A stretch of DNA of 64,000 nucleotides, from the NCBI GenBank assembly GCA_026014735.1, contig JAOZHT010000003.1:1-64000 (forward strand), given 5' to 3'. The notes under the pieces were generated by a model. It made no database searches. It saw only the letters and a list, made by a program, of their open reading frames with translations, and was not told the DNA's origin. Source of the stretch: Candidatus Bathyarchaeota archaeon (GTDB lineage: Archaea > Thermoproteota > Bathyarchaeia > Bathyarchaeales > Bathycorpusculaceae). The translations under genes and the position numbers were made by a program. Shown here piece after piece: positions 1-64,000 of this stretch (positions within the stretch are counted from its first letter, which is position 1; every line of letters starts with the position of its first letter).

Positions 1-48
1 AGTCGTAACAAGGTGGCCGTAGGGGAACCTGCGGCCGGATCACCTCCT
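1..48 (+). rRNA. 16S ribosomal RNA, 3' end only
   Basis: The window opens inside the last helix of small-subunit rRNA: the universal AGTCGTAACAAGGT block and the terminal GGATCACCTCCT anti-Shine-Dalgarno tail are both present. The rest of the gene lies outside the window. No 23S rRNA or spacer tRNA was recognised downstream; a T-rich tract follows within about 100 bases, which suggests that the 16S is transcribed alone. Its tail pairs with the strong SD seen at 29652-29660. Confidence 0.97.
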
Positions 49-141
49 AAGAAAACAGCATTCGCTGCTTTAACTGGAGGAGCAAGGAGAACATAACATG
101 GCTATACGTCAAAGCCCCCTAATAGCAACCAAGTAGCTGAG

Positions 142-175
142 CAAACTGGGTTTCTTTTTTTCATTTTATTTGTTT
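142..175 (+). terminator. T-rich terminator after 16S rRNA
   Basis: A run of seven T and further T-rich sequence follows the 16S gene by about 100 bases, typical of archaeal intrinsic termination on U-tracts. The bases between 49 and 141 are the 16S trailer, with no gene seen. Confidence 0.5.
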
Positions 176-216
176 TATCAGAGATGCCCTCTGTTGTCTG
201 TTGCTTGCTGTAGCTA

Positions 217-238
217 TACCCCCCTCTATTTATAGGCT
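217..238 (+). promoter_or_regulatory. C-tract plus TATA promoter-like motif, copy 1
   Basis: A C6 tract followed by TCTATTTATAGGCT looks like a BRE/TATA element. Nearly the same 22-23 bases recur at 37828-37850, differing by one C and one base in the TATA part. In both places no coding region starts at the expected distance of about 25 bases downstream, so an untranslated transcript is one explanation. Confidence 0.4.
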
Positions 239-400
239 CAGCGATTGTTGGGGTGTGCAGCTGATTTTTTTGCATTTGTGGTTGTTTGTGGGGGTTTGTT
301 GGTTGGGTGTGGCGGGGGTTGCTTTATTTTTGGTTGTTTGCCGTTGGCTGCTCTGCATCTCTGGGAGCTGCGTTTGCTTGCTCTGGGTAGCCATCCCTCC

Positions 401-413
401 CCTTATAAAAAGG
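401..413 (+). promoter_or_regulatory. TATA box, CCTTATAAAAAGG
   Basis: A C-rich stretch followed by a TATAAAAA core makes a good archaeal BRE/TATA. Initiation would be expected near 437, ahead of the hairpin at 459-490. Without a coding region here, the product could be a short RNA of about 55 nt. Confidence 0.4.
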
Positions 414-458
414 AGAAACCGTTTCCTCTCTGCATGAGGGTTTTCTTGGCTGCAAACA

Positions 459-490
459 TTTCCGCGGCTTCTCGGAAACTCTTTTTTCTT
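459..490 (+). terminator. Hairpin followed by T-run
   Basis: TTTCCG at 459-464 pairs with CGGAAA at 473-478 across an 8-base loop, and a T6 tract lies in 481-490. It fits as the end of a short transcript from the TATA box at 401-413. Confidence 0.4.
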
Positions 491-664
491 AAATCGCCGC
501 GCCGATTAATCGAATCTTTTCACAATCAGCCGATTGCTGCCAAGGCGATTTCCTGCAGCGCTTAGCGAAGAAACAAAATTCTCTCAACCTGGTTGATGGT
601 GACCAAAAAAGCCGCCAAGCGGATCGTTTTCGAATAACTATTTTAATCTAAACCTAAATTAAAA

Positions 665-983
665 ATGCTTGACCTGTGGGGGATAAAAAATCGATAAAAG
701 AGACTTCTTAATTCTAGTAATTAGCTTTGATGTTCTTGTTAGTTTAGGTTTTATTGCTGCAAACTGGTATATTTGGGATTACTTCAACGGAAAAACCACA
801 ATTAATGTGTGGGGCCCCTTCCAAATGGTTACAATGCCTACAACAGACGGCGGGTCAGTGATCGCAACCTACATTCCGATGCCAAACTATGCATTTATTT
901 TGTTTTGGATTGCTTTGGTAGGTAACTTTATTCTATTAGTATTAGCAGTTAGAGGCAATAACGGGAAAGCAGTGAAGTCTTAA
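665..983 (+). pseudogene. Small membrane protein gene with a one-base frameshift
   Basis: An ATG at 665 opens a frame (MLDLWGIKNR) that stops after ten codons at a run of six A near 683-688. Ignoring one A of that run leads directly into a long frame without internal stops that ends at 981-983. The restored product is about 105 residues: a hydrophobic N-terminal helix (LILVISFDVLVSLGFIAA), an extracytoplasmic-looking middle rich in Thr and Asn, and a C-terminal helix (FILFWIALVGNFILLVLAV). The downstream frame has no ATG, GTG or TTG before its middle, so it cannot simply start later. The family is not recognised. This may be a real inactivation, a sequencing error in the A-run, or frameshifting. 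Confidence 0.5.
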
Positions 984-1073
984 TGATGTTAGCCACATCT
1001 TGATTTTTTTAGCCTCAAGTTTTGGGGATGCCCACCCTTCTTTTAACAGCGGCAACCCTCTTGTTGACAGTGA

Positions 1074-2552
1074 TTATGCTTGGGCAGCTGCCACTTCTAT
1101 ATCGAAACTGTAGCTGAAATCGTAGTTGGGTGTCCCAGTTAAGGGAACGTTTGTTTGGCCCAGCGAAACCGTTATGGCCAGCCACATAACCTGACCGGGG
1201 GCAAGCGGGTTTTGGCCTACGTTGCCTTTGCCCATCCATTCATTGCTATATGGCTGATAGGTCTGGTTGTTGAGGAAAAAGTAGTGCATCTGAATCTGGA
1301 TGTTTGAGGGTGCCTTGGCATTTCGAAGCGTTAAAGCCACGTTAATGGGGACATCGCCGTCGTTTCGTAGCACCACTATACTGCAGGTTTTATCTGCGGA
1401 GCTGCCATATCCGCTGGCGATGGCGTGGATGCCGCCGACGTTAAGGAAGGGGCCGCCGATGACGTAGCCGTTGCTGTTAGCGCCTCCTGTGGGGAACGCT
1501 GTGCCGTTGGTGAACCAAAGCGAGTAAGCAACAGTCGGCGCTGCAGACGCCACTAAGGTCTCCTGCCCAACGGTTTGATAGGCGACAGCTGGAAACAGCA
1601 AAACCGCAATCAAAAGCCCGGCGGCAATGGAAACCTTCAGTGGTGTGCTGCGGTTTCTTTTCATTCTGCTAATAGCCGCCAAGACGGTTACGGCAAGCAA
1701 CGCGGAGATTATTGCGAGGGGTGTTAGTTCTGGCACTGCAGGTTGGTCTGAGTATGCGGGGTTGCCGGTTGGGTCGCCGGTTACTTTGGGGCCACTTGTG
1801 GTGGAAGCCGCGGGGCCCGTGCTTGATGTAGCCGCCGTGGATGAGTCAGGTGTTGGATTTACAGCGCTGTTCTGGGTTGGATTCGCTGTTGGGGCAGGCG
1901 AAGGGGCCGTGGATGATTGGGGCTTGGTCGAGAAACCAGTGGATACATCATCAATCAAGAGGGTTCCAGTGATGCCCGTCGGTGGACCAAAATGTATCTG
2001 CACATCGACTGTTCCATCGGGGATTGGCCCAAACGTTAACGTCGCCGAAGTCCAAACGTTTGTCGGGGCAAGGCTGCTGGACCATGATGCAAGGTCATTT
2101 CCCGCTGTTGCCTGTGTGCTCTTGCAGAATACCTCGGCGTAGCAGCTGCTTAGGTTGCTCTTGTAGTAGAATGTTAAAGTGTAGGTTTGGCCGATTGCCC
2201 AATATAACGTTGATTCGGAAAGCGCTACAAAACCGCCGCCGGATGGGTTGGCGGTTGCGGTGAAGGCGCCGCTGTAGCTGCCTGCGTGGGCATCTTTTGT
2301 TTGGGCAATTGTGCCTTTGTGGTTTAAGTCGGAGGCGATGACCTGCCAGTTGCCAAGGGTGTTGGTTGCAGGGGCCGCTTCAAAGTCGCCGTTGGTGACG
2401 ATGTTGCTTTGCGGGGGAAAAGGGTTTGTGTAGGTTGCTTCTACGTGGATAAGTCGGGAGGTTTGCGCTGATACGGAATCTTCCATCAAAGCTATCGATG
2501 GAACAAGCAATACTATCAGCGAGAGTAGGGTGACAAAAATTTTTCTGCCCAA
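1074..2552 (-). CDS. Secreted surface protein, two modules fused in frame
   Basis: A 492-residue exported protein of unknown role. Residues 1-30 form a signal peptide. Residues 50-205 look like a galactose-binding/CBM-type jelly roll (NGDFE near the start, a GSYSG loop, DDV at the end). A Pro/Ser/Thr linker covers 208-270, followed by VPEL and a membrane helix (278-295) ending in basic residues. The sequence then continues with Met297-Lys-Arg-Asn-Arg and a second signal-like helix (305-325), leading to a beta-rich domain to residue 492. The middle junction looks like one complete surface protein run into the start of another. Only the linker and helix architecture supports the surface location. 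Confidence 0.7.
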   Translation of the reverse strand: MGRKIFVTLLSLIVLLVPSIALMEDSVSAQTSRLIHVEATYTNPFPPQSNIVTNGDFEAAPATNTLGNWQVIASDLNHKGTIAQTKDAHAGSYSGAFTATANPSGGGFVALSESTLYWAIGQTYTLTFYYKSNLSSCYAEVFCKSTQATAGNDLASWSSSLAPTNVWTSATLTFGPIPDGTVDVQIHFGPPTGITGTLLIDDVSTGFSTKPQSSTAPSPAPTANPTQNSAVNPTPDSSTAATSSTGPAASTTSGPKVTGDPTGNPAYSDQPAVPELTPLAIISALLAVTVLAAISRMKRNRSTPLKVSIAAGLLIAVLLFPAVAYQTVGQETLVASAAPTVAYSLWFTNGTAFPTGGANSNGYVIGGPFLNVGGIHAIASGYGSSADKTCSIVVLRNDGDVPINVALTLRNAKAPSNIQIQMHYFFLNNQTYQPYSNEWMGKGNVGQNPLAPGQVMWLAITVSLGQTNVPLTGTPNYDFSYSFDIEVAAAQA

Positions 2553-2846
2553 ATCTTAACCTCAAAACGTTGATAGCCTAATTTAGAGTAAGCTAAGATT
2601 TAAGGCAAATGCCGAAGAAGGGTTGCCTCAAGAAAAACAGAGGTTAAGCCAAAAGCAACCGCAAACGTCCCACATAGGCATCTATTGTTTCCTTAAAAAG
2701 CAACAGCCCAGTTCTTTTTAGTGTCGAAGTGGGGTCGTTTGAGGTTGGTCTGGTTTGTGAATCCTTTAGAGCGCTAATTTCTCCAGTAACAGGCATTCGT
2801 GATCAATGCTTAACGCATATTGGGGCAAGGAAGCAACAATTCACAT

Positions 2847-3548
2847 TTAGTTATAGATCGTTTCAAGCATAATTCGCTTGAAGATTTCTGCGCCATGTCT
2901 GAGCTTTAGCTTCTTTTCTCCTAATCGCTCTCGATATTGAATATCGACTTCGGCAATCGTGTATCCTTTTCGTTCCACATGGTGATTTAGCTCTACTTCT
3001 ATGTCAAAACCCTTCGATTTCACGACCCAATCCCGCATAATAGAGGCACGTACAACCCGAAGACCGGTTAATGGGTCCCTGAGGGGTACACCGTTTAGTA
3101 TGTTATGGACAAACGCTATAAGTCGATTGCCGAAGTTGAAGAGGTTATGCAAAGCCTTTGTGTCGAGATGGTGATTAAACCGATTTCCACATACCATACC
3201 CACATCTGGATTATGCTCCAGCATCAGTATCATTTCAGGGATTCTTTCGCTTGAATAGGTGAAATCCGCGTCAGTAATTATCACGTATTCAACGGCTGGA
3301 TTGATGAACTCCAATGACTTTGCCAGGGCATCACCTTTGCCTTTTCCATCCTGAAAAGCAACCTGGGCTCCAAGGCCCCGAGCGATTTCAACTGTTCGAT
3401 CCGTGCTTTTTCCATCAACCACTAAAACTTTTGTCTTAGGTAAATTATCAAGCAGTTCAGATATTGTTGGGCCTATCCCTTCTTGCTCATTTAGAGCCGC
3501 AATCACTGTTTGTGTTAGGGGAAATGCTGGGTTTTCGGTTTTCTGCAA
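2847..3548 (-). CDS. Family 2 glycosyltransferase (dolichyl-phosphate sugar synthase type)
   Basis: A GT-A fold transferase of 233 residues, probably moving a sugar from a nucleotide donor to dolichyl phosphate for cell-surface glycans. It shows the GT2 N-terminal pattern VIAALNEQEGI (residues 15-25), VVDGKSTDRT (43-52), and the metal-binding DAD at 93-95 in ITDADFTY. The later DPLTGLR stretch is typical of the DPM1/dolichyl-phosphate glucosyltransferase group. No membrane helix is present, so it acts at the cytoplasmic face. The start is TTG at 3548. The neighbouring surface protein would be a plausible glycan target, which is inference. Confidence 0.85.
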   Translation of the reverse strand: MQKTENPAFPLTQTVIAALNEQEGIGPTISELLDNLPKTKVLVVDGKSTDRTVEIARGLGAQVAFQDGKGKGDALAKSLEFINPAVEYVIITDADFTYSSERIPEMILMLEHNPDVGMVCGNRFNHHLDTKALHNLFNFGNRLIAFVHNILNGVPLRDPLTGLRVVRASIMRDWVVKSKGFDIEVELNHHVERKGYTIAEVDIQYRERLGEKKLKLRHGAEIFKRIMLETIYN

Positions 3549-3861
3549 TTACCAACACCCTTAGGGTTAACTGTTTAACTGAAAAGTCGCTCGTTCATAA
3601 GCAAGTGGCTTCATGACTTTTTGGCTGCGGTTGAAGCGTTCATAATAGTGTCTGGCTGCCTAAGGAAATTACAGTAAGGTTAAGCTGAAAAATTGGCGCT
3701 TTTAAATTTTGAATACATTGACATTTAGGGGAACACGTCTTCTGTCCCTTCCTAATGGAAGCGGATAGAAAACAAAGGTAGCCAATGCTGTTTCCTGCCT
3801 TCTCCTCCCCTCTCCACTTATCTCTTGAACTATTGATAAGCCAATATTATAGCATCTAAGA

Positions 3862-3870
3862 CATATATAT
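3862..3870 (+). promoter_or_regulatory. TATA box upstream of the CYTH gene leader
   Basis: CATATATAT is a clear TATA element. Initiation is expected near 3893, leaving a leader of about 134 bases before the CYTH start at 4027, long for an archaeon. The 3549-3861 stretch upstream of it holds no gene that I can see. Confidence 0.5.
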
Positions 3871-3920
3871 GGTAGCTTTCTGCCCGTGAAATTAGTCTTC
3901 AGCCCTCAGCGGTTTAGATC

Positions 3921-4004
3921 ATGAACCATAAGCAGCCGCCGAGTACCTCCACTCGCCTAGTTCACTTGCGATCTCATATTCAGGCTAGGCGGATTGTTTT
4001 TTAA
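3921..4004 (+). CDS. Possible 27-codon leader ORF ahead of CYTH
   Basis: An ATG at 3921, about 28 bases after the predicted transcription start, opens a 27-residue frame (MNHKQPPSTSTRLV... ending in RRIVF) that stops 22 bases before the CYTH start. The peptide is basic and not recognised. The frame contains both arms of the 3954-3991 stem. It could be a translated leader or chance. Confidence 0.25.
   Translation: MNHKQPPSTSTRLVHLRSHIQARRIVF
3954..3991 (+). promoter_or_regulatory. Stem-loop in the CYTH leader
   Basis: CGCCTAG (3954-3960) pairs perfectly with CTAGGCG (3985-3991) across a 24-base loop, and TTGTTTTTT follows at once. It looks like a terminator or attenuator placed 35 bases before the CYTH start codon. 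Confidence 0.4.
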
Positions 4005-4026
4005 GAGATCCGATTCTTCTTATTTT

Positions 4027-4572
4027 ATGAAAGAAGTCGAAGTGAAGATTTTAGAGGTCAACCGGCAAAAGCTCACAGGGGCCCTTGAAGGCATGGGGGC
4101 CAAAAAGGTTTTTGACGGTGAAGTCACCACGGTATTTCTAGATTTCCCCGATGGCCAAATAGGCAAACGCGGAGATGTTTTGCGGATAAGAAGAATGCAG
4201 CAGAAAACAGAGGTAACCTACAAGAAAATCAAGGCTGCCCAAGCCGTTAAGGAAGCCGACGAAACAAACCTGGAGGTGTCAGACTACGACTCCGCACTAG
4301 CTATTCTTCAATGCCTCGGGTTAACCGTAACCGGGCAGATGCAGAAGCACCGGGTTAGCTATCGGCTTGATGGAGTTCACTTTGACATCGACCGTTACAG
4401 CAGCGACTACGGTTTTATCCCAGAATTCCTGGAGATAGAAGGCACCGTGGAGAACATACACAGATACGCTGGCCTTTTAGGTTACCAGCCTAAAGATTGC
4501 TTGCCTTGGTCAACCAGCCAGCTAGTAGACTACTATTTCAACAAAAAGCACAAACAAGAAAAAAGCGGTTAA
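4027..4572 (+). CDS. CYTH-domain triphosphatase / CyaB-like protein
   Basis: The 181-residue product belongs to the CYTH family, a metal-dependent tunnel-fold group including thiamine triphosphatase, class IV adenylate cyclase and inorganic tri/polyphosphatases. The signature ExExK is MKEVEVKI at the N-terminus, and later strands carry RIRRM, YKKIK and the acidic FIPEFLEIEG motif that binds metal. I chose the ATG at 4027 over the TTG at 3994 because the family starts directly at ExExK. Proximity to ppk1 and a CHAD protein favours a polyphosphate or tripolyphosphate substrate (inference). The stop overlaps the convergent gene's stop in a shared TTAA. Confidence 0.85.
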   Translation: MKEVEVKILEVNRQKLTGALEGMGAKKVFDGEVTTVFLDFPDGQIGKRGDVLRIRRMQQKTEVTYKKIKAAQAVKEADETNLEVSDYDSALAILQCLGLTVTGQMQKHRVSYRLDGVHFDIDRYSSDYGFIPEFLEIEGTVENIHRYAGLLGYQPKDCLPWSTSQLVDYYFNKKHKQEKSG

Positions 4573-5033
4573 GACTTGGTTTTTGCTGCTTTGCGCCGAG
4601 GCCGAGTATGCACTGCAGCGGCGGCTTTAGGCGCAGGTTTGGTTGGGGCCACGTCTTTTTTGGTGACATTCCACGCGGGGTATTCGCCGTGTTCTTTCTT
4701 GAAGCTTTCCAGCAGCTCTTTCTGGGTGACTTTGGGGGTGTCGGTTAGCAGGTAACTGAGTGAGACTCTTTCCAGGTAGCTGTCGTTGAGGAGGCGGGCG
4801 TTGATTTTTCGGGTGGCTTTTCCGCCGACGCCGCAGAGGTAGCCTGCGAAGACGCGTTTTGCGGGTTTTTTAGTTTTGCCGATGTAGAGTATGTCGGAGG
4901 TTGGTTTGTCGGTGAGGGTGCTGTCGGCTAAGACTATGACGCTGGCTTTGTTGGGGGGCAAGTGGGCGAAGGTGAGTGCCTTAAGGGGGACGAAGTCGCC
5001 AAAGCCTTTTTCTTTAAGAGTAATCGAATTCAT
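4569..5033 (-). CDS. GIY-YIG-like domain protein with basic tail
   Basis: A 154-residue protein whose middle resembles a compact GIY-YIG nuclease core: a strand (SVIVLADS, 31-38), then ILYIGKT (48-54), Arg60, and a GYLCGVGGKATRKI stretch in place of the usual helix. The last 25 residues are rich in Lys, Arg, Ala and Pro and probably contact nucleic acid. Whether it is an active nuclease cannot be settled by eye, because the second GIY tyrosine is not obvious. It converges on the CYTH gene with a 4-base overlap of stop codons. Confidence 0.5.
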   Translation of the reverse strand: MNSITLKEKGFGDFVPLKALTFAHLPPNKASVIVLADSTLTDKPTSDILYIGKTKKPAKRVFAGYLCGVGGKATRKINARLLNDSYLERVSLSYLLTDTPKVTQKELLESFKKEHGEYPAWNVTKKDVAPTKPAPKAAAAVHTRPRRKAAKTKS

Positions 5034-5069
5034 GGTTTATAGGTGGTTGCTTGCTAAATTTATTCATTG

Positions 5070-5088
5070 CTATATATCAAATATATAG
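5070..5088 (-). promoter_or_regulatory. A/T-rich TATA region for the GIY-YIG-like gene
   Basis: CTATATATTTGATATATAG on the minus strand lies 37-55 bases upstream of the start at 5033. The rest of 5034-5351 has no convincing gene; a 61-codon frame at 5149-5334 has a Ser/Thr/Asn-rich composition and no coding character. A second TATA-like site (CATAATTATTG, about 5300) probably serves ppk1. Confidence 0.45.
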
Positions 5089-5351
5089 ACTATAAAGACT
5101 ATTTTCAAAGCCCTTAAAAGACAAAACCATCATAAACGACTCAGTGACATGGCATGCATAAACCAGTCTTGCTTTTCGAATACGAAACCTTCCAAGTCCA
5201 CAAACCCATCAACATCAACAGCCACCAAACACCAGCTAAGCAGAAACGCTAAGCACAAGTTGCCGTTTATGACAGATTCATTGATAAGCGGCGTACTCCA
5301 TAATTATTGCTCAGAGACCACGCGAAGTGGATAACGGCTGGTATTTAGCTC

Positions 5352-7490
5352 TTGGTAACTGCCTCCTTCTGTGATTCAGAAAAAAACAGCGCCCTCGCTA
5401 TAGACAAGACGCTGGATAACCCCAGCTACTACATCAACCGCGAAGTCAGCTGGATTCGCTTCAACGCCCGCATCCTTGAAGAGGCACGCGACGACGAATG
5501 GAATCCGCTGCTGGAACGAATCAAGTTTTTAGCCATCTGCGGCAGCAACCTCGACGAATTCTTCATGACCCGGGCAGCACGACTGCTTAAAAAAATCAAC
5601 CGGGGCTCTGAAGAACGCACCATGGACGGCATGACCCCCACTGAGCAAATCAACGCTACCCGCAGAGAAATATTGCCCCTAATCGAGAAACACGCAGACT
5701 GCTGGAACAACGAATTATTGCCTGCGTTGGCAAAGGAAGACATCTTGGTCTGCAAATTCAGCGAGTTAGCGGAAACCAAAAAAGAGTCGCTGCGAAGCCT
5801 GTTTGCCTCATCGATTTTGCCTGCAGTGAAGGTTTATAGGCAAAACTGGGAGGCAAACGACATCGAGAATCTCCATGTGTCCCTCTGTGTGGGCGGCTTT
5901 GAAGGCGGCGGCTTCTGCATAGTTGATTTACCCACGGAGCAGTATGGTCGACTCATTGAGGTTCCCCAGTCCAGTTTTAGGCAGAAACTAAACATTCAAC
6001 ATGAGTTTGTTTTCTTAGAGGATCTGGTAGCAGCCAATCTGGACCTGGTTTTTGCTAATCAAATGCATCTTGCCGCGTACCCGTTTAGGCTGACCCGGAA
6101 CGGTGAAATCGAAATACTCATGAATGAATCCTCAGATTTCCTCTCCTCAATCAAGAAGGGACTCACTAAACGCAAAACAGGGTTCCCCAGCCGCCTTGAA
6201 TACAGCAAAGACATGCCCCAGACCCTAAGAGATGCCTTAGCGACACGGTTGGGGTTGCCGGATTACTTAATCTACGAGTTTAATGGCCCCCTTGGACTCG
6301 TGGACCTGTGGCAGCTGCATAAAATATCTCGGCCTGACCTTAAAGACAAAACTTTCCTGCCCTCCATCACGCCGCTGCTTACGCCCGAAAAGAGCCTTTT
6401 TCAAACAATCACTAAACATGACATCGTGCTGTATCATCCCTATGACGGCTTTGAGGTAATTGTGGATTTACTCAAGGAAGCCGCGCGGGACCACGGGGTG
6501 GAACGCATCTGCATAACTATGTACCGTATGGATGCTAAATCACCGGTGGTAGATGCCCTCATCGAGGCCGCCCGAAACGGCAAACAAGTCACAGCCATCG
6601 TCGAGTTAAAAGCCAAGTTCGACGAGGAAAACAACATTCTGCTTGTAACTCGCCTTAAAGAGGCGGGGGTTGAAGCAGTCTATAATTTCCCCAACCTTAA
6701 AGTCCACGCTAAACTCTGCTTGATTGTACGCAGAGAAAAGCAGGGGCTGGCCCGCTACTCGCATGTTGGCTCAGGCAACTACAACGCGGTGACCGCAAGA
6801 ATCTACGGCGACATCGGCTACCTGACCGCTAGACATGACGTCGGCGTCGAGCTCGAGGAGCTTTTCGGCATACTCATCAATGGCTTACAGGAAAAGGACT
6901 TTAAGCATTTGCTGGTGGCGCCTAAATCCCTTAAAAACGAGATTCTTAAGCGTATCGAACGGGAAATTGAGTTTCATAAGCAAACCGGCTGCGGGTATTT
7001 GGCGTTTAAACTCAATAACCTTGAAGAGAAAGACATAATCAAAGCCCTCTACTGTGCCTCGATGGCGGGAATTAAAATCGACCTTAACGTGCGGGCGCTC
7101 TGCTGCCTAAAACCGGGCATCCCCGGGGTAAGCGAGAACATCTCTGTGATTTCGATTGTGGGGCGTTTTTTGGAGCATGCCCGCATCTACTACTTCCAAC
7201 ATGGCCCCGACAGCGAAGTGCTAATCGGCAGCTCAGATTTGATGTTTAGGAACCTAAACGAGCGCGTGGAGGTGCTCTTTAGCGTTCCCGACCCCAAAAA
7301 CCGCCAAGCCATCCTTGAGCATATGCTCAAAATTCACCTGCATGATAACGTTAAAGCCCGCAGGCTCCTATGCGACGGCACCTACCAGCGGGTCACCGCA
7401 AAACCCGGTGAAGCCAACATCAACTCGCAGTTCTGGCTAATCCAAAACAGAGGCGTCTGGCATGAACACACCGAATACAACCCCGTGTAG
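5352..7490 (+). CDS. ppk1: Polyphosphate kinase 1
   Basis: PPK1 reversibly makes inorganic polyphosphate from ATP in the cytosol. The 712-residue product has the full family layout: N-terminal helical domain (YINREVSWIRFNARILEEA, then GSNLDEFF), a middle domain, and two phospholipase-D-like halves. The autophosphorylated His is His452 in KVHAKLCL and the second conserved His is His617 in YYFQHG. HVGSGNYN and the C-terminal FRNLNERVEV are also present. The start must be the TTG at 5352 because a stop lies two codons upstream and no ATG follows near the conserved N-terminus. The 3' end overlaps the next gene by 29 bases, indicating one transcript with the CHAD fusion and ppx. PPK1 is uncommon in archaea, so lateral origin is possible. 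Confidence 0.95.
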   Translation: MVTASFCDSEKNSALAIDKTLDNPSYYINREVSWIRFNARILEEARDDEWNPLLERIKFLAICGSNLDEFFMTRAARLLKKINRGSEERTMDGMTPTEQINATRREILPLIEKHADCWNNELLPALAKEDILVCKFSELAETKKESLRSLFASSILPAVKVYRQNWEANDIENLHVSLCVGGFEGGGFCIVDLPTEQYGRLIEVPQSSFRQKLNIQHEFVFLEDLVAANLDLVFANQMHLAAYPFRLTRNGEIEILMNESSDFLSSIKKGLTKRKTGFPSRLEYSKDMPQTLRDALATRLGLPDYLIYEFNGPLGLVDLWQLHKISRPDLKDKTFLPSITPLLTPEKSLFQTITKHDIVLYHPYDGFEVIVDLLKEAARDHGVERICITMYRMDAKSPVVDALIEAARNGKQVTAIVELKAKFDEENNILLVTRLKEAGVEAVYNFPNLKVHAKLCLIVRREKQGLARYSHVGSGNYNAVTARIYGDIGYLTARHDVGVELEELFGILINGLQEKDFKHLLVAPKSLKNEILKRIEREIEFHKQTGCGYLAFKLNNLEEKDIIKALYCASMAGIKIDLNVRALCCLKPGIPGVSENISVISIVGRFLEHARIYYFQHGPDSEVLIGSSDLMFRNLNERVEVLFSVPDPKNRQAILEHMLKIHLHDNVKARRLLCDGTYQRVTAKPGEANINSQFWLIQNRGVWHEHTEYNPV

Positions 7491-9774
7491 CGCAGACGAT
7501 CTGTACTGTAGGTTCGGCGCAGAAACCATCCTAAAACTCACTGACGGCTTCATGGAGCTAATCGAGGGAGTCATCGCCGACGAGGACATCGAATACGTCC
7601 ATAAAACCCGCGTTGCCTCACGGCGGCTTAGAGCGGCGCTCCCTGTTTTCCAGGATTGCTTTGCCAAGAAACAGTTCAAGGCATGGAAATGCGACGTTAA
7701 GCAGGTTACAAAGTTGCTTTCCAGCGCCCGAGACCTTGATGTGCAAATTGCCTTCCTGGAGCAGTATATAGAAAAGCTGTCTTCGCCGGCGGAGCAAGCC
7801 GCGATGAAGCAGCTGCTTAAAAGCCACAGGAGCCGCCGACGAAGCGTTCAGGGCAACGTGGAAGAGGGCCTAAAGGAGCTTAAAGAGGCGGGGACATTGG
7901 AGGAAATCCGGGGCGTCTGCGGGCAGGCACTGTCAGATCAGCCCAGTCTAAGCTTGGGTTCGGCTTCTGTTGTGGAGAAAGCGCATTGGCACATATCCGT
8001 TAGACTCGACGAATTCCTCTCTATGCAGAAATACGTCCACGTCGAGGGCGCAGATCAGCAGCATCATCAAATGCGGATTAGAGCCAAAAGGCTCCGCTAC
8101 ACCATGGAGTTCTTTGCCTCCCTCTACCCCGATAAGCTAGAAAAAGAAATTGACATGATAAAGAATTTTCAGGATGAACTCGGAGAACTCCACGACAGCA
8201 TCGTTTGGCTCCAATACGTGCAAGCGCTCAAGAAAAACAGCCCTAAATCTGCCAAAGCCCCATTCAAGCTGGCACTTAACAACTTCTCAGACTACCTGCA
8301 AAACAGAAGAAGCGGGTATTACGGCAACTTCGTGAAGCTCTGGAACCAGTGCTGCCGCACGGGCTTCTTTGCTCAGCTTAGAAAAACCGTCAGCCTCATT
8401 GTTTTGTCAGGCGCCGAGGCTATGGCGGGGGAAAAATTGAAGCACCAGAGGGTTAGAATCGCTGTTCTCTCGGATATTCATGCGAATCTGCATGCGCTTG
8501 AATCTGTGCTGGAGGATGCCCACAAGCGGGGCGTAACGGTTTTTGTTAACGTAGGGGACTCCATCGGCTATGGCGCCTGCCCAAATGAGGTGGTGGAGTT
8601 GCTTTGCCGAAAAGGTGTCCTCTCTATTCTGGGCAATTATGACTTGGAGGTGCTGGAGGATAGAAGTGATGCTAAAGGCGAAAAGCGGCTGGCATTCAAA
8701 TATGCCCAAAAGGCTCTCTCCGGGGGCGCCAGAAGCTATCTGGAGATGCTGCCGCATGAGCTGAGGTTGCAGGCGGCGGATAAGAAGCTGCTGGTTACGC
8801 ATGGAAGCCCCCGATCCATCGACGAACACATCTACCCTGACATCCCTGAGGAAGGACTAAAAGAGTTAGCTGACCTCGCCGGCGCAGACGTCGTGTTGGT
8901 TGGACATAGTCACAGGCAGTTTCAGCGGTCCGCTGGCAACGTGGTTTTTCTGAATCCGGGGAGCGTGGGAAGACCCGATGATGGAAACCCACAGGCCGCC
9001 TATGCATTACTGGATTTTAACCCTTTCAAAGCAGAGTTGATTCGGCTCAGTTACCCCGTCAAAGCGGCTGCTATGGCTCTGCGACTGGAAGGGTTGCCGG
9101 AGACCTATGCGCAGATGCTGCTGCGTGGAGTATCTCTTGATGAGGTGATGAAGCGGGACAGGGGCAGAGAGAAAGCCTTTGCTGAAAACTGCAGAGAAAC
9201 GGTGGCTGCCTGCGAGGAGTATTCGAAGATGCGTTGGCCTGATGTGGAGCATTATCTGCAGGTGACTAATCTTGCGTTGGCGCTGTTCGATGGGTTGTCG
9301 ACTCTGCATCGGCTGGGCAGCCGTGAGCGCTGCTGGCTGGAATGCGCCTCAATCCTCCATGACATCGGCTTGTCAGTGGAAGGCGGCAAACATAACAAGA
9401 ATACCGCTGAAATCATCTTAAACGACACCTCGCTGCCTATCACATCTAAGGACAGACGCATAATCGCAGCCTTAGCCAAATACCACCGTGGAGGCTTACC
9501 CAAGCGGGGCCAGTACCTGCTTTGCGGCCAGGGCAGCCGAACCATCCAAAAAATATGTGTTCTTGCAAGTATTTTGCGGGTCGCCGACAGCTTAGATTAC
9601 TCCCATGAATCCGCCGTTAAGCTACTGGGCATCAGGGTTGCTGCGAAAAGGGTGACGGTGGAATGTTTTTCCAAGTCAGAACTGGCCTTGGAGCAGCAGG
9701 CTTTTAATAAGAAGAAAGATTTGTTTGAAAAAGTGTTTAACAGGAAAATGGTGCTGGAATGGAAACAACCGTGA
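7462..9774 (+). CDS. CHAD - metallophosphoesterase - HD three-domain protein
   Basis: A 770-residue cytosolic fusion. Residues about 10-310 are a CHAD domain, known to bind polyphosphate: His47 and a basic helix (HKTRVASRRLR), repeated later as MRIRAKRLRYTMEFF. Residues about 330-560 are a calcineurin-like phosphoesterase: SDIHANLHAL (337-346), VGDS, GNYD, THGSP, VGHSH and NPGSVGRP. Residues about 590-770 are an HD-type helical domain: LHDIG, KYHRGG and RVADSLDYSH, resembling the C-terminal domain of the next gene product. The start overlaps ppk1 by 29 bases and the end overlaps ppx by 16. The substrate is unknown; polyphosphate ends or a nucleotide signal are the natural guesses from context. 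I do not recall this domain order as a described protein. Confidence 0.9.
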   Translation: MNTPNTTPCSADDLYCRFGAETILKLTDGFMELIEGVIADEDIEYVHKTRVASRRLRAALPVFQDCFAKKQFKAWKCDVKQVTKLLSSARDLDVQIAFLEQYIEKLSSPAEQAAMKQLLKSHRSRRRSVQGNVEEGLKELKEAGTLEEIRGVCGQALSDQPSLSLGSASVVEKAHWHISVRLDEFLSMQKYVHVEGADQQHHQMRIRAKRLRYTMEFFASLYPDKLEKEIDMIKNFQDELGELHDSIVWLQYVQALKKNSPKSAKAPFKLALNNFSDYLQNRRSGYYGNFVKLWNQCCRTGFFAQLRKTVSLIVLSGAEAMAGEKLKHQRVRIAVLSDIHANLHALESVLEDAHKRGVTVFVNVGDSIGYGACPNEVVELLCRKGVLSILGNYDLEVLEDRSDAKGEKRLAFKYAQKALSGGARSYLEMLPHELRLQAADKKLLVTHGSPRSIDEHIYPDIPEEGLKELADLAGADVVLVGHSHRQFQRSAGNVVFLNPGSVGRPDDGNPQAAYALLDFNPFKAELIRLSYPVKAAAMALRLEGLPETYAQMLLRGVSLDEVMKRDRGREKAFAENCRETVAACEEYSKMRWPDVEHYLQVTNLALALFDGLSTLHRLGSRERCWLECASILHDIGLSVEGGKHNKNTAEIILNDTSLPITSKDRRIIAALAKYHRGGLPKRGQYLLCGQGSRTIQKICVLASILRVADSLDYSHESAVKLLGIRVAAKRVTVECFSKSELALEQQAFNKKKDLFEKVFNRKMVLEWKQP

Positions 9775-11339
9775 AAGCCGCGGGGTACGTGGTTGGTTTT
9801 GTAGACATTGGCACAAATGCGTTGCGCCTGTTGGTGGTGAGGATTAACCCCAACTTTTCATACACAACCATCAGCCAGGAAAAAGAGGTGGTGCGGCTGG
9901 GCGAGCAGGAATTCAAAGACGGCATCCTAAAACCCGAGGCGATGGAACGCGCCATCTTCGTCTGCGGCAAATTCGCGGACCTCGCCCGAACTTATGGTGC
10001 ATCGGAGATCATCGCTGTGGGGACCTCGGCGATTAGGGAAGCCAAAAACCAAGAGGAATTTCTCCAGAGGCTCTACCGGGAAACCGGAATCAACGTTAAC
10101 GTCATTTCAGGCGAGGATGAAGCTAAGCTTATTTGCCTTGGGGTTTCAAGCGGCATAGACATCGGGGACGAAAAAGCGCTGTTTATCGATTTAGGCGGCG
10201 GCAGCACCGAGATAGCTATCGGCGACCAGTATGAATGCTCCTACGTTCAAAGCCTCCAGCTGGGGGCAATCAGGCTTACCTCGCAGTTCATAGGGGAAGG
10301 CTGGCGTGGACCCATAAAAGAGGAAGTTTACAAGAAAATCAAAGCCTACGCCGCCGATGAAATAAGGGCGGTTAAACCCCGAGTTTTAGAGTACGGCGTA
10401 AGACTGGCATATGGCTCCTCTGGAACCATGATTAACCTGGCGGAAATCTCTAACAAACTGTTCAAGAAAAGCAACAGCAACGGTGAACTGGTGCTGACCA
10501 AGAAAAACCTCAAAAAAGTCGCCACTGCACTCTGCTGGCTGCCGCTGGAGGACAGACGAAGCGTCCCAGCGATTAACCCTGATCGAGCAGACATCATTAT
10601 TGCAGGCGCAGCTGTAATCGAAGCCATCATGGAGGAATTCGGCTTGGAGGAAATCCACATTAGCCACCGTGAACTCCGCGACGGCTTACTGGTAGAGTAC
10701 CTCTCTAACTTCGAGGGCTTCCGCGAACTCCAAAGGACACCGATGCGGGATCGAAGCGTGCTGAGTTTGGGCAGGTCCTGTAATTTTGATGAGAAGCACT
10801 CGGAGACCGTGGCGGCGTTGGCTCTGCAGCTTTTTGATAGTGCAAAACAGATAGGGCTCCATGATCTGGGGCAGCGTGAACGCGAAATGCTGGGTTACGC
10901 TGCAACGTTGCATGACGTGGGGGATTTCCTTTCCTTTAACAATCATCATCAGCATTCGCACTATATCATCAGTAACGCTGGGTTGCCTGGGTTTGATGCC
11001 CATGAAATCCAGATTATCGCAAACATCGCTCGCTTCCACCGCAAGAAGCTGCCCTCAAAGAAGGCGCTTAAAGCCGAGGGACTCGATGAGGCAGGCAGGT
11101 TGGCGGTGGTGGTGGGTTCGACTTTTCTGCGTTTCGCTGAGAAGCTGGATCGCAGCCACTGCAATCTGGTGAAGAAGGCGGAGTTTGCCCGGGAAGGCAA
11201 GGGCTTGGTGCTGCTTCGGTTTTATTCGGATACGGATTGCAGCTTGGAGGAGTGGAGCGTGAATCAGAATCGGCAGGCGTTTTTTGAAGCCTTCGATGCG
11301 GAACTGCAGGCCCAATGCATAGTAACCCCCAACCTGTAG
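9759..11339 (+). CDS. ppx: Ppx/GppA exopolyphosphatase with C-terminal HD domain
   Basis: This enzyme removes terminal phosphates from polyphosphate, or hydrolyses pppGpp in the GppA branch. The ASKHA-fold half (residues 1-310) shows VDIGTNALRLLV (phosphate 1), GTSAIREA, ISGEDEAKL, IDLGGGSTEI (phosphate 2) and YGSSGTMINLAEI. The C-terminal half is an HD-type domain (LHDVGDF, then FHRKKLP and RFAEKLDRSH), as in long bacterial Ppx/GppA proteins. Length 526 fits that long form. The ATG lies inside the 3' end of the CHAD fusion gene, so the two are translationally coupled. No GTP alarmone synthetase is visible in the window, which favours polyphosphate as substrate. Confidence 0.9.
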   Translation: METTVKAAGYVVGFVDIGTNALRLLVVRINPNFSYTTISQEKEVVRLGEQEFKDGILKPEAMERAIFVCGKFADLARTYGASEIIAVGTSAIREAKNQEEFLQRLYRETGINVNVISGEDEAKLICLGVSSGIDIGDEKALFIDLGGGSTEIAIGDQYECSYVQSLQLGAIRLTSQFIGEGWRGPIKEEVYKKIKAYAADEIRAVKPRVLEYGVRLAYGSSGTMINLAEISNKLFKKSNSNGELVLTKKNLKKVATALCWLPLEDRRSVPAINPDRADIIIAGAAVIEAIMEEFGLEEIHISHRELRDGLLVEYLSNFEGFRELQRTPMRDRSVLSLGRSCNFDEKHSETVAALALQLFDSAKQIGLHDLGQREREMLGYAATLHDVGDFLSFNNHHQHSHYIISNAGLPGFDAHEIQIIANIARFHRKKLPSKKALKAEGLDEAGRLAVVVGSTFLRFAEKLDRSHCNLVKKAEFAREGKGLVLLRFYSDTDCSLEEWSVNQNRQAFFEAFDAELQAQCIVTPNL

Positions 11340-11516
11340 CGGCAGGTCAAATCTTCAGGACGGTTTTTGTATAGTTGTTGTTGTGGGAGACCCCTCTTTA
11401 CACAACAACAACCCGCGGATTGTAGAAAACAACGCATATTAGCAACGGGCTTGAGGGCACATTGCAAACAGGTTGTGGAGCAACCCACAAGCAGAACAAG
11501 CACCGTTTGGTTGCCT

Positions 11517-12173
11517 TTAGCCGAGGCTTAGTTTTTCGCCGGAAACGATGTAGATGACGGATTCGCAGATGTAGACGGCGTGGTCGGCGATGCGTTCAAG
11601 GTAACGCGTGACAAGTATGCTGGATATAACGAATTTGCTGTCGGCTTGCTCTTGGCTGGTTAATCGGTTGAGGAATTCAAGGTACATCTTGTCCACTTCG
11701 CGTTCGGGGGGCGTGATGGTTCGGGCGAGGGCGACGTCGTGTTTCCGCAGGGAATCAACGCTTGTCTTCACCATGAAAAGCACTTTATCGCTCATGCTGG
11801 CTAAGTAATCTTTGGTTGCTTCATCGGTGGGTTTTAAGCCGCCAAGCTGATCGTTTAAGCTGGATATGTCCAGGGCGTAGCGGGCGTACCTGGCGAAGTC
11901 GTTGGCTATTTTCATGTAGGATTTTATGGCGCGCAGGTCCGATGCGACGGGTTGGAAACGGGCGATTAACTCGAAGGTTTTGTCTTCTGCTTTACCGGCC
12001 ATGGCAACGAGCATATCCGACATTTCTTTAACTTGGCTATGGACGCTTCTGCCGTCTAAGTAGCCATAGATTGAAAGGGAAAGGGTATCGTAGGTTAACT
12101 CTCCCATGCGGCTAAGCAAAGCTGACTGTTCTTCTAATCCTCGGTCGATTATTCTGCTCATATTCAAGGTCAT
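11517..12173 (-). CDS. phoU: PhoU phosphate-uptake regulator
   Basis: PhoU proteins are cytosolic all-helical dampers of the Pst transporter. The 218-residue product has two PhoU repeats, each with the E/DxxxD-type metal-binding pattern (MADMLVAMAGKAEDKTFEL-like first repeat, then VDSLRKHDVALA). It is the last gene of the pstSCAB-phoU operon, three bases after pstB. A second, DNA-binding PhoU protein is encoded divergently at 16052. The 11340-11516 spacer to ppx is convergent and holds nothing I recognise. Confidence 0.92.
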   Translation of the reverse strand: MTLNMSRIIDRGLEEQSALLSRMGELTYDTLSLSIYGYLDGRSVHSQVKEMSDMLVAMAGKAEDKTFELIARFQPVASDLRAIKSYMKIANDFARYARYALDISSLNDQLGGLKPTDEATKDYLASMSDKVLFMVKTSVDSLRKHDVALARTITPPEREVDKMYLEFLNRLTSQEQADSKFVISSILVTRYLERIADHAVYICESVIYIVSGEKLSLG

Positions 12174-12176
12174 GTT

Positions 12177-12944
12177 TTATCCGAACTCCCCTGTTATATA
12201 CTTCTCTGTAAGCTTGTTTTTAGGTGACTCAAAAATCTCTGCGGTGGGGCCAAACTCGATCAGCGACCCCAGATACATAAACGCCGTGTAATCGGAGACA
12301 CGCGAGGCCTGCTGCATGTTATGGGTAACAATGGCGACGGTGTAGTTCTTTTTAAGCTCAACGACCAGCCGCTCAATCTTAGCCGACGCAATGGGATCCA
12401 AAGCGGAGGTTGGCTCATCCATCAAGATAACCTCAGGCTGCAGGGCAATCGCGCGGGCGATGCAGAGCCGCTGCTGCTGCCCCCCGGAGATGCTGGTTCC
12501 AGGCTTCTTTAAGTCGTCTTTAACTTCTTCCCAGAGTGTAGCCTGCTCTAGGCTCTTCTTGACTACCTCGTCGAGGTTTCTGCCCTTCCGCGAACCAGTT
12601 AATTTGAGGCCGGCTGCGACGTTATCGTAGATTGACATCGTTGGGAAGGGGTTGGGTTTCTGGAAGACCATGCCTACGCGGCGACGAATCATCACGGGGT
12701 CAACGTTTGCGCCGTAGATGTCTTCGCCGTCGAGTGTTATCTGCCCGGTAAGCTTGGCTGTGGGCACTAACTCATGCATTCGGTTGAGGGTGCGGATGAA
12801 AGTGGATTTTCCGCATCCGGATGGCCCAATGATTGCTGTGACAGCGTTTGATTTTATGGGCAGGTTGATGTCTTTAAGTGCCTGTTTTGGACCAAACCAT
12901 GCGTTGAGGTTTATGCTTTGCATTTTTATGTTTTCATTTTCCAT
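12177..12944 (-). CDS. pstB: Phosphate ABC transporter ATP-binding protein PstB
   Basis: The ATPase of the high-affinity phosphate importer. Walker A is GPSGCGKST (residues 40-48), the ABC signature is SGGQQQRL, Walker B is [12 protein letters not shown], and the switch His is in IVTHNMQQA. Length 255 is standard for PstB. It sits between pstA (7 bases upstream) and phoU in a tight operon, and works as a dimer beneath PstA/PstC at the membrane. Confidence 0.97.
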
Positions 12945-12951
12945 TCATTTT

Positions 12952-13827
12952 TCACCTTGAAGCTCCGCCGCGGTATCTGCCTCTGCTGAGTAGGCGGACG
13001 CCTATGTTGAGCGCTAAAACTATTAAGATCAATATCAAAGATGCACCCCACGCCTGCGCCTGCGACGCCGCCGAGGGCAACCGTGAATCGAGGAAAATTC
13101 TAAGGGGCAGCGCATCCATCGGCGCGCTTAAGCTCTGGAAGTAGAAGCTGCTGCCAAGAATCGTCAGGAGAATCGGGGCGGTTTCGCCGGCTATGCGGGC
13201 GATGGCAAGCAGGGTGCCGGTGATTAAGCCCCCTTTTGCGGAGGGTAAAACCACGCTTAGGATGGTTCGCCACCGATGTATACCCAGCGCCATAGAGGCT
13301 TCGCGTACGCTGTTAGGGACCAATTTGAGGGATTCCTCGGTTGTTCGGGCCACGATGGGGATAAGCATGAAGGATAATGCGACGGCTCCGGCAAGCGGGG
13401 AGAAGCCTGTGTGTATGAGAACGCCGACGACGATTAAGCTGTATGCAGTGATGCCTACGATTATGGAGGGAAACTCTGTTAATATGTCGTTGGCGGACCG
13501 CATCCAAGTGGCGAATTTGTTGTTTCCGTACTCGGCAAGGTACACGCCTGAAAGAACGCCGACGGGGATACCGATGAGGCTGGTTAAGCCGATTAGAATC
13601 AGTGTTCCCTGAATGGCGGGGCCGATGCCGCCCTGCAAGCCGTTTCCAGTTAGGAATTGCCAGTTTATGACGGGGGCGCCGCGCACTATGACTTCAAAGA
13701 GTATGCTGAGCAGGGGCACTATGGCGATTAAGACGCAGATGAGGCAGAGGACGTAGAAGAACTTGTTTTTGAATTTGCGGAGGCGGTAGTTGTTGAAGCT
13801 TAGTTTCTGCAGCAAACCTTCCAGCAT
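12952..13827 (-). CDS. pstA: Phosphate ABC transporter permease PstA
   Basis: A 291-residue membrane subunit with about six helices. The coupling-loop EAA motif is seen as REASMALGIHRWRTILSVVLPSA, contacting PstB. It starts on the last base of the pstC stop region (13827), so the two permease subunits are translationally coupled. Family assignment rests on the EAA loop, the helix pattern and the operon position. Confidence 0.95.
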   Translation of the reverse strand: MLEGLLQKLSFNNYRLRKFKNKFFYVLCLICVLIAIVPLLSILFEVIVRGAPVINWQFLTGNGLQGGIGPAIQGTLILIGLTSLIGIPVGVLSGVYLAEYGNNKFATWMRSANDILTEFPSIIVGITAYSLIVVGVLIHTGFSPLAGAVALSFMLIPIVARTTEESLKLVPNSVREASMALGIHRWRTILSVVLPSAKGGLITGTLLAIARIAGETAPILLTILGSSFYFQSLSAPMDALPLRIFLDSRLPSAASQAQAWGASLILILIVLALNIGVRLLSRGRYRGGASR

Positions 13828-14759
13828 TACTCGATTGCGCCTCCCTTAATTTTCAGCACCCGAGTCACCATAACATGCGCTAAGACGTTGATGACAAGGC
13901 TGATTAGAAGCAAAACCAGCCCCGCGCCGATGTAGGCGGAGCTTTGAAGTGGAGTTTGTGAATCGAAAAAGCCGTTAGCGATCAAAGATGGCAACGTTTG
14001 GCCTGCCTGAAAAAGCGAGGTGGGCATAGCGCTGGGGCCCGTGGCGTTGCCTATAACCATGGTTACCGCCATGGTTTCGCCTACAGCTCGGCCTAAACCC
14101 AAGATTACGGCTCCAAAGATGCCTGAGCGTCCATAGCTGATGACCCAGTGGCGGATAACTTCCCATTTTGTGGCGCCTATACTGTAGGCGGCTTCCCGTA
14201 TCGAGCCGGGGACGGCGCTGATGACTTCTCTGGAGACCGAGGCAACTGTGGGGATAATCATTATGGCAAGGATTAACCCTGCGGTGAAGAAATCCAGTCC
14301 TATGGGGGTTCCGCTGAAGAGCGGTATCCAGCCCAGGTAGGTGTTGAGGGGTATCTCGATGTAGTCTAACACCCAGAAACGTAGAACAAACAGGCCCCAA
14401 AGACCATAGATTACGCTGGGGACAGCGGCCAGCATCTCAACGAGGTATGAGAAGGGAACCCGCACGAATTTTGGAGCCATCTCCACGATGAAGATGGCGA
14501 TGCCTAAGCTAAGCGGCACACCTATCAGCAGTGCCAGACCCGAAGTGATGAGGGTGCCCAGGATATAGGGGAGCACGCCAAAGGAGGATATGCCGGGGTT
14601 CCAGTTTACCCCCGTTAAGAAGCCGAAGCCCTCGCTTTCGAATACCAGCGTGGAGCCCGTGACTAGTACGTAAGCGTTAAGGATTAGGATGATTGCTGCG
14701 GATGCGGCGATGATTGCTGTTACGATTTTGAAAGAATTATCGCCCGTTAGCTTTCTCAT
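13827..14759 (-). CDS. pstC: Phosphate ABC transporter permease PstC
   Basis: A 310-residue permease with about six membrane helices and the PstC-type coupling loop REAAYSIGATKWEVIRHWVI, followed by the characteristic LGLGRAVGETMAVTMVIGN helix. It heterodimerises with PstA. The 71-base gap to pstS contains, on the coding strand, a T8 tract that may partly terminate transcription and keep PstS more abundant than the permease (inference). Confidence 0.95.
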   Translation of the reverse strand: MRKLTGDNSFKIVTAIIAASAAIILILNAYVLVTGSTLVFESEGFGFLTGVNWNPGISSFGVLPYILGTLITSGLALLIGVPLSLGIAIFIVEMAPKFVRVPFSYLVEMLAAVPSVIYGLWGLFVLRFWVLDYIEIPLNTYLGWIPLFSGTPIGLDFFTAGLILAIMIIPTVASVSREVISAVPGSIREAAYSIGATKWEVIRHWVISYGRSGIFGAVILGLGRAVGETMAVTMVIGNATGPSAMPTSLFQAGQTLPSLIANGFFDSQTPLQSSAYIGAGLVLLLISLVINVLAHVMVTRVLKIKGGAIE

Positions 14760-14830
14760 GCTAATCTGCCCGAATTAATATTTTTTAGGAAAAAAAGGTT
14801 TTGGGATGCCATAGCTAGCGCCCTCACTGT

Positions 14831-15931
14831 TTAGTGTGTGGGGATAGCTTGGCCTTTGAAAGTTATAGTGCCTAAGGTAGCTTCGTTGATTTGCACCAGG
14901 TTAGCTGGGAGCGTTGCATATTGCAGTGAAGGAGCAACTTGCTGACCGTCATGCACGACATACCAGATGTACTGGACAATTGCCGTTGCCTTCTCAAGGG
15001 TCATATCGGGGATATCACCGAGGTCTTTGTAGACAAGCATGTAAGTTGGGGTAACGATTGGATAGGCTTGTTCGCCGCTGGTGTTTAGGATGGCTACTTT
15101 TGCCCAGCTGTCACTTCCCGAGGGAAGCGGAGTTGGCAGAGATTGTGCTGCTGCAGTGGTGGATTCAAGCGATGGCAGCACATAGTTGCCTGCTGGGTTT
15201 TTGATTGCTGCAACTGTAACGTTGTTTTCGAGTGCATAGGCTAATTCGATGTATCCGATTGCATAGTTGGTTGAGGTGACTGTTGCTGCGACGGCGGAGT
15301 TGCCGCTTTGGCCGGTTCCGACTGGCCACTGGACGGTTGTGTTTGCTCCGATGTGTGTTGCCCAGGTTTCACTGACTAAAGAGAGGTACTTTGTGAACCA
15401 GTTAGTTGTTCCAGAGCCGTCTGATCGGTGAACGACGACTATGTTTTGGTGAGGTAGGGTTACGCCGGGGTTGATGGCGGCGATTGCGGGGTCATCCCAG
15501 GAGGTTATGGTGCCCATAAAAATGTCAGCGACTATTGGACCCGTGAGTTTGAGGCCAGAGTCTATACCGGGGAGGTTGTAGGCTACGGTGATGGCGCCGA
15601 TTGTTTCGGGGATGTGGACTACGCCGGGTGCTGCGGCTCTCTGTGTGTCGGATAAGGGTGCATCTGAGCAGGCGAAGTCAACGACTTTGTTTGTTAAGTC
15701 GCTGATGCCTTTGCCGCTGCCTCCTCCTTGATAGTTAATTTGCACGTTTGAGTGTATCGATGAGTATTCGGTGATTGTGGAGGTTAGGAAGGGCTGTGGG
15801 AAGGTGGCTCCGGATGCGTTGATTGAGATGGGGGTTGATGCTGGTGAGGAAAGATAGGTGTAGGCGACTACTGCGCCGGCAATTATTGCGATTGCTACTA
15901 TGGCAATTATGATGGTATATTTAGTGTTCAT
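14831..15931 (-). CDS. pstS: Phosphate-binding protein PstS, membrane-anchored
   Basis: The extracytoplasmic phosphate receptor. From the ATG at 15931 it is 366 residues with a short N-terminal anchor helix (YTIIIAIVAIAIIAGAVVAY) and no lipobox Cys, then NASGATFPQPFLT, the phosphate-loop GGGSGKGISDL and HRSDGSGTTNWFTKYL, all diagnostic of PstS. I chose the internal ATG rather than upstream in-frame starts because those would run through the divergent promoter. First gene of pstSCAB-phoU. Confidence 0.95.
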   Translation of the reverse strand: MNTKYTIIIAIVAIAIIAGAVVAYTYLSSPASTPISINASGATFPQPFLTSTITEYSSIHSNVQINYQGGGSGKGISDLTNKVVDFACSDAPLSDTQRAAAPGVVHIPETIGAITVAYNLPGIDSGLKLTGPIVADIFMGTITSWDDPAIAAINPGVTLPHQNIVVVHRSDGSGTTNWFTKYLSLVSETWATHIGANTTVQWPVGTGQSGNSAVAATVTSTNYAIGYIELAYALENNVTVAAIKNPAGNYVLPSLESTTAAAQSLPTPLPSGSDSWAKVAILNTSGEQAYPIVTPTYMLVYKDLGDIPDMTLEKATAIVQYIWYVVHDGQQVAPSLQYATLPANLVQINEATLGTITFKGQAIPTH

Positions 15932-16051
15932 ATTATTCTTCCTTGGTTTTTGTGTAGGTATCCCCAAAAATGTTTTATATAGCAAACCCACGTAAAAGCT
16001 ATAGTATATATAGATACATCTAATATAACAAAAATACATAAAGGTTTAGAC
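15932..16051. promoter_or_regulatory. Divergent pstS / phoU-like promoter with inverted repeat
   Basis: The 120-base gap holds TTTATATAGC (15974-15983) and AGCTATAGTATATATAG (15998-16014-ish), which face each other as an imperfect inverted repeat and together supply TATA boxes for both directions. The neighbouring AbrB-PhoU protein is the obvious candidate to bind here and couple phosphate status to both transcripts (inference). Confidence 0.55.
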
Positions 16052-17113
16052 TTGGAGTCAACGTTGACTAAAGAAACTGAAAAAATAAACGAAGAACAAC
16101 GAAAACTGCAGGTTACAGGCGGCTCAACTTTCATCTTATCCCTCCCCAAAGACTGGGCAACCAAAAACGATCTCAAACGCGGCAGCAGCATGATAGTCCG
16201 CGAAGAAGAAGACGGCTCACTCTCCATCGCGCCATCGAGTTTTCCCAAGAAGGAAAAACAGGATGAAGCACTAATTAGAGCTAACCCCAACGACAACCCC
16301 GACGCCATCATGCGGACCGCCATCTCCGCTTACCTAAACGGCTACAACCTCCTGCGTATTCGGGCACAGGGCCAAAAGGTTCTCTCCTCAAAGCTGCGGA
16401 ATTACCTCAAACACTTCGCCCGCCACTACCTAGTTGGAACCGAAATCGTAATCGACACCTCCACAGAATTAACGTTGCAGGTGCTGCTTAACTATCCTGA
16501 ACTCACCGTGCAAAACGCCCTCAGCCGCATGTCCATCATCGGCTCCTCCATGCAAAAAGAAGCCCTTTTAGCCCTCGGAAAACTCGACTACACCAGCGCC
16601 AAAGCAGTCATAGAAACCGACCGCGAAGTCAACCGCTTCGGCCTCTACATTGTACGGCTCCTCAAACTGGCGGTTTCTAATCAGCGCGTCGTTAAAGAAA
16701 TCGGGTTAGGCTACCAGAAAGAGTGCCTTGGCTACAGGTTGATCGCTAAATCCGTGGAGCGCAGCGCCGACCACGCCACCAAAATCGCTGAGAACACCCT
16801 GCTTCTCAAGGAACCGGTGGAAGCGGAGTTGATGGGGAAGATCAGTGACCTCAGCAACCTGGCTAATTCAATGTTTGAAAACTCTATGGAAGCCCTCTTT
16901 AAGCATGATTTTAACCTCGCCGAATCGGTTATCGAAAAACTCAGCCAAGCCCACAAACTCGAGAAAGAGGCTGTGATGGGGTTACCTAGCGCTTCACATG
17001 AGGAAATCGTGAATCTGCGCTTGATTATCGAGAGTTTGCGTCGCATCGGTGAGTACGCCGCTGATATTTCTGAGGTTGTGCTGAACCTAAACGTTGAGTC
17101 CGTGCTCAGCTAA
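16052..17113 (+). CDS. AbrB-type DNA-binding domain fused to PhoU domain
   Basis: An archaeal phosphate-responsive regulator of 353 residues. Residues 15-60 form a swapped-hairpin SpoVT/AbrB domain (RKLQVTGGSTFILSLPKDWA, then GSSMIVREEEDGSLSI). Residues about 90-340 are helical with a PhoU-like repeat, including ALGKLDYTSAKAVIE and KHDFNLAESVIEK. The start is TTG at 16052, with another TTG four codons later as an alternative. It is transcribed away from pstS from a shared 120-base region, so control of the Pst operon is likely. Direct DNA binding is inferred from the domain, not shown. Confidence 0.9.
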   Translation: MESTLTKETEKINEEQRKLQVTGGSTFILSLPKDWATKNDLKRGSSMIVREEEDGSLSIAPSSFPKKEKQDEALIRANPNDNPDAIMRTAISAYLNGYNLLRIRAQGQKVLSSKLRNYLKHFARHYLVGTEIVIDTSTELTLQVLLNYPELTVQNALSRMSIIGSSMQKEALLALGKLDYTSAKAVIETDREVNRFGLYIVRLLKLAVSNQRVVKEIGLGYQKECLGYRLIAKSVERSADHATKIAENTLLLKEPVEAELMGKISDLSNLANSMFENSMEALFKHDFNLAESVIEKLSQAHKLEKEAVMGLPSASHEEIVNLRLIIESLRRIGEYAADISEVVLNLNVESVLS

Positions 17114-17290
17114 GCATTCATCAGGTTAAGCGGTTAGGCTGTTTTGCCCCGCAGCTTTAGGGTAGATGCTTCCCTCTATAGTTTCTTCGTAGAACCAACC
17201 TCAGCTACCGTTTTTTTCGGTTAAGCCTGCCTGTGACTGGGTTTGCCCCTGTCTTAGTCAACAAATACTTATCTGAACACTTACTGTGCA

Positions 17291-18223
17291 GTGAAAAATA
17301 TGACAGTAAACTCCCTTGAAGTCCTCAAATCCCTCTCAGACGCCACCAGCGCCCTGATCAAAAAAACCGGGCGGTCCGTGGTAAGCGTCAAGGCGCAGAT
17401 GTCCCGTGGCACCGGCGTTGTTTTGACAAGCGACGGCTACATCGTCACCTGCAACCACGTTTTGGCGGGCTGCGGCAGCGTCAAAGTCGGGCAGGGCGAA
17501 AAAACCCATGCGGCCAAAGTTGTGGGCGCCGACCCCTACAACGACGTGGCACTGCTTAAGGCAGACGGCGAGTTCACTCCCATCGCGGTGGGGGACTCCG
17601 AAAAACTCACTGTCGGCCAGTATGTGCTGGCATTAGCTAACCCCTTCAACCGCACCCAGCCCACCGCCACAGGCGGCATGGTTACCAGCGTCAACAGCAC
17701 CATCCGGGGCTGGCGAGGCGCAACCGCCATGGAAAACGTCATCGCAACCGACGCGCAGCTTAACCCAGGCTTCAGCGGCGGGCCCCTCATCGACGCCGAA
17801 GGCCAACTCATCGGCATAAACACCGCCTATGTGTGGCAACGCGGCATCGCCATACCCTCAAACAAAGTTAAAGCCATCGCCGACCGCCTCATGACCGGCA
17901 AAAAAGCGCAGCGTGGATACTTGGGCATAGTCGCCAACACCGTTGCCTTGCCCGAGGAAATCGCTGAGGCCGCTGGGCTGGATCAGCAGACGGGCGTGAT
18001 GATTTTCAGTGTTGAAGCCGGTTCCCCCGCTAGGCAGGCTGGTTTAGCGATGGGGGATGTGCTGGTGAAGTTCAACGGCAAACCCGTCCATGACTTCTAT
18101 GACCTGCCCCGTTTGCTCTCAGAGGATGTCATAGGCAAAGAAGTCCAAGCAGTCATTATCCGCAGAGAAACCCTCCTTGAAACCACCCTCACACCGACCA
18201 CGCATGGAGGCGAACAGGACTGA
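17291..18223 (+). CDS. HtrA/DegP-like serine protease with PDZ domain, no signal peptide
   Basis: A trypsin-fold protease (residues about 25-200) with one PDZ domain (about 205-300). The catalytic triad is His56 in TCNHV, Asp85 in NDVAL and Ser162 in NPGFSGGPL; the usual GNSGG is GFSGG. PDZ features are RGYLGI and AGLAMGDVLVKFNG. There is no signal peptide or membrane helix, so unlike DegP it appears cytosolic. GTG at 17291 is the start used; an ATG three codons later is equally possible. It stands alone between the phosphate island and vapBC, and any link to phosphate stress is conjecture. The gaps on both sides (17114-17290 and 18224-18376) are short and contain nothing recognised. Confidence 0.9.
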   Translation: MKNMTVNSLEVLKSLSDATSALIKKTGRSVVSVKAQMSRGTGVVLTSDGYIVTCNHVLAGCGSVKVGQGEKTHAAKVVGADPYNDVALLKADGEFTPIAVGDSEKLTVGQYVLALANPFNRTQPTATGGMVTSVNSTIRGWRGATAMENVIATDAQLNPGFSGGPLIDAEGQLIGINTAYVWQRGIAIPSNKVKAIADRLMTGKKAQRGYLGIVANTVALPEEIAEAAGLDQQTGVMIFSVEAGSPARQAGLAMGDVLVKFNGKPVHDFYDLPRLLSEDVIGKEVQAVIIRRETLLETTLTPTTHGGEQD

Positions 18224-18376
18224 TAGCGAAAATGCCCCTGGAAATTGAGCCGCCTTCCCCGTTGCCCGCTCCGCCCCTACGCAAGCGCCCATCCATAATT
18301 CCTCAGTTCAGCAGCAACGAGCCCTCTGCGCCGCGGCTGTTTATTGACCAACGCTGGAATTAACCAGCCTCCTTCT

Positions 18377-18784
18377 TTATTTCCCAATTCTTATAAGCTG
18401 AAGATCAAGACCTCTAAGCTGCTTGTCGCATCCTACCACAAGCTTAGATTTTAGGGTCTGCGCCGTTGCAACCGCAAAACAGTCGCCCAGCGAGAGCACG
18501 TACCGGTTTTTAAGATGCGCTGCTCTTCGCCATAAACCGCCTTCCTCATCCAAGGGAACAACGTGTAAGCCAAAAGTTCTTAGAGACTCGATTTTTTCGT
18601 CGGCTACGTCGGGGTATCGGCGTGCGATAGCATAGTATACTTCAGTTAAATTAGCGATATTGATGTAGCCCTCGGCGTCGCCGCTTCGGACTTTCTCCAG
18701 AAGGGCTATTACTGCTTTAGCTTGGGGTTCACCTAAGAAGAACGCCACAAGCGGTTCAGCATCAAACGTCAGAGACTCCAACAA
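18377..18784 (-). CDS. vapC: VapC-type PIN ribonuclease toxin
   Basis: A PIN-domain endoribonuclease of 135 residues. The acidic Mg-binding set is visible: Asp8 (TFDAEPL), Glu48 (LTEVYY), Asp101 (SLGDCFAVA) and Asp120 (VGCDKQL). The start is TTG at 18784, overlapping the antitoxin gene by 23 bases, the usual arrangement for coupled toxin translation. Its natural RNA target is unknown; many VapC cleave tRNA or rRNA. Confidence 0.9.
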   Translation of the reverse strand: MLESLTFDAEPLVAFFLGEPQAKAVIALLEKVRSGDAEGYINIANLTEVYYAIARRYPDVADEKIESLRTFGLHVVPLDEEGGLWRRAAHLKNRYVLSLGDCFAVATAQTLKSKLVVGCDKQLRGLDLQLIRIGK

Positions 18785-19055
18785 GGCGCATTAACCTTTT
18801 GTCTCTTTCATAATCCGCCGCTCGCCCTTCTTCGATTAGTTCATGTGCTGTTTTATCTGGGAAAAGGTGCTTGAGCGAGCCAAACTCGTCCCGGGGGGAT
18901 GGCAGAGGTTTTAGCAGGAGTCCTTTGCCTTTTTCTTCCACGATTAGCACTTTGTCTTTTATGCCGTATTTCTGCCGCAGCTTTTTGGGTATGGTGGCTT
19001 GCCCCTTCTTTGTGACGCTGACGACTGTTATGGCTTGGGCTTCAACTTCAACCAT
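18762..19055 (-). CDS. vapB: VapB-type AbrB antitoxin
   Basis: A 97-residue AbrB/SpoVT antitoxin. The N-terminal swapped-hairpin is clear: VVSVTKKGQATIPKKLRQKYGI. The C-terminal half (FPDKTAHELIEEGRAADYERDKRL) would wrap the PIN toxin. It precedes vapC and overlaps it. Four GTATTAC/GTAATAC half-sites upstream are its probable operators, so it should repress its own operon. Confidence 0.9.
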   Translation of the reverse strand: MVEVEAQAITVVSVTKKGQATIPKKLRQKYGIKDKVLIVEEKGKGLLLKPLPSPRDEFGSLKHLFPDKTAHELIEEGRAADYERDKRLMRLVGVSDV

Positions 19056-19065
19056 TGGATTCGCC

Positions 19066-19128
19066 GTATTACTTTTTGCTTTGGTAATACTTTAACTTGC
19101 TGGTATTACCTTTTTTTCTCAGTAATAC
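19066..19128 (-). promoter_or_regulatory. vapBC operator: four alternating GTATTAC/GTAATAC sites
   Basis: Four 7-base half-sites stand at about 19066, 19084, 19103 and 19122, alternating GTATTAC, GTAATAC, GTATTAC, GTAATAC at 18-19 base steps. They make nested inverted repeats over the TATA region and probable start of vapB. This is the layout expected for cooperative binding by an AbrB-type antitoxin. The remaining bases to 19353 show no gene; a 62-codon minus frame there lacks coding character. Confidence 0.7.
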
Positions 19129-19353
19129 TATTCTGGCAGCCGCTTCAGAAATAACTCACCCGCGAAGATGCCTGAGGCAGGGTGGCCGCCGGTAAGCGTT
19201 TGGGACTTAAAGAGTTGCCCACGGGCAAAAAGCCAAGAAACAGCCGCCGGAACCTGAAAATTAAACCCAGAAGCCCCGCAAATGCAGGCACCTGCGATTT
19301 TTCTATGTTAGTCAACCTTAAATGGTCTGTCACCTAAATTTCCATGAACAACA

Positions 19354-20991
19354 ATGCCCCAAAAAGTCCTCAGCGTCGGCGAATATCTGCTTTTGCAGTT
19401 AAAACAGCTTGGAATAAGCCGCGTCTACGGTATCCCAGGAGACTTCGTAATAAAATTCTTCAAACTCATCGAAGATGACGCTGACTTGCAGTTATGCACT
19501 TTCTCGCATGAGCAGGGCGCGGGGTTTGCGGCGGTAGGTGAAGCCAGAGCGCTGCGCAGGCCTGCGCTTGCAGTGGTCACGTATGGCCCCGGCTTGCTTA
19601 ACATGGTTAATGCAGTTGCCTGCGCCTACGCGGAGAAGACGCCCCTGGTGGTGGTTGCGGGTGGCCCCCCACTTAGCGCGCGGCAAAACGATTTTTTTAT
19701 GCATCACACCGTCAAAACCTGCAGTTCCATGCTTGAGGCAGCCTCCCGGATTACCGCCCACGCCGTACTCCTCGACGACCCCGAATCAGCGGCGGAGAAA
19801 ATCGCAGGTGCCCTATCAGTCTGCAAAGAAGCAATGCTGCCCGTCTACATCGAGTTACCCGCCGATGTGGTTAACCAAAAAATCCGGGCGAACAAGCATT
19901 CGCCTGCCTCATTGCCCGTCGACGCCGTGAACCTCAAACGAGCCGCCGACCTTATAACCCGAAGGCTGGCATCCGCGGAGAAACCGGTGGTTATGGCGGG
20001 AGTGGAATCTGACCGCTTCAACCTCCAAGAGCAGATACTGCAACTGGCAAAAAACCTCAATCTCCCCGTCGTCTCAACTATGCTTGCCCGCGACCACCTT
20101 CCCAGCGCGGATGAACCCCACTATTTTGGGCTCTACCTGGGCGCCGCCGGAAACAGGGCGGCTGAGAAGGTTGTGGCGGAGTCAGATTTGGTTTTGGTTT
20201 TAGGCGAGATGCTTTCGGATGTGAATCTGGGCGCCAAGTTGGCGTCGTCTAAGCGGGGCGAAATAGTCTGGTGCTTTAACCGCGAAGTCAACGTTGAAGA
20301 GCAGGTTTTGGGGGCTGTGCCGCTTGAGGCGTTGGTGGCTGAGCTTGCAAAAGCTAGGGTGCCAAGGAAAAGCTGGGTTTTCCCGGTTAAGGTGCCTCTT
20401 AGGGTGAATCGAGCCTGCAAGTTTACCTCTGCGCCGTTGGTGATGGGCGAGGTTGTCGACGCCGTAAACTGGCTTTTTAGCGAATACGGGGAAATGCCCC
20501 TAGTCGCCGATACAGGCAACTGCCTCTTTGCTTCCCTTAACTTAGCGGCTTCGGCGGTGCTTGCGCCCTCCTTCTATGGCACCATGGGATTCGCGGTTCC
20601 AGCAGCCATCGGCTACGCCTTAGCAGCCAAGAAGCGCCCGCTGGTTATGGTCGGCGACGGCGGATTCCAGATGACGGGCCCAGAAATCTGCCATTGCCCA
20701 CGCTACAAAATCAACCCCATATTCCTCGTAGTCAACAACCGCCGCTGGGGGATGGAGCAGCTGTTTTATCCTTCAGCGGGGTTCAATGAACTGGTGGATT
20801 GGCACTACGCGGATATTGCGGACCTCTGGGGCGGCAAGGGCTACCGATGCAGCAGCTGCGAGCAACTCTACCGCGCATTGGAGGATGCCCACAAACAGGA
20901 ATGCTTCACGCTTATCGAAGTGGTCACTGAACGCGATGAACTCTCCGAGGAATTGATGGCGTGGATTTCGGAGCAGAAGGCTGAGGGCTAA
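19354..20991 (+). CDS. ThDP-dependent 2-oxo acid decarboxylase (pyruvate/indolepyruvate decarboxylase type)
   Basis: A 545-residue cytosolic thiamine-diphosphate enzyme. Glu53 in SHEQGAGFAA is the cofactor-activating Glu. His117-His118 in FFMHHTVK is the HH pair typical of pyruvate and indolepyruvate decarboxylases and absent from acetolactate synthases. The ThDP/Mg motif is GDGGFQ near residue 433, with the partner NN about 26 residues later. The likely reaction is non-oxidative decarboxylation of a 2-oxo acid to an aldehyde; the substrate cannot be fixed from sequence. Such enzymes are rare in archaea. It converges with the MetE-like gene, the two stops overlapping by 4 bases. Confidence 0.88.
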   Translation: MPQKVLSVGEYLLLQLKQLGISRVYGIPGDFVIKFFKLIEDDADLQLCTFSHEQGAGFAAVGEARALRRPALAVVTYGPGLLNMVNAVACAYAEKTPLVVVAGGPPLSARQNDFFMHHTVKTCSSMLEAASRITAHAVLLDDPESAAEKIAGALSVCKEAMLPVYIELPADVVNQKIRANKHSPASLPVDAVNLKRAADLITRRLASAEKPVVMAGVESDRFNLQEQILQLAKNLNLPVVSTMLARDHLPSADEPHYFGLYLGAAGNRAAEKVVAESDLVLVLGEMLSDVNLGAKLASSKRGEIVWCFNREVNVEEQVLGAVPLEALVAELAKARVPRKSWVFPVKVPLRVNRACKFTSAPLVMGEVVDAVNWLFSEYGEMPLVADTGNCLFASLNLAASAVLAPSFYGTMGFAVPAAIGYALAAKKRPLVMVGDGGFQMTGPEICHCPRYKINPIFLVVNNRRWGMEQLFYPSAGFNELVDWHYADIADLWGGKGYRCSSCEQLYRALEDAHKQECFTLIEVVTERDELSEELMAWISEQKAEG

Positions 20992-22010
20992 GTTTTTTTT
21001 GCTGCTTCAACAGAGCGCTTTAAAACCAGCGCCGCCGCCTCTTGGCTGGGCCAGCTGCCTAAGCCGCAGTCGGGACCCGTAAACGTCATTCGCTCACCAT
21101 ACTTCTCCTTGGCAGCGCGGAACCGCTTATGCATCGCCTCGGCGCTCTCCACTAGCTGCTCTGCGGATGGTTGGGTGACGCCTTTCTCGTACTGTTCCGC
21201 CCAGATGGAGTCGATGTCGGTTCGGGCGATGCCCACGCGGATTTGCTTGTCAGCGCCATCAAGCATGGCTTTGGAGACGGCGTCGATGTTCTTGGGTGAA
21301 GCTGCGTACTCGAAAGAGAGCACGTCTATGCCCTTTACGGAGAGCAGGTCATGGATGCCTGCCGCGAAGTGCAGGTGAATCTGCCGAGTGGCGCCGCTGA
21401 AGTCGTAGGCTCGCTCCAGTGTTTCCCGTAGCTGCTGGGGGGTGCCGCTGAAGCTGCTGTGGCCCAGACTGGGCTCGTCGATGGAGACCACTGCTGTTTG
21501 GATGTATTTGCCGTTTAGGATGCTGTTTTTGGCGAAGCGATTAATGGTTTGGCTGAAGCCCTCGAGGACGTCGGGGTAGGCGGTAGTGCCGATTTCGTGA
21601 AGGTACTGCTCGATGGGACCAAATATGGAAACGCGGAACTGGATTTTTCTGCCGTACTCTTCGCTTAGCCGCTTAGCCTCATGGTTAAGCACGTAAACTT
21701 CGGGTAGGAACGCCTCTTTTTCTTCAACGACAAAGGAGCCCTTCTCCATGGCGCTGTGGATGGCGTCGCCGACTTGGCGCAGCCCACTGAATGCCTGAGG
21801 AAAATTCGCCACGTCCAAGCCGCAGTCCAACTTGAGCTTGAAGGCGTCCACTACGGAACGGCAGAAAACCCGTTCGGTGAACTCGTCTTTGAAGGGGTCT
21901 TCTCCTTTGCTGATGAGGCTGCGTGCCTGCTCGTAGGCTCGGGCGTACTCGTCTCTTTTGATTCCCGCTGGCAGGGGGAAGCTTCCGATATCGTCGACTA
22001 AGGTTTCCAT
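20988..22010 (-). CDS. MetE-like (UROD/MetE fold) protein with altered zinc site
   Basis: A 340-residue protein like the C-terminal catalytic barrel of cobalamin-independent methionine synthase, the size of the archaeal core form. Family marks are DDIGSFP at the N-terminus, SIDEPSLG, and GPDCGLGSWP. In MetE, zinc is held by His, Cys, Glu, Cys (E. coli 641, 643, 665, 726). By alignment these are His214, Ala216, Glu234 and Cys315, so one Cys ligand is missing. It may bind zinc with three protein ligands or act on another thiol or methyl donor. Homocysteine methylation is therefore a hypothesis. Start ATG at 22010. Confidence 0.75.
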   Translation of the reverse strand: METLVDDIGSFPLPAGIKRDEYARAYEQARSLISKGEDPFKDEFTERVFCRSVVDAFKLKLDCGLDVANFPQAFSGLRQVGDAIHSAMEKGSFVVEEKEAFLPEVYVLNHEAKRLSEEYGRKIQFRVSIFGPIEQYLHEIGTTAYPDVLEGFSQTINRFAKNSILNGKYIQTAVVSIDEPSLGHSSFSGTPQQLRETLERAYDFSGATRQIHLHFAAGIHDLLSVKGIDVLSFEYAASPKNIDAVSKAMLDGADKQIRVGIARTDIDSIWAEQYEKGVTQPSAEQLVESAEAMHKRFRAAKEKYGERMTFTGPDCGLGSWPSQEAAALVLKRSVEAAKKT

Positions 22011-22081
22011 AAAGTATTATTGAACCCGCGAATTCTATTAAACTCTCCCCTACCACTAAACCGCTGAAAAGTGTGATTGCC

Positions 22082-22507
22082 ATGGTCGAAAACTGCCTCT
22101 TTTGCAAAATCATCCGAAAAGAGCTTCCCGCAAGCTTCGTCTACGAGGACGACACTGTAGTGGCGTTTCTAAGTAACCACCCAGTTAATCTTGGGCACAC
22201 CTTGGTTGTACCAAAAAAGCACTACGCCACCATATACGACATCCCCGAGGAGGAAGCCGCTTACCTGTTTTCGGTGGCTAAGCGGGTTGCCCATGCAGTG
22301 AGGGATGCAGTGGATGCAGAGGGATTGCGGATTGTGCAGAACAACGGCGAAGCGGGGGGACAGGTGGTTTTTCACCTGCACATCCACGTGATTCCGATGC
22401 GGCCCCACAACTTGGGCGGCCACGACGGCGCCTTCCGCGACCGCACCAGCCCAAGAAGCGCCCAAGACCTGGAAGAAGACGCAGAGACGATACGCCGACA
22501 ATTCTAA
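22082..22507 (+). CDS. HIT-family nucleotide hydrolase/transferase
   Basis: A 141-residue histidine-triad protein. An N-terminal zinc-like pair (CLFCKII) and the active-site HLHIHVIP (His-x-His-x-His) are clear. Family members hydrolyse AMP-linked compounds such as AMP-lysine or ApppA through a nucleotidyl-His intermediate. ATG at 22082 fits the usual start better than the GTG three codons upstream. It is divergent from the MetE-like gene across a short A/T-rich promoter. Confidence 0.92.
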   Translation: MVENCLFCKIIRKELPASFVYEDDTVVAFLSNHPVNLGHTLVVPKKHYATIYDIPEEEAAYLFSVAKRVAHAVRDAVDAEGLRIVQNNGEAGGQVVFHLHIHVIPMRPHNLGGHDGAFRDRTSPRSAQDLEEDAETIRRQF

Positions 22508-22619
22508 ACGGAAAACAAACGCCCAATAAACTTTAGGTCTGCCAAGCATCCATTTAGTCACCTTAATGGCGAATCAGCAGATGCCCACGGTAAACAACCC
22601 CCCTATGCCAGGCGCCTAG

Positions 22620-22630
22620 GGTATAAATAA
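22620..22630 (+). promoter_or_regulatory. TATA box GGTATAAATAA
   Basis: A strong TATA element flanked by TAGG and CCTA arms that form a short inverted repeat, with GGCGCC just upstream. The predicted start of transcription coincides with an ATG at 22650. Confidence 0.55.
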
Positions 22631-22649
22631 GGGGCCTATAGAAAATAAA

Positions 22650-22715
22650 ATGCGTCAGCAAGCCCTGTTGAGCCTGGAAATCGCGGAAAACGCTTCTCCT
22701 GCAGGAAACCTTTAA
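22650..22715 (+). CDS. Possible leaderless 21-residue peptide
   Basis: The ATG lies about 25 bases after a strong TATA box, as in leaderless archaeal genes. The 21-residue product MRQQALLSLEIAENASPAGNL has no recognisable family. It ends 34 bases before the HAD gene, whose own TATA-like CTTTAAG overlaps the end of this frame. Chance cannot be excluded. Confidence 0.25.
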   Translation: MRQQALLSLEIAENASPAGNL

Positions 22716-22749
22716 GAAACCAGAGCGCCACTCAGATTTAGAACGAGTC

Positions 22750-23403
22750 ATGCAGCATAGGTTGAAGGCAAAAGGCATATTCTTGGATTTAGACGGCACA
22801 TTGGTAGACTCCACCGAAGCCTACTTGGAAGCGGCGAAAACCGCTTTCTGCGGCATCGACAAAGAGGCGCCATGCAGCCAGCTTATGCTGGATATCCCCA
22901 AGCGCCTCGAGCAACGCATAAGCATCGACGACCTAACAGGCGGCAACACAAAACAGTTTCTAGCCGTCTATTTGGATGCGTACCATTCCTACACGGAGAG
23001 AAAAACACGGTTGATCCCCAACGTGGCAGCCACGCTGCAGACGCTTTCCCAAAAATCCAAGCTTGCCCTAATCACCATGCGTTTTGTCCCCAGCCAAGTT
23101 ATCCAGAAAGAACTCGACTACTTCGGCATAGCCCAATACTTCAGCCACATCGCCACGGCACTGGACACCGCCAAACCCAAACCCTCGCCTGAAGCACTGA
23201 TCCGATGCGTAGAAACCCTGAGCCTTGACATGCAGGAGTGCCTAATCGCAGGTGACTCAGTGAATGACATGCGTGCGGGCAAAGCAGCAGGAGCTAAAAC
23301 CGTTGCGGTGCTCACGGGATTATACAATCAAGAGGAACTGGCTCGGGAAAACCCAGATTTGGTGTTGCCCAACGTCTGTGCGCTTCCAGAGCATGTAGAA
23401 TAA
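22750..23403 (+). CDS. HAD-superfamily phosphatase (phosphoglycolate phosphatase-like)
   Basis: A 217-residue HAD hydrolase of subfamily I. Motif I is FLDLDGTLVDS (nucleophile Asp in DLDGT), motif II Thr/Met in ALITMR, motif III Lys in AKPKPSPEAL, motif IV GDSVNDMRAGKAAG. A helical cap lies between motif I and II. The phosphorylated substrate is uncertain; phosphoglycolate or pyrophosphate-type substrates are typical. A TATA-like CTTTAAG about 40 bases upstream suggests its own near-leaderless start. Confidence 0.88.
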   Translation: MQHRLKAKGIFLDLDGTLVDSTEAYLEAAKTAFCGIDKEAPCSQLMLDIPKRLEQRISIDDLTGGNTKQFLAVYLDAYHSYTERKTRLIPNVAATLQTLSQKSKLALITMRFVPSQVIQKELDYFGIAQYFSHIATALDTAKPKPSPEALIRCVETLSLDMQECLIAGDSVNDMRAGKAAGAKTVAVLTGLYNQEELARENPDLVLPNVCALPEHVE

Positions 23404-23503
23404 GCCCCGAAGGGTATATCCAAACTGGATATATTGTATTTTTTTGCCTAAGCCAGTTATATTGGTTTTTTCTGATAAAGTTTAATTAAAACCTCGGTCT
23501 TAA

Positions 23504-24151
23504 ATGATTTTGGAGAGGGCTTCAGCGGGAATCGTGATGAATTTCGTAGAGATGATAATAGGGGAGAAACTGAAAGAAGCGGATCAAGCCTTAGATATAG
23601 TGGGCTCTGACCGCAAAGTATTGCAGGTGGCTTGCCAAGACTTCACAAACTACCTAAAATTCCATTGGAACCTAATCGGTAAAGAATCAAACCAATGCGA
23701 CGTCGCCGAGCGGCTGGAATTACTGTTCCGAGAAAACTCAGACGAACTCGATGAATTCCTAAAAGTCTGGTGCAACATCTGGTTTAGCAAGTGGAAACAA
23801 CGCGTAAAGCTGCTTATAGGCAACCAAAACGCCCAGAAATGGAACAAGATGGCAAAAACCATCCAAAACGCCGAACCTATCTGGCGAAAAATCGAGCATA
23901 AACAGGAACTACAAGAAATCGTGGTTGCCACACTCATCAAAAACGGCGAAGTCTGCGGCACCGAAATCCTCGCGGAGAACCTCCTCAAGATGGAGCTTGG
24001 CGAGAGATACGCCGAAAACCTAAACGATAAAGAACGCCTCTTCATCACCCTTAACAACACGTTGCGTAGGGCACGGGAGATGGCGCAGAGCCGTGGACCC
24101 CTGATTTTCGTGAAAATAGACAAAGGCTACTATAATCCAGCAGCCGAGTAA
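23504..24151 (+). CDS. Hypothetical protein, possible winged-helix C-terminus
   Basis: A 215-residue soluble protein that I do not recognise. The first 130 residues are helical with many Trp and Lys (VWCNIWFSKWKQRVKLL). Residues about 133-215 read like a winged helix: a first helix (QEIVVATLIKNG), a turn, a second helix (GTEILAENLLKMEL), then NTLRRAREMAQSRGPLIFVKID as recognition helix and wing. Upstream, imperfect repeats of CCAGTTATATTGG-like sequence at 23420-23468 could be its promoter/operator. DNA binding is only an inference. Confidence 0.6.
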   Translation: MILERASAGIVMNFVEMIIGEKLKEADQALDIVGSDRKVLQVACQDFTNYLKFHWNLIGKESNQCDVAERLELLFRENSDELDEFLKVWCNIWFSKWKQRVKLLIGNQNAQKWNKMAKTIQNAEPIWRKIEHKQELQEIVVATLIKNGEVCGTEILAENLLKMELGERYAENLNDKERLFITLNNTLRRAREMAQSRGPLIFVKIDKGYYNPAAE

Positions 24152-24250
24152 CCCCTTTCTTTTCCTTTTTGCTTTTTTGCGAATTCTGTTCCACCAAATT
24201 TCTTATAAGGCAAAGTGCTTAACCGTTAACCTAGATAGAGAGGGAACACT

Positions 24251-25006
24251 TTGCGAAATCAGCCTAAAGACCGCACCGTACTCATAGCTATCGTTATAAT
24301 CGGCTTAGTCGCCACCCTTGGAATAACCGAACTCTACACACTGGTGATTGTGCCCGCGTTTGCGCCGCCACCAACCCTTGAGCAGCGCTACCAAGCCGCA
24401 ATCGAAGACGCCATGGTTGCCAGAGAAAGCGAAGTCAGCAGCAACTTAACCCCAATATTAGCCAACAACAGCAACTTGGTCTGGATGGGCGAAGGCGAAA
24501 ACGCATCTGTGCTTATGGTAACTTGGACCAAATATGTCAGCAGCTACCCCGTGGGCGCAAACATAACTACCAGCTGGGGAGAAACATGGGTGACTGCGGC
24601 GCCGCAAATCCAAACCTTCTTTGCCAACAACCCAGCCGACAACGTCACGCTTCGGGCAGCGCAGCTTCTGGGGCTACCCGCCAACACAAGCAACACCTAC
24701 TTCGTGGAGATGTGGGTTAAACCAGACTTGCTCTTCCGACCCAGCCCCGACTGCGAAATCAACGACACCACCACGCAGCTTTGCTTCCCCGGCACCGCCA
24801 CCGACGATTACATTGATTGGTTTAACAGCAACATAATCTACTCCTATTACCCCATCCGTTACCCCTGGACGCGCATGGGTTACACCTATGATTGGGGCAG
24901 TGACGCCTCGCATGTGGGTCTTAGCGAATTCATCATAAAAGCGAATTCGACGGTTGATGTGAAATCCGTGACGCCTACTGAGCAGTATCTTAAGGCAGCT
25001 GTCTAA
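24251..25006 (+). CDS. Membrane-anchored extracytoplasmic protein, unknown function
   Basis: A 251-residue protein starting at TTG 24251. One N-terminal helix (VLIAIVIIGLVATLGITELYTLVIV) anchors an outside domain of about 205 residues. Conserved-looking blocks are VWMGEGENASVLMVTW and YPWTRMGYTYDWGSDASHVGLSEFII, with several N-glycosylation-type Asn-x-Ser/Thr sites. No family is recognised. It heads a run of three similarly exported sensor-like genes, so a role at the cell surface is probable. Confidence 0.7.
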   Translation: MRNQPKDRTVLIAIVIIGLVATLGITELYTLVIVPAFAPPPTLEQRYQAAIEDAMVARESEVSSNLTPILANNSNLVWMGEGENASVLMVTWTKYVSSYPVGANITTSWGETWVTAAPQIQTFFANNPADNVTLRAAQLLGLPANTSNTYFVEMWVKPDLLFRPSPDCEINDTTTQLCFPGTATDDYIDWFNSNIIYSYYPIRYPWTRMGYTYDWGSDASHVGLSEFIIKANSTVDVKSVTPTEQYLKAAV

Positions 25007-25113
25007 CCGGCAGCTTTTCATTGAAGCCATTTTTTGAGTTTTCTTTGCTTGTCTGCTAAGCTGCCGACAAAACCCTTAAAACTAAACCTGAATAGAAGAT
25101 TCAGCGATAACAT

Positions 25114-25980
25114 ATGACAAAAAGTAAGAGTATAGCGTTAGTTTTAGTTGTCTTGTTGATTGTGTCGTTGGCATTCAACATCTATCAATGGAGCAACAAC
25201 GCTTCCCTCACAAAGCAAAGCAGCAAACAGGAAATGGCATCCACACTTATTCATGATGCAGCAGCAATCAACGCAGAGCTTCTGCGGCTAGACCGCCTTG
25301 TCTCTGAGGCATGCCAAAAACTATCCGCTACAGGACTAACCGGTTCCGCGGCTGAAACAGTGCTAAGCGACCTGTACACGCAGAACCCGCATATAATCGT
25401 AAACGCAGCCACGGCAGACGAAAACGACGTTTTATTGGCGGTGCAACCAAGCAACTACAGCGATATAGTGGGTCAAGACATTAAAGATCAAGAGCAGAAC
25501 GTTGAAATGCACAGAACAATGCGTCCAGCATTAAGCAACCTCATCATGCTGGTCGAGGGGTTCCCCGGCATCGTTTTGGTTTCCCCGATTTTCGACGCAA
25601 ACAACCAGTTCATCGGCTCCTTAAGCATTGTTTTCCAGCCGCAGGAGCTTATGCACCCCATCGTATCCGCCTCCGCAACTGGCACCTACTACACCATCTA
25701 CGCATTGCAGAAAAACGGCACGTTGATCTATGATGCTAACGCCAAGACAAGTGGGGAGCAGGGCAAGAATATCTTCACTGACGAGGAATATGCGGGTTAC
25801 ACGGAGCTGCAAACGTTTATTCATCAAGCTGTAGATACGCAATCGGGATATGGCACATACTCTTTCTTTGATGACCTCTCACCTTCAAGGCCATTAATTA
25901 GCAAAGAAGGATTCTGGACTACAGTGGGCATCTACAACACTGATTGGCGTTTAGTTATAGCGCAGCCACTAAACCAGTAA
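25114..25980 (+). CDS. Stand-alone Cache-like extracytoplasmic sensor protein, paralogue 1
   Basis: A 288-residue protein with one N-terminal anchor helix (residues 8-26) and a dCache/PAS-like outside domain: an initial long helix, then HIIVNAATADENDVLLAV, YSDIVGQDI, a TMRPALSNLIMLVEGFPGIVLVSPIFD strand pair, and FWTTVGIYNTDWRLVI at the end. Cache domains bind small ligands and normally precede a kinase or chemoreceptor output, yet none follows here. It is a tandem paralogue of the next gene. The role is probably ligand capture for an unlinked partner (inference). Confidence 0.7.
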   Translation: MTKSKSIALVLVVLLIVSLAFNIYQWSNNASLTKQSSKQEMASTLIHDAAAINAELLRLDRLVSEACQKLSATGLTGSAAETVLSDLYTQNPHIIVNAATADENDVLLAVQPSNYSDIVGQDIKDQEQNVEMHRTMRPALSNLIMLVEGFPGIVLVSPIFDANNQFIGSLSIVFQPQELMHPIVSASATGTYYTIYALQKNGTLIYDANAKTSGEQGKNIFTDEEYAGYTELQTFIHQAVDTQSGYGTYSFFDDLSPSRPLISKEGFWTTVGIYNTDWRLVIAQPLNQ

Positions 25981-26068
25981 CCCCTTTTCCCTTAACTTTT
26001 CTTTTCAAACCAAAATCTAACCTACATAACACTTAAACCCAAATTTCACTAAACACTAGCTGATAGAA

Positions 26069-26941
26069 ATGGAAAAGTTGAAGGCAGTAACGCTTGCCCT
26101 TGTAGCCCTCCTAATCATCTCAATAAGCGCCAACATTTACCAACTAAACACAAACCACCCGGGTGCGCAAAACAGCCCTTCCGCAGTCGCCGGGCAAGAA
26201 ATGCTCAGCCAGCTCATGCAAACCCAAAACAACATCGACATCAACCTCGCTAAACTCGACGCCGCAATGCAAGTTGCCTGCCAGCAGCTCTCAGCCACTG
26301 GACTCAGCGGAAGCCAAGCCCGAGCGGTACTTGACCAACTGGTAGCTAACGACACGCTGATCGTGAACGCCGCAACATGCGACGCAGATGACGTGCTGTT
26401 GGCGGTGGAGCCGCAGAGCTACAGCAGCATAGAAGGAGAAGACATCAGCGGTCAAGAACAGAACCTAGCGATGCATCAGACTATGCGCCCCGCTATGAGC
26501 AACATGATATCGCTGGTTGAGGGGTTCCCCGGCGTGGTTTTGTCGGCACCGATTTTTGATGCAGACCACAAATTTATGGGTTCACTTAGCATCGTTATCC
26601 AGCCCTACCTGCTCATCCGCGGCGCCATCGAATCCCTAGATGAGGCTCCAATGTATTCGATGTGGTCTATGCAGATAAACGGCACCCTCATCTACGACCC
26701 AGACCCCACCCAGCAGAGCAAAAACCTCTTCACCGACCCCCTCTACATCGAATACCCCGAGGTCCAGAGCTTCGCGCATCAGGTTGCCCAGCAACGTTGG
26801 GGACAGGGGAGCTACCAGTACTACGATAAAGACGTCTCGGACGAATCTAAGCATCTGGTAGAGAAGGAAGCGTACTGGACAACGGTGGGTGCATATGGTA
26901 CAGAGTGGCGGCTGGTTGTTTGGCGCCCCCTAAACCAATAA
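26069..26941 (+). CDS. Stand-alone Cache-like extracytoplasmic sensor protein, paralogue 2
   Basis: A 290-residue relative of the previous gene, sharing the anchor helix, LSATGLSGSQARAVLD, VNAATCDADDVLLAVEPQSYSS-type strand, MRPAMSNMISLVEGFPGVVLSAPIFD and the C-terminal YWTTVGAYGTEWRLVV. The copies differ most in the loop after the central strand (YLLIRGAI against QELMHPIV), which may reflect a different ligand. No cytoplasmic output domain is present. Confidence 0.7.
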   Translation: MEKLKAVTLALVALLIISISANIYQLNTNHPGAQNSPSAVAGQEMLSQLMQTQNNIDINLAKLDAAMQVACQQLSATGLSGSQARAVLDQLVANDTLIVNAATCDADDVLLAVEPQSYSSIEGEDISGQEQNLAMHQTMRPAMSNMISLVEGFPGVVLSAPIFDADHKFMGSLSIVIQPYLLIRGAIESLDEAPMYSMWSMQINGTLIYDPDPTQQSKNLFTDPLYIEYPEVQSFAHQVAQQRWGQGSYQYYDKDVSDESKHLVEKEAYWTTVGAYGTEWRLVVWRPLNQ

Positions 26942-26982
26942 AGCTTTTATTCAGAACCCCTCAAAATAAAACATGAGTTGCC

Positions 26983-27579
26983 ATGGCTGACTTAACTGGC
27001 TCTCTGACAAGCATCTTTGTGCTGCTGGGCACAGCCTCTTTTATGATTGTGGTTTCCCTCATCGTAACAGGCCTCAAACCCCTCAATGCACCCCTGGCGA
27101 AAAAGGCGGTGTTCACCAAAATTATCGTGGGCACTGTACTGGGGCTGCTGGCGATCTTCGGCACACTCATGGGCACCAAACTGGCCGACGGCACCATCAT
27201 AAACGTGCGTGAACTCGCCGCCATGATCGCAGGCGTCTCAGGGGGACCAGTCGGCGGAACAATCGCGGGTTTAATCGGAGGCTTACACCGCTACACCGTC
27301 GGCGGCGCAACTGCTTTGCCATGCACACTATCCACGGTTGCCATCGGAGTGACCGCAGGGTTAGTTTCAACGAGGCTGGCGGGCAAATGGTATCTGGTGA
27401 AGGGGGCTGTTTTGGGGTTAGTTTTGGAGTCTGCGGCTATGGGGCTGATTTTGGTTTTGGTGCCCTACGCACAGGCATTGTCCATACTCGAGAAAATCGC
27501 GGTTCCCATGATATCCGCCAACACCATCGGGTTGGTTTTCTGGATGTATATGGCGAATCGTTGGAAAAAGCAAAGCTAA
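26983..27579 (+). CDS. 5TMR-LYT-like membrane sensor domain, stand-alone
   Basis: A 198-residue integral membrane protein with about five to six helices. The stretch INVRELAAMIAGVSGGPVGG followed by GLIGGLHRYTVGGATALPCTLSTVAIG matches the transmembrane module of LytS/YhcK-type sensors, which normally carries a kinase or GGDEF domain behind it. None is attached here. It follows the two Cache-like proteins by 41 bases, so an assembled sensory complex is possible. Confidence 0.75.
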   Translation: MADLTGSLTSIFVLLGTASFMIVVSLIVTGLKPLNAPLAKKAVFTKIIVGTVLGLLAIFGTLMGTKLADGTIINVRELAAMIAGVSGGPVGGTIAGLIGGLHRYTVGGATALPCTLSTVAIGVTAGLVSTRLAGKWYLVKGAVLGLVLESAAMGLILVLVPYAQALSILEKIAVPMISANTIGLVFWMYMANRWKKQS

Positions 27580-27640
27580 AGCTCAAGCAGCAAAGAAAAC
27601 CAAAAGATAAAACAAACTTTAAAATGGAGATAACGGGCGA

Positions 27641-27829
27641 CTATACGACTCTTTGCCTCTGCAGAGTCTTAGTTCGCCAAGTGTAGCGGCGCATGGTTGC
27701 TTGTTCACCAAAGCCGCATGCTGCACAACGGTGATTACGTACATGGTATGCGCGTCTGCCGCAGCGTCGACACATAATGTGGACTGTTTTGCCTTGGCGT
27801 TTGCCCATCGATGGAGTGCCTTTTCCCAT
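27641..27829 (-). CDS. rpl37e: Ribosomal protein eL37 (L37e)
   Basis: A 62-residue zinc protein of the large subunit. The two zinc pairs are CRRC and CAAC, with the typical GKRQGKTVHIMCRRCG start and FGEQATMRRYTW end. It follows the LSm gene by five bases; the AGGTGAG Shine-Dalgarno lies across the LSm stop. LSm-L37e is the classical archaeal pair. Confidence 0.96.
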   Translation of the reverse strand: MGKGTPSMGKRQGKTVHIMCRRCGRRAYHVRNHRCAACGFGEQATMRRYTWRTKTLQRQRVV

Positions 27830-27834
27830 CTAAC

Positions 27835-28062
27835 TCACCTTGGCGGAGGCGAAATAAGGACTACGTTGTCTCCTCGGACGATTATTAGCCCTAACTTCTT
27901 TTGGTCTTCAACGTCAGTTGTGTCTTCTGTTTCTTCGAGAACCAGATTTAAGTGTTGGTCGAAACCCTTTAGTCTGCCTCGGAGGCTTTTCCCGCCTTTT
28001 AAGCGTACCAGCACGATTTTGCTGAGGTTTTGTTCAAGGATTTCGGTTGTCATTTCGCTCAT
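27835..28062 (-). CDS. Sm-like (LSm) RNA-binding protein
   Basis: A 75-residue archaeal Sm protein that forms heptameric rings on U-rich RNA. Sm1 is VRLKGGKSLRGRLKGFDQHLNLVLEETED and Sm2 is GLIIVRGDNVVLIS. AGAGGA lies eight bases before the ATG. Promoter sequence (TTTAAATGG) is found near 28110 on the minus strand. Confidence 0.95.
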   Translation of the reverse strand: MSEMTTEILEQNLSKIVLVRLKGGKSLRGRLKGFDQHLNLVLEETEDTTDVEDQKKLGLIIVRGDNVVLISPPPR

Positions 28063-28193
28063 ATAGGAATCCTCTTGTATCTTTATCTCTTCTATACTTG
28101 AAGTCTCCCCATTTAAACCTATCTAACCACGCCGTACAATCGGGCATCTAAGAGCAGCATACCCCCGCAGTTTTCTGCCTGATGGTAGCTTGT

Positions 28194-28202
28194 ACTTATA
28201 AG
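28194..28202 (+). promoter_or_regulatory. TATA box CTTATAAGG for the VTT-domain gene
   Basis: The box predicts initiation near 28222-28226. That places the in-frame TTG at 28214 upstream of the transcript and supports GTG 28229 or ATG 28241 as the start. Confidence 0.5.
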
Positions 28203-28240
28203 GCTGAAAAACTTTGTTTTGGGACAAGGTGACCCAAGGG

Positions 28241-28858
28241 ATGACTGCACTAATTGATTTCATAATCATATTCGCAACATCCTTTGGATTCAATTTGATT
28301 CCGTTTGCAGGCCCCTCAAACCTGCTGATTGCCTCCACAGCCGCGATAGGACTGGCAAACCCTGGCCCCGCAGCCCTATTGACAGTCGCCGTTTTGATAG
28401 CGTTAGGCGCAGCTTTGGCTAAAGGAATTCATTATCTGGTGACTTTTTTTGTCAGCGGCAAACTCAGCGAAAAACGAAGGCAGCGCCTCGATGCAGATTC
28501 CGCCAAAATCAAGCGGTGGGCGTTTCTGCTTTTGTTTGCTGCCGCCGCAAGCCCGATCCCCGATGAACCCATAGTTATTCCGCTGGGACTCATGAAGTAT
28601 AGTCCCGCGAAGTTTTTCTGCTCCTACTTCTTGGGGAAGCTTTCTATAGCGCTTGTAGGGGTGTTTTTGGGGGAGATCGCGGGTGACTTCTTGGCTAACT
28701 GGTTTAGCCCAACCGAGTCCTTTATCCTCTCCATCGTTGTGTCAATCATCCTAACCATCATCATAACCTATATCATACTAAAAGTTGATCTGGCAAAACT
28801 CGCCGAGAAATACCTGCACCGAAAACCTAAACCTCAAGCGACGCAACAAAAACCATAA
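28241..28858 (+). CDS. VTT/SNARE-associated (DedA-type) membrane protein
   Basis: An integral membrane protein of about 205 residues with the VTT-domain features: a re-entrant hydrophobic region (NLIPFAGPSNLLIASTAAIGLANPGPAALLTVAVLIALGAALA-type helix pair), the basic KLSEKRRQRLD loop, PIPDEPIVIPLG, and a KFFCSYFLGKLSIALVGVFLG helix. Bacterial relatives (DedA) flip or transport lipid carriers. A lipid-scramblase or transporter role here is inferred. The tail is Lys/Pro/Gln-rich. Confidence 0.8.
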   Translation: MTALIDFIIIFATSFGFNLIPFAGPSNLLIASTAAIGLANPGPAALLTVAVLIALGAALAKGIHYLVTFFVSGKLSEKRRQRLDADSAKIKRWAFLLLFAAAASPIPDEPIVIPLGLMKYSPAKFFCSYFLGKLSIALVGVFLGEIAGDFLANWFSPTESFILSIVVSIILTIIITYIILKVDLAKLAEKYLHRKPKPQATQQKP

Positions 28859-28892
28859 TAGCCCCCAAAGAACCCACATAGACAGAACCAAC

Positions 28893-29393
28893 ATGCCCAG
28901 ACAACGCCGATATCCCTTGAAAACCCGAGAGGCAAAACAGATCATAGAGGAAACACTGCAGAAACTCCATGTGGACCTAGAACTGCTCATGGATGGAAAA
29001 GGCAACGTGGAAGTCGCAGAGACAGAAGTAGGCCAGATTTATCTCATAGGCGGAAAACCTTTGCTGCATAAATCCGCAGACAAACTCCTGCCTACGCTGC
29101 TCTTTGGCGAATTCGCCGCTAAAGCGCCGCGTATAGTGGTAGATATGGGTGCTGTGCCCTATGTCTGCAAGGGCGCAACCGTTATGGCGCCGGGCGTCGT
29201 CCGCGTAGAGGGCGATTTTGCAGCGGGCGATTTGGTGTTGGTTGTGGATGTCAAGTTCGGGAAGGCCCTGGCGGTGGCTGAGGCGTTGGCTGATTCCGAG
29301 GCGGCGCGGCAAACTAAGAAAGGCCCTGTTGTTAAGACGCTGCATTTTGTGGGCGACAAAACTTGGGAGTACATAAAAACAATGGGTGAGTAG
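28893..29393 (+). CDS. PUA-domain RNA-binding protein (MCT-1/Tma20-like)
   Basis: A 166-residue archaeal protein with an N-terminal pre-PUA domain (RYPLKTREAKQIIEETLQ) and a C-terminal PUA fold (PRIVVDMGAVPYVCKGATVMAPGVVRVEGDFAAGDLVLVVDVKFGKALAVAEA). Relatives bind the ribosome or tRNA during initiation and recycling. I chose the ATG at 28893 because the longer upstream frame is part of the preceding gene's 3' end. Confidence 0.88.
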   Translation: MPRQRRYPLKTREAKQIIEETLQKLHVDLELLMDGKGNVEVAETEVGQIYLIGGKPLLHKSADKLLPTLLFGEFAAKAPRIVVDMGAVPYVCKGATVMAPGVVRVEGDFAAGDLVLVVDVKFGKALAVAEALADSEAARQTKKGPVVKTLHFVGDKTWEYIKTMGE

Positions 29394-29409
29394 CAGCGGA
29401 CTTGTCTGT

Positions 29410-29646
29410 CTACATCATGGAAGCCGCGGTTTGTGATGTATTGCGTTTCCTGAAATTATCGTTCGCTTGATTTGTGCGGTTGATAAGCATATCGATTTCT
29501 TTCATAGCTTCCATGCGTCCGTTGCCCTGGTCCCAGTTGTCGCTTTTGCGGTCATTCACTCGGTCAGCAATGTTATCTGCAATGCAGTCTTCAAAGCCTG
29601 CGTTCTTAAGTTCGTCTTTAAGGTCGCCTTTATCAAAGTCTTTCAA
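29410..29646 (-). CDS. Small acidic helical protein with a very strong SD
   Basis: A 78-residue charged protein of unknown family. The N-terminal half (KGDLKDELKNAGFEDCIADNIADRVNDRKSD) resembles the helical part of ATP-cone-like domains, but the match is weak. The start is TTG at 29646: a GGAGGTGAT Shine-Dalgarno, fully complementary to the 16S tail, lies five bases before it and settles the start. The plus-strand frames over this region are shadows. Confidence 0.75.
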   Translation of the reverse strand: MKDFDKGDLKDELKNAGFEDCIADNIADRVNDRKSDNWDQGNGRMEAMKEIDMLINRTNQANDNFRKRNTSQTAASMM

Positions 29647-29651
29647 ACAGT

Positions 29652-29660
29652 ATCACCTCC
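29652..29660 (-). promoter_or_regulatory. Nine-base Shine-Dalgarno, GGAGGTGAT
   Basis: It pairs with all nine of the corresponding bases in ATCACCTCC at the 16S 3' end of this window and is the longest SD that I saw here. It implies heavy translation of the 78-residue protein. Confidence 0.8.
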
Positions 29661-29719
29661 AAAAAAGCTCTGTTGGCTCGGCGTCACTAGCAGCGATTAA
29701 ATGTATTAAAAAGATGTGA

Positions 29720-30023
29720 CTACATCAAACCAGTCACAGTACTCGGCTCAATAAAGAAACAAATTATTTAGCTACCCTCCCGATGGGATGTCAGCATAAA
29801 TAATTTTTAGGCGATAAGGAAAAAACGCTATAGTGCTATTGATTGTTTGGAACAGTTGCCTAGGCACATTATTCGGCCGTTTTTCAGTCGTGGTCGGCTC
29901 CTGTTCAGTCATATTATAGAAAAAACCCCTAACATATCTATGGTATTTTAAATACCTAAACAGCCAACCCTTAAAAAATAGGAAGGGGAACTTGGAACGA
30001 GAAAGCAGGCTCTAGCAATACTA
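29720..30023. other. Promoter spacer ahead of a surface protein gene
   Basis: No gene is seen. The useful element is the near-palindrome GGTATTTTAAATACC at 29942-29956, which doubles as a TATA box for the gene at 30024. A GGAAGGGG SD-like stretch near 29981-29988 precedes a TTG (29991) that is out of frame with the following coding region. Confidence 0.45.
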
Positions 30024-31238
30024 ATGCTTATCACTTTATCTCTTACTTTTACGGTTCTCACTTCAACCACATCTGCCTATAGCTTGGGCTACATGATGAA
30101 AATAAGCTACAACATCGTTGGGGGAGGCTCACCTACAGCGCCCTCAATCAACTACATTAACCCTCAGGGGCAACAAGTTAGCCAAACTATCCCCCTCTAC
30201 CCCGATACAATAACTGTAACGGTGGGAAAAAACAAGCCTTGGTCAGTTACCCCCAATCCTTTAACTCCATCAACGGGTTCAGAGCGCTGGTATTCTGCCC
30301 AGGTCCTCTCGGGAATAGCCCCAAGTGGCGGATACACAATAAAAACCTTCAGCTTTCAGCATCAATACAAACTAACAGTCACCTCTCCCTATGATACCCC
30401 CTCGGGGACGGGATGGTATAACAGTGGCGCAACTGCCTACGCTCAACTTTCCCGGTCAACCGTATATGGCGCAAATGGAATTCGCTACCTATTCACAGAA
30501 TGGAGCGCAGATGCCACCGGCGCCCAACTTAAATCAGACCCCATCACTATGGACTCTCCCAAAACGGCAACCGCCCTCTGGAAAACCCAGTACCGGGTAA
30601 GCCTTGATGTTAACCCCGAATACTCGGGAACCACAACCCCCTCAGGTATGTATTACTATGACAGCGGAGAAACCCTGCAGGTAAGTGCCAATCCCGCCGG
30701 AAACCACTTTGTCGCATGGATTCAAACAGGCACGATAACCATTACAGCCCCCACATCACAGACGACCACAGCAATCATAAATGGACCGGGAACCCTCACA
30801 GCCAACTTTGACACGGCGACCCAAAACCCCACACACTTAACAATTCAATGCCAACCGTCACAGCTAGATCCAAATGAACCCGTAACAGTAACGGGATTGC
30901 TGACTGATTCTCATAACAGTCCGCTTCGGGGAAAAACTGTGCTCTTAACATATACTTCTACTGTCGACTCTTTAAGCTGGACATTTATCGGTCAAGTAAC
31001 TACCGCCAGCGATGGAGCCTATCTGTTTACTTGGGCACCCGATTTGCCTGTTGGCTCATACTTTGTTATGGCTCAGTTCCCCGGCGATTCCAGTTACAGG
31101 TGTAGTTCAGCGGTTGCATCAAACGGTGGCACATCAATATTTGTGGTTCCGGAATATGCGTTGGGTGCGTTTGCGGCGTTGGCTGCGTGTTTTGCAGGGT
31201 TTGTTGTATTCAAGAAACGCAGCACCCTACACCTTTGA
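30024..31238 (+). CDS. Secreted surface protein with VPEY-type C-terminal anchor
   Basis: A 404-residue exported protein with an N-terminal hydrophobic signal ending TTSAYS, three or four repeat-like beta domains (YKLTVTSPYDTPSGTGWYNSGATAYAQ; YRVSLDVNPEYSG...; a WSA/W.. pattern as in InlB-type B-repeats), one Ig-like domain (PVTVTGLLTDSHNSPLRGKTVLLTYTS) and the tail VVPEYALGAFAALAACFAGFVVFKKR. The signal peptide lacks the usual basic residues, although in-frame codons upstream read TRKQALAIL without any start codon, so the true start or a one-base error near 29991-30010 is uncertain. Confidence 0.75.
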   Translation: MLITLSLTFTVLTSTTSAYSLGYMMKISYNIVGGGSPTAPSINYINPQGQQVSQTIPLYPDTITVTVGKNKPWSVTPNPLTPSTGSERWYSAQVLSGIAPSGGYTIKTFSFQHQYKLTVTSPYDTPSGTGWYNSGATAYAQLSRSTVYGANGIRYLFTEWSADATGAQLKSDPITMDSPKTATALWKTQYRVSLDVNPEYSGTTTPSGMYYYDSGETLQVSANPAGNHFVAWIQTGTITITAPTSQTTTAIINGPGTLTANFDTATQNPTHLTIQCQPSQLDPNEPVTVTGLLTDSHNSPLRGKTVLLTYTSTVDSLSWTFIGQVTTASDGAYLFTWAPDLPVGSYFVMAQFPGDSSYRCSSAVASNGGTSIFVVPEYALGAFAALAACFAGFVVFKKRSTLHL

Positions 31239-31256
31239 TGCGCTATTTGATTTTTC

Positions 31257-32021
31257 TTAGGAATCCACGCTGATTGTGCGTTTTTTAACAAATACAATCG
31301 AGGGCGTAACCAGCAGGCTCTCAAACTTCGACTGCCTCTTAGAGGCGCCGCCTTTAGAGCCCATGGTGAAGTAGGATGCTGCCTGCTCATCCACAAGCTG
31401 CTTCACAAACCCCGCCATCCCCATACAGTGTGACGGAAAATCCTTTTTGGCTACCCCATAAACCACGCTGGGAACGGGTACGTTATGGTTCTTTGCCTTT
31501 GAATTCAGAAAAGACAGCATGCGCCACTTCAAGCTGGTTGCCTGAGGCTTCTGGGTAACGAGGGCTTTTCCATCTGGCCAATCCTCCCAGTACCCAGTGA
31601 ACCAGTCTTCAATCGCGTATAGCCCGCCGGGTTTTAAGTGGTTATCAAAAAGATGCCAGAAAGCGGTCTTGGTGAATTCTCCAATGTGTGATGCGTCGTC
31701 GATGATTATGTCAAATCCACCGGGCGCAACTTCCATTGCAACCCTTGTGAGAAATGCCGTGTTCTCCTGGTTGCCCCTGAAAAGATGCATCCGCTCAGTT
31801 GCGGCAAAGCCCTCTGGCAGCAGCAGGTCTACGCCGGTGATTGTTCCCTTGGGGAAGTAGTCGTGCCAGAGCATCAGTGATCCGCCTCTGTTGATGCCTA
31901 ATTCTAGAAGATTCACTTCCCTGTTAACGTATGGTTCCAAGATGGGGTCGTAGTAGTCTAGGTAGTGGTTTTTGATTTTGTCAGTAGGATATTGATCCAA
32001 AAAAAGCTGCGAACTTCGCAT
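31257..32021 (-). CDS. SAM-dependent O-methyltransferase (MycE/TylF-like)
   Basis: A 254-residue class I methyltransferase. NLLELGINRGGSLMLWHDYFPKGTITGVD holds motif I and the SLxxWxxYFP signature of macrolide-sugar O-methyltransferases, and IIIDDASH is the metal-binding acidic motif. It opens with TDKIKNHYLDYYDPILEPY, also typical. The likely target is a sugar or glycan hydroxyl (inference). I chose ATG 32021; the upstream extension would cross the promoter region shared with the divergent FAD gene. Confidence 0.82.
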   Translation of the reverse strand: MRSSQLFLDQYPTDKIKNHYLDYYDPILEPYVNREVNLLELGINRGGSLMLWHDYFPKGTITGVDLLLPEGFAATERMHLFRGNQENTAFLTRVAMEVAPGGFDIIIDDASHIGEFTKTAFWHLFDNHLKPGGLYAIEDWFTGYWEDWPDGKALVTQKPQATSLKWRMLSFLNSKAKNHNVPVPSVVYGVAKKDFPSHCMGMAGFVKQLVDEQAASYFTMGSKGGASKRQSKFESLLVTPSIVFVKKRTISVDS

Positions 32022-32140
32022 ATCATAAACTAATACTTTGGCGCTTAAAAAACAGGTGGTTTTTTCCCTGTCCCCAAAAATGGAGGCAGCTGCGCGCAAA
32101 AGCCTAATACTGCCAAGTGTGATTTTTTTTAGGGGTAAGT

Positions 32141-33646
32141 GTGAGCGAAAAATCCATCCTGATAATCGGCGCTGGTCTTGGCGGATTAGCCGCTGGCTGC
32201 TATGCCCAAATGAACGGCTACAAAACCAGACTCTTTGAGGCTCAGGCTAAACCCGGCGGCGTCTGCGTGTCTTGGAAACGCAAAGGCTACATTTTCGACT
32301 ACGCCGTCCATAACGTCTTCGGAGTCACCACTAACCCCGAAGTCGAAAACCTCTACACGCAGGTGTGGCGGGAACTCGGCGCCCTAAAAGACACAAAGGC
32401 GTTCAGTTTCAAGGAGTTCGTACAAGTCGAAGACGCCGACGGCAAAACCCTCAGCTTATACACCGACCTAGATAAACTTGAAACGCACCTACAGCAGCTT
32501 TCCCCCGCAGACAGCAAACTCATCGAGGAATTCGTCCACACCACCAAAAAATTCGGTGGACACGACCTCTTCGACGCCATGATGGGAGGTGCGGGGGCAA
32601 AACTCAAAATGCTTCCCCTCCTGGGCGCCCTCATGAAGTACAGCAAAATCAACATCAAAGACTACGCAGAGCAATTCACCGACCCCTTCCTACGCAAAGC
32701 CTTCCCCACCATCCAATACGACATTTTGGAGGTGCCTGTTTTGGTTCCGCTTATCTTTCTCTCAGTGCAAAGCCACGGCGACGGCGGCTGGCCCATCGGC
32801 GGCTCCAATATGCTCTCCAGCAACATCGAGCGGCGCTATCTGGAGCTAGGCGGCGAAGTCACCTACAACGCCAAAGTCAAAAAAATAATTGTCAAAGATA
32901 ACACGGCGGTTGGCGTGCAGCTTGAGGATGGCTCGGAGCATTATGCGGAGCGGGTGGTATCCAACGCTGACGGCTACTCCACCATCTATGGTTTACTCGA
33001 AGGCAAATACGTTACCCCCGCCATCGAAGCCTACTTTAAAGCTTACCCGAAAACGCAGTCGTTTGGGCTTGAGGTCTGGTACGGCGTCAACATGGAGTTA
33101 CCCAACGAGCCCCATGCAATCGTGCGTTTCCTTGAGCAGCCCCTAACTGTGGAAGGCGTATCCCATGACCGATTAGACATCGAAGTCTTCAATTTCGACC
33201 CCACGATAGCGCCAAAAGGCGAAACTGTCGTAAAAGTCGTGATGGAATCCAACTATGACTACTGGAAAGCGCTTTCCGCCGACCCCCAAGTCTACAAAAA
33301 AGAAAAGCAGAAAGTCGCTGACCAAATCGCGGCGGAGCTGGAGAAACGGTTCCCCACTTTCCAAAGCCACATAGAAGCCGTGGATGTCGCCACCCCGCTT
33401 ACGGCGGAACGCTGGACAGCGTCGTATCGCGGCTGCCAATCCTGGCCTGCGCCAAGCGGCCTCCAAAAGGAAGTCACTAAAAACGGCTTATTCAAAACCT
33501 TGCCGGGGCTCGCGAGGTTTTATGGTGTGGGGCAGTGGGCAGGCGGCACTCTTGGTTTGTCCACGGTTACTTTGATGGGCCGTGACTTGGTTAAGGGTAT
33601 CTGCAAGGAGGATGGCAGAAAATTTGAGGTGCAAACCCCGAAATAG
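32141..33646 (+). CDS. Phytoene desaturase/retinol-saturase-like FAD oxidoreductase
   Basis: A 501-residue flavoprotein. The N-terminal dinucleotide site is ILIIGAGLGGLAAGCYAQMNGYKTRLFEA, followed by KPGGVCVSW, typical of CrtI/CrtD/CrtISO and retinol saturase. The C-terminal FAD motif is FYGVGQWAGGTLGLSTVTLMGRDL. The substrate is probably a polyprenyl or carotenoid-like lipid, for example in saturating geranylgeranyl lipids, but this is not determined. The GTG start at 32141 is preceded by TTTTTTTAGGGGTAAGT. Confidence 0.85.
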   Translation: MSEKSILIIGAGLGGLAAGCYAQMNGYKTRLFEAQAKPGGVCVSWKRKGYIFDYAVHNVFGVTTNPEVENLYTQVWRELGALKDTKAFSFKEFVQVEDADGKTLSLYTDLDKLETHLQQLSPADSKLIEEFVHTTKKFGGHDLFDAMMGGAGAKLKMLPLLGALMKYSKINIKDYAEQFTDPFLRKAFPTIQYDILEVPVLVPLIFLSVQSHGDGGWPIGGSNMLSSNIERRYLELGGEVTYNAKVKKIIVKDNTAVGVQLEDGSEHYAERVVSNADGYSTIYGLLEGKYVTPAIEAYFKAYPKTQSFGLEVWYGVNMELPNEPHAIVRFLEQPLTVEGVSHDRLDIEVFNFDPTIAPKGETVVKVVMESNYDYWKALSADPQVYKKEKQKVADQIAAELEKRFPTFQSHIEAVDVATPLTAERWTASYRGCQSWPAPSGLQKEVTKNGLFKTLPGLARFYGVGQWAGGTLGLSTVTLMGRDLVKGICKEDGRKFEVQTPK

Positions 33647-33679
33647 CAGAGCATCTGCCCCTTTACGGGCGATGCATCA

Positions 33680-34063
33680 TCAATGTAGCGCTAAACTAAC
33701 CGTTAACACGACGAGGACAAAGAGCGTTATCAACATGTACTTCCAGTTTTTTTCCCAGGTGAAGTAGCAGAACGAAGTGATGGCGCGGATGTAAGGCGTC
33801 AAAATCAGGATAATGATGCCTAAAGTCATGAAGAGCAGGGCGTTGTCGGTTGCGGTCAGGTTCTGGATGGTTTGGATGATGAAGGCAAAGAAGTTCTCGC
33901 CTGTTATGTGGACGCTGGGGCTAAGGGAAATCGCCAAGGTGCCATAGGCAGTGTAGTAGAGGAGCAGGCCCGCTGAGATAAGAGAGACGCTGAGAACCAA
34001 GCCGGCGATGAGTAGAACGCTTATGATGGCTTCAAGCTTAGCTTCGGGGTCAGCTACGGCCAT
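33680..34063 (-). CDS. DUF1634 membrane protein
   Basis: A 127-residue protein with three membrane helices (ISVLLIAGLVLSVSLISAGLLLYY; ALLFMTLGIIILILTPYIRAI; YMLITLFVLVVLTVSLAL), matching the DUF1634 family that regularly follows TauE/SafE genes. It overlaps the TauE gene by 10 bases and probably forms part of the same transporter. Confidence 0.85.
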   Translation of the reverse strand: MAVADPEAKLEAIISVLLIAGLVLSVSLISAGLLLYYTAYGTLAISLSPSVHITGENFFAFIIQTIQNLTATDNALLFMTLGIIILILTPYIRAITSFCYFTWEKNWKYMLITLFVLVVLTVSLALH

Positions 34064-34908
34064 ATGGTTAACACTCCTTTGTAGAGCATCTGAATAATCA
34101 GCATAATAACGATGGCAAAGAAGAGGACTCTAAGGTAGCGGTCTTTGACGCGATGCAGCAGCCTGCCGCCTATGACTGCGCCGACGGTGACGCCCACAGC
34201 CATCGGAGCCATCAAAGTCAAATTCAGAAAACCAGAAAACAAATATACGCTGACCCCCGCAAGCGCCGTCATGCCGATGACAAAGCTGCTGGTTGCCGTG
34301 GATATTTTCGCGGGCACCTTGAGGACTTTCTCGTGGACAATGACTTTAAAGGCGCCTGCACCGATTCCCAGCATCCCCGCGGCGATTCCTGCCACAAACA
34401 TGCCGGCGCCGCCCAGCAGGGAGTTGGTGGCTTTGTATTCGACGGTTTTGTTTTTGGATTTATCAAAGTAGCTTCCCTGCAGTTTGAGCCATTTTGAGAG
34501 TTTATCCTGTGTTGCAGGCGGCGTGTATTGGTCCTGGAAGGCTTTTCTGATGTTGACAAATGAGGTTAAAAGGAAGGCGGCGAAGAGGAAGTAGAGGAAG
34601 ACTGGGGCGATCAGCACGGTTATGGTTGCGCCGACTATGGCGCCGATGATGGTGAACATTTCAAGGTACATGGCTAATCGTAGGTTAGTGATGCGGTGGC
34701 GTACAAAGGAAGCTGCGGATCCGCTGGAGGTGGCGATGATGGCGACCATGCCGGATGCGATGGCTTCCTGGATAGGAACCCCGACTAATACCAGGATAGG
34801 GGTGAGGATGCTGGCGCCGCCTAACCCCGTCAGTGAACCCAGGAACCCGACGGCTATGGATATCAGCAGCAGCGTAAGCATATCTATCAAGGCAAGTCTC
34901 CACTTCAC
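34054..34908 (-). CDS. TauE/SafE-family anion exporter
   Basis: A 284-residue membrane protein with about eight helices. The repeated family motif is GFLGSLTGLGGASILTPIL in the first half and AGIAAGMLGIGAGAFKV in the second. Members move sulfite, sulfoacetate or related anions. The start could be GTG 34908, TTG 34890 or ATG 34881. Paired with DUF1634, as commonly seen. Confidence 0.9.
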   Translation of the reverse strand: MKWRLALIDMLTLLLISIAVGFLGSLTGLGGASILTPILVLVGVPIQEAIASGMVAIIATSSGSAASFVRHRITNLRLAMYLEMFTIIGAIVGATITVLIAPVFLYFLFAAFLLTSFVNIRKAFQDQYTPPATQDKLSKWLKLQGSYFDKSKNKTVEYKATNSLLGGAGMFVAGIAAGMLGIGAGAFKVIVHEKVLKVPAKISTATSSFVIGMTALAGVSVYLFSGFLNLTLMAPMAVGVTVGAVIGGRLLHRVKDRYLRVLFFAIVIMLIIQMLYKGVLTIWP

Positions 34909-35050
34909 AACAGATGAAGCGGTCAGTTATTAAACTAGGCCTCCACCATTGGCTTTCTTGCTTATTTGAGGCGTTTTTTGCCTGAGTCATGGCGGGTTAT
35001 CTTGGCAAAGCATATATTGTTAGGAGGTTTCTTGCTTTTCTGTGTTGGAT

Positions 35051-35458
35051 ATGAAGAAGGTTTTCATTTCCGGTCCAATTCTTGGCATGGAGAAGCAGCA
35101 GGATTACCGAGAACCCATAACGGAAACCGTTGAGAAGCTAGGTTTAGAAATCATCGATCCCTGGAAACGCGAGCGTGTGCTCTACAACGGCACGGAGGAG
35201 TGCTGGTGGGATAAGGTGCCGACGTTTGATTTTGTGCAGCGTGACCTCGATGACGCTGACCGATGCGACATCATGGTGGTTTATCTGCCGGTTCTCTCCG
35301 CGGGCGCCTGCATGGAAATGTTTTATGCTAAACGCAGGGGCAAAACAGTCATCGTGGTCTCGTCGATTAAGTGCCTGAGCCCCTGGATAGTGTACCATTC
35401 CGACGCCATTATAGCCGATTTCAGCGAACTCGAACAAACCCTAAAAGAGTTCATGTAG
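35051..35458 (+). CDS. Nucleoside 2-deoxyribosyltransferase-like protein
   Basis: A 135-residue protein with the deoxyribosyltransferase-like fold: MKKVFISGPILGM, RDLDDADRCDIMVVYLPVLSAGACMEMFYAKRRGKTVIVV. The catalytic-type Glu in the SAGACMEM stretch is present. The substrate is probably a nucleoside or nucleotide N-glycosidic bond. TATA at 35009-35018 (GCATATATTG) predicts a near-leaderless start. I chose the ATG at 35051 because the upstream GTG adds only three residues. Confidence 0.8.
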   Translation: MKKVFISGPILGMEKQQDYREPITETVEKLGLEIIDPWKRERVLYNGTEECWWDKVPTFDFVQRDLDDADRCDIMVVYLPVLSAGACMEMFYAKRRGKTVIVVSSIKCLSPWIVYHSDAIIADFSELEQTLKEFM

Positions 35459-35506
35459 CGTAGCTCGCAAAGCCTATATTGCGCCAAGCCAACACAACAA
35501 CCATCG

Positions 35507-36073
35507 GTGCACCTAGTGGATGCGTTAACCATCATCCTCATCGCAGTCGGCTTAGCCATGGATGCCTTCGCAGTGTCGATTGCCAACGGCATGGCGGCAA
35601 CGGCTAATCGACGCAGGGGCGCCTTGTTAACCGCGACGTTTTTTGGGGTTTTCCAGATGCTTATGCCCGTGTTGGGTTGGGCAGTGGGGCTAAGCCTGCA
35701 GGACGCGGTGATGGCGCTGGATCACTGGATAGCGTTTGGGCTACTAGCGTTTATCGGCGGCAAAATGGTTTATGACGGCGTAAAAAACCAAACTGAAAAG
35801 GCCGTTTCGGATTTGCGGTTGCATGCTCTTTTGGTTATGGCGGTTGCCACCAGCATCGATGCATTGATGGTTGGGTTTAGCTTCGCGTTTCTGCAAACCC
35901 AAATTGCGGTGCCTGTTGCCGTTATCGGGGCGGTCACTTTTGGGTTTAGCTTTGTCGGGTTCTATTTCGGCTGCGGCTTAGGCCGACAGTTTGGGCACCG
36001 AATAAAAATTGTGGGCGGAGCCGTTCTTATCATCATTGGCCTGCGGATTCTGCTCGAGCACCTGCTTGCTTAA
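35507..36073 (+). CDS. mntP: MntP-family manganese efflux pump
   Basis: A 188-residue six-helix exporter. The duplicated metal motifs GLAMDAFAVSIANG and ATSIDALMVGFSF (paired Asp residues) are characteristic. It should expel Mn2+. The start is GTG at 35507. Its 3' end overlaps the convergent uvrC gene by 41 bases. No Mn riboswitch was recognised in the 48-base upstream gap. Confidence 0.92.
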   Translation: MHLVDALTIILIAVGLAMDAFAVSIANGMAATANRRRGALLTATFFGVFQMLMPVLGWAVGLSLQDAVMALDHWIAFGLLAFIGGKMVYDGVKNQTEKAVSDLRLHALLVMAVATSIDALMVGFSFAFLQTQIAVPVAVIGAVTFGFSFVGFYFGCGLGRQFGHRIKIVGGAVLIIIGLRILLEHLLA

Positions 36074-37682
36074 TTCGCTTAGGCGTCTTAAACTCTTCTC
36101 TGACTTGCATTTCTCGGCGTTTGCGGTTATATCCCAGCGAGAAGTCATGTGTGGCATCGCGGATTTTCCGTAGCAGAAGCATCATGCGGCTGTTGCGCTC
36201 AAAGTGCAGGGGCGCGGGGTCATTTGGCAGGTAGATTTCCTCGTGTTCTTTTGCCAGCCCAATCAGCGGAAGTTTTAGCCCCAGCTTATCCAGCGCGGCT
36301 TTGGCGGCGGCCACCTGTCCTGGTCCCCCATCGATGACGACTAAGTCAGGCAGCGGGTTTTTCTCGTCGAGTTGCCGTTTGTAGCGGCGCCCAACCACCT
36401 CATTTATGGCGGCGAAGTCGTCTTGCCCCACAAAGGACTTGATTTTGAATTTGCGGTAGTTCTTCTTGTCTGGTTTGGCATCGCGGAAAGCCACCATCCC
36501 CGACACCACATGCTCGGTGCCTAAATTGGAGATGTCAAAGCACTCGATCACTCGGGGCAGCGCTGGGAGGTTGAGGTTGTTCTGCAAATCCACCAATGCA
36601 CTGTCCACTTCAAGGCCGGATTCCAGGTTTTTCTCTGCCAGCTTCACCAGCGCCAGCTTATCTGCGCGGCGTGGAACCGTCAACGATACAGGCGCTAATC
36701 GTTTGGCGGAGAGGAATTCTTCGAGCGCCCGCTTTTCCTCTGCGCCCTGCCAGAGGGGGCTGTTGAGGAGGATTTCTCGGGGTATGCGGTTAGTGGTGTA
36801 GTAAGCCTTCAAGAACTCCTCTTCGACCTGCGGCTGCAAATCCACCGAGAACTCGCGTTTCCCCAAAAGCACGCCCTTGCGCACGCCCATCTGTACCACA
36901 CGCACTTTCTCGCCGACGCGGCGGAAAACCATAACGTCCTGGTCGAAGCGGCGTTCGTTATCCACGATTTGGCGCTGTGTCAGCAGCCGAATCGACGCGA
37001 TTTGGTTACGCAGCTCCAGCGCGGTTTCGTATTGCATGTTTTGGGAGGCAGCTTGCATCTTCTGGTTGAGTTCCGCCACAGTGGATTCATAGTTGCCGCC
37101 CAGAAAACTCCGTGCAGCCGCCACCTGTTCTGCGTACTGCTCTGCGGTTACTTTGCCGTCGCAGGGTGCTGTGCAGAGGCGGATGTGGTAGTTGAGGCAG
37201 GCGCGTTTGTGGAGGTTTTTGCATGTGCGGAGCCTGAAGACTTTTACGACTAGGCGCTGCAGGTCTTGGCGGGTGTAGCCGTCGGTGTATGGGCCGAAGG
37301 ATTCGAGTTTGCGGCTGACTTTGCGGCTCATCAGCAGGCGCGGGTAGGCTTCGCGGGTGAGGGCGATGTAGGCGTAGGTTTTGGCGTCTTTGAGGTTGAT
37401 GTTGTATTTGGGGGTGTGCTGCTTGATGAGTTTGTTTTCCAGCAGCAGCGCCTCCACTTCGTTGTTGACGATGACCCAGTCTAAGCTGCGGATGTGCATG
37501 ACGAGCTGGCGGGTTTTTGCGGGTTGGTCGCCATTGGCAAAGTAGCTTTTCACCCGTGAGCGCAGGTTTTTGGCTTTGCCCACATAGATGATTTCGCCTG
37601 CTTCATCGCGGTAAATGTAGACTCCTGGCTCCACTGGGACATCGCATGCTTTAAAGTCGGCTGGACCGGAAATAGATATCAT
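36033..37682 (-). CDS. uvrC: Excinuclease subunit UvrC, lacking C-terminal HhH
   Basis: UvrC makes both incisions in nucleotide excision repair. From the ATG at 37682 it is 549 residues: N-terminal GIY-YIG nuclease (GVYIYRDEAGEIIYVGKAKNLRSRV), a Cys cluster (CKNLHKRACLNYHIRLCTAPC), the UVR/UvrB-binding motif (QNMQYETALELRNQI), and the RNase H-like nuclease (IECFDISNLG; VVIDGGPGQ; FERNSRMMLLLRKIRDATHDFSLGYNRKRR). The usual tandem helix-hairpin-helix after this point is absent; the chain ends in a basic tail. uvrB and uvrA lie 24-26 kb away. Confidence 0.95.
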   Translation of the reverse strand: MISISGPADFKACDVPVEPGVYIYRDEAGEIIYVGKAKNLRSRVKSYFANGDQPAKTRQLVMHIRSLDWVIVNNEVEALLLENKLIKQHTPKYNINLKDAKTYAYIALTREAYPRLLMSRKVSRKLESFGPYTDGYTRQDLQRLVVKVFRLRTCKNLHKRACLNYHIRLCTAPCDGKVTAEQYAEQVAAARSFLGGNYESTVAELNQKMQAASQNMQYETALELRNQIASIRLLTQRQIVDNERRFDQDVMVFRRVGEKVRVVQMGVRKGVLLGKREFSVDLQPQVEEEFLKAYYTTNRIPREILLNSPLWQGAEEKRALEEFLSAKRLAPVSLTVPRRADKLALVKLAEKNLESGLEVDSALVDLQNNLNLPALPRVIECFDISNLGTEHVVSGMVAFRDAKPDKKNYRKFKIKSFVGQDDFAAINEVVGRRYKRQLDEKNPLPDLVVIDGGPGQVAAAKAALDKLGLKLPLIGLAKEHEEIYLPNDPAPLHFERNSRMMLLLRKIRDATHDFSLGYNRKRREMQVREEFKTPKRIKQAGARAESAGQ

Positions 37683-37827
37683 GGGCTTTGCCAATGCTAA
37701 CTCACAGAACGCGCAACGCATTAAGGATTTCCCATCAACCCCAAAAAACGTCTGCGCTCGGCTCTGCCCAGAATGGTCATCATCGATTTTTAGGCTCATG
37801 CTACGGCGTCTGTTGCTCCACACAGTC

Positions 37828-37850
37828 TACCCCCCCTCTATATATAGGCT
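37828..37850 (+). promoter_or_regulatory. C-tract plus TATA promoter-like motif, copy 2
   Basis: A C7 tract followed by TCTATATATAGGCT, almost identical to the copy at 217-238. TrmB starts 140 bases downstream, too far for a usual archaeal leader, so the immediate product may be the small RNA suggested at 37870-37962. Confidence 0.45.
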
Positions 37851-37869
37851 GAAACGGCATTTGGAAACG

Positions 37870-37962
37870 GCTGCTTTTTTGGTTTGCTTGGTTTCTCCGT
37901 TAGCGCGGTGGGGCGAGGGTGTGCTGTCACCGCAGGGGGTTACAATAGTTTTTTATTTTTTT
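37870..37962 (+). ncRNA. Candidate small RNA or long trmB leader
   Basis: A predicted start about 25 bases after the TATA of 37828-37850 would give an RNA containing the hairpin GCGGTG (37905-37910) / CACCGC (37928-37933) and ending in a T-rich tract (37947-37962), like an intrinsic terminator. No coding frame is seen. It could instead be an attenuated leader of the TrmB gene that starts at 37990. The 37683-37827 remainder is the uvrC promoter area. Confidence 0.35.
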
Positions 37963-37989
37963 CCACCCTTTTTGAGTATTGACTGTTCA

Positions 37990-38703
37990 ATGAAGAGCGT
38001 TGTTGAATTGCTCCAGAAAGTGGGCTTAACCGAGTACGAAGCAAAAACCTACCTTGCCCTACTCAATACGCACATCGCAACCGCGCTGTGGGTATCCGGG
38101 AAGTCAGGGGTGCCCCGCACCAAAATCTACACAGTACTCGAAGCCCTCCAAGGTAAGGGCTGGGTAAAAGTGTACTCGGGCGTGCCGTTGCTGTTCAAAG
38201 CAAACCAGCCCACAGCTGTGTTTGACAAAGTCAAAGACGACTATGCGCTGTTTCTGGATTCGGTTCAGTCGACACTCAAAACGGAGATGGGAAACATGAA
38301 GGAAAAGTTTGTGATAAAAAAGGTCAACGTTGGAATAGACGGGTTAAAGCAGGAAATAGCTAAAGCCAAAACCGTCGAAATAAACAACGCCACCACAGCG
38401 TTTGTGAAGAAAGTCAGCGATGCCTTCGTCAAAGAGGCAGTCGTCCGAATTCTGCTTTACCCAGGCGAAGCAAAACCTGCAGTGCCCCAAGCCGAATTCA
38501 AAGAAGCCGAAGTTGCAATGGTATCCATAATCAGAAACAAAGAAGTCCCCTCCATGTCCATCATCCTTGACGAGGAACGCACCTTCACCGCGCTCCAAGA
38601 CCCCGTAGACCACAACTACCTAATCGAGGAAATGCTCTACGACGAATGCCAACACTGCTTCGCAGGATGGAGTAACATGGGCTGGAACTCAGGAGGCCAA
38701 TAA
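37990..38703 (+). CDS. TrmB-family transcriptional regulator
   Basis: A 237-residue archaeal regulator. Residues 1-70 are a winged helix (LLQKVGLTEYEAKTYLALL, then GVPRTKIYTVLEALQGKGWVKV). Residues about 95-225 are the TrmB C-terminal phospholipase-D-like domain, ending with an unusual CQHCFAGWSNMGW. The next gene, directly adjoining, is a stand-alone relative of this C-terminal part. It probably controls the four-gene cluster that it heads. I chose ATG 37990 because upstream codons lie in the leader. Confidence 0.85.
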   Translation: MKSVVELLQKVGLTEYEAKTYLALLNTHIATALWVSGKSGVPRTKIYTVLEALQGKGWVKVYSGVPLLFKANQPTAVFDKVKDDYALFLDSVQSTLKTEMGNMKEKFVIKKVNVGIDGLKQEIAKAKTVEINNATTAFVKKVSDAFVKEAVVRILLYPGEAKPAVPQAEFKEAEVAMVSIIRNKEVPSMSIILDEERTFTALQDPVDHNYLIEEMLYDECQHCFAGWSNMGWNSGGQ

Positions 38704-39138
38704 ATGCCGATTGTTGATGGAAAATACGAGGCGAAAATCTCCACCACTTTTGCTACACCAACTGAGGGAGTAGCGGAAATAAAGCGGTTAATCCAAAAAT
38801 CGCGGCGCATCAGAATAAGCGGCATCCCCATGCAGTTGCTTGACGAACTCAAACCGCTGCTCAAAGAAAAAGACCTCATGATTATACTGCCTCTGGGCGA
38901 AAAGCCCACCGAAGAACTCAAAGCGCTCGCGCCCCTCGCAACCACCAAAGCCCACATCTACGTGGACTACATGGGCGAAGAAGCTAACACGGGCTCGGTT
39001 TGTTTTCCAAGCCGCATCTTCAACATAGTCTGGGCAGGCGACCGAATCCTCGCGGTTTCAGCGATGGAGTATGGCAAATGCACCAAATGCATGCTGGAAA
39101 CCTTTGAGGGCGGCTGGCACTATGCCCAAAAATGGTAA
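38704..39138 (+). CDS. TrmB C-terminal-domain-like protein without HTH
   Basis: A 144-residue protein starting at the base after the trmB stop. It resembles the PLD-like C-terminal domain of TrmB regulators (VAEIKRLIQKSRRIRISGIPMQLLDELKPLL; GSVCFPSRIFNIVWAGDRILAVSAM) and ends CTKCMLETFEGGWHYAQKW. Both it and its neighbour end in Cys-x2-Cys followed by Gly-Trp or Asn-Met-Gly-Trp, suggesting a shared metal or redox site. Split-regulator partnership is inferred. Confidence 0.65.
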   Translation: MPIVDGKYEAKISTTFATPTEGVAEIKRLIQKSRRIRISGIPMQLLDELKPLLKEKDLMIILPLGEKPTEELKALAPLATTKAHIYVDYMGEEANTGSVCFPSRIFNIVWAGDRILAVSAMEYGKCTKCMLETFEGGWHYAQKW

Positions 39139-40177
39139 CGCCGAGATACAGCCCTTCGAAAATTGCCCTGCTCTAGACGGCTACCATTGCCAAACTAATT
39201 CTTTAGCAAAAATCTTCCACCACTACGGTCACCCCTTCTCGGAGGACATGCTTTTGGGGCTTGGCTCAGGAATGGGCTTCATCTACTGGGAAATGAAGTT
39301 GGGGCAGCAAAAATATGTCTTCCTCGGTGGCAGAGGCAACAACAAAGATTTCTTTACAGACCTTGGTAAGAGGACAGGCGTAAAAATCAGGTCCGTCTCT
39401 ACTTCAAGCGCCAAAAAGGCACAGGATGCGCTATTGGAAAAACTTGTCAGGAAAGAGCCGGTGATGGTTTTCGGCGATATGGGTTTTCTCCCATGGTTCG
39501 ACCTGCCAGCGGATTATCACTTCGGTGGACACACCTTTGTCGTCTGCGGCTTTGACGGCACAGGTAGAGTTTTGGCGTCTGATATAGATAACAAGGCGTC
39601 TGGGTTAAAAAAGGGATTTTATTTTCCAGTCTCACTTGAACAATTATACAAAGCAAGGGGTTCACCATTCAAGCCTTTTCCCCCAAAAAACACTTATCTC
39701 GAATTTGACTTCAGAGATTCTCGCCAGCCAAAACCAGCAGATATTTTTTCTGCAATTAAACAAACAGTGGATTCTCAGCTGAGCCCCCCGATAAAAAACC
39801 TTGGTGTAAAAGGCTTGAGACATGCGAGCAATGAAATTGCGAAGTGGCAGAACAGTTTCAGCGACCGAGATTTAAGAATGAACCTGTTTATGCTTTACGT
39901 CTTCTTTGAGATCGGCGGCACAGGCGGTGTATGCTTTCGGTACATGTATTCCAGATTCCTGCGGGAAGCAGCGCAAATCGTAGATAACAAAGCGCTCCAA
40001 GAAGCAGCTGAGATGTTTGATCAATCAGGCAAGAGGTTCTCAGAGACAGGGTTGATGTTTAAGGCTGCAGAAACGATGGGCGATGCCGCGGAGAAGATTA
40101 AAATCGCATCTCAAAGATTCAATGAAATAGCTGACATCGAAGAGAAGGCTTTCCGCTGTCTCAGGGATAACCTTTAG
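39122..40177 (+). CDS. BtrH-like putative cysteine acyltransferase (BtrH_N/DUF4872)
   Basis: A 351-residue protein related to BtrH, which transfers an acyl group from a carrier protein to an aminoglycoside in butirosin synthesis. The N-terminal papain/C39-like region has the signature GYHCQTNSLAKIFHHYG, LLGLGSGMGFIYW, GGHTFVVCGFDGTG and ASDID, giving a candidate triad Cys23-His137-Asp154 (or Asp156). The C-terminal part (about 240-350) is helical. The ATG at 39122 overlaps the previous gene by 17 bases. What it modifies here is unknown; no carrier protein is visible nearby. Confidence 0.75.
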   Translation: MPKNGNAEIQPFENCPALDGYHCQTNSLAKIFHHYGHPFSEDMLLGLGSGMGFIYWEMKLGQQKYVFLGGRGNNKDFFTDLGKRTGVKIRSVSTSSAKKAQDALLEKLVRKEPVMVFGDMGFLPWFDLPADYHFGGHTFVVCGFDGTGRVLASDIDNKASGLKKGFYFPVSLEQLYKARGSPFKPFPPKNTYLEFDFRDSRQPKPADIFSAIKQTVDSQLSPPIKNLGVKGLRHASNEIAKWQNSFSDRDLRMNLFMLYVFFEIGGTGGVCFRYMYSRFLREAAQIVDNKALQEAAEMFDQSGKRFSETGLMFKAAETMGDAAEKIKIASQRFNEIADIEEKAFRCLRDNL

Positions 40178-40225
40178 GTGGGAATTAGATGCCCCAATCA
40201 CAGGTATACAACGAGAAGAAAAAAC

Positions 40226-41194
40226 ATGAAATGGTTAAACACTCTTAAACATGACCCCGTAACATCTTTACTCAAGTGCCACAGTGAAGCAATTTTATTA
40301 TTTGTTCGACGCGACCTTTTGAGCGAAGCTGTTTCAGTAGAAAACTTGTGGAGACTGCCCGAACCGCAGAAAATTTTAGGAAAACAACAAACCAACGGTT
40401 CTTGGAAATACTCCAGCACAAAAAATGATGCCCGAATACAGGGATATTATGATCAATATGCGGCATTCAATAGTTTGGGTGTTTTGGTGGAGAAGTTTGG
40501 TTTTAACAAAAATCACCCTGCAATCGCTGCGGCTGCGGATTATTTTTTCGCCGTTCAATCTAAAGAAGGCGATTTCAGAGGCATATACGGCAACCAATAC
40601 ACCCCTAACTATTCTGCCGCAATAGCCGAACTGCTCATCAAAGCGGGATACGCAAACGATACCCGCATAATGAGGTTGTTTGAGTGGTTGCTGAGTATTC
40701 GGCAAAACGACGGCGGCTGGGCGATTCCGTTAAGAACAAAAGGTTACGGAATAGGCGTTATCACCGAGGACTTGGAAACAATAAAGCCTGACTCGTCGAA
40801 ACCTTTTTCGTGGATGGTTACCGGAGTAGTGCTGAGGGCTTTTGCTGCACATCCAAAATATAGACAAAGAAAAGAAGCTTGCCAAGCTGGGGGACTCCTT
40901 CTTTCAAGTATATTTGAAAAAGATAACTACCCCGACAGAGTAGGCTCCGAATACTGGCTGCGATTCACCTTTCCATTTTGTTATACCGATTTAATCTCTG
41001 CCTTGGATTCTCTTTCGCTTCTGGGCTTTTCCGCTGGGGAGCCACAGATACAGGAGGCGCTGCAATGGTTTGTGGAAAACCAGCAACAGAACGGTCTGTG
41101 GAAATTCAAAGTAACAAGAGGCGAAAATAGAGACGTTCTTGAATTATGGTTAGCATTAGCCGTATGCAGGATATTTGAGAGGTTTTATGGTTAA
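40226..41194 (+). CDS. Alpha/alpha-toroid protein (squalene-cyclase/prenyltransferase repeat type)
   Basis: A 322-residue helical protein with QW-like repeats: KQQTNGSWKY, VQSKEGDFRG, IRQNDGGWAI and NQQQNGLWKF. These mark an alpha/alpha toroid like squalene-hopene cyclase or the beta subunit of prenyltransferases. The class II cyclase DxDD motif is not seen, so cyclase activity is doubtful. It is the last gene of the TrmB-BtrH cluster. ATG 40226 was preferred over GTG 40178. Confidence 0.75.
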   Translation: MKWLNTLKHDPVTSLLKCHSEAILLFVRRDLLSEAVSVENLWRLPEPQKILGKQQTNGSWKYSSTKNDARIQGYYDQYAAFNSLGVLVEKFGFNKNHPAIAAAADYFFAVQSKEGDFRGIYGNQYTPNYSAAIAELLIKAGYANDTRIMRLFEWLLSIRQNDGGWAIPLRTKGYGIGVITEDLETIKPDSSKPFSWMVTGVVLRAFAAHPKYRQRKEACQAGGLLLSSIFEKDNYPDRVGSEYWLRFTFPFCYTDLISALDSLSLLGFSAGEPQIQEALQWFVENQQQNGLWKFKVTRGENRDVLELWLALAVCRIFERFYG

Positions 41195-41286
41195 AGAGAA
41201 AGAATTTGCGTACACAATTGATATGCTGTAACCGTATCGTGTGACAGTAATTATTTATCTTCAAAAGACCTAGATACGATGGAGCA

Positions 41287-41898
41287 ATGGTTAGTTTGGA
41301 AAAGATCGACTTCAAAAAAGAACTAAAACAACTCTATAACCCCTCAGCCAAAGAAGTAAGCATCGTTGATGTGCCGGATATGAACTTCTTAATGATTGAC
41401 GGGGAAGGCTCACCAGCGTCGCCGGCATATACGACGGCGGTTCAAACCCTCTTCCCCCTTGCCTACGCCCTCAAATTCGCCGTCAAAAAAGCCCGGGGCA
41501 TCGATTACGGCGTGATGCCGCTTGAGGGGCTCTGGTGGATGGATGACATGACCCAATTCAGCGTGGACCGCAAAGACGAATGGAAATGGACAGCTATGAT
41601 TATGCAGCCCAAATACGTCACCCAAGCAGACTTCAAAGCTGCAATGGAGCAGGTGAAAAAGAAGAATTTACCCGCCATCGACAAAGTGCGCTTTGAAACC
41701 TACCATGAGGGCAAAGCTGCCCAAATCATGCATATCGGGCCGTTCTCAGAGGAAGGCCCCAACGTGCAGAAAATCCACGACGCCATCAAAAACAGCGGGC
41801 ACCAGCTAAGCGGCAAACACCACGAAATCTACCTCGGCGACCCCCGCAAGACAGCGCCGGAGAAACTAAAAACAGTACTGAGGCAACCCATGAAGTAG
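41287..41898 (+). CDS. GyrI-like small-molecule-binding protein
   Basis: A 203-residue single GyrI/Rob-C-type domain pair: FLMIDGEGSPASPAYTTAVQTLFPLAYALKFAVK, PLEGLWWMDD, and YHEGKAAQIMHIGPFSEEGPNVQKIHDAI. Stand-alone proteins of this type bind, and in some cases hydrolyse, cationic small molecules. Independent gene 92 bases after the toroid gene, with its own A/T-rich upstream sequence. Confidence 0.85.
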   Translation: MVSLEKIDFKKELKQLYNPSAKEVSIVDVPDMNFLMIDGEGSPASPAYTTAVQTLFPLAYALKFAVKKARGIDYGVMPLEGLWWMDDMTQFSVDRKDEWKWTAMIMQPKYVTQADFKAAMEQVKKKNLPAIDKVRFETYHEGKAAQIMHIGPFSEEGPNVQKIHDAIKNSGHQLSGKHHEIYLGDPRKTAPEKLKTVLRQPMK

Positions 41899-41938
41899 CA
41901 AGAGGTAAACCGCTTGGCAAAATTTGTTGCTGCAGCGT

Positions 41939-42475
41939 TTAGAGGTAGTTTTTGTTCCAGCCGGCGCCGTCGTGGAGGTTAGGCAGGTAGGTTTCTATGC
42001 TGTTGAATTCTGGGACGCCGTTGTATTCGAGGTAGTTGTAGGTGGCTTTTGTGGCGCCTGTGGAGGCATCGAACTCTGCGCTGACGAATTCGTGGCTTGA
42101 GAACATCATGCTTGCCATTGAATCACGGGTCTGCTCGGGGTAGCTGTCGAGGCTGGCGAGGTAGGCAATGTAGTTTTCCTTCCAGCTTATGCTTTGGTTA
42201 TAAGGGGTCTTTGTGCTTAGCCATTCCACGTTATTGATACATTCAGATTTTAGGTTAAACTCATACACAACATAGTTGTATGGCAACGGCTGGCTGGTCG
42301 GCTGCGGCGCAGGCGTCGCGGTTGCCTCAGAGGGGGCGGTTGGGTAGGCGGTTGGCGTGGTCTGTGGGGGTTTGAGGCTGTTGATTTCGCCCTGCAAATA
42401 CAGAAAGCCAGCTGCCAAAACAATGACGTTAACCAGCAGCACCGCAATTACGGCTAAAGCAAGCTTGCTATTCAT
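41939..42475 (-). CDS. Membrane-anchored secreted protein, unknown
   Basis: A 178-residue protein: N-terminal anchor helix (LALAVIAVLLVNVIVLAAGFLYLQ), a Pro/Thr/Ala linker (residues 35-66) and a small outside domain of about 110 residues with YNYVVYEFNLKSECINNVEWLS. No family is recognised. It is followed by nothing on its strand. Confidence 0.65.
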   Translation of the reverse strand: MNSKLALAVIAVLLVNVIVLAAGFLYLQGEINSLKPPQTTPTAYPTAPSEATATPAPQPTSQPLPYNYVVYEFNLKSECINNVEWLSTKTPYNQSISWKENYIAYLASLDSYPEQTRDSMASMMFSSHEFVSAEFDASTGATKATYNYLEYNGVPEFNSIETYLPNLHDGAGWNKNYL

Positions 42476-42501
42476 ACCCTAAGCACAGCCAGAGGGCGTT
42501 A

Positions 42502-43005
42502 TTAATTTTCACTTATTTTCTTAGCCAAAGCCGCCACTTGCACACGGAACCTTTCGCGCATTTTGGTGAATCGCATGGCGGCGGAGGGATGAATAACCTC
42601 GATGTACTCGATTCCCTGTACTCGGGGGGTTTCTTTGGCGGATGCGCCCAGCAGCACGATGATTTTGGGTTTAATCATCTCTATCTGCGCTGTCAGGTAG
42701 GGTAGGCAAGCCGCGACTTCGTCGGGGTAGGGTTTGCGGTTCTGGGGTGAGGTATGCTTGACTATGTTGGTTATGTAGATGTCTTCGCGTTTTATGCCGA
42801 ATTCAGCCAGGGTTTTTGTGAGGTATTTGCCTGATCGGCCCACAAACGGCCTGCCCGCTTCGTCTTCGTCGGCGCCGGGGTTCTGCCCCACCACCATCAC
42901 GGCAGCGTTAAGCGGGCCTTCTCCGGGCACAGCATGTTTGGTTCCCTGCCAAAGCCTGCATTTGCGGCAGCCATAGATTTCCAGGTTAAGTTCATCCATC
43001 GCCAT
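42502..43005 (-). CDS. Type 4-like uracil-DNA glycosylase with Cys-to-His cluster ligand
   Basis: A 167-residue uracil-DNA glycosylase that starts base-excision repair of deaminated cytosine. Motif A is VVGQNPGADEDEAGRPFVGRSG and motif B is HPSAAMRF. Type 4 enzymes hold a 4Fe-4S cluster by four Cys; here the ligand positions read Cys13, Cys16, His84 (in NIVKHTSPQNR, where NVVKC is usual) and Cys100. The cluster may therefore be His-ligated or lost. Length and layout are otherwise typical. Confidence 0.9.
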   Translation of the reverse strand: MAMDELNLEIYGCRKCRLWQGTKHAVPGEGPLNAAVMVVGQNPGADEDEAGRPFVGRSGKYLTKTLAEFGIKREDIYITNIVKHTSPQNRKPYPDEVAACLPYLTAQIEMIKPKIIVLLGASAKETPRVQGIEYIEVIHPSAAMRFTKMRERFRVQVAALAKKISEN

Positions 43006-43125
43006 AGGTGTCAGCCTGTTGCTGGGTAGAGACAGTCACACAACCTTTAAAAAAACATGCGCCTCTAATTAATTAACCAAGTTCTTAACCGTTAAAGCAG
43101 GGGCCAACAGTGTTCTATAGGCTCG

Positions 43126-43437
43126 GTGAAGTTGATGACGCAGGAAGAAACAGTATCGCAGTCATTCATCGAAAGCGCAATTCGCGTCCTAATCAGACTA
43201 GCCTTCGCTTTTGAGCCTCTTGCGCCAACCGCCATATCGGTTTACCTTAACCAGCAACTGCACCGCTACCGCGAAGGCGGCATAATCGGCGACTACAAAA
43301 CCCACACCAAACGCTTAGGCAAGTATCATTACCGCGTAGAAATCGACCTTGACCTCACAGGTATGCAGGCCACGCATCTTTTAGCTAACATTTTTCCTGA
43401 GCAACTAGGCAGATATGGGAGGTGGTTCCATGAGTGA
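43126..43437 (+). CDS. Hypothetical 103-residue protein
   Basis: A small alpha/beta protein with no recognised family: an amphipathic helix (SFIESAIRVLIRLAFAF), then YLNQQLHRYREGGIIGDYKTHTKRLGKYHYRVEIDLDL. GTG 43126 or ATG 43135 could start it. The gene overlaps the following 47-codon gene by eight bases, so they are co-translated. Confidence 0.55.
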   Translation: MKLMTQEETVSQSFIESAIRVLIRLAFAFEPLAPTAISVYLNQQLHRYREGGIIGDYKTHTKRLGKYHYRVEIDLDLTGMQATHLLANIFPEQLGRYGRWFHE

Positions 43438-43573
43438 TATAGTAGAGAAGAAGGGGCGCTTGAAGCTGACCGTTGAAGTGGAAGTCAACGAGGAACTGAT
43501 GGATGTCGTAAAGGATGCTATGTCTAAGGCGCGTCTTCCCGACATGATGAAGCGAAGCGATAACAAGCAGTAA
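43430..43573 (+). CDS. 47-residue partner protein
   Basis: A short gene beginning at ATG 43430 within the end of the previous gene, with GGGAGGTGG seven bases upstream as a strong SD. The product (MSDIVEKKGRLKLTVEVEVNEELMD...) has a beta strand followed by a helix, like a ribbon-helix-type mini-protein, and ends in Lys/Arg-rich residues. The SD and coupling support a real gene. Confidence 0.6.
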   Translation: MSDIVEKKGRLKLTVEVEVNEELMDVVKDAMSKARLPDMMKRSDNKQ

Positions 43574-43574
43574 C

Positions 43575-43850
43575 CTAAAGCTCGCTGGCTCTGATTAGGA
43601 CTTTGGCGGTTAAGTCGTCGCGGACACGTTCCGCTTCAGCTTCCGCTTCTTTTTCAGACTTGATTTCTTTGATGTGCAGTAAAACGTGGTCTTCGATGGC
43701 TTTGCTCATCAACTTCACGTTTGGAATCAGCAGTATCTTTGCGCCGCAGCAGCATTCAATCAGCGGCAAATCCCTGTATTCATCGGACTTTTTCTTTGAT
43801 ATGTGAGCCGGCAAGGTTTGATTCCGATACCAGGTTTTAACTATCGACAA
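43575..43850 (-). CDS. Hypothetical small protein with CCC motif
   Basis: A protein of up to 91 residues with ECCCGAKILLIPNVKLMSKAIEDHVLLH, which could be a small metal site (Cys3 plus His), and a Glu/Ala/Arg-rich helix. The TTG at 43850 lies too near the TATA at 43856-43866; TTG 43814 (LPAHISKKK) may be the true start. It ends one base from the convergent 47-codon gene. Confidence 0.5.
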   Translation of the reverse strand: MSIVKTWYRNQTLPAHISKKKSDEYRDLPLIECCCGAKILLIPNVKLMSKAIEDHVLLHIKEIKSEKEAEAEAERVRDDLTAKVLIRASEL

Positions 43851-44000
43851 CCTATTTTTATAAAGCTTATTTCGGCATACCCATGGTAAATCAGGCGAAA
43901 TGAAGGCTGAATGCCCGGATGCTTAGGCTGCAGACAGGCAGGTTCTCTTAGCCCCGAAAGCCTATATACACCCCAAAAGTAACCTGTGATGTGGGATAAC

Positions 44001-44312
44001 ATGAAGTTTTTAATCATCCAGAAAATCAAACGCGAGGTGCCACTGGAGCGGTGGGCAAAGCTTCTGCCGCTGCAATTCAAGTACTTCGAAAAGCTTGAAA
44101 AAGACAAAACCATAGACGTCGACTATCACCTCATCGGGCAGCAGGGCAGCATGCTTATCGTTAACGCCGAATCCGACGCGCAGCTTAGCCAAATCATCGG
44201 GCAAGACCCCCTCTTCTTTGAATGCGAACGCGAAATCTACCCGCTGACCACGCGGCAAACCCACTATGACCAAATCCGCCAGCTCCTCAGCCCCACCCAG
44301 AAAGGGACCTGA
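44001..44312 (+). CDS. Muconolactone-isomerase-like ferredoxin-fold protein
   Basis: A 103-residue protein with a dimeric alpha+beta barrel pattern: MKFLIIQKIKREVPLERWAKLLP, DYHLIGQQGSMLIVNAESDAQLSQIIGQDPLFFECEREIYPL. Such proteins sense or isomerise small molecules. The ATG at 44001 fits the fold; a GTG lies five codons upstream. It precedes the methyltransferase gene by three bases. Confidence 0.65.
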   Translation: MKFLIIQKIKREVPLERWAKLLPLQFKYFEKLEKDKTIDVDYHLIGQQGSMLIVNAESDAQLSQIIGQDPLFFECEREIYPLTTRQTHYDQIRQLLSPTQKGT

Positions 44313-44315
44313 AAA

Positions 44316-44873
44316 ATGGCAAGCCACGGAAAATTCACCCTCGACGAAGCACAGCGGCGCAGCTGGTACAGCCCCGAGGTTGCCCTAGCAGACCTAAAAG
44401 AGGGCGACATATTCGTGGATGTGGGATGCGGCGACGGCTACTTCAGCATCTTGGCGGCAAAGAAGGTGGGGGCAACGGGTAAGGTGTACTCGGTGGATGT
44501 GGATTCATCAGGCGTGGAGAAGCTGCAGAGCAAAGCCAAAGCCGAAGGCCTAATCAACATCACCTCAAGGGCAGGCAAAGCCGAAGAAACCGTGTTCTGC
44601 CATGGCTGCGCCGACATGGTTTTTTTCAGCATGGACCTGCATGACTTCAGCGACCCCAAAAAAGTGCTTGAGAACGCCTTCGTGATGATTAAGCCCTCGG
44701 GGAAGGTGGTGGATTTAGACTGGAAAAAGCAAAGCACACCGTTTGGTCCACCCGAGCGGATACGCTTCAGCGAGCAATACGTCACTGAACTCTTGGACGC
44801 CACCGGGTTTGTGGTGGAATCCATCGGGGAAGCAGGACCCTACCACTACGTAATCAAAGCTAGACCCCGCTAG
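44316..44873 (+). CDS. Class I SAM-dependent methyltransferase
   Basis: A 185-residue methyltransferase. Motif I is FVDVGCGDGYFSI, with KVYSVDVD as the ribose-binding strand and MVFFSMDLHDFSDPKKVLENAFVMIKPSGKVVDLDW for motifs II-III. It resembles UbiE/arsenite-methyltransferase-like enzymes, but the substrate is unknown. Its stop overlaps the convergent hydrolase gene in a shared CTAG. Confidence 0.82.
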   Translation: MASHGKFTLDEAQRRSWYSPEVALADLKEGDIFVDVGCGDGYFSILAAKKVGATGKVYSVDVDSSGVEKLQSKAKAEGLINITSRAGKAEETVFCHGCADMVFFSMDLHDFSDPKKVLENAFVMIKPSGKVVDLDWKKQSTPFGPPERIRFSEQYVTELLDATGFVVESIGEAGPYHYVIKARPR

Positions 44874-45496
44874 GACTCGGCGTTGGCGTAGAGTTCAAGC
44901 AGGTCGCGCCTAAACCATTCGGGGCGGTCCTGGTAGGCGGAGTGGGCGGCGCCGTTGTAGACGAGCAGTTTGGCGTTAGGTAACCTGTCGGCTAGGGCAC
45001 GCATTTCCTCGCCGGAGATTAGGCTGTCAAAGGCGCCCCACACGATGCGTATGGGAAACGCGAATCGGTCGTAGGATCCAAGCAATACTTCATCGTCGAA
45101 GGCATGGGCAGGCGCAACCAAAAGCAGCCCCCGCACCGAATGCTGCTGGGCAAAGCGCATGGCAACGTAGCCGCCGTAGCTTGCGCCCACAACCAGGGGG
45201 ACGGCGTCTCCGAAGACCGATTTTGCGGCTTCTGCGGCAAAGGCGATGTTGGCTTGGGGCTCGCGGTTTTTAGGGTGGCACTGGCACTTTACGCCATAGG
45301 GCATATCGAGGGCAAGGAAGGGAATGTGTTTCTCGATTAATGCGTCGGTTAAGCCGATTTCCTGCCATACCTCGATGGTGTAGGATAAACCATGCATTAA
45401 AACCACCGGGGTACCCGCAGCTTTATGGTAAAGCGCGGGGCACGTGAAGCCGCCGATATGGAGCGTTTTCTCCTCCAAGAGATTCACCAGACCCAA
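44870..45496 (-). CDS. Alpha/beta hydrolase
   Basis: A 208-residue alpha/beta-fold hydrolase. The nucleophile elbow is VVGASYGGY (Ser), the acid is in VWGAFDSLIS and the His in NGAAHSAYQDRP. HG in VVLMHGLSY forms the oxyanion hole. It starts at TTG 45496. The substrate is not inferable. Confidence 0.85.
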   Translation of the reverse strand: MGLVNLLEEKTLHIGGFTCPALYHKAAGTPVVLMHGLSYTIEVWQEIGLTDALIEKHIPFLALDMPYGVKCQCHPKNREPQANIAFAAEAAKSVFGDAVPLVVGASYGGYVAMRFAQQHSVRGLLLVAPAHAFDDEVLLGSYDRFAFPIRIVWGAFDSLISGEEMRALADRLPNAKLLVYNGAAHSAYQDRPEWFRRDLLELYANAES

Positions 45497-45585
45497 CCAT
45501 TATGGGCGCTGCATCTTATAACAGTTAAGCAACTGCGTAGACGCGAAAGAAATAATAGCATAGCTAAACCACTTGTTTGTGGTGG

Positions 45586-46068
45586 ATGATTTTGGAGGTT
45601 AAAGTCGGCGATAAAGCCCCAGATTTCACGTTGCCCAGCCAAATGGGCGACAACGTAATCTTATCCGAGTATTTTGGCAAAAAAAGCATCGTGCTCTACT
45701 TTTATCCCAAAGACGAAACCCCCGGCTGCATCAAAGAAGCCTGCAGCTTCCGCGACAGCTACCAGCAACTCGCCGATTTAGGCGCGGAGGTGCTGGGGGT
45801 AAGCGGGCAAAGCGTGGAGTCCCATGTCGCGTTTGCCACCCATTATGGGCTGCCCTTTATTCTGCTTGCCGACGTGGATAACAGGGTGCGGGAACTTTAC
45901 GGTGTCCCCAAAAGCATGGGGATATTGCCGGGACGCGTCACCTACATCATCGACAAGAAAGGCATCGTCCGCCACATTTTCAGCTCGCAGACGCAGGCTC
46001 AGCGGCACGTGGAAGAAGCCAAACGCACACTTGAGGAGATAGAGAAAGAAGAGCAAGCCACCGCATAG
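45586..46068 (+). CDS. bcp: Peroxiredoxin, Bcp/PrxQ type
   Basis: A 160-residue thiol peroxidase. DETPGCIKEACSFRD contains the peroxidatic Cys and a resolving Cys five residues later, the Bcp 2-Cys arrangement. GDKAPDFTLP and VTYIIDKKGIVRHIF complete the fold. ATG 45586 was chosen over the upstream TTG because the family starts shortly before KVGDKAPDF. It precedes the CysRS-like gene by eight bases. Confidence 0.93.
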   Translation: MILEVKVGDKAPDFTLPSQMGDNVILSEYFGKKSIVLYFYPKDETPGCIKEACSFRDSYQQLADLGAEVLGVSGQSVESHVAFATHYGLPFILLADVDNRVRELYGVPKSMGILPGRVTYIIDKKGIVRHIFSSQTQAQRHVEEAKRTLEEIEKEEQATA

Positions 46069-46076
46069 GCGAAAAC

Positions 46077-47303
46077 ATGCTAAACCTCTACAACACCTTA
46101 ACCAGAAAAATCGAGGCTTTCCACCCTATCGCCGCCAGAAACGTCAAAATGTACAGTTGCGGCCCCTCCACGTATCAGCCCCCGCATATAGGAAACTACC
46201 GCACCTTCCTCTTCGAAGATATCCTGCAGCGCTACCTCGAATACCTCGGCTACCCCGTTACGCGGCTGATGTGCCTCACCGACATAGAGGACAAAGCCAT
46301 CATCCAAGCAAAAAAGGAAAACCTCACCGTGGAGGCGCTGACCCAGCGAAACGAGGCGGTGCTGTTTAGTGACTTTGAGTTTCTCCGCATCAAGAAACCC
46401 GCGTTTCCCATCCGTGCTTCAAGCGCCGTGGATCAGGCGGCGATGTTAACCGAGAAGCTGGTGGATTTAGGCTACGCGTACTGGCACCGCTACCGTGGCG
46501 TAGAAAACGCTTATTTTGATCCCCAAAAATTTGTGGGTTTTGGCAAACTGGCGCATCTGGACATGTCCAAGTGGCCCAGGAAGCATCGGCGCTTCCACAA
46601 AGACACCTACCCCGGCACCCCCTGGAACCGAGGCGACTTTATCCTCTGGCACGGCTGCGGCCTACACGACGTATGCTACGACACAGCGGTTGGGGAGGGG
46701 CGCCCCGCATGGAACATCCAGGATCCCGCCATCGCCACAAAGCACCTTGGCTTTGAAGTTGACGTTGCCTGCGGGGGCATCGACGCTTTAGTGCGGCACC
46801 ATGACTATAACCTCGCCGTCGCCGAGGCGGTTTCGGGCAAGCCGTTCTCCCGTTACTGGCTCCATGGGGGACACCTCTTTGTGGATGGAAAAAAGATGTC
46901 TAAGAGCCTTGGCAATGTCTACTATCCCCAGGATGTGCATGCTGAGGGCTACAGTGGAGGGGAACTGCGGTTTTTCCTGGTCTATGGGGCTTACCGTGAG
47001 AAACTGAATTTTACCTTCGAGTTGCTGGGGCAGAGTAAGCGGCGGCTGGATGCGTTAAGGGGCATGGTTGCGGATCTGCAGGGAATAGCCCATGGCAGCG
47101 CCGTGGCTGCGCTGGATGTGGAAGCCGCAGGCATCTTTGAATGCCACATGAACAATGACTTAGACGTGAAGGGCGCCTTCGACGGCCTATACCGTTACGT
47201 AGAAGAAATCCACAGCAAAAGAGCAGGGTTAAACGCGGAAAAAGTAAAAAAGGTGTTAAATAGCCTAAGCAGAGCCGACACGGTGCTGCATTGCCTGCTT
47301 TAA
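46077..47303 (+). CDS. Cysteinyl-tRNA-synthetase-like protein, zinc site lost, no anticodon domain
   Basis: A 408-residue class I synthetase-fold protein. It has NTLTRK, MYSCGP, HIGN (37-40) and KMSKS (273-277). In real CysRS, zinc grips the substrate thiol via Cys28, Cys209, His234 and Glu238. Here Cys28 and the His of the HH pair (241) remain, but WHIEC is WNIQD, putting Asp216 at Cys209, and HHENE is HHDYN, putting Asn245 at Glu238. The C-terminal anticodon-binding region is missing, as in MshC, the mycothiol ligase. It probably activates another amino acid or joins it to a small molecule. No substrate can be named. It lies between bcp and a cytochrome-b5-like gene. Confidence 0.8.
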   Translation: MLNLYNTLTRKIEAFHPIAARNVKMYSCGPSTYQPPHIGNYRTFLFEDILQRYLEYLGYPVTRLMCLTDIEDKAIIQAKKENLTVEALTQRNEAVLFSDFEFLRIKKPAFPIRASSAVDQAAMLTEKLVDLGYAYWHRYRGVENAYFDPQKFVGFGKLAHLDMSKWPRKHRRFHKDTYPGTPWNRGDFILWHGCGLHDVCYDTAVGEGRPAWNIQDPAIATKHLGFEVDVACGGIDALVRHHDYNLAVAEAVSGKPFSRYWLHGGHLFVDGKKMSKSLGNVYYPQDVHAEGYSGGELRFFLVYGAYREKLNFTFELLGQSKRRLDALRGMVADLQGIAHGSAVAALDVEAAGIFECHMNNDLDVKGAFDGLYRYVEEIHSKRAGLNAEKVKKVLNSLSRADTVLHCLL

Positions 47304-47548
47304 ACGAGTTCGCCCACGTACTTTACGCGGTTAAAGTTTTCGTCGCTATGCGGTGCCATCGACAACTCATCAGTTAAGTCTTTGCCTGCATTATGCATGC
47401 CCATATGTTCGCCTTCCATCCAAAAGCTGCTCTCTGAAACGTCATAGACTTTGCCCTGATAGACTATGTAGGCGGGTTTACCGTTCTGCCCGTTGTTTTC
47501 TTCCAGTTCCTGACGGGTTACCTTTTTTTGTTCTGCCAAAAAATTCAC
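47300..47548 (-). CDS. Cytochrome b5-like heme-binding protein
   Basis: An 82-residue single-domain protein: YIVYQGKVYDVSESSFWMEGEHMGMHNAGKDLTDEL and APHSDENFNRV. The two axial His are in HMGMHNAG and PHSDE. It starts at GTG 47548. Its stop overlaps that of the CysRS-like gene in a shared TTAA. It probably carries electrons or binds a steroid-like ligand. Confidence 0.88.
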   Translation of the reverse strand: MNFLAEQKKVTRQELEENNGQNGKPAYIVYQGKVYDVSESSFWMEGEHMGMHNAGKDLTDELSMAPHSDENFNRVKYVGELV

Positions 47549-47611
47549 CTTCAGCTACCAAAAATAAAGCCGGTTGCAGGCTTTAAACGTTTAGTGCTGA
47601 CCAGCTACCGT

Positions 47612-48697
47612 TTATGCTTGGATAACCGTGGTGAGGTACGCCGCGTTTATGTTGACGCTGCCCATGCCGGTGATTCGGTTGCTGATTTCAATGTTGCTAT
47701 CGGCGGGGTAATTGTTGGATTGGATGGGGGATTTGTCTCCTGAAAAGTTTTCGGCATCCACGTTGACTTCGCCGAGGCTTCCTGTTTGGGAGGTAATTTT
47801 CGCGGCGACGCCTCCGTCGATGTTTAAACCAACATTTATCGAGCCGGTATCGGTTAAGGCGTTAACCAGCAGGTTTCCCTGAAGGGTTTTTGTCTGGGCA
47901 ACATCCAAGTAGACCGAGCCGGTGTTTGACTGCAAATCCAGAGTGCAGTTGCCCTCCACTTGATTTTGGTTCATCCGGAAATGTACTGCGCCCGTGTTTG
48001 TTTTAAGGGATAAGTCGCCTTTGACGAGTACATTTTTTTCAAGGTTAGCTTGGACTTCTCCGGTGTTGGCGTGGAGGTTTAGGTTCACGACGGTTGTGGG
48101 TTTGTCGGCGGCGAAGCTGACCTGCCCGGTGGCGGAAGATACATTCAGGTTAAGCGTTAAAGCTGGGTCAACGTAGATGTCGCAGACAACATTGGAGCCC
48201 ATCGAAAGCGTATCCTCCACTTCCACTGTGCAGGTGACATCCAAGACGTCGCCGACTGTTTTGTTCTCAAAAGTCACGGTTACCGGATTCTCAATGTTGC
48301 CTCCCGATAAACCTTTGGAGCCATTAGCGGAAACATGGAGCAGAAGGTTATTGTCGGCTATCTTCTGGGTTACCACGTTCACGCGGCCCACGTCTGTGTT
48401 AAAGTTAAAGTTCACCCTGTTCACGCCAGCGCTGTTGTCCTGCAGGGTCTGCTGCGCGCTCCATGAGGAGAAAGGCGCAAACATAAAGGCAACAACCAAA
48501 ACGGCGGCGACAACTATGATGACCAACGCGATTGCCGCCAGCACGTAGGGGTCCTTAAGCAGGCGTTTTTGGGGCGTCGACTGAGGCACGGGTGGGGGCG
48601 CAGGCGCTTTGGTGAAGGTGATAACTGGGGTGCCGCATTTGGGGCAGAAGCGATCGTAATCCTGCAGTTGGGCGCCGCATCTTCGACAGTAAGGCAT
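47612..48697 (-). CDS. Zinc-ribbon membrane protein with DUF4097-type adhesin domain
   Basis: A 361-residue protein. The N-terminal zinc ribbon is YCRRCGAQ...FCPKCGTP, followed by a Pro-rich linker and one helix (YVLAAIALVIIVVAAVLVVAFMF) and a repetitive beta-helix (NTDVGRVNVV, SATGQVSF, NTGEVQ, NTGAVHF, NTGSVYLD), typical of DUF4097/DUF4098. The topology puts zinc ribbon inside and beta-helix outside. No function is known. Confidence 0.78.
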   Translation of the reverse strand: MPYCRRCGAQLQDYDRFCPKCGTPVITFTKAPAPPPVPQSTPQKRLLKDPYVLAAIALVIIVVAAVLVVAFMFAPFSSWSAQQTLQDNSAGVNRVNFNFNTDVGRVNVVTQKIADNNLLLHVSANGSKGLSGGNIENPVTVTFENKTVGDVLDVTCTVEVEDTLSMGSNVVCDIYVDPALTLNLNVSSATGQVSFAADKPTTVVNLNLHANTGEVQANLEKNVLVKGDLSLKTNTGAVHFRMNQNQVEGNCTLDLQSNTGSVYLDVAQTKTLQGNLLVNALTDTGSINVGLNIDGGVAAKITSQTGSLGEVNVDAENFSGDKSPIQSNNYPADSNIEISNRITGMGSVNINAAYLTTVIQA

Positions 48698-48774
48698 ACG
48701 TTAACCTAGAAGTAGGGATGTGGCTCTAAAAATTTAAGGGTTACCATCCGAGGGCAAATAAGCTCTGGGGTAAA

Positions 48775-49683
48775 TTATGGGGGGATAACGCCCATTCTTG
48801 AGCATTCCTCTTTGAGGCTGTCTCTGATATGCTTGAGGTTTAGGCGCTTCTGTGTGTATTCGTCGCCGTCGATTTGGTCAGCTCGGAAAGCAGTGTCCAA
48901 CTGAACTATCTCCTGGGTTATCTCGTTGATTCTGTCTTTAATTTGGTCCACGTAGCTGTGGGCTTTCTCCTGCACGATAACCTCCGAGGGCGCCAACGCG
49001 GTTTTGATGACGCCGTCTTCGATGCGTAGAATACGGGTGGACACGCGAGCCACGCTGGGGTCGTGGGTGACCATAACGATGGTTTTTCCCATTTCCCGAT
49101 TGATTTTGACGAGGTATTCAGCGATGATTCTTGCGTTCGCCGTGTCCAATTCGCCTGTGGGTTCATCTGCAAGCAGAACTGGCGCATCGTTGGCGAGCGC
49201 CGACGCGATTGCAATGCGCTGCTGCTCTCCGCCGCTTAATTCCTCAGGTTTATGGTGAGCGCGGTCTTCCAGCCCGACGGTTTTAAGCAGTTCTTGGATG
49301 CGTTGTTTGCGTTTGCCACGTTTAACTCCTGAAGCAACCATAGAGAATTCAATGTTCTCCTGCGCCGTCAAAGTGGGGATAAGGTTGAGGTTTTGGAAGA
49401 TGTGCCCCACCATGCGGCGTCTGTAGTCGACTAGTTGACGCACTGATAGGTCTGTTACTACTTTGTCGCCGACTTGCACGGTGCCTGCGGTGGCTTTGTC
49501 AAGTCCCCCAATGATGTTGAGCAATGTGGATTTGCCGCTGCCGCTTGGACCGATGATGGAGACGAGTTCGCCTGCGCCTATGTCCAGGTTTAAGCCTCTT
49601 AAGGCTTGGACTTCGATTTTGCCGGTGTGGTGTATTTTGACGAGGTTTCTGATTTTTAGGTTATTATTTATGTTTGTGCTCAT
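48775..49683 (-). CDS. ABC transporter ATP-binding protein (MacB/LolD type)
   Basis: A 302-residue ATPase. Walker A is GPSGSGKST, the signature is LSGGEQQRIAIASAL, Walker B is VLLADEPTGELD and the switch is VTHDP. A C-terminal extension of about 75 residues (IVQEKAHSYVDQIKDRINEITQEIVQLD) looks like a coiled coil and is unusual. It overlaps the start of the permease gene by four bases. Confidence 0.94.
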   Translation of the reverse strand: MSTNINNNLKIRNLVKIHHTGKIEVQALRGLNLDIGAGELVSIIGPSGSGKSTLLNIIGGLDKATAGTVQVGDKVVTDLSVRQLVDYRRRMVGHIFQNLNLIPTLTAQENIEFSMVASGVKRGKRKQRIQELLKTVGLEDRAHHKPEELSGGEQQRIAIASALANDAPVLLADEPTGELDTANARIIAEYLVKINREMGKTIVMVTHDPSVARVSTRILRIEDGVIKTALAPSEVIVQEKAHSYVDQIKDRINEITQEIVQLDTAFRADQIDGDEYTQKRLNLKHIRDSLKEECSRMGVIPP

Positions 49684-52583
49684 CTTGCTCTAACCATCTT
49701 ATCCAGTTTTGTTACATATTGACTTGACATTACAAGTATCGCGCCGACTGTAGCCGCGTATATCAGTGCTATGTAGGTTCCAATCGTCGCCAACGCGTCG
49801 GCAGGGTAGATTAAGCGCTGGGTAACCAGTTGCGCAGTGTACAATGCGTTGTTAGCTGAGGTCACTGAACCATACACGATGATGACGCCTACCACTACGC
49901 CCAGGATAACCGCGAAGGTTATGATTGCCATGCTTTCAGTTATGAACATCCAGACCAGCTGCCTAAACGACAGGCCCCGGACACTCATCAAGGTGGCTTC
50001 TCGGCTGCGTTCCTTTAAACTAACGATAGCTATCAGGGCTGTTCCAACCGACGCCGAAATCACCGCAAATATCAAGCCTAAACTCTGAATATCCAGTATC
50101 TGCAGGCTGGCATAGGTGGATTGATAGGATAGTCCCTGTGACTGCCGCCAAGCCTGATCAAACGAGTTAACACTTACAACCTCTGTTGGCGCCATATCTC
50201 GTATCTGCTGGGCAACTGTGGTTCCGTTTGCGCCCGGCTGCAGCTTGATTAGGTAGGTGGTTTGGAAGTTTTCAAGCTGGTAGATGCCGCTGCCAGAGGT
50301 CATGTTGAAGAGTCCAGCGGGCACATACGAGTAGAATTCCGAGTAATAGTAACTCTGGACGTTGGCGTACTTGGAGTCGTAGGTTACACCGATTGGTTGA
50401 GCGCTGTTTTCTTTGGGTTCGGGACCAAAGAAACCGATGACTCTGAGTTTGCGGGCGGCTGAATCGAAGTTCACGCCGATTTCGTCGTAGAGTTCGTAGC
50501 CGTACTGCTTAGCGAATGAGCGGTCCAGTATGATGGTGTTGTTGCTGCCGCCCAGATCCTTCATCATCTGCTCAACGTTGGCGCCGCCAAACCATCCGTC
50601 CTCGTAGTAAGCGCATCGACTCCAGTTTGCAGGCTCGATTGTCCGCACCTGCATGGTGTTGTATGATTCGCCTACTCGCGGGTAGACGGTTCTCTGTATA
50701 GTGGCGCTCTGTATTCCTGAAACGTTAGCCACGATTTCATTAAGGAGCACCTGGCCCTTGGAGGCGTTTGCGATCGTCACAGTCACGTCTGCGCCGATGT
50801 CCGCGTGGACTTGGCGGACGATGTAATCCTGTTGGCTCGCAACTTGGCCCGTTACCTGCACGCTAAAACCGATGATGAATGCAACCATAAAAGCGATGGC
50901 TGCCAGGCGCGCTGGGTTTCTGCGCACGTTCTTTGCTGCTAACGCGCCCAGTTCCCCCATAACGGAGGAGATTTTGGATGCTACTGTCTGGAACTTGGTG
51001 GAGTCGCGGATGATGATTTTGGTTAGTCCCCAGAAGAACAGGAAGGGACCAAAGAAGGTCATTGCCATATCAAAGTAGACCAGCACAACAGAGCCGATTT
51101 GGAGGAAAAAGTTGCCGCCATAATACGTCCACTGGCTAACCATCGTGGACACGTTTGCTCCCAGCAGGTAAACAACTATTTTGTATCCGCCCAGAAAGAC
51201 TGCTATCCAGGGCAGGAAGCGGAAGCGTGACTTGGTTTCGATGGGCATGTAATCTCGGAGGGCTTCAACCGCGGGCATCTTTGAGGCTCTGCGGGCAGGC
51301 AAAACCACCGAGATAACTGCCAGTATGACTCCGAAGATAACTGTGACTATGGCGATTTCGGGGCTAAACAACTGCGTGGTGAAGAGGCTGTTTATATCCA
51401 CCGTGCCCAGGTAGTACTGGTTGAGAATCAACCCGCCCACCACACCCAATGCTCCGCCGATTAAGCCGATGACGACTGCTTCGGAGAGGAACAGCCGCTG
51501 AATCTGGCCGCTTGACATGCCCTTGGTTGAAAGCAACCCGATTTCTCGCCTGCGAATATTAAAGGAGACATCTGAGACTGTTGAGCCAAGGTACCAGGCG
51601 ACGAAGAGCACGGGGATGGAGACCCAGATGAAGTTTATCAGCATCTGGTCGAAGTTGCTCTGGTAACCCCACAGCGCGGATGATAGCATGTTGTTTGGGC
51701 TGCTGCCAGCCATGTAGTTAGCTAAAACCTCGTTTTGGATCCTGTTGCTTATCGTGTCAAGGTTTAGTATGGATGCCTCCACGTTCCAGGGGCTGATAAG
51801 GTTTTGGCGATCCACATTGACGGCGAAGTTCAAGTTTACGGTGCTGCTGTCCATTGTCTGGTTCCACAGCTTCATCAGCGTGTTATCCCAATCGATAACA
51901 AGGAAGTCGCCGCGGTAGCCGCTGCTAAAGTCCGAGGCGCCGTTTACGTAAACCGGGGCAGGTGAAGCGCTTGAGATGGCGCCGCCGTAGTAAATGATGC
52001 CGCCGTTGTTCTGGATGTAGTTATATCCCATGTCGGTGAACTCTGCAAACCCCGCCACGGTGAGGTTGGTTGTGAAGTAGGATGCATTCCAATATTTGGG
52101 CTGCGAGAACTGTATGATTGTGGTGATGTTGTCGCCTACTTTGAGCCGCTGCGCCAAGCTGCTGCCGGCGACGATGTAGGTTTGGTTTTCAGGTATGCCG
52201 CCGTCTGGGCGGTTAAGCCACTCGCCGTTTATGCGGGATGTGCTTGGGAAACTGTAGGCCTGTGTATAGTAGGAGGTGGTGTAGTTGTCGGTTGAGGTGC
52301 TTATGGGCAACCCGAAGCTGGCGGTGTAGTCGATGCTTTTTACGCCCTCGATGTTGGTTATGTTTCTCACAGCCTGGGGCAGATTGGTCTGGTTGAGTTC
52401 TATGTTGAAGCTTATGTCGGTGTATATGTTGCGGATTTGCTGGTCCATAGTTTGCTCGGCTGAAAGGTTGGCTTTTACGCCTATGGCAGCGCAAAACGTT
52501 GCGGCTAATGCGACGCCGATGAGGAGTGCAGTGAAAAGTTTCCAGTTTCTAAACACATGTTTTATGGGGTACAGGAGAGGCAT
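49680..52583 (-). CDS. FtsX/MacB-family ABC permease
   Basis: A 967-residue permease with a first helix (LFTALLIGVALAATFCAAIGV), a large outside domain (residues about 40-310), an FtsX core (VLFVAWYLGSTVSDVSFNIRRREIGLLSTKGMSSGQIQRLFLSEA), a second outside domain and a second FtsX core (ERSREATLMSVRGLSFRQLVWMFITES). The duplicated FtsX modules mark a mechanotransmission-type exporter rather than a classic pump. It pairs with the ATPase that follows; the cargo is unknown, perhaps surface lipids or proteins. Confidence 0.93.
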   Translation of the reverse strand: MPLLYPIKHVFRNWKLFTALLIGVALAATFCAAIGVKANLSAEQTMDQQIRNIYTDISFNIELNQTNLPQAVRNITNIEGVKSIDYTASFGLPISTSTDNYTTSYYTQAYSFPSTSRINGEWLNRPDGGIPENQTYIVAGSSLAQRLKVGDNITTIIQFSQPKYWNASYFTTNLTVAGFAEFTDMGYNYIQNNGGIIYYGGAISSASPAPVYVNGASDFSSGYRGDFLVIDWDNTLMKLWNQTMDSSTVNLNFAVNVDRQNLISPWNVEASILNLDTISNRIQNEVLANYMAGSSPNNMLSSALWGYQSNFDQMLINFIWVSIPVLFVAWYLGSTVSDVSFNIRRREIGLLSTKGMSSGQIQRLFLSEAVVIGLIGGALGVVGGLILNQYYLGTVDINSLFTTQLFSPEIAIVTVIFGVILAVISVVLPARRASKMPAVEALRDYMPIETKSRFRFLPWIAVFLGGYKIVVYLLGANVSTMVSQWTYYGGNFFLQIGSVVLVYFDMAMTFFGPFLFFWGLTKIIIRDSTKFQTVASKISSVMGELGALAAKNVRRNPARLAAIAFMVAFIIGFSVQVTGQVASQQDYIVRQVHADIGADVTVTIANASKGQVLLNEIVANVSGIQSATIQRTVYPRVGESYNTMQVRTIEPANWSRCAYYEDGWFGGANVEQMMKDLGGSNNTIILDRSFAKQYGYELYDEIGVNFDSAARKLRVIGFFGPEPKENSAQPIGVTYDSKYANVQSYYYSEFYSYVPAGLFNMTSGSGIYQLENFQTTYLIKLQPGANGTTVAQQIRDMAPTEVVSVNSFDQAWRQSQGLSYQSTYASLQILDIQSLGLIFAVISASVGTALIAIVSLKERSREATLMSVRGLSFRQLVWMFITESMAIITFAVILGVVVGVIIVYGSVTSANNALYTAQLVTQRLIYPADALATIGTYIALIYAATVGAILVMSSQYVTKLDKMVRAR

Positions 52584-52714
52584 AGCTATCCATTGGTCTG
52601 TGCGTTAAAGCGCTAATAAAGCTAACGATTAGAACAATAAGCCGCCCCTTCACCTTAACCTGGTTTTTTTCAGTTAGAAATGATTAAATCGGCAAACCCG
52701 CCTCTACTGTAATC

Positions 52715-54115
52715 ATGAAACCCTTTCTCGGCTACCTCAAAGAGGAAAACATGAGCCTCTTCACAGACCTCTACGAACTCACCATGTGCGCCGCCTACTT
52801 TGACAACCAAAACTTCGAAACCGCCACCTTCGACCTCTTCATCCGCCGGCTATCCGAAAACCGCAGCTACTTCCTCTTCGCAGGCCTAGAAGAGGCGCTT
52901 GGTTATCTGCAATCCATCAAATTCACCGACGAACACCTTGCCTACCTAAAATCACAGGGCTTTGGCAGCGACTTCCTTGCTTACCTCAAAGCCTTCAAAT
53001 TCACAGGCGAGGTCTGGGCGGTTCCAGAGGGAACAGTCGTTTTTCCTAATGAGCCCCTTATCCGCATAACCGCCCCCATAATTGAAGCTCAGCTGGTGGA
53101 AACCTTTCTGCTTAACTCAGTTAACATTCAAACCATGATTGCCACCAAAGCCAGCCGCGTCGTGGAAGCCGCCGGGGGCAAGGCAGTCATCGAGTTTGGT
53201 CTACGAAGGGAACCGGGCATCGACGGGGGCATGAAGGTGGCGCGGTCCAGCTACATCGCGGGTTGCCAGGGCACAAGCAACGTGCTCGCCGGCTTAGCCT
53301 ATGGCATACCAGTGTTCGGCACCATGGCGCATTCGTTCATCATGTCTTACCCGCATGAAATCGAGGCGTTCCGTGCCTTCGCCAATACCTTCCCGGATAA
53401 ATCCACCTTGCTCATCGACACCTACGATGACCTTGCAGGCGCAGAGAAAGCCGCCGTCGTCGCAAAAGAGCTGCAGCAACGGGGCATCCAGCTGAGTGGG
53501 GTGCGCTTGGACAGCGGCGACTTGGCGCAGATCAGCAAGAAAGTCCGGGCCCTGCTTGACGGCAAGAACCTGCATTTCGCAAAGATTTTTGCCAGCGGCG
53601 ACCTCGACGAGTACCGCATCACCGAGCTCCTCGAGGCGGGTGCGCCCATCGACGCGTTTGGGGTAGGCACCAAGATGGGCACCAGTTCAGATCGCCCCTT
53701 CTTAGACGGCGTCTACAAGCTATGTGAAACTCAAATCGGCGACGGCAGCTTTGCGCCGATTATGAAGCTAAGCAAAGACAAAATCACTCTGCCTGGGCGA
53801 AAACAGGTTTATCGCTTCGTCGACGGGGAAGGCTGCTTTGTGAAGGATATGATTGCCTTAGTAGATGAGCCAAAACCAGCCGGGGGAGAACCGCTGCTTG
53901 TGAAGGTCATGGAGGACGGCGAATTAAGTTACAATCTTCCTTCGATAGGGGAAATCCGGAGAAACGCAGCGGTAAACCTCTCTAGGCTCCCCGCGCAATA
54001 CAAGGCGCTGCTGAATGCCCCAGCGTTCCCCGTGGAGTTAAGCAGTAAACTGCAGAACCTGATTGCTGCTTTAAAACAGCAGATAACCAAAAACGAGATT
54101 ACCGGTGGAGTTTAG
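52715..54115 (+). CDS. pncB: Nicotinate phosphoribosyltransferase
   Basis: The enzyme makes nicotinate mononucleotide from nicotinate and PRPP for NAD salvage. The 466-residue product shows SLFTDLYELTMCAAYF, FGLRREPGIDGGMKVARSSYIAGCQGTSNVLAG, GTMAHSFIMSYPHE with the catalytic His, LIDTYDD, GVRLDSGDL and FGVGTKMGTSSDRPF. The ATG at 52715 is used; an internal ATG at 52751 also fits the conserved N-terminus. Its stop overlaps that of the Cys-rich gene at 54112-54115. Confidence 0.94.
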   Translation: MKPFLGYLKEENMSLFTDLYELTMCAAYFDNQNFETATFDLFIRRLSENRSYFLFAGLEEALGYLQSIKFTDEHLAYLKSQGFGSDFLAYLKAFKFTGEVWAVPEGTVVFPNEPLIRITAPIIEAQLVETFLLNSVNIQTMIATKASRVVEAAGGKAVIEFGLRREPGIDGGMKVARSSYIAGCQGTSNVLAGLAYGIPVFGTMAHSFIMSYPHEIEAFRAFANTFPDKSTLLIDTYDDLAGAEKAAVVAKELQQRGIQLSGVRLDSGDLAQISKKVRALLDGKNLHFAKIFASGDLDEYRITELLEAGAPIDAFGVGTKMGTSSDRPFLDGVYKLCETQIGDGSFAPIMKLSKDKITLPGRKQVYRFVDGEGCFVKDMIALVDEPKPAGGEPLLVKVMEDGELSYNLPSIGEIRRNAAVNLSRLPAQYKALLNAPAFPVELSSKLQNLIAALKQQITKNEITGGV

Positions 54116-54279
54116 AGCCTTTTTGTGTTGATTCTTTTGAGGTATTCGCCGCAGTAATTGTTGCCGCCGTCTCGGCATTGAGGCGTAACCATGTTGCATT
54201 CTTTAATGTATTCACATGTATAGAAGAATCCGTCAACTCGCCTCTGAATGCACTCCAGAGCACCGCTAAGTTTCCCCAT
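54112..54279 (-). CDS. Tiny Cys-rich protein, 55 residues
   Basis: From the ATG at 54279 a 55-residue frame reads MGKLSGALECIQRRVDGFFYTCEY and continues with five Cys in all, spaced C-x11-C-x4-C-x5-C-x6-C (approximately), then a basic tail (EYLKRINTKRL). The stop, at 54112-54114, overlaps the stop of pncB by four bases. The Cys spacing suggests a small metal or disulfide knuckle. AGAGGGGAATG upstream could supply an SD. Confidence 0.6.
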   Translation of the reverse strand: MGKLSGALECIQRRVDGFFYTCEYIKECNMVTPQCRDGGNNYCGEYLKRINTKRL

Positions 54280-54414
54280 TCCCCTCTACCCACTCATAAT
54301 ATGCGTGGCAGACATATTAGAGCTTTATCATTTTGGGCATTTTGCTTGGAAGATGGCAAACACTTAATAGTGGATTTCTGGAAGGTTTAAAGACATAACA
54401 GGGGAGCAAACAGT

Positions 54415-55617
54415 ATGCAAAATCGCCCAGCCATAGTTGCTGTCGGCCGAACCAAGTTTGGTGAGCATTACGGCAAAGAACCCGAAAAACTCATCGAGGA
54501 AGCTTGGCTTGCCGCCTCAAACGAATGTAATATGGAACGCAGAAACCTCGAAGCCTGTTACATGTCGGATTGCTTTCTACCTATAACTAACAAGTTGGGA
54601 CTCGAAGAAGGGTTCCTCTCAGAATTAACCGAGCTACATGTACCCATGGAGGTCACCCGCAGCTTCAGTTCAGCGTTGATGACGGGTTGCCGCGCCATCC
54701 AAGCAGGCATCTACAACACTGTGCTGGTAGGCGGCATCGAAAAGATGACTGACCGCTGGGACAAAATCCGAGACGACCTCATGCTACTCGATGACCCATG
54801 GAGCTACTTTGCAGGCGGAACCCCCGAATCCAACCATGAACTCATGATGCGCGCCTACATCAAAAAACACGGCATCGAGGGTCAGGACCTGGAGAACCTT
54901 AAAACCTCGCTGGCCCAAGTTGCAGTTAAGAACCACGCCTATGGAGCAAAAAACAAGTATGCGCAGTTCCAGCGCAAAATCAGTGTGGAACAGGTTGTAG
55001 CTGCACGCAAATCCGCCAATAAACCCCTTGGACTCTTTGACTTCGCGCCTATTTCTGACGGCGCCTCAGCGCTTATCTTAACCAGCGAGGAAGTAGCCAA
55101 GAAAATGACTGACCACCCCATCTATGTTTTATCAAGCGGTTCAGCCACAGACTACCTTAACTACCCCGCCAGAGCAGACCTTTCACGCTTCATAGCCGCT
55201 GAATTAGCCATGAAGAAGGCAACGCAGCGAGCTAACGTTTCAGCCTCTGAAATCGGGCTAATGGAAGTAAACGACCAATCCACGATGATGGAGATGGTTA
55301 GCCTCGAAGACCTAGGTTTCTGCCCACCTGGCACAGCATGGAAAAGCATCCATGAGAGCTACCAGAAAAACCAGCTTTTCTACGAATTCGGCGGCAAACC
55401 CCTCTACGTTAACACCAACGGCGGCTTAAAAGCCGACGGCAACCCCTTGGGCGCAACCGGCGGAGCCATGGTGTATGAGGTTTATCGTCAACTTCGCGGT
55501 GAAGCAGCAGACCGCCAAGTCACCGTTGAGGGAGGACTCAGATACGGCGGTGTCTTGGAATTCGAGGGTTTTGGAACTAAAGCCTTCGCCACCATTTTAG
55601 GAGGAAACCCCCAATGA
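54415..55617 (+). CDS. Thiolase-fold protein lacking the catalytic residues
   Basis: A 400-residue SCP2/archaeal-type thiolase by fold: GIEKMTD (108-113), KNHAYGAKNKYAQFQRKIS, ISDGASALIL and NTNGGLKADGNPLGATGG. Three catalytic positions differ. The ACASG nucleophile loop reads TRSFSSAL (81-88, no Cys), EVHD is EVND (Asn286), and GHPxGATG is GNPLGATG (Asn343). It overlaps the DUF35-HMGCS gene in an ATGA junction, so the partners should assemble. It may be a scaffold, a CoA-binding pseudo-enzyme or act on other substrates. Confidence 0.85.
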   Translation: MQNRPAIVAVGRTKFGEHYGKEPEKLIEEAWLAASNECNMERRNLEACYMSDCFLPITNKLGLEEGFLSELTELHVPMEVTRSFSSALMTGCRAIQAGIYNTVLVGGIEKMTDRWDKIRDDLMLLDDPWSYFAGGTPESNHELMMRAYIKKHGIEGQDLENLKTSLAQVAVKNHAYGAKNKYAQFQRKISVEQVVAARKSANKPLGLFDFAPISDGASALILTSEEVAKKMTDHPIYVLSSGSATDYLNYPARADLSRFIAAELAMKKATQRANVSASEIGLMEVNDQSTMMEMVSLEDLGFCPPGTAWKSIHESYQKNQLFYEFGGKPLYVNTNGGLKADGNPLGATGGAMVYEVYRQLRGEAADRQVTVEGGLRYGGVLEFEGFGTKAFATILGGNPQ

Positions 55618-57122
55618 GCAGTGAACCAATCGAACGTAGAGTCAGCTATCTTGGCGACCGCCTTAAAGCGTGTAGGTGCCAGTGCTGCGGCAAAGAGTAC
55701 TTTGAAGTTCGCGACTACTGCAGCAACTGTGGACGTAAAAGCTACGGGAAAATGGAAAGCATCGATTTATTCTACGATAAAGGCACCTTGGAACTATGCA
55801 CCTTAATCAATGAACCCACAAACAAATTCGCCAAATTGGGCACTTTTATCTTCGGCATCGTGTCCTTCCACGACGGAAAAATCAGGGTGCCCGCCCGCCT
55901 AACCGACCAGCTTCTCTGCGGCAAATCAGACTTCGACCCTGCCGAACTCGAGGGCAGGCAAGTTGTGCCGCGTTTCCGCAGACGCTACTCCGTGGGCAAA
56001 AGCGACATGATCCCCACTATCTCGCTGGCGTTTACGTTGGCAGACGAGTACTATCCACATCAGGAATACAAGGTTGTGCAGCCAACCAAAGACTATGAGC
56101 TCCCCGGCATCGTGGGCTACGGCGTCTACTCCTCGCGTTTCCGCATAAAAGAAGAGACCCTTGAGCGGGCAGTGCCATTCATCGACGAGGACTCCGTGAC
56201 TGCGGCGGTGGAAGCAGGCAAACTATCGCTTATCCACTCCGGTGTCGACAGCGCCTGGATCGGCAAAGTCTACGCTGGCAGCGAATCAAACCCCTATGCA
56301 GTTAAACCCATCGCCGCCAAAGTTGCGCAGGTGCTTAAGCTAGGCGAGGAGGAAGACGACGTGCAGGGCGTAGATGCAATCGACACGGAATTCGCCTGCA
56401 AAGCCGGCAGCAGCATGTTCAAGGATGCCTGCGCATTGGTAAGCTACCCCAAATCAAACATACGTTACGCCATGGTTATTGGTGCAGATAACTCGCAGGC
56501 GGCTCCACGCGGTTGTCCCGGAGGCGAGCTTGATGCTTTCGTTGGATACGGTGGCGCTGCTTTCATCTTCGGCAAACAGGACGTAATCGCCGAGGTCGAG
56601 GGCTGGTACAGTTGCACATCGGATACCCCTGATTTCTGGCGCAGAGACGGCGAACCCTACCCGATGCATGGCGGCAGATTCACCGGCGACCCCGCCTACC
56701 ACAAGCACATCAAAAAAGCAGCCTCCAAGCTAATGGAGCGCTGCAACCTCAAAGCCGCGGACATAACCTACTTTGTGCCCCATCAACCCAACCCCGCTTT
56801 CCCCATGCGCGTCGCCAAGGACCTGGGCTTTAAGGAGGAACAGTTCATGCCCTCTATCCAGATGACCAAGTTCGGCAACACCTACAGCGGCGCCTCCCTC
56901 ATCGGCTTAGCAGCTATCCTTGACATTGCCAAACCCGACGAGCGCATCTTGGTGGCAAGCTACGGTTCAGGCGCAGGCAGCGACGCCTACCTCCTCCGCA
57001 CCACCAGCCAACTGCTCGATAAGCGTGCGCGCCAGAAAGTCACCGTTAAATTCCTCGCGGAGAACCCGTTTGTGGAGTACGTGGATTACGCGACGTATCG
57101 GCGCTTGAAATCGGGCATGTAG
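55614..57122 (+). CDS. DUF35 - HMG-CoA synthase fusion
   Basis: A 502-residue single chain. Residues 1-140 are a DUF35 rubredoxin-like zinc ribbon plus OB fold (Cys20-39 region: CRCQCC...CSNC), the CoA-binding adapter of the archaeal thiolase/HMGCS complex. Residues 163-480 are an HMG-CoA synthase with Glu200 in TAAVEAG, Cys262 in EFACKAG and His390 in PHQPNPAFP, plus SDTPDFWRRDGEPYP. The synthase triad looks intact. HMGCS makes the mevalonate-pathway precursor from acetyl-CoA and acetoacetyl-CoA. Translation is coupled to the thiolase-like gene by ATGA. Confidence 0.9.
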   Translation: MSSEPIERRVSYLGDRLKACRCQCCGKEYFEVRDYCSNCGRKSYGKMESIDLFYDKGTLELCTLINEPTNKFAKLGTFIFGIVSFHDGKIRVPARLTDQLLCGKSDFDPAELEGRQVVPRFRRRYSVGKSDMIPTISLAFTLADEYYPHQEYKVVQPTKDYELPGIVGYGVYSSRFRIKEETLERAVPFIDEDSVTAAVEAGKLSLIHSGVDSAWIGKVYAGSESNPYAVKPIAAKVAQVLKLGEEEDDVQGVDAIDTEFACKAGSSMFKDACALVSYPKSNIRYAMVIGADNSQAAPRGCPGGELDAFVGYGGAAFIFGKQDVIAEVEGWYSCTSDTPDFWRRDGEPYPMHGGRFTGDPAYHKHIKKAASKLMERCNLKAADITYFVPHQPNPAFPMRVAKDLGFKEEQFMPSIQMTKFGNTYSGASLIGLAAILDIAKPDERILVASYGSGAGSDAYLLRTTSQLLDKRARQKVTVKFLAENPFVEYVDYATYRRLKSGM

Positions 57123-57139
57123 CCATTTTAGGCTGCCCC

Positions 57140-58669
57140 CTACTTTTTCATTAAATATCTCGTGGCAACTATGATTGAGAGAGCAGTGAGGACGCCGATG
57201 GATATGAGGATGGCGACTTTTATAAGCCAATCAAGGGTGGCAGTGTTGCCCTGCGATAAATTAGAGGGCATAGTTGGCGCTGTAGGTTGCGTATCCGTTG
57301 GGGAGTCTAAGTTTGCGGAGCCTAAAGCAATCTTAACGAAGTGTGAGCTGTGGTGATAGGTGGCGTAGAGGAGCCAGCCCTCGCTCTGAGGCTGCACATT
57401 AAAGTCAATTTGGGCGCTGTCAAGGTAGAGTTTTAGGTTCGAGATGTCGCTGACCAGCGAGTTGGGGATGTAGAAGCTGACGTAGCCGGTGGTGCCTGAT
57501 TCGCCTGAAACCCTAAAGTTCAGTTCTTTGGCGGCGGAGTTGAAAGCTAACTCTGTAAGAGTAGAGTTGGATGTAACCGAAAACACGCTATTTTCCAGGC
57601 AGGGGGTAATTGAGAAGTTCATGATGTTGGTTGTGCTCAGGTAGTTTTCACTGCCTGGGTAAAATGCCTTAAGCATGTAGTCCCCCGTCGCAGTAAGCAG
57701 CCAAACCGCGGAGAAGCTGCCATCCGAGGTGGTGTGGACGCTGGTAAGGTCCTGCCAGGATTCTCCAAGGGATGCACTGTATGATAGCATGATGGGCGCA
57801 TTTGGAATCGGGTTGCCTTGTTGGGTTAGCTGCCCAGCGATTTTAACTTGTAAACTTGATTGAGACGACGAGCTCACACATGAAGTGGTAAGAGTAGGAA
57901 CATGGACGGCGTCAGAGGAAATTGAGAAGTCATCCACTATATGCCAGCTGCTGCTTGATCCCGTGCCTGCGCTGAAGCCCAAACCGCTGTATGTTCGGTC
58001 AAAGGTTCCGCTCCACTGCAAAACCAAGTCTTGGTCAATGTAGACTCTAACCGAGGAAGCTTGGACTTCCACTATAGCGCGGTGCCAGTTGCCGTCTGAT
58101 GCTCTTGAATCATTAACGAAGCTTAAATGGTTGCCTGAAAAATCCTTAATCAATGCAACGTGGCTGCCTGAGGGGTCGCCCTGCGGATTCTGGGAGCAAC
58201 CCGTGAATTGGTTAAAGTCATAGGGAATATTTTGCCAAGCATCAAATTCTACACCATAGCCCGGTACAGGTATGCAATCTCGGCTCATGTCCGGTCGGGA
58301 GCTAAAGCCTAAGCTGCCGCCAATATCCAGCTGGGAATACTGCTGCTTGTAGAAGAACAAGGTGAATCCATCGCCGCCTGTTTTGTAGCGAAAACTAGCT
58401 GTAAAGGACCCCCGAATTGGGACGTTCAGGAAGGCAGCGCCGCCTTGAATGCAATTGTTTGTGGTTAAAACTAAGTTTTGGTTTGCGGAGTCACGGTTGG
58501 CGGTCCCCTCATATTGCCATGATCCCGAATCGCGACTAAAATCATCGGATAGAATCATATCGGACTGCGCTTCTGTAGAGGGAAAGAAGGCCGAAAAACA
58601 AAAAACCGATGATAATAAGACCACTGTTAAAATAGCGCAAACATAAGTTCTGGGTAGCAAGGTATGCAT
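57140..58669 (-). CDS. Secreted surface protein with L-type lectin-like and Ig-like domains
   Basis: A 509-residue exported protein. Residues 1-35 are a signal peptide. Residues about 38-250 form a legume/L-type lectin-like jelly roll (DDFSRDSGSWQYEG; GGDGFTLFFY; GYGVEFDAWQN; NWHRAIVEVQASSVRVYIDQ). An Ig-like domain (SLQVKIAGQLTQQGNPIPNAPIMLSYS) follows, then a small domain and a C-terminal anchor helix ending RYLMKK. It probably binds glycans outside the cell. A symmetrical repeat region at 58707-58759 lies just upstream. Confidence 0.78.
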   Translation of the reverse strand: MHTLLPRTYVCAILTVVLLSSVFCFSAFFPSTEAQSDMILSDDFSRDSGSWQYEGTANRDSANQNLVLTTNNCIQGGAAFLNVPIRGSFTASFRYKTGGDGFTLFFYKQQYSQLDIGGSLGFSSRPDMSRDCIPVPGYGVEFDAWQNIPYDFNQFTGCSQNPQGDPSGSHVALIKDFSGNHLSFVNDSRASDGNWHRAIVEVQASSVRVYIDQDLVLQWSGTFDRTYSGLGFSAGTGSSSSWHIVDDFSISSDAVHVPTLTTSCVSSSSQSSLQVKIAGQLTQQGNPIPNAPIMLSYSASLGESWQDLTSVHTTSDGSFSAVWLLTATGDYMLKAFYPGSENYLSTTNIMNFSITPCLENSVFSVTSNSTLTELAFNSAAKELNFRVSGESGTTGYVSFYIPNSLVSDISNLKLYLDSAQIDFNVQPQSEGWLLYATYHHSSHFVKIALGSANLDSPTDTQPTAPTMPSNLSQGNTATLDWLIKVAILISIGVLTALSIIVATRYLMKK

Positions 58670-58706
58670 TATTTCACCACTATCAGCGTCAGATGTTATG
58701 GAGTAT

Positions 58707-58759
58707 AAGGTTTCTTGTCAACATTTCTGGACTAAGCTTAGTCAAGGTTTCTTGACAAA
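58707..58759. promoter_or_regulatory. Operator-like palindrome with flanking repeats
   Basis: AAGGTTTCTTGTCAA (58707) is repeated as AAGGTTTCTTGACAA (58744). Between them is a perfect 14-base palindrome GACTAAGCTTAGTC (58730-58743). TTGTCAA and TTGACAA are also reverse complements of each other. It lies between divergent promoters (lectin gene and Yip1-like gene). Confidence 0.55.
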
Positions 58760-58866
58760 CCGCCCTGCATAAATTCAGAAATGACCTTGCTGGCCTGCAG
58801 GTCTGCGGGGATGTGAACAACACTTAATAAATCCCTTGCAGTTCAAACATACCGAGGAAAACAGAG

Positions 58867-60144
58867 TTGATTCTCACTGACCTACTGCAAGTAATATATG
58901 CACCAAAGAAAGCCTTCAAGAATATAGTTGCAAATCCCAAGTATCTTGCCGTCGTAATCGTGCTTGTACTGTTCATGGGTTTAATGATTGGCTTTGAGTA
59001 TGCCCAGTTCACCAAAACCTCCCTTGAGGTAACTTCGCCAGTCGCGGGTATAATGCAGAGCTACAACAACGCCACCAACTGGGTAGGCAGCACCAACGTG
59101 GTATTAACCAACAACTTTGCTGATTACTATAACAACACAGTTTACGTTGCGGAGCTGCAGGTGGCGCCTAACGATGCCAAAGGGTACTATCCGCTGTTTG
59201 GCAACTTTAGCATGCAGATACAGGCCAACAACACCAACTCGGTTATTGTCGCTTTATCCAACACCTCCAATGTGGATTGTACGCCGGGCGGCTTCCAGAA
59301 TCTATCCATCACATTAAAGCTCATTGAGCCCCCGCAGGCACCCCAAAACGCCACCTTAACGCTTTACTCGCTGAGCGACACCGACTTCTACACCTACGAC
59401 TTAACAAGCATGCTAGCAGACGCGAACGCAGTGAATCAGTGGGGCAACTTAACTGTGCCTTTGGGACCCAACGCAGAAGGCTGGACCGCCACGGGCAACC
59501 CGCAGTGGACCAACATCACAGCGTTAACCATGCAGTTTAACTATGCCGAAAACCAGGACGTAACCATCCGGCTTGGCGCGCTGTTCTTCCGTGGGCAATA
59601 CATGCAGCCGGTCCAATATGACATCTTTGGGCTTCTAGGTTTCCTGCAGGTGTTCTCGCTGCAGTTCCTCTTCACATGGCTAGTGTTGACTGCGGTTGCA
59701 TGGATCATTTTTAGGGCACTTAAGAACCCGGTTGTATGGAAACCGATCTTCATAGCGTTCGGATGCACCCTGATGGTGATGGTTATCCGCGGCTTAGTCA
59801 ACATTATCGCCACCGCCGCCATACCAGCCGTCTACTACCCCTATGATGTAGCGTTAGGGTTAGGATACAACAGCTTCATGACTGTATCTTACCCCGCAGG
59901 CACCATCGGCAACCTAACAGCGCAATCCATGAGCACACTTGCCCTGATAGACTCGTCACTGGAAGTGTTCAGAGGCATCGTTACAGGTATGTTCGTGGTT
60001 TCTTATTTTTGGCTGGGCGCCTTATGTACGCTTGTCCTCAAAGAACTCAAGCCTGAGTTCTCGTTGGTTAAATGCATTGGCGTCGCCGGCGTAGCAGTCG
60101 GAGTCACCTTACTGACGTTGTTCCTCTTCATCGGGGTAATCTAA
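58867..60144 (+). CDS. Yip1-family membrane protein with extracytoplasmic insert
   Basis: A 425-residue protein starting at TTG 58867. PKKAFKNIVANPKYLAVVIVLVLFMGLMIGF is the typical Yip1-domain start. An outside insert with many Asn-x-Ser/Thr sites (residues about 50-240) precedes five or so further helices. In archaea such proteins are of unknown function. TATA-like CTTAATAAAT at about 58822 predicts a near-leaderless start. Confidence 0.75.
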   Translation: MILTDLLQVIYAPKKAFKNIVANPKYLAVVIVLVLFMGLMIGFEYAQFTKTSLEVTSPVAGIMQSYNNATNWVGSTNVVLTNNFADYYNNTVYVAELQVAPNDAKGYYPLFGNFSMQIQANNTNSVIVALSNTSNVDCTPGGFQNLSITLKLIEPPQAPQNATLTLYSLSDTDFYTYDLTSMLADANAVNQWGNLTVPLGPNAEGWTATGNPQWTNITALTMQFNYAENQDVTIRLGALFFRGQYMQPVQYDIFGLLGFLQVFSLQFLFTWLVLTAVAWIIFRALKNPVVWKPIFIAFGCTLMVMVIRGLVNIIATAAIPAVYYPYDVALGLGYNSFMTVSYPAGTIGNLTAQSMSTLALIDSSLEVFRGIVTGMFVVSYFWLGALCTLVLKELKPEFSLVKCIGVAGVAVGVTLLTLFLFIGVI

Positions 60145-60252
60145 CCCGCCCCTCCCTTCTTTACATCCCATTCTTTGTTGGGCTGCCCAGTTAGCAAGAT
60201 TTATATTTTCGAAAAAAGAAAAGCGTTTACAGACAGTTAGAAGTGAAGCAGA

Positions 60253-60546
60253 TTGGTAGATATTAAAGACTTAAACGATGGAATGAAACGGGTTAGCGTG
60301 GAAGGCAAAGTCGTCGAGAAAGGCGACACCCGCGAAGTCAAATCTAAATATAAAGATGAAACTTACCGAATAGCCGACGCCGTCATCGCAGATGAATCAG
60401 GCAGCATCAAGCTGACGCTTTGGAACGAGCAGATCGAGCAGGTTAACGTGGGCGACAACATAAAAATCGAGAACGGCTACGTTACCAGCTTTAAGGGCGA
60501 AGTCCAGCTTAACGTCGGCAAATTCGGCAAAATGACCGTCAACTAG
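60253..60546 (+). CDS. OB-fold single-strand nucleic-acid-binding protein
   Basis: A 97-residue RPA/SOSS-B-type OB fold: KRVSVEGKVVEKGDTREV, YRIADAVIADESGSIKLTLWNEQIEQVNVGDNIKIENGYV and FKGEVQLNVGKFGK. It starts at TTG 60253. It probably binds single-stranded DNA. Confidence 0.85.
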   Translation: MVDIKDLNDGMKRVSVEGKVVEKGDTREVKSKYKDETYRIADAVIADESGSIKLTLWNEQIEQVNVGDNIKIENGYVTSFKGEVQLNVGKFGKMTVN

Positions 60547-60586
60547 AAAGGCAACTGTTTTATTTCTCGTTTTTCTTATTTTATTT

Positions 60587-61198
60587 ATGAGTTTTTTAAG
60601 AGAAATCGGTTTTTTCGGTGCAGTGTTGGCGCTGGGAGTAGCCGTGTCTGTTGTCGCTTACACGATAGATTCAGCGAATCCCTGGAACTTGGCTGTGCGG
60701 CTGTTTGCCCTCAACGGTTTCATCGCGCTTAGCATCGCCACAATCATGGCGGCTTTCCTAAAGGAAATAACCCTGTTTTTCAAGAAGCCCTTCATGAGAA
60801 TTCACCACTACTTCGCCGCGGCGGGTTTGGTGCTCATAACTCTGCATCCCATAACCCTAGCACTCCAGTACTCTACCCCCGCCGTGTTTCTCCCCAACTT
60901 CAACTCGCTTTACCTGTTTATGTTCTTTGGCGGACGCCAAGCCCTAATCCTGATATTTGTTGCCTTGGCTGCTGTGTTGCTGCGTAAAAAAATCACTTCT
61001 TACTGGCGTCCCTTCCATGCGCTGATGTATGTGGCGCTTTTCTTTGGTGTGGTGCATGCGGGTTTGTCAGGCACTGACTTTGAGAATTGGGCAATACTGG
61101 TTTTGTTTAATGGATTATTTGCGGCTTCCGTGGCAGCGTTTGCTTTCAAGCGTTGGCAGTTTTACCGCATAAAATCCAAGAAAAAACCAAAACGGTAG
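60587..61198 (+). CDS. Ferric-reductase-like transmembrane protein
   Basis: A 203-residue protein with about six helices and the heme-His pattern of the ferric-reductase-like family: RIHHYFAAAGLVLITLHPIT in one helix and PFHALMYVALFFGVVHAG in another. No flavin or NAD domain is attached, so electrons would come from another protein. It ends in a Lys-rich tail. Confidence 0.85.
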   Translation: MSFLREIGFFGAVLALGVAVSVVAYTIDSANPWNLAVRLFALNGFIALSIATIMAAFLKEITLFFKKPFMRIHHYFAAAGLVLITLHPITLALQYSTPAVFLPNFNSLYLFMFFGGRQALILIFVALAAVLLRKKITSYWRPFHALMYVALFFGVVHAGLSGTDFENWAILVLFNGLFAASVAAFAFKRWQFYRIKSKKKPKR

Positions 61199-61354
61199 TA
61201 AGTCTATTCTACCTTAGAGCCGAAAAGCGATATGTTCGCTGGGTTATCATAGCCCGCAAATCTTTAATCCTTTGACGAGGAGCGGCTGCAAATGGTGTTA
61301 GCAGACGTTTTCTGCACTTTCCGTGGTCAACTTGATTTTGCTGTGTTTGGTGCA

Positions 61355-61366
61355 AAAATTTATTAA
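61355..61366 (+). promoter_or_regulatory. uvrB TATA region, AAAATTTATTAA
   Basis: The box predicts transcription from about 61388, so TTG 61384 would not be in the transcript and ATG 61402 is the likely start of uvrB. Confidence 0.5.
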
Positions 61367-61401
61367 TTTAGCTGCTTGGGTCATTGTCGTTTGGGATTGC
61401 A

Positions 61402-63363
61402 ATGCAGTTTGAGCTTGTCGCGCCATACAAAATTTCGCCGGGGCAGCAGGATGCAGTGGAGAAACTCGCCGAGCGCTATCTGGGCGGCAAAGACAAGCAG
61501 ACGCTGCTGGGCATAACTGGCAGCGGCAAAACCTTCGTTATGGCAAACCTGATCAGCAAACTCCAGAAGCCCACCTTGATTTTAGCCCACAACAAAACGT
61601 TGGCGGCGCAGCTCTACGGGGAACTCAAGGAGTTGTTTCCCCATAACCGCGTGGAGTACTTCATCAGCTTCTATGATTACTACCAGCCTGAATCCTACTT
61701 GCCCGCGCAGGATATGTACATCGAAAAGGACAGCACCGTCAACGACCAAATTGAGAAGATGCGCATGCACGCGGTCTCAAGCATAGTTAGCCGAAGCGAC
61801 ACCATCATCGTGGCTTCTATTAGCTGCATCTACAGCTTAGGCAACCCCGATGACTTCCGCACCATGGCGCTGTCGCTTGAAGTCGGCGCAAAGCTAAGCC
61901 GCCAGGAACTCATCCGCCAGCTCGTGGACATGCAGTACGAACGCAACGACATGGTGCTGGAGCCCGGCAGGTTCCGCGTTAGAGGTGACAGTGTAGATGT
62001 GGTGCCCTCATATGAAAGTGACATTTTACGTGTGGAACTGGAAGGCGCGGTCATTCATAAAATCCGGGAAGTCAGTCTCCTCAACGGAGACATAAAAAAC
62101 ACGGTGGATAAACTCACGCTTTACCCGGCGCGGCAGTACGTGGTGCCTGAGGAGAAGCATGCCCTGGCCCTTGAGCATATCAAGCAGGAACTCGAAACAA
62201 GGCTCCCTGATTTGCCGCCGCTGGAGGCACACAGGCTTAAGCAACGCACCAACTACGATTTGGAGATGATTAAGGAAATCGGGTTTTGCCCCGGAATGGA
62301 GAATTACAGCCGCCACTTCGACGGACGCCGAACCGGCGCGCCCCCCTTCACCCTCATCGATTACTTCCCCAAGGATTTCCTGCTCATCATCGACGAGAGC
62401 CATCAGACCATCCCTCAGGCCCGCGCCATGTACAACGGCGACTTCAGCCGCAAAAAAACGCTGGTGGACTTCGGTTTCCGCCTACCCAGCGCGCTGGATA
62501 ATCGCCCCCTCAAATTCGACGAGTTCGAGGGCAAAATGGGCAAGGTGCTCTTTGTCTCCGCTACCCCCGCCGAGTACGAGCTGGATAAGAGCGGCTCGCC
62601 TGTGGAGCTTATCACGCGTCCCACGGGGCTTTTGGATCCCGAGGTGGAGATGCAGCCCATCGAGGGGCAGATGCAGCATCTGATGGCGGAAGCCAAGAAA
62701 ACCATCGGGCGGGGCGACCGCGTGCTAGTCACCACGTTGACTAAGCGTATGGCGGAGGACCTTGCCGATTACCTCTCCAAGGAGGGCTTCCGCGTCCGCT
62801 ACATGCACAGCGAAATCGAGAGCCTCGACCGTATCGAGCTGGTGCGGCAGCTCCGCGTAGGCGACTTCGACATCCTGGTGGGCATCAACCTGCTCCGCGA
62901 AGGCCTTGACATCCCCGAGGTCGCCACCATCTTCATCCTCGACGCTGACAAAGAGGGCTTTCTGCGTGATGAACGCAGCCTCATCCAGACCATCGGACGC
63001 GCCGCACGCAACGTCAACGGCAGAGTCATCCTCTACGCCGACGTGCAAACCAGATCAATCAAGCGCGCGATGGAAATCACCTATTACCGCCGCAGCTTCC
63101 AGAAACGCTACAACCACCAGCATTGCATCACGCCTAGAAGCATCATCAAGGGCGTCTCGCAGAAGGAAGGCGTGATTAGGGGCACCAAGCATCTGCCCAA
63201 GTCGGATATCCGCCGCCAAATCATCGAGATGGATGCTAAGATGCGGGAAGCCGCTGAGAAATTGGACTTTGAGAAAGCCATCCAGTACCGCGACGCAATA
63301 GCTGAGCTGCAGCGTACATTGGATCGCAAGGCGGAAACCGAGGCGGCGACACCCGAAATTTAG
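61402..63363 (+). CDS. uvrB: Excinuclease subunit UvrB
   Basis: UvrB verifies DNA damage handed over by UvrA. The 653-residue product carries Walker A GITGSGKTF, the damage-probing beta-hairpin region (YYQPESYLPAQDMYIEKDSTVNDQIEKMR), DESHQT (Walker B), helicase motifs VSATPAEYE, HSEIESLDRIE, GINLLREGLDIPEV and IQTIGRAARN, and the C-terminal UVR motif (DAKMREAAEKLDFEKAIQYRDAI) that contacts UvrC. It is followed by uvrA 81 bases downstream. Bacterial-type NER in an archaeon points to an ancient transfer. Confidence 0.98.
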   Translation: MQFELVAPYKISPGQQDAVEKLAERYLGGKDKQTLLGITGSGKTFVMANLISKLQKPTLILAHNKTLAAQLYGELKELFPHNRVEYFISFYDYYQPESYLPAQDMYIEKDSTVNDQIEKMRMHAVSSIVSRSDTIIVASISCIYSLGNPDDFRTMALSLEVGAKLSRQELIRQLVDMQYERNDMVLEPGRFRVRGDSVDVVPSYESDILRVELEGAVIHKIREVSLLNGDIKNTVDKLTLYPARQYVVPEEKHALALEHIKQELETRLPDLPPLEAHRLKQRTNYDLEMIKEIGFCPGMENYSRHFDGRRTGAPPFTLIDYFPKDFLLIIDESHQTIPQARAMYNGDFSRKKTLVDFGFRLPSALDNRPLKFDEFEGKMGKVLFVSATPAEYELDKSGSPVELITRPTGLLDPEVEMQPIEGQMQHLMAEAKKTIGRGDRVLVTTLTKRMAEDLADYLSKEGFRVRYMHSEIESLDRIELVRQLRVGDFDILVGINLLREGLDIPEVATIFILDADKEGFLRDERSLIQTIGRAARNVNGRVILYADVQTRSIKRAMEITYYRRSFQKRYNHQHCITPRSIIKGVSQKEGVIRGTKHLPKSDIRRQIIEMDAKMREAAEKLDFEKAIQYRDAIAELQRTLDRKAETEAATPEI

Positions 63364-63444
63364 GGGTTTATGGCAATAAAGTTCTAATCTGCGAGGGTAA
63401 ACACAGCTAGAATCCGCGTGTAAAGAGAAGGGAACAGTTCAGTA

Positions 63445-64000
63445 ATGCGTGACAACATATCCATCAAGGGTGCACGGGAGCATAACCTCAAAAACATCGA
63501 TTTAGAGTTGCCCCGAAACAAACTTATAGTGATAACTGGGCTGTCGGGCAGCGGCAAATCCACCTTGGCCTTTGACACCATCTACGCCGAGGGGCAACGC
63601 CGCTACGTCGAGAGCCTATCCGCCTACGCAAGGCAATTCTTGGGCTTGATGGATAAACCCGACGTGGACAGCATCGAGGGGCTCTCCCCCGCCATATCTA
63701 TCGAGCAGAAGAGCACCAGCAAAAACCCCCGCAGCACCGTGGGCACCGTCACCGAAATCTACGATTACCTCAGATTACTTTTTGCCCGCATCGGCACCCA
63801 TCACTGCCCCAAATGCGGCAGCAGCATCCACCCTCAAAGCGCCGAGAACATCACCAGCCTGATTATGTCTGAGAAGGGCAGAACTCTGGTTTTTCTTGCG
63901 CCAATTATCCGCGGAATGAAGGGCACCCACGAATCCATCTTCGACGACCTCAAACGTGAGGGCTACACCAAAATCCGCGTGGACCAGAAAATCTATGAGA
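63445..64000 (+). CDS. uvrA: Excinuclease subunit UvrA, 5' part
   Basis: The first 185 codons of UvrA, cut by the window end. [60 protein letters not shown] is the family start with Walker [10 protein letters not shown]. The signature before the zinc module, [33 protein letters not shown], and the first zinc pair CPKC follow. It recognises damage in a UvrA2B complex. Confidence 0.98.

Follow-up and report, generated by a model that had tools for sequence, protein, structure and literature searches.

What could an archaeal protein do that joins a CHAD domain to two hydrolase-like domains and is encoded between a polyphosphate (polyP) kinase and an exopolyphosphatase? The question is raised by an open reading frame at 7462-9774 (+) of the window, by which we mean the whole stretch of 64,000 nucleotides of Bathyarchaeota DNA that was analysed. 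A sequence-only reading had described three domains, normally found apart, in one 770-residue chain and had suggested a processing enzyme or a sensor that trims polyP or a linked nucleotide. Microbial polyP metabolism is considered to be limited to kinases and exopolyphosphatases, with endopolyphosphatases given for microbial eukaryotes (PMC13318637, 2026).

Domain architecture and gene neighbourhood

A Pfam search located CHAD, calcineurin-like metallophosphoesterase (MPE) and HD domains in the 770-residue product, which starts with ATG, all with scores above the curated cut-offs. The CHAD domain comprises residues 34-252 (7561..8217, +; PF05235, E 4e-46, 158 bits compared with a cut-off of 25.6) and belongs to a wider helical region (residues about 13-326); Foldseek matched it to 6qva and 6qv7, so that profile and fold agree on its assignment. 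The MPE domain covers residues 332-557 (8455..9132, +): the Metallophos_2 match (PF12850, E 1.4e-23) spans residues 332-519, and alignment to solved structures extends the domain to about residue 557. Its Foldseek matches are 3rqz, SapH (3qfm) and Pyrococcus proteins, and it aligns over its length to the first two. The C-terminal region (residues 585-770; 9214..9771, +) matches Ppx-GppA_III (PF21447, residues 594-735, E 6.7e-13) and HD (PF01966, residues 596-713, E 1.9e-8), and PPX/GppA structures were also returned by Foldseek, as expected for the HD. This identifies the domain as an HD of the PPX/GppA domain III type and not a generic one, which refines the earlier assignment; no different domain was found in the middle or C-terminal part. 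The full-length AlphaFold2 model (24 sequences) has a mean pLDDT of 90 and a pTM of 0.79. Pfam profiles for the catalytic domains I-II of Ppx-GppA (PF02541) and for CYTH find no match in the fusion, which places it outside the PPX/GppA and the TTM-CHAD polyphosphatase families, respectively.

The fusion gene overlaps both of its neighbours, in line with the placement between PPK and PPX noted from the sequence alone, and the three genes together occupy 5352..11339. The gene for the PPK1 polyphosphate kinase (5352..7490, +; NCBIfam PRK05443.2-2, 760 bits; TIGR03705, 706 bits) overlaps the fusion with its 3′ end by 29 nt, and the gene for a PPX/GppA exopolyphosphatase with its own domain III (9759..11339, +; PF02541, E 2.2e-64; PF21447, E 1.2e-29) overlaps the fusion end by 16 nt. 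Convergent with this set are phosphate-uptake genes on the minus strand (11517..16039), which encode PhoU (11517-12173; Pfam PhoU), PstB (12177-12944; ABC_tran), PstA (12952-13827; BPD_transp_1), PstC (13827-14759; BPD_transp_1) and a PstS-like protein (14831-16039; PBP_like_2). Beside the pstS-like gene, a MazE/AbrB-type domain is joined to PhoU domains (16052-17113, +). A CYTH-domain protein is encoded by a separate gene upstream of PPK1 (3994..4572, +; PF01928, E 7.9e-17).

Active-site residues

Mutation of six residues (His/Arg/Arg, Arg and Arg/Tyr) weakens polyP binding in CtCHAD from C. tepidum (PMC6537752). By alignment, their equivalents in the fusion are H47, R50, R54, R90, R212 and Y213, which are invariant in all sequences covering them, and polyP binding by this CHAD domain is predicted. 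The dinuclear MPE ligand set (D-x-H, GD, GN-x-D, H and GH-x-H) is complete in the fusion (D338, H340, D366, N392, D394, H447, H482 and H484) and is kept in 72-76 of 76 sequences. At the GNHD histidine position the fusion has a tyrosine, and 75 of the 76 have a residue other than histidine; this histidine is likewise missing in SapH, and its absence thus does not imply inactivity.

The corresponding HD residues are H597, H633, D634, H644, H675 and D709, among which H597, H633, D634 and D709 form the H...HD...D ligand motif of HD-domain phosphohydrolases (PMC8177086). The position of D709 separates the fusion from its neighbour: it is Asp in 52/54 module HDs compared with 1/41 PPX domain III sequences, where Glu or Asn is found in 40/41 from these loci. 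In a phylogenetic tree, module HDs and PPX domain III lie on two sides (SH-aLRT 98), so that the fusion's HD did not arise by recent duplication of domain III of the adjoining PPX but is an old paralogue of it. One stray row, L087_HD_1, stems from a contig end, falls among the PPX domain III rows and is taken for a truncated PPX; in a formal test with this row still labelled HD, one clade was not rejected (p-AU 0.255).

The near invariance of the MPE and HD ligand sets across phyla suggests that most copies are under selection for metal-dependent catalysis. Together with the invariant CHAD contacts, it bears out the earlier description, at the level of sequence, of a polyP-binding-type domain tethered to two hydrolase-like domains. 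A few copies have decayed. A second, downstream fusion copy (L038:10584-13013, equal to L023) has lost several MPE ligands and carries HE for HD in an open frame, and L052 has the substitution D338N in the MPE; a non-catalytic role would thus exist or be tolerated in some copies. In L106 the CHAD match is strong and the MPE region can hardly be recognised.

A recurring module with changing gene arrangement

A scan of genome contigs with the single protein as query returned no matches. An alignment-based scan, with DNA patterns derived from CHAD, returned 79 loci from the best 80 places, which for both reasons do not amount to an unbiased census. Their ranking followed similarity to the fusion protein and took no account of neighbouring genes; profiles built from same-genus sequences served to annotate them. 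Among them, the full CHAD-MPE-HD fusion is found in Bathyarchaeota, Methanolliviera and Thermoplasmatota. CHAD accompanies an MPE-HD protein in Methanoperedens, Synergistota, Omnitrophota, Elusimicrobiota, Planctomycetota and Myxococcota; a CHAD-MPE protein accompanies HD in Methanomicrobiales; three adjacent genes are present in Anaerolineaceae; and some Methanomicrobiales and Chloroflexota have CHAD and MPE with no recognised HD. Synergistales L049 would be an independent full fusion in bacteria, but this is doubtful: there is an ambiguous residue in its frame, and a close relative, L057, is split. The domains are thus separate genes in some lineages, as the sequence-only reading held, but to call them normally found apart misses that, in about ten phyla among these loci, they occur as adjacent genes or partial fusions, which makes the fusion one form of a recurring module.

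On the MPE tree, the arrangement must have changed at least 9 times, with 3 changes in the CHAD-MPE join and 7 in the MPE-HD join. MPE and HD show the highest correlation of divergence among module pairs (r 0.84). PPK1, PPX or Pst/PhoU genes are present at 69 of the 73 loci that have CHAD and MPE, and pst/phoU genes lie near the module also in other Bathyarchaeota, Methanolliviera, Methanomicrobiales and Anaerolineaceae. CHAD, MPE and HD look like one unnamed polyP-processing unit across about ten phyla.

In Leptolinea, the gene order is PstC, PstA, PstB, PhoU, two dTMP-kinase-like genes, CHAD, MPE, HD and SAM hydrolase. Two Leptolinea genomes and one Levilinea genome each contain two genes for PPK2 and lack a Ppx-GppA match; PPK1 is absent from the former two and present in the latter, whose locus has CHAD and MPE only. 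With PPK2 and no Ppx-GppA match, the three-gene form becomes a candidate polyP hydrolase in Leptolinea.

Several further associations were observed. Tandem, divergent dTMP-kinase-like genes lie just upstream of CHAD in Anaerolineaceae and at an Armatimonadota locus (L105:6500-7914; L059, L061, L066, L092, L095, L096, L097, L100, L103, L109 and L110). A SAM hydrolase (SAM_HAT) is fused to the MPE in Brevefilum-type Anaerolineaceae (L061:9111-10673, L065:8952-10538) and is the next gene after the module in Leptolinea (L105:10509-11333). Chloroflexota CHAD proteins with an N-terminal helix-turn-helix (L098:8848-10815, L099:8846-10183, L094:1013-2890) adjoin PPK1 and a stand-alone MPE, and one also has CYTH. 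In Methanocalculus and at a Methanocorpusculaceae locus (L079, L081, L083), CHAD-MPE follows a pair of neighbouring PPK1 genes.

Conservation in sister genomes

The host genome is 99% complete. Homologues with 42-59% identity are found in 14 sister species of the same genus, nearly all between PPK1 and PPX, so that the fusion is not a misassembly, as the sequence-only reading had allowed it might be: the same single open frame recurs in these separately assembled sister species, in Methanolliviera and in Thermoplasmatota. That unrelated genes were joined by chance or in assembly, an idea to which the separate genes of some lineages would lend colour, is highly improbable given this recurrence, the domain order conserved when split and the correlated divergence of the domains.

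Among 61 genomes (its own and relatives), 15 have both module and PPK1, 2 have PPK1 only and 44 have neither; every module-bearing genome thus carries PPK1, which was not found outside the genus in this set. The Fisher test of this co-occurrence (p 2e-12) makes the evidence look stronger than it is, since the genomes are kin. In two genomes (G025, G024) the fusion gene is broken over frames or contigs. Fragments of the fusion C-terminus lie upstream of PPX in two same-genus genomes (L037 and L020, G005:C77); L037 has an intact copy downstream of PPX, and only a fragment (G003:C126:2200-2352) remains between PPK1 and PPX.

Discussion

Taken together, the evidence supports a two-site hydrolase that is associated with polyP and probably catalytic. 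The reading we prefer, in which we place about even confidence, is a polyP-tethered two-site phosphohydrolase that works between PPK1 and PPX. CHAD would grip polyP and offer the chain to two sites of hydrolysis. One would be a calcineurin-like MPE with a dinuclear centre, the other an HD akin to PPX domain III in which, in contrast to the PPX copy, the HD ligand set is complete. The protein would most likely cut or shorten polyP and so supply PPX with chain ends, or else control chain length and mobilisation. Domain identity, ligand conservation, the operon and phosphate-gene context, the existence of fused and split forms, PPK1 in all 15 module-bearing genomes of the sampled relatives, the Leptolinea genomes without a Ppx-GppA match and the correlated MPE and HD divergence count for a polyP hydrolase; the decayed MPE copies, the lineages without HD, the two PPK1-bearing sister genomes without the module and the fact that SapH, the nearest characterised MPE relative, is not deposited as a polyphosphatase count against it. 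We infer catalysis, polyP as substrate, endo- or exo-cleavage and cooperation with PPX. PolyP is favoured as substrate from the gene partners and the CHAD grip, with a nucleotide as the main alternative; trimming of polyP or a linked nucleotide, as first suggested, is plausible, and our results do not decide between the two.

A nucleotide substrate would make the protein a polyP-tethered nucleotide hydrolase, whose MPE and/or HD degrades nucleotides that arise or are consumed around polyP, for example Ap4A or nucleoside tetraphosphates, and whose CHAD only positions it at the granule. SapH, whose deposited annotation is Ap4A hydrolase and phosphodiesterase, ranks with the best matches of the MPE in both structure and sequence, and it too has no GNHD histidine; YqeK, a dinuclear HD enzyme with two extra histidines between HD and D, hydrolyzes Ap4A (PMC8177086); and some Anaerolineaceae have a SAM hydrolase next to the MPE or fused with it. 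The fusion's HD is, however, of the PPX domain III kind with a ligand spacing that appears to differ from that of YqeK, and the genes that recur beside the module are those of polyP metabolism and phosphate uptake. As the genome has no RelA/SpoT match, (p)ppGpp is not likely to be what the HD hydrolyzes in this organism. We regard a nucleotide hydrolase as possible but not probable.

Alternatively, the protein may be mainly a scaffold or sensor, in which CHAD binds polyP and the ligand- or metal-bound MPE and HD act as regulators of PPK1, PPX or Pst-PhoU, with catalysis unneeded. The decayed copies L038 and L052, the strong CHAD with a faded MPE in L106 and the nearby PhoU genes would fit such a role, but it is rather unlikely in view of MPE and HD ligand sets that are nearly invariant across phyla.

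The preferred phosphohydrolase can tentatively be specified further. The module could be a prokaryotic endopolyphosphatase. CHAD would thread polyP to an MPE cutting inside the chain, the HD would be a second active site, related to PPX domain III, and PPK1, module and PPX would make, cut and trim polyP as a set that anaerobic archaea and bacteria have conserved; we hold this joint proposal with low confidence. The eukaryotic endopolyphosphatases Ppn1 and Ppn2 are phosphoesterases acting on polyP and offer a functional parallel only.

Among known systems, the TTM (CYTH)-CHAD short-chain polyphosphatases such as E. coli ygiF (PMC6537752) likewise fuse CHAD to a metal-dependent phosphohydrolase of polyP metabolism, but there the hydrolase is the N-terminal CYTH/TTM domain, whereas the fusion carries CHAD at the N-terminus, with MPE and HD as its hydrolases. 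Stand-alone CHAD proteins (phosins) from C. tepidum and S. solfataricus (PMC6537752) share fold, polyP-binding residues and polyP gene context with the fusion but have no catalytic domains attached. SapH/Spr1479 and 3rqz, the best MPE matches by sequence and fold, share 25-31% identity with this domain and have no CHAD or HD fused in the solved chains. PPX/GppA domain III has the HD fold and most ligands in common with the module HD; the module lacks PPX domains I-II, has Asp where PPX domain III has Glu or Asn, and occupies a separate branch. In the open-access literature covered, one paper, on TTM enzymes, was found for CHAD, polyphosphate and metallophosphoesterase together; that no other was found is weak evidence of novelty.

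The Asp-to-Glu difference between the module HD and PPX domain III bears on what the latter does or did. The split forms in cultured Leptolinea and the partly fused forms in Methanospirillum make the module testable. If PPK1 and PPX have a conserved third partner whose two hydrolase sites appear intact and which is predicted to grip polyP, then polyP turnover in methanogens, Bathyarchaeota and anaerobic bacteria would gain a further step.

Follow-up and report, generated by a model that had tools for sequence, protein, structure and literature searches.

Cysteinyl-tRNA synthetase (CysRS) is a textbook example of an enzyme that selects its amino acid by means of a metal and does no editing. The available text of a review names two paralogues of this enzyme, CysRS* and MshC (PMC9437257). 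MshC, the cysteine:GlcN-Ins ligase of mycothiol synthesis, derives from CysRS, lacks the anticodon-binding domain and is about 410 aa long; in the accessible description of its active site, C43, C231 and H256 bind the zinc together with the thiol of the cysteinyl ligand, and T46, T83 and the carbonyl of G44 contact the amino group of the substrate (PMC9736012). CysRS*, from Desulfobacterales, likewise lacks the anticodon domain and has an altered CP domain; in the available portions of the two papers, it is coupled to selC* and selB* and reported to charge cysteine (PMC9437257, PMC7609411).

Here we describe a CysRS-derived gene from a bathyarchaeal contig (JAOZHT010000003.1, of which the first 64,000 nucleotides were analysed, hereafter ‘the window’; Table 1). 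The predicted 408-aa protein matched Pfam tRNA-synt_1e (235.9 bits) and scored 280.4 bits against NCBIfam cysS (TIGR00435), under the curated cut-off of 340, and 169.8 bits against NCBIfam MshC (TIGR03447), far under the curated cut-off of 485.1. As genes of this kind score below both cut-offs, they may be mislabelled as cysteine-tRNA ligases. In the alignment, CysRS runs on for about 70 residues beyond the last residue of the protein, and so the anticodon-binding end is missing. A first-pass annotation of the DNA had rightly recorded this absence, the presence of HIGN and KMSKS, by which the adenylation motifs are kept, and the replacement of two zinc ligands (Cys by Asp216 and Glu by Asn245), which we find, by alignment with E. 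coli CysRS, to be part of a family-wide rebuilding. It had also allowed that this might be the only CysRS of its host. That is ruled out, because the host genome (2.9 Mb, 99% complete) carries a separate, full-length CysRS (G000:C1:21457-22362; open frame of 499 aa, 387 bits), which has C, C, H and E as its four zinc ligands and retains the C-terminal region. The product of the window gene is a CysRS-type catalytic protein distinct from the housekeeping CysRS.

Table 1 Features of the ligase gene and its surroundings in the window (residue numbers are those of the window protein unless given for CysRS).
Feature	Position	Strand	Remarks
Conserved protein of about 105 aa	43986..44312	+	No Pfam match (L082 homologue scanned); 9/11 archaeal loci
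Class I methyltransferase	44316..44873	+	Pfam; 9/11 archaeal loci
Alpha/beta hydrolase, divergent	44870..45496	-	Pfam; 10/11 archaeal loci
AhpC/TSA peroxiredoxin	45577..46068	+	8 bp upstream of ligase gene; adjoins it in 8/11 archaeal loci
CysRS-derived ligase gene	46077..47303	+	ATG start, intact ORF, 408 aa, no anticodon-binding domain
Cys28 codon (first CysRS zinc ligand)	46158..46160	+	C in 42/42 family rows
Ser31 codon	46167..46169	+	S in 42/42 family rows; Thr in 47/47 CysRS and 3/3 MshC rows
HIGN (class I HIGH motif), residues 37-40	46185..46196	+	From alignment
WNIQD, residues 212-216	46710..46724	+	In place of WHIEC of CysRS and MshC; Asp216 codon gat, 46722-46724
HHDYN, residues 241-245	46797..46811	+	His241 = zinc ligand His234, kept; Asn245 at Glu238, codon aac, 46809-46811
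KMSKS loop, residues 273-277	46893..46907	+	From alignment
Cytochrome b5-like protein, convergent	47300..47548	-	4-bp overlap with end of ligase gene; 9/11 archaeal loci

An AlphaFold2 model of the protein, built from 18 rows and holding no metal, reached a pLDDT of 88.6 and a pTM of 0.90. VIA-align placed it closest to CysRS 8qhp (Z 47.0 over 390 residues at 1.9 A), with the CysRS-type structure 1u0b at 46.7, followed by MshC 3c8z (Z 42.0) and then MetRS (26.8). CysRS-type structures cover the whole length of the model, indicating that no new domain has been gained.

Searching genome contigs with the window protein returned 45 loci, in which relatives and true CysRS were mixed. The relatives, about 42–68% identical to the query, come from Bathyarchaeota, Desulfobacterota-related bacteria and Spirochaetota and share the signature WN[I/V]QD...HHDY. 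A profile built from 27 members gave 545–688 bits for full-length members (624 for the window protein) and about 420 for the best CysRS, the highest scores among non-members being those of archaeal-type CysRS. It matched 18/90 genomes of the window’s own taxonomic family, 10/297 Desulfobacterota genomes and 13/296 Spirochaetota genomes (rows of at least 548 bits); the other 27 of the 40 matched Spirochaetota genomes held only CysRS, at no more than 411 bits, and were excluded from the family count. With the window protein itself as query, 12 of 398 genomes of the window’s phylum were found to have the gene. One of these copies, in the bathyarchaeal genome G201 (L017 / L091), is broken into two overlapping open frames with one in-frame TGA in the match, and is either a decaying gene or an assembly error. 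The family was denser in one Desulfobacterota order, where 22 of the 39 genomes carry it; outside the 7 members already known there, both WN[I/V]QD and HHDY were present in all 15 that were read. Desulfoferrobacter suflitae DRH4 also carries a member. A CysRS above the cut-off accompanied the family gene in 19 of 20 genomes, the exception (G404) having an edge fragment only. The open-access literature searched, which took in few subscription papers, contained no description of this family, and an earlier mention is possible.

Conservation was counted over an alignment of 42 family, 47 CysRS and 3 MshC rows, with E. coli CysRS as the numbering reference. CysRS and the family share the catalytic fold, the HIGN/KMSKS motifs and, in E. 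coli numbering, Cys28, His234, W205, T68 and D229; in the numbering of the window protein, the residues in common include C28, H241, T68, D236, M274 and K276. In the family, unlike in CysRS, the anticodon domain is absent, Cys209 is replaced by Asp and Glu238 by Asn or Thr, and there are four further changes: His206 to Asn, Glu208 to Gln, Thr31 to Ser and Asn237 to Tyr. N213, Q215 and D216 each occupy their positions in 42/42 family rows, where H, E and C stand in 47/47 CysRS rows, and both H241 and Y244 are likewise invariant in the family. Cys at position 209 is present in every CysRS row (47/47) and every MshC row (3/3) and in 0/42 family rows, and a motif check of another 15 members showed Asp216 in every one. 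At the equivalent of Glu238, by comparison, the family varies (N in 24 rows, T in 16, I in 1 and X in 1), making residue 245 an unlikely metal ligand. The possibility raised at first pass of a sequence error at the ligand codons is thus excluded, as neither replacement could have arisen from a Cys or Glu codon by fewer than two base changes, and as Asp216 is family-wide.

The first-pass annotation had described the protein as being without the zinc site. Two ligands have indeed been replaced, but the site itself does not appear to be lost, as Cys28 and His241 are still there along with an invariant Asp. Zinc is commonly bound by Asp, and there is nothing unusual in the chemistry of an Asp-Cys-His site, as class B1 metallo-beta-lactamases show. 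Had zinc been lost, there would be no plain reason for Cys28 and His241 to persist in all 42 rows; a metal site rebuilt as Cys-Asp-His is therefore likelier than the absence of a metal. Nor does the loss of Glu238 in itself do away with the recognition of zinc or cysteine: the position of Glu238 is Ser or Gly in all three MshC rows, and MshC binds both zinc and cysteine without it. The MshC residues correspond in the family to C28 (C43), H241 (H256), T68 (T83), S31 (T46) and, at C231, to Asp, so that the Cys-Cys-His site of MshC is left unmatched at that one ligand. The observation made at first pass is accordingly confirmed, its interpretation is supported in part, and an amino acid other than cysteine remains a plausible substrate.

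Which side chain a Cys-Asp-His site might prefer can be approached through two aminoacyl-tRNA synthetases, methanogen-type SerRS and ThrRS, which are class II enzymes of unrelated fold. Their likeness to the family lies in chemistry only, namely in the use of zinc with other ligand sets: in the accessible text of PMC7373986, serine is selected in methanogen-type SerRS by a zinc with Cys and Glu as ligands, and threonine in ThrRS by a Cys-His-His zinc. As a mixed thiolate-carboxylate site can thus select serine, a hydroxyl or amine side chain is, by analogy, a fair guess for the substrate of the family, with cysteine still a candidate.

Replacement of two of the four zinc ligands would also be expected of a spare, zinc-independent CysRS kept for zinc starvation, and the available part of PMC2770081 gives a precedent in zinc-independent spare enzymes encoded in zinc-regulated clusters. 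We consider this explanation very improbable here: the anticodon domain is missing, Cys28 and His241 have been kept, and no zinc-regulation gene was found among the subset of neighbours that was scanned by Pfam. Moreover, a plasmid-borne cysS beside DksA and FolE2 genes (L166) keeps all four ligands and full length. A pseudo-enzyme acting as a regulator or subunit, a reading that the lack of any known partner or activity would allow, has a similarly slight chance of being correct, as HIGN, KMSK, T68 and D236 show little or no variation across 42 rows from three phyla.

The maximum-likelihood tree (96 rows: 42 family, 47 CysRS, 4 CysRS fusions and 3 MshC; unrooted), from which duplicates, fragments (including the broken G201 copy) and 28 near-duplicate CysRS loci had been left out, recovered the family as one clade (100/100, stem 1.13) adjoining archaeal-type CysRS, which supply its nearest rows. 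MshC formed a separate clade (100/100, stem 1.99) inside the bacterial CysRS side, with the family on the opposite side of CysRS diversity. The proposed resemblance to MshC thus holds for the logic of the enzyme and not for any particular kinship: the two clades arise apart, implying that their likeness is convergent, and score, tree and Cys209 together rule out membership of MshC. A single derivation from archaeal-type CysRS, independent of MshC, is the best explanation of the tree. Three bacterial members (L127, L129 and L130) clustered with the bathyarchaeal L014 (96/83), which, in a tree that is unrooted, suggests transfer between domains. A distinct CysRS-type ligase family, hitherto unnamed and independently derived, is the most defensible description of these proteins.

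The convergence extends to individual residues. Both MshC and the family have lost Glu238 and His224, and they share Phe at 152 and a Tyr or Phe at 237 (2/3 MshC rows); MshC, however, keeps WH[I/V]EC with its Cys209, which the family does not have. CysRS rows agree to 95% or more at 69 positions, of which 18 were lost in the family and 19 in MshC, with 9 common to both (32, 155, 169, 231, 244, 245, 248, 249 and 283); the hypergeometric P for this overlap, 0.017, is descriptive, as columns were taken as independent and MshC is represented by 3 rows. These common losses may go with leaving the ordinary charging of tRNA-Cys. Nine positions were lost only in the family (26, 31, 115, 182, 211, 213, 215, 216 and 217), five of them (211, 213, 215, 216 and 217) in the Cys209 stretch. 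Ten were lost only in MshC, and those kept by the family among them include N6, R42, K73, R168 and F181 (E. coli numbering), residues that might touch RNA.

Throughout the family, the ATP-site motifs and the amino-group residues (T68, and S31 in place of T31) are invariant and the side-chain pocket has been rebuilt. On this basis we favour, with modest confidence, a stand-alone, zinc-assisted aminoacyl-adenylate ligase that would be MshC-like in its working and independent in origin, and whose substrate side chain is possibly not that of cysteine. The family probably attaches an amino acid to something other than tRNA-Cys. More tentatively, and with somewhat less confidence, it may represent a third CysRS-derived kind of enzyme, in which the Cys-Cys-His-Glu zinc site became Cys-Asp-His and moved off cysteine, and which would make an aminoacylated metabolite, cofactor or RNA modification.

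Such a ligase would form an aminoacyl-adenylate from ATP, while zinc on Cys28, Asp216 and His241 would take the substrate side chain at its open position, as the Cys-Cys-His zinc of MshC does. The harder carboxylate ligand would shift preference from a thiolate to a hydroxyl or amine side chain, for example that of serine, and the activated amino acid would pass to an acceptor other than tRNA-Cys, a small amine being likelier than a tRNA. The retention of N6, R42, K73, R168 and F181 counts against this proposal, as an RNA acceptor could still be bound. Weakest of the proposed steps is the last, a role of the product in stress defence, suggested because peroxidase-type genes recur among the neighbours. 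A widespread natural family with one zinc thiolate fixed as Asp and the rest of the catalytic centre kept would illustrate the re-tuning of a metal-based selector, and would point to a product that has gone unrecognised in three lineages that have been little studied.

The recurrence was seen in gene neighbourhoods read from our own picking of the longest non-overlapping ORFs, without annotation. The 11 archaeal loci compared were the window, L036, L081–L088 and L091 (L088 stands in for its near-copies L089 and L090, which were left out), and most of them share the arrangement in Table 1, in which the upstream peroxiredoxin is one that we take to be of the BCP type. The divergent L088-type locus has none of the peroxiredoxin, hydrolase, methyltransferase and cytochrome b5-like neighbours. 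Of the 22 loci of the Desulfobacterota order, 17 have an alpha/beta hydrolase–OsmC fusion nearby, 14 a CNNM/CorC protein, and 13 S30AE together with a cold-shock protein. Three spirochaete loci (L044, L047 and L055) have a glyoxalase-family gene downstream and other spirochaete loci have ABC transporter genes, while superoxide dismutase (L169), a rubrerythrin-like protein (L172) and SufBD (L053) were each seen at a single locus. A peroxide-defence theme therefore recurs near the family gene with different genes in each lineage, and no single operon partner was found across all three phyla. At one further locus (L041:222-3399), the family gene and a response regulator–histidine kinase gene share 4 bp, and a gene for a LuxR-type response regulator follows the family gene.

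Neighbours of the peroxiredoxin, OsmC and glyoxalase types often have links to thiols, and they lend some weight to a ligase that still uses cysteine, its thiolate bound by the Cys-Asp-His zinc, and adds it to an acceptor in an unrecognised low-molecular-weight thiol pathway. The invariance of Cys28, His241 and T68 and the dispensability of Glu238 in MshC are in keeping with this, as is the absence of BshC from all 39 genomes of the same Desulfobacterota order (0/39). We nevertheless think it somewhat doubtful, given that the Cys209 common to every CysRS and MshC row never occurs in the family and that the neighbour links are lineage-bound.

Three candidate partners within that order were assessed and rejected. 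The OsmC fusion (>500 bits) was present in 24/39 genomes, comprising 22/22 bearers of the family and 2/17 non-bearers, a strong raw link that is not independent of phylogeny: on a separate CysRS tree of the 39 genomes, no more than 4 pairs were independent, of which 2 agreed with the link, 0 opposed it and 2 were undecided (p 0.5), so that the link is mostly shared descent. PIG-L deacetylase, which a general aminosugar acceptor of the MshC kind would lead one to expect, was present with or without the family (34/39 genomes; 19/22 bearers versus 15/17 non-bearers), giving no link, and BshC, with its count of 0/39, gave none either.

An enzyme that charges RNA without reading an anticodon, in the manner of CysRS* or GluQ-RS, with an unusual tRNA, a tRNA-like RNA or a modified nucleoside as its target, would account for the five putative RNA-contacting residues that the family has kept and MshC has lost. 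CysRS*, with which the family is compared by description only, also offers a parallel in having no anticodon domain, in its altered CP domain and in its occurrence among Desulfobacterota. Its gene, however, adjoins the selC* tRNA and selB*, whereas no tRNA lay beside the bacterial family loci scanned; ARAGORN found a single tRNA gene in 32 loci, a tRNA-Leu in L036 that is 5.4 kb off, and none in the window, and Rfam gave no match in 11 Desulfobacterota family loci. This near-total lack of tRNA genes speaks against a selC*-selB*-cysS* arrangement, and the cysteine charging reported for CysRS* is a further difference; we therefore regard such an RNA-charging enzyme as unlikely, and retain the MshC-like ligase as the preferred reading.

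Several minor observations were made alongside these searches. Nucleotides 1-48, at the window edge, belong to an archaeal 16S rRNA gene and form its 3' end (Rfam RF01959). Ten of 297 Desulfobacterota genomes had no cysS match at E 1e-45 among the matches listed, owing either to incompleteness or to another route to Cys-tRNA. The plasmid-borne second cysS (L166:4001-5383) also lies beside genes for a carbonate dehydratase and a GTP-binding protein, and is likely to belong to a zinc-starvation cluster. A third type of CysRS-like protein, of about 800 aa, was seen in the Desulfobacterota locus L112, with Pfam matches to a PLP-dependent (cysteine synthase type) domain and a CysRS domain. Fusion-type frames of this kind, 774–889 aa long, occur in 35 of the 39 genomes of the Desulfobacterota order, and in the four rows aligned (L112, L113, L114 and L110) HIGH is altered throughout (NLGH, DLVQ, DLGQ and RMGH) and three of the four are without Glu238.
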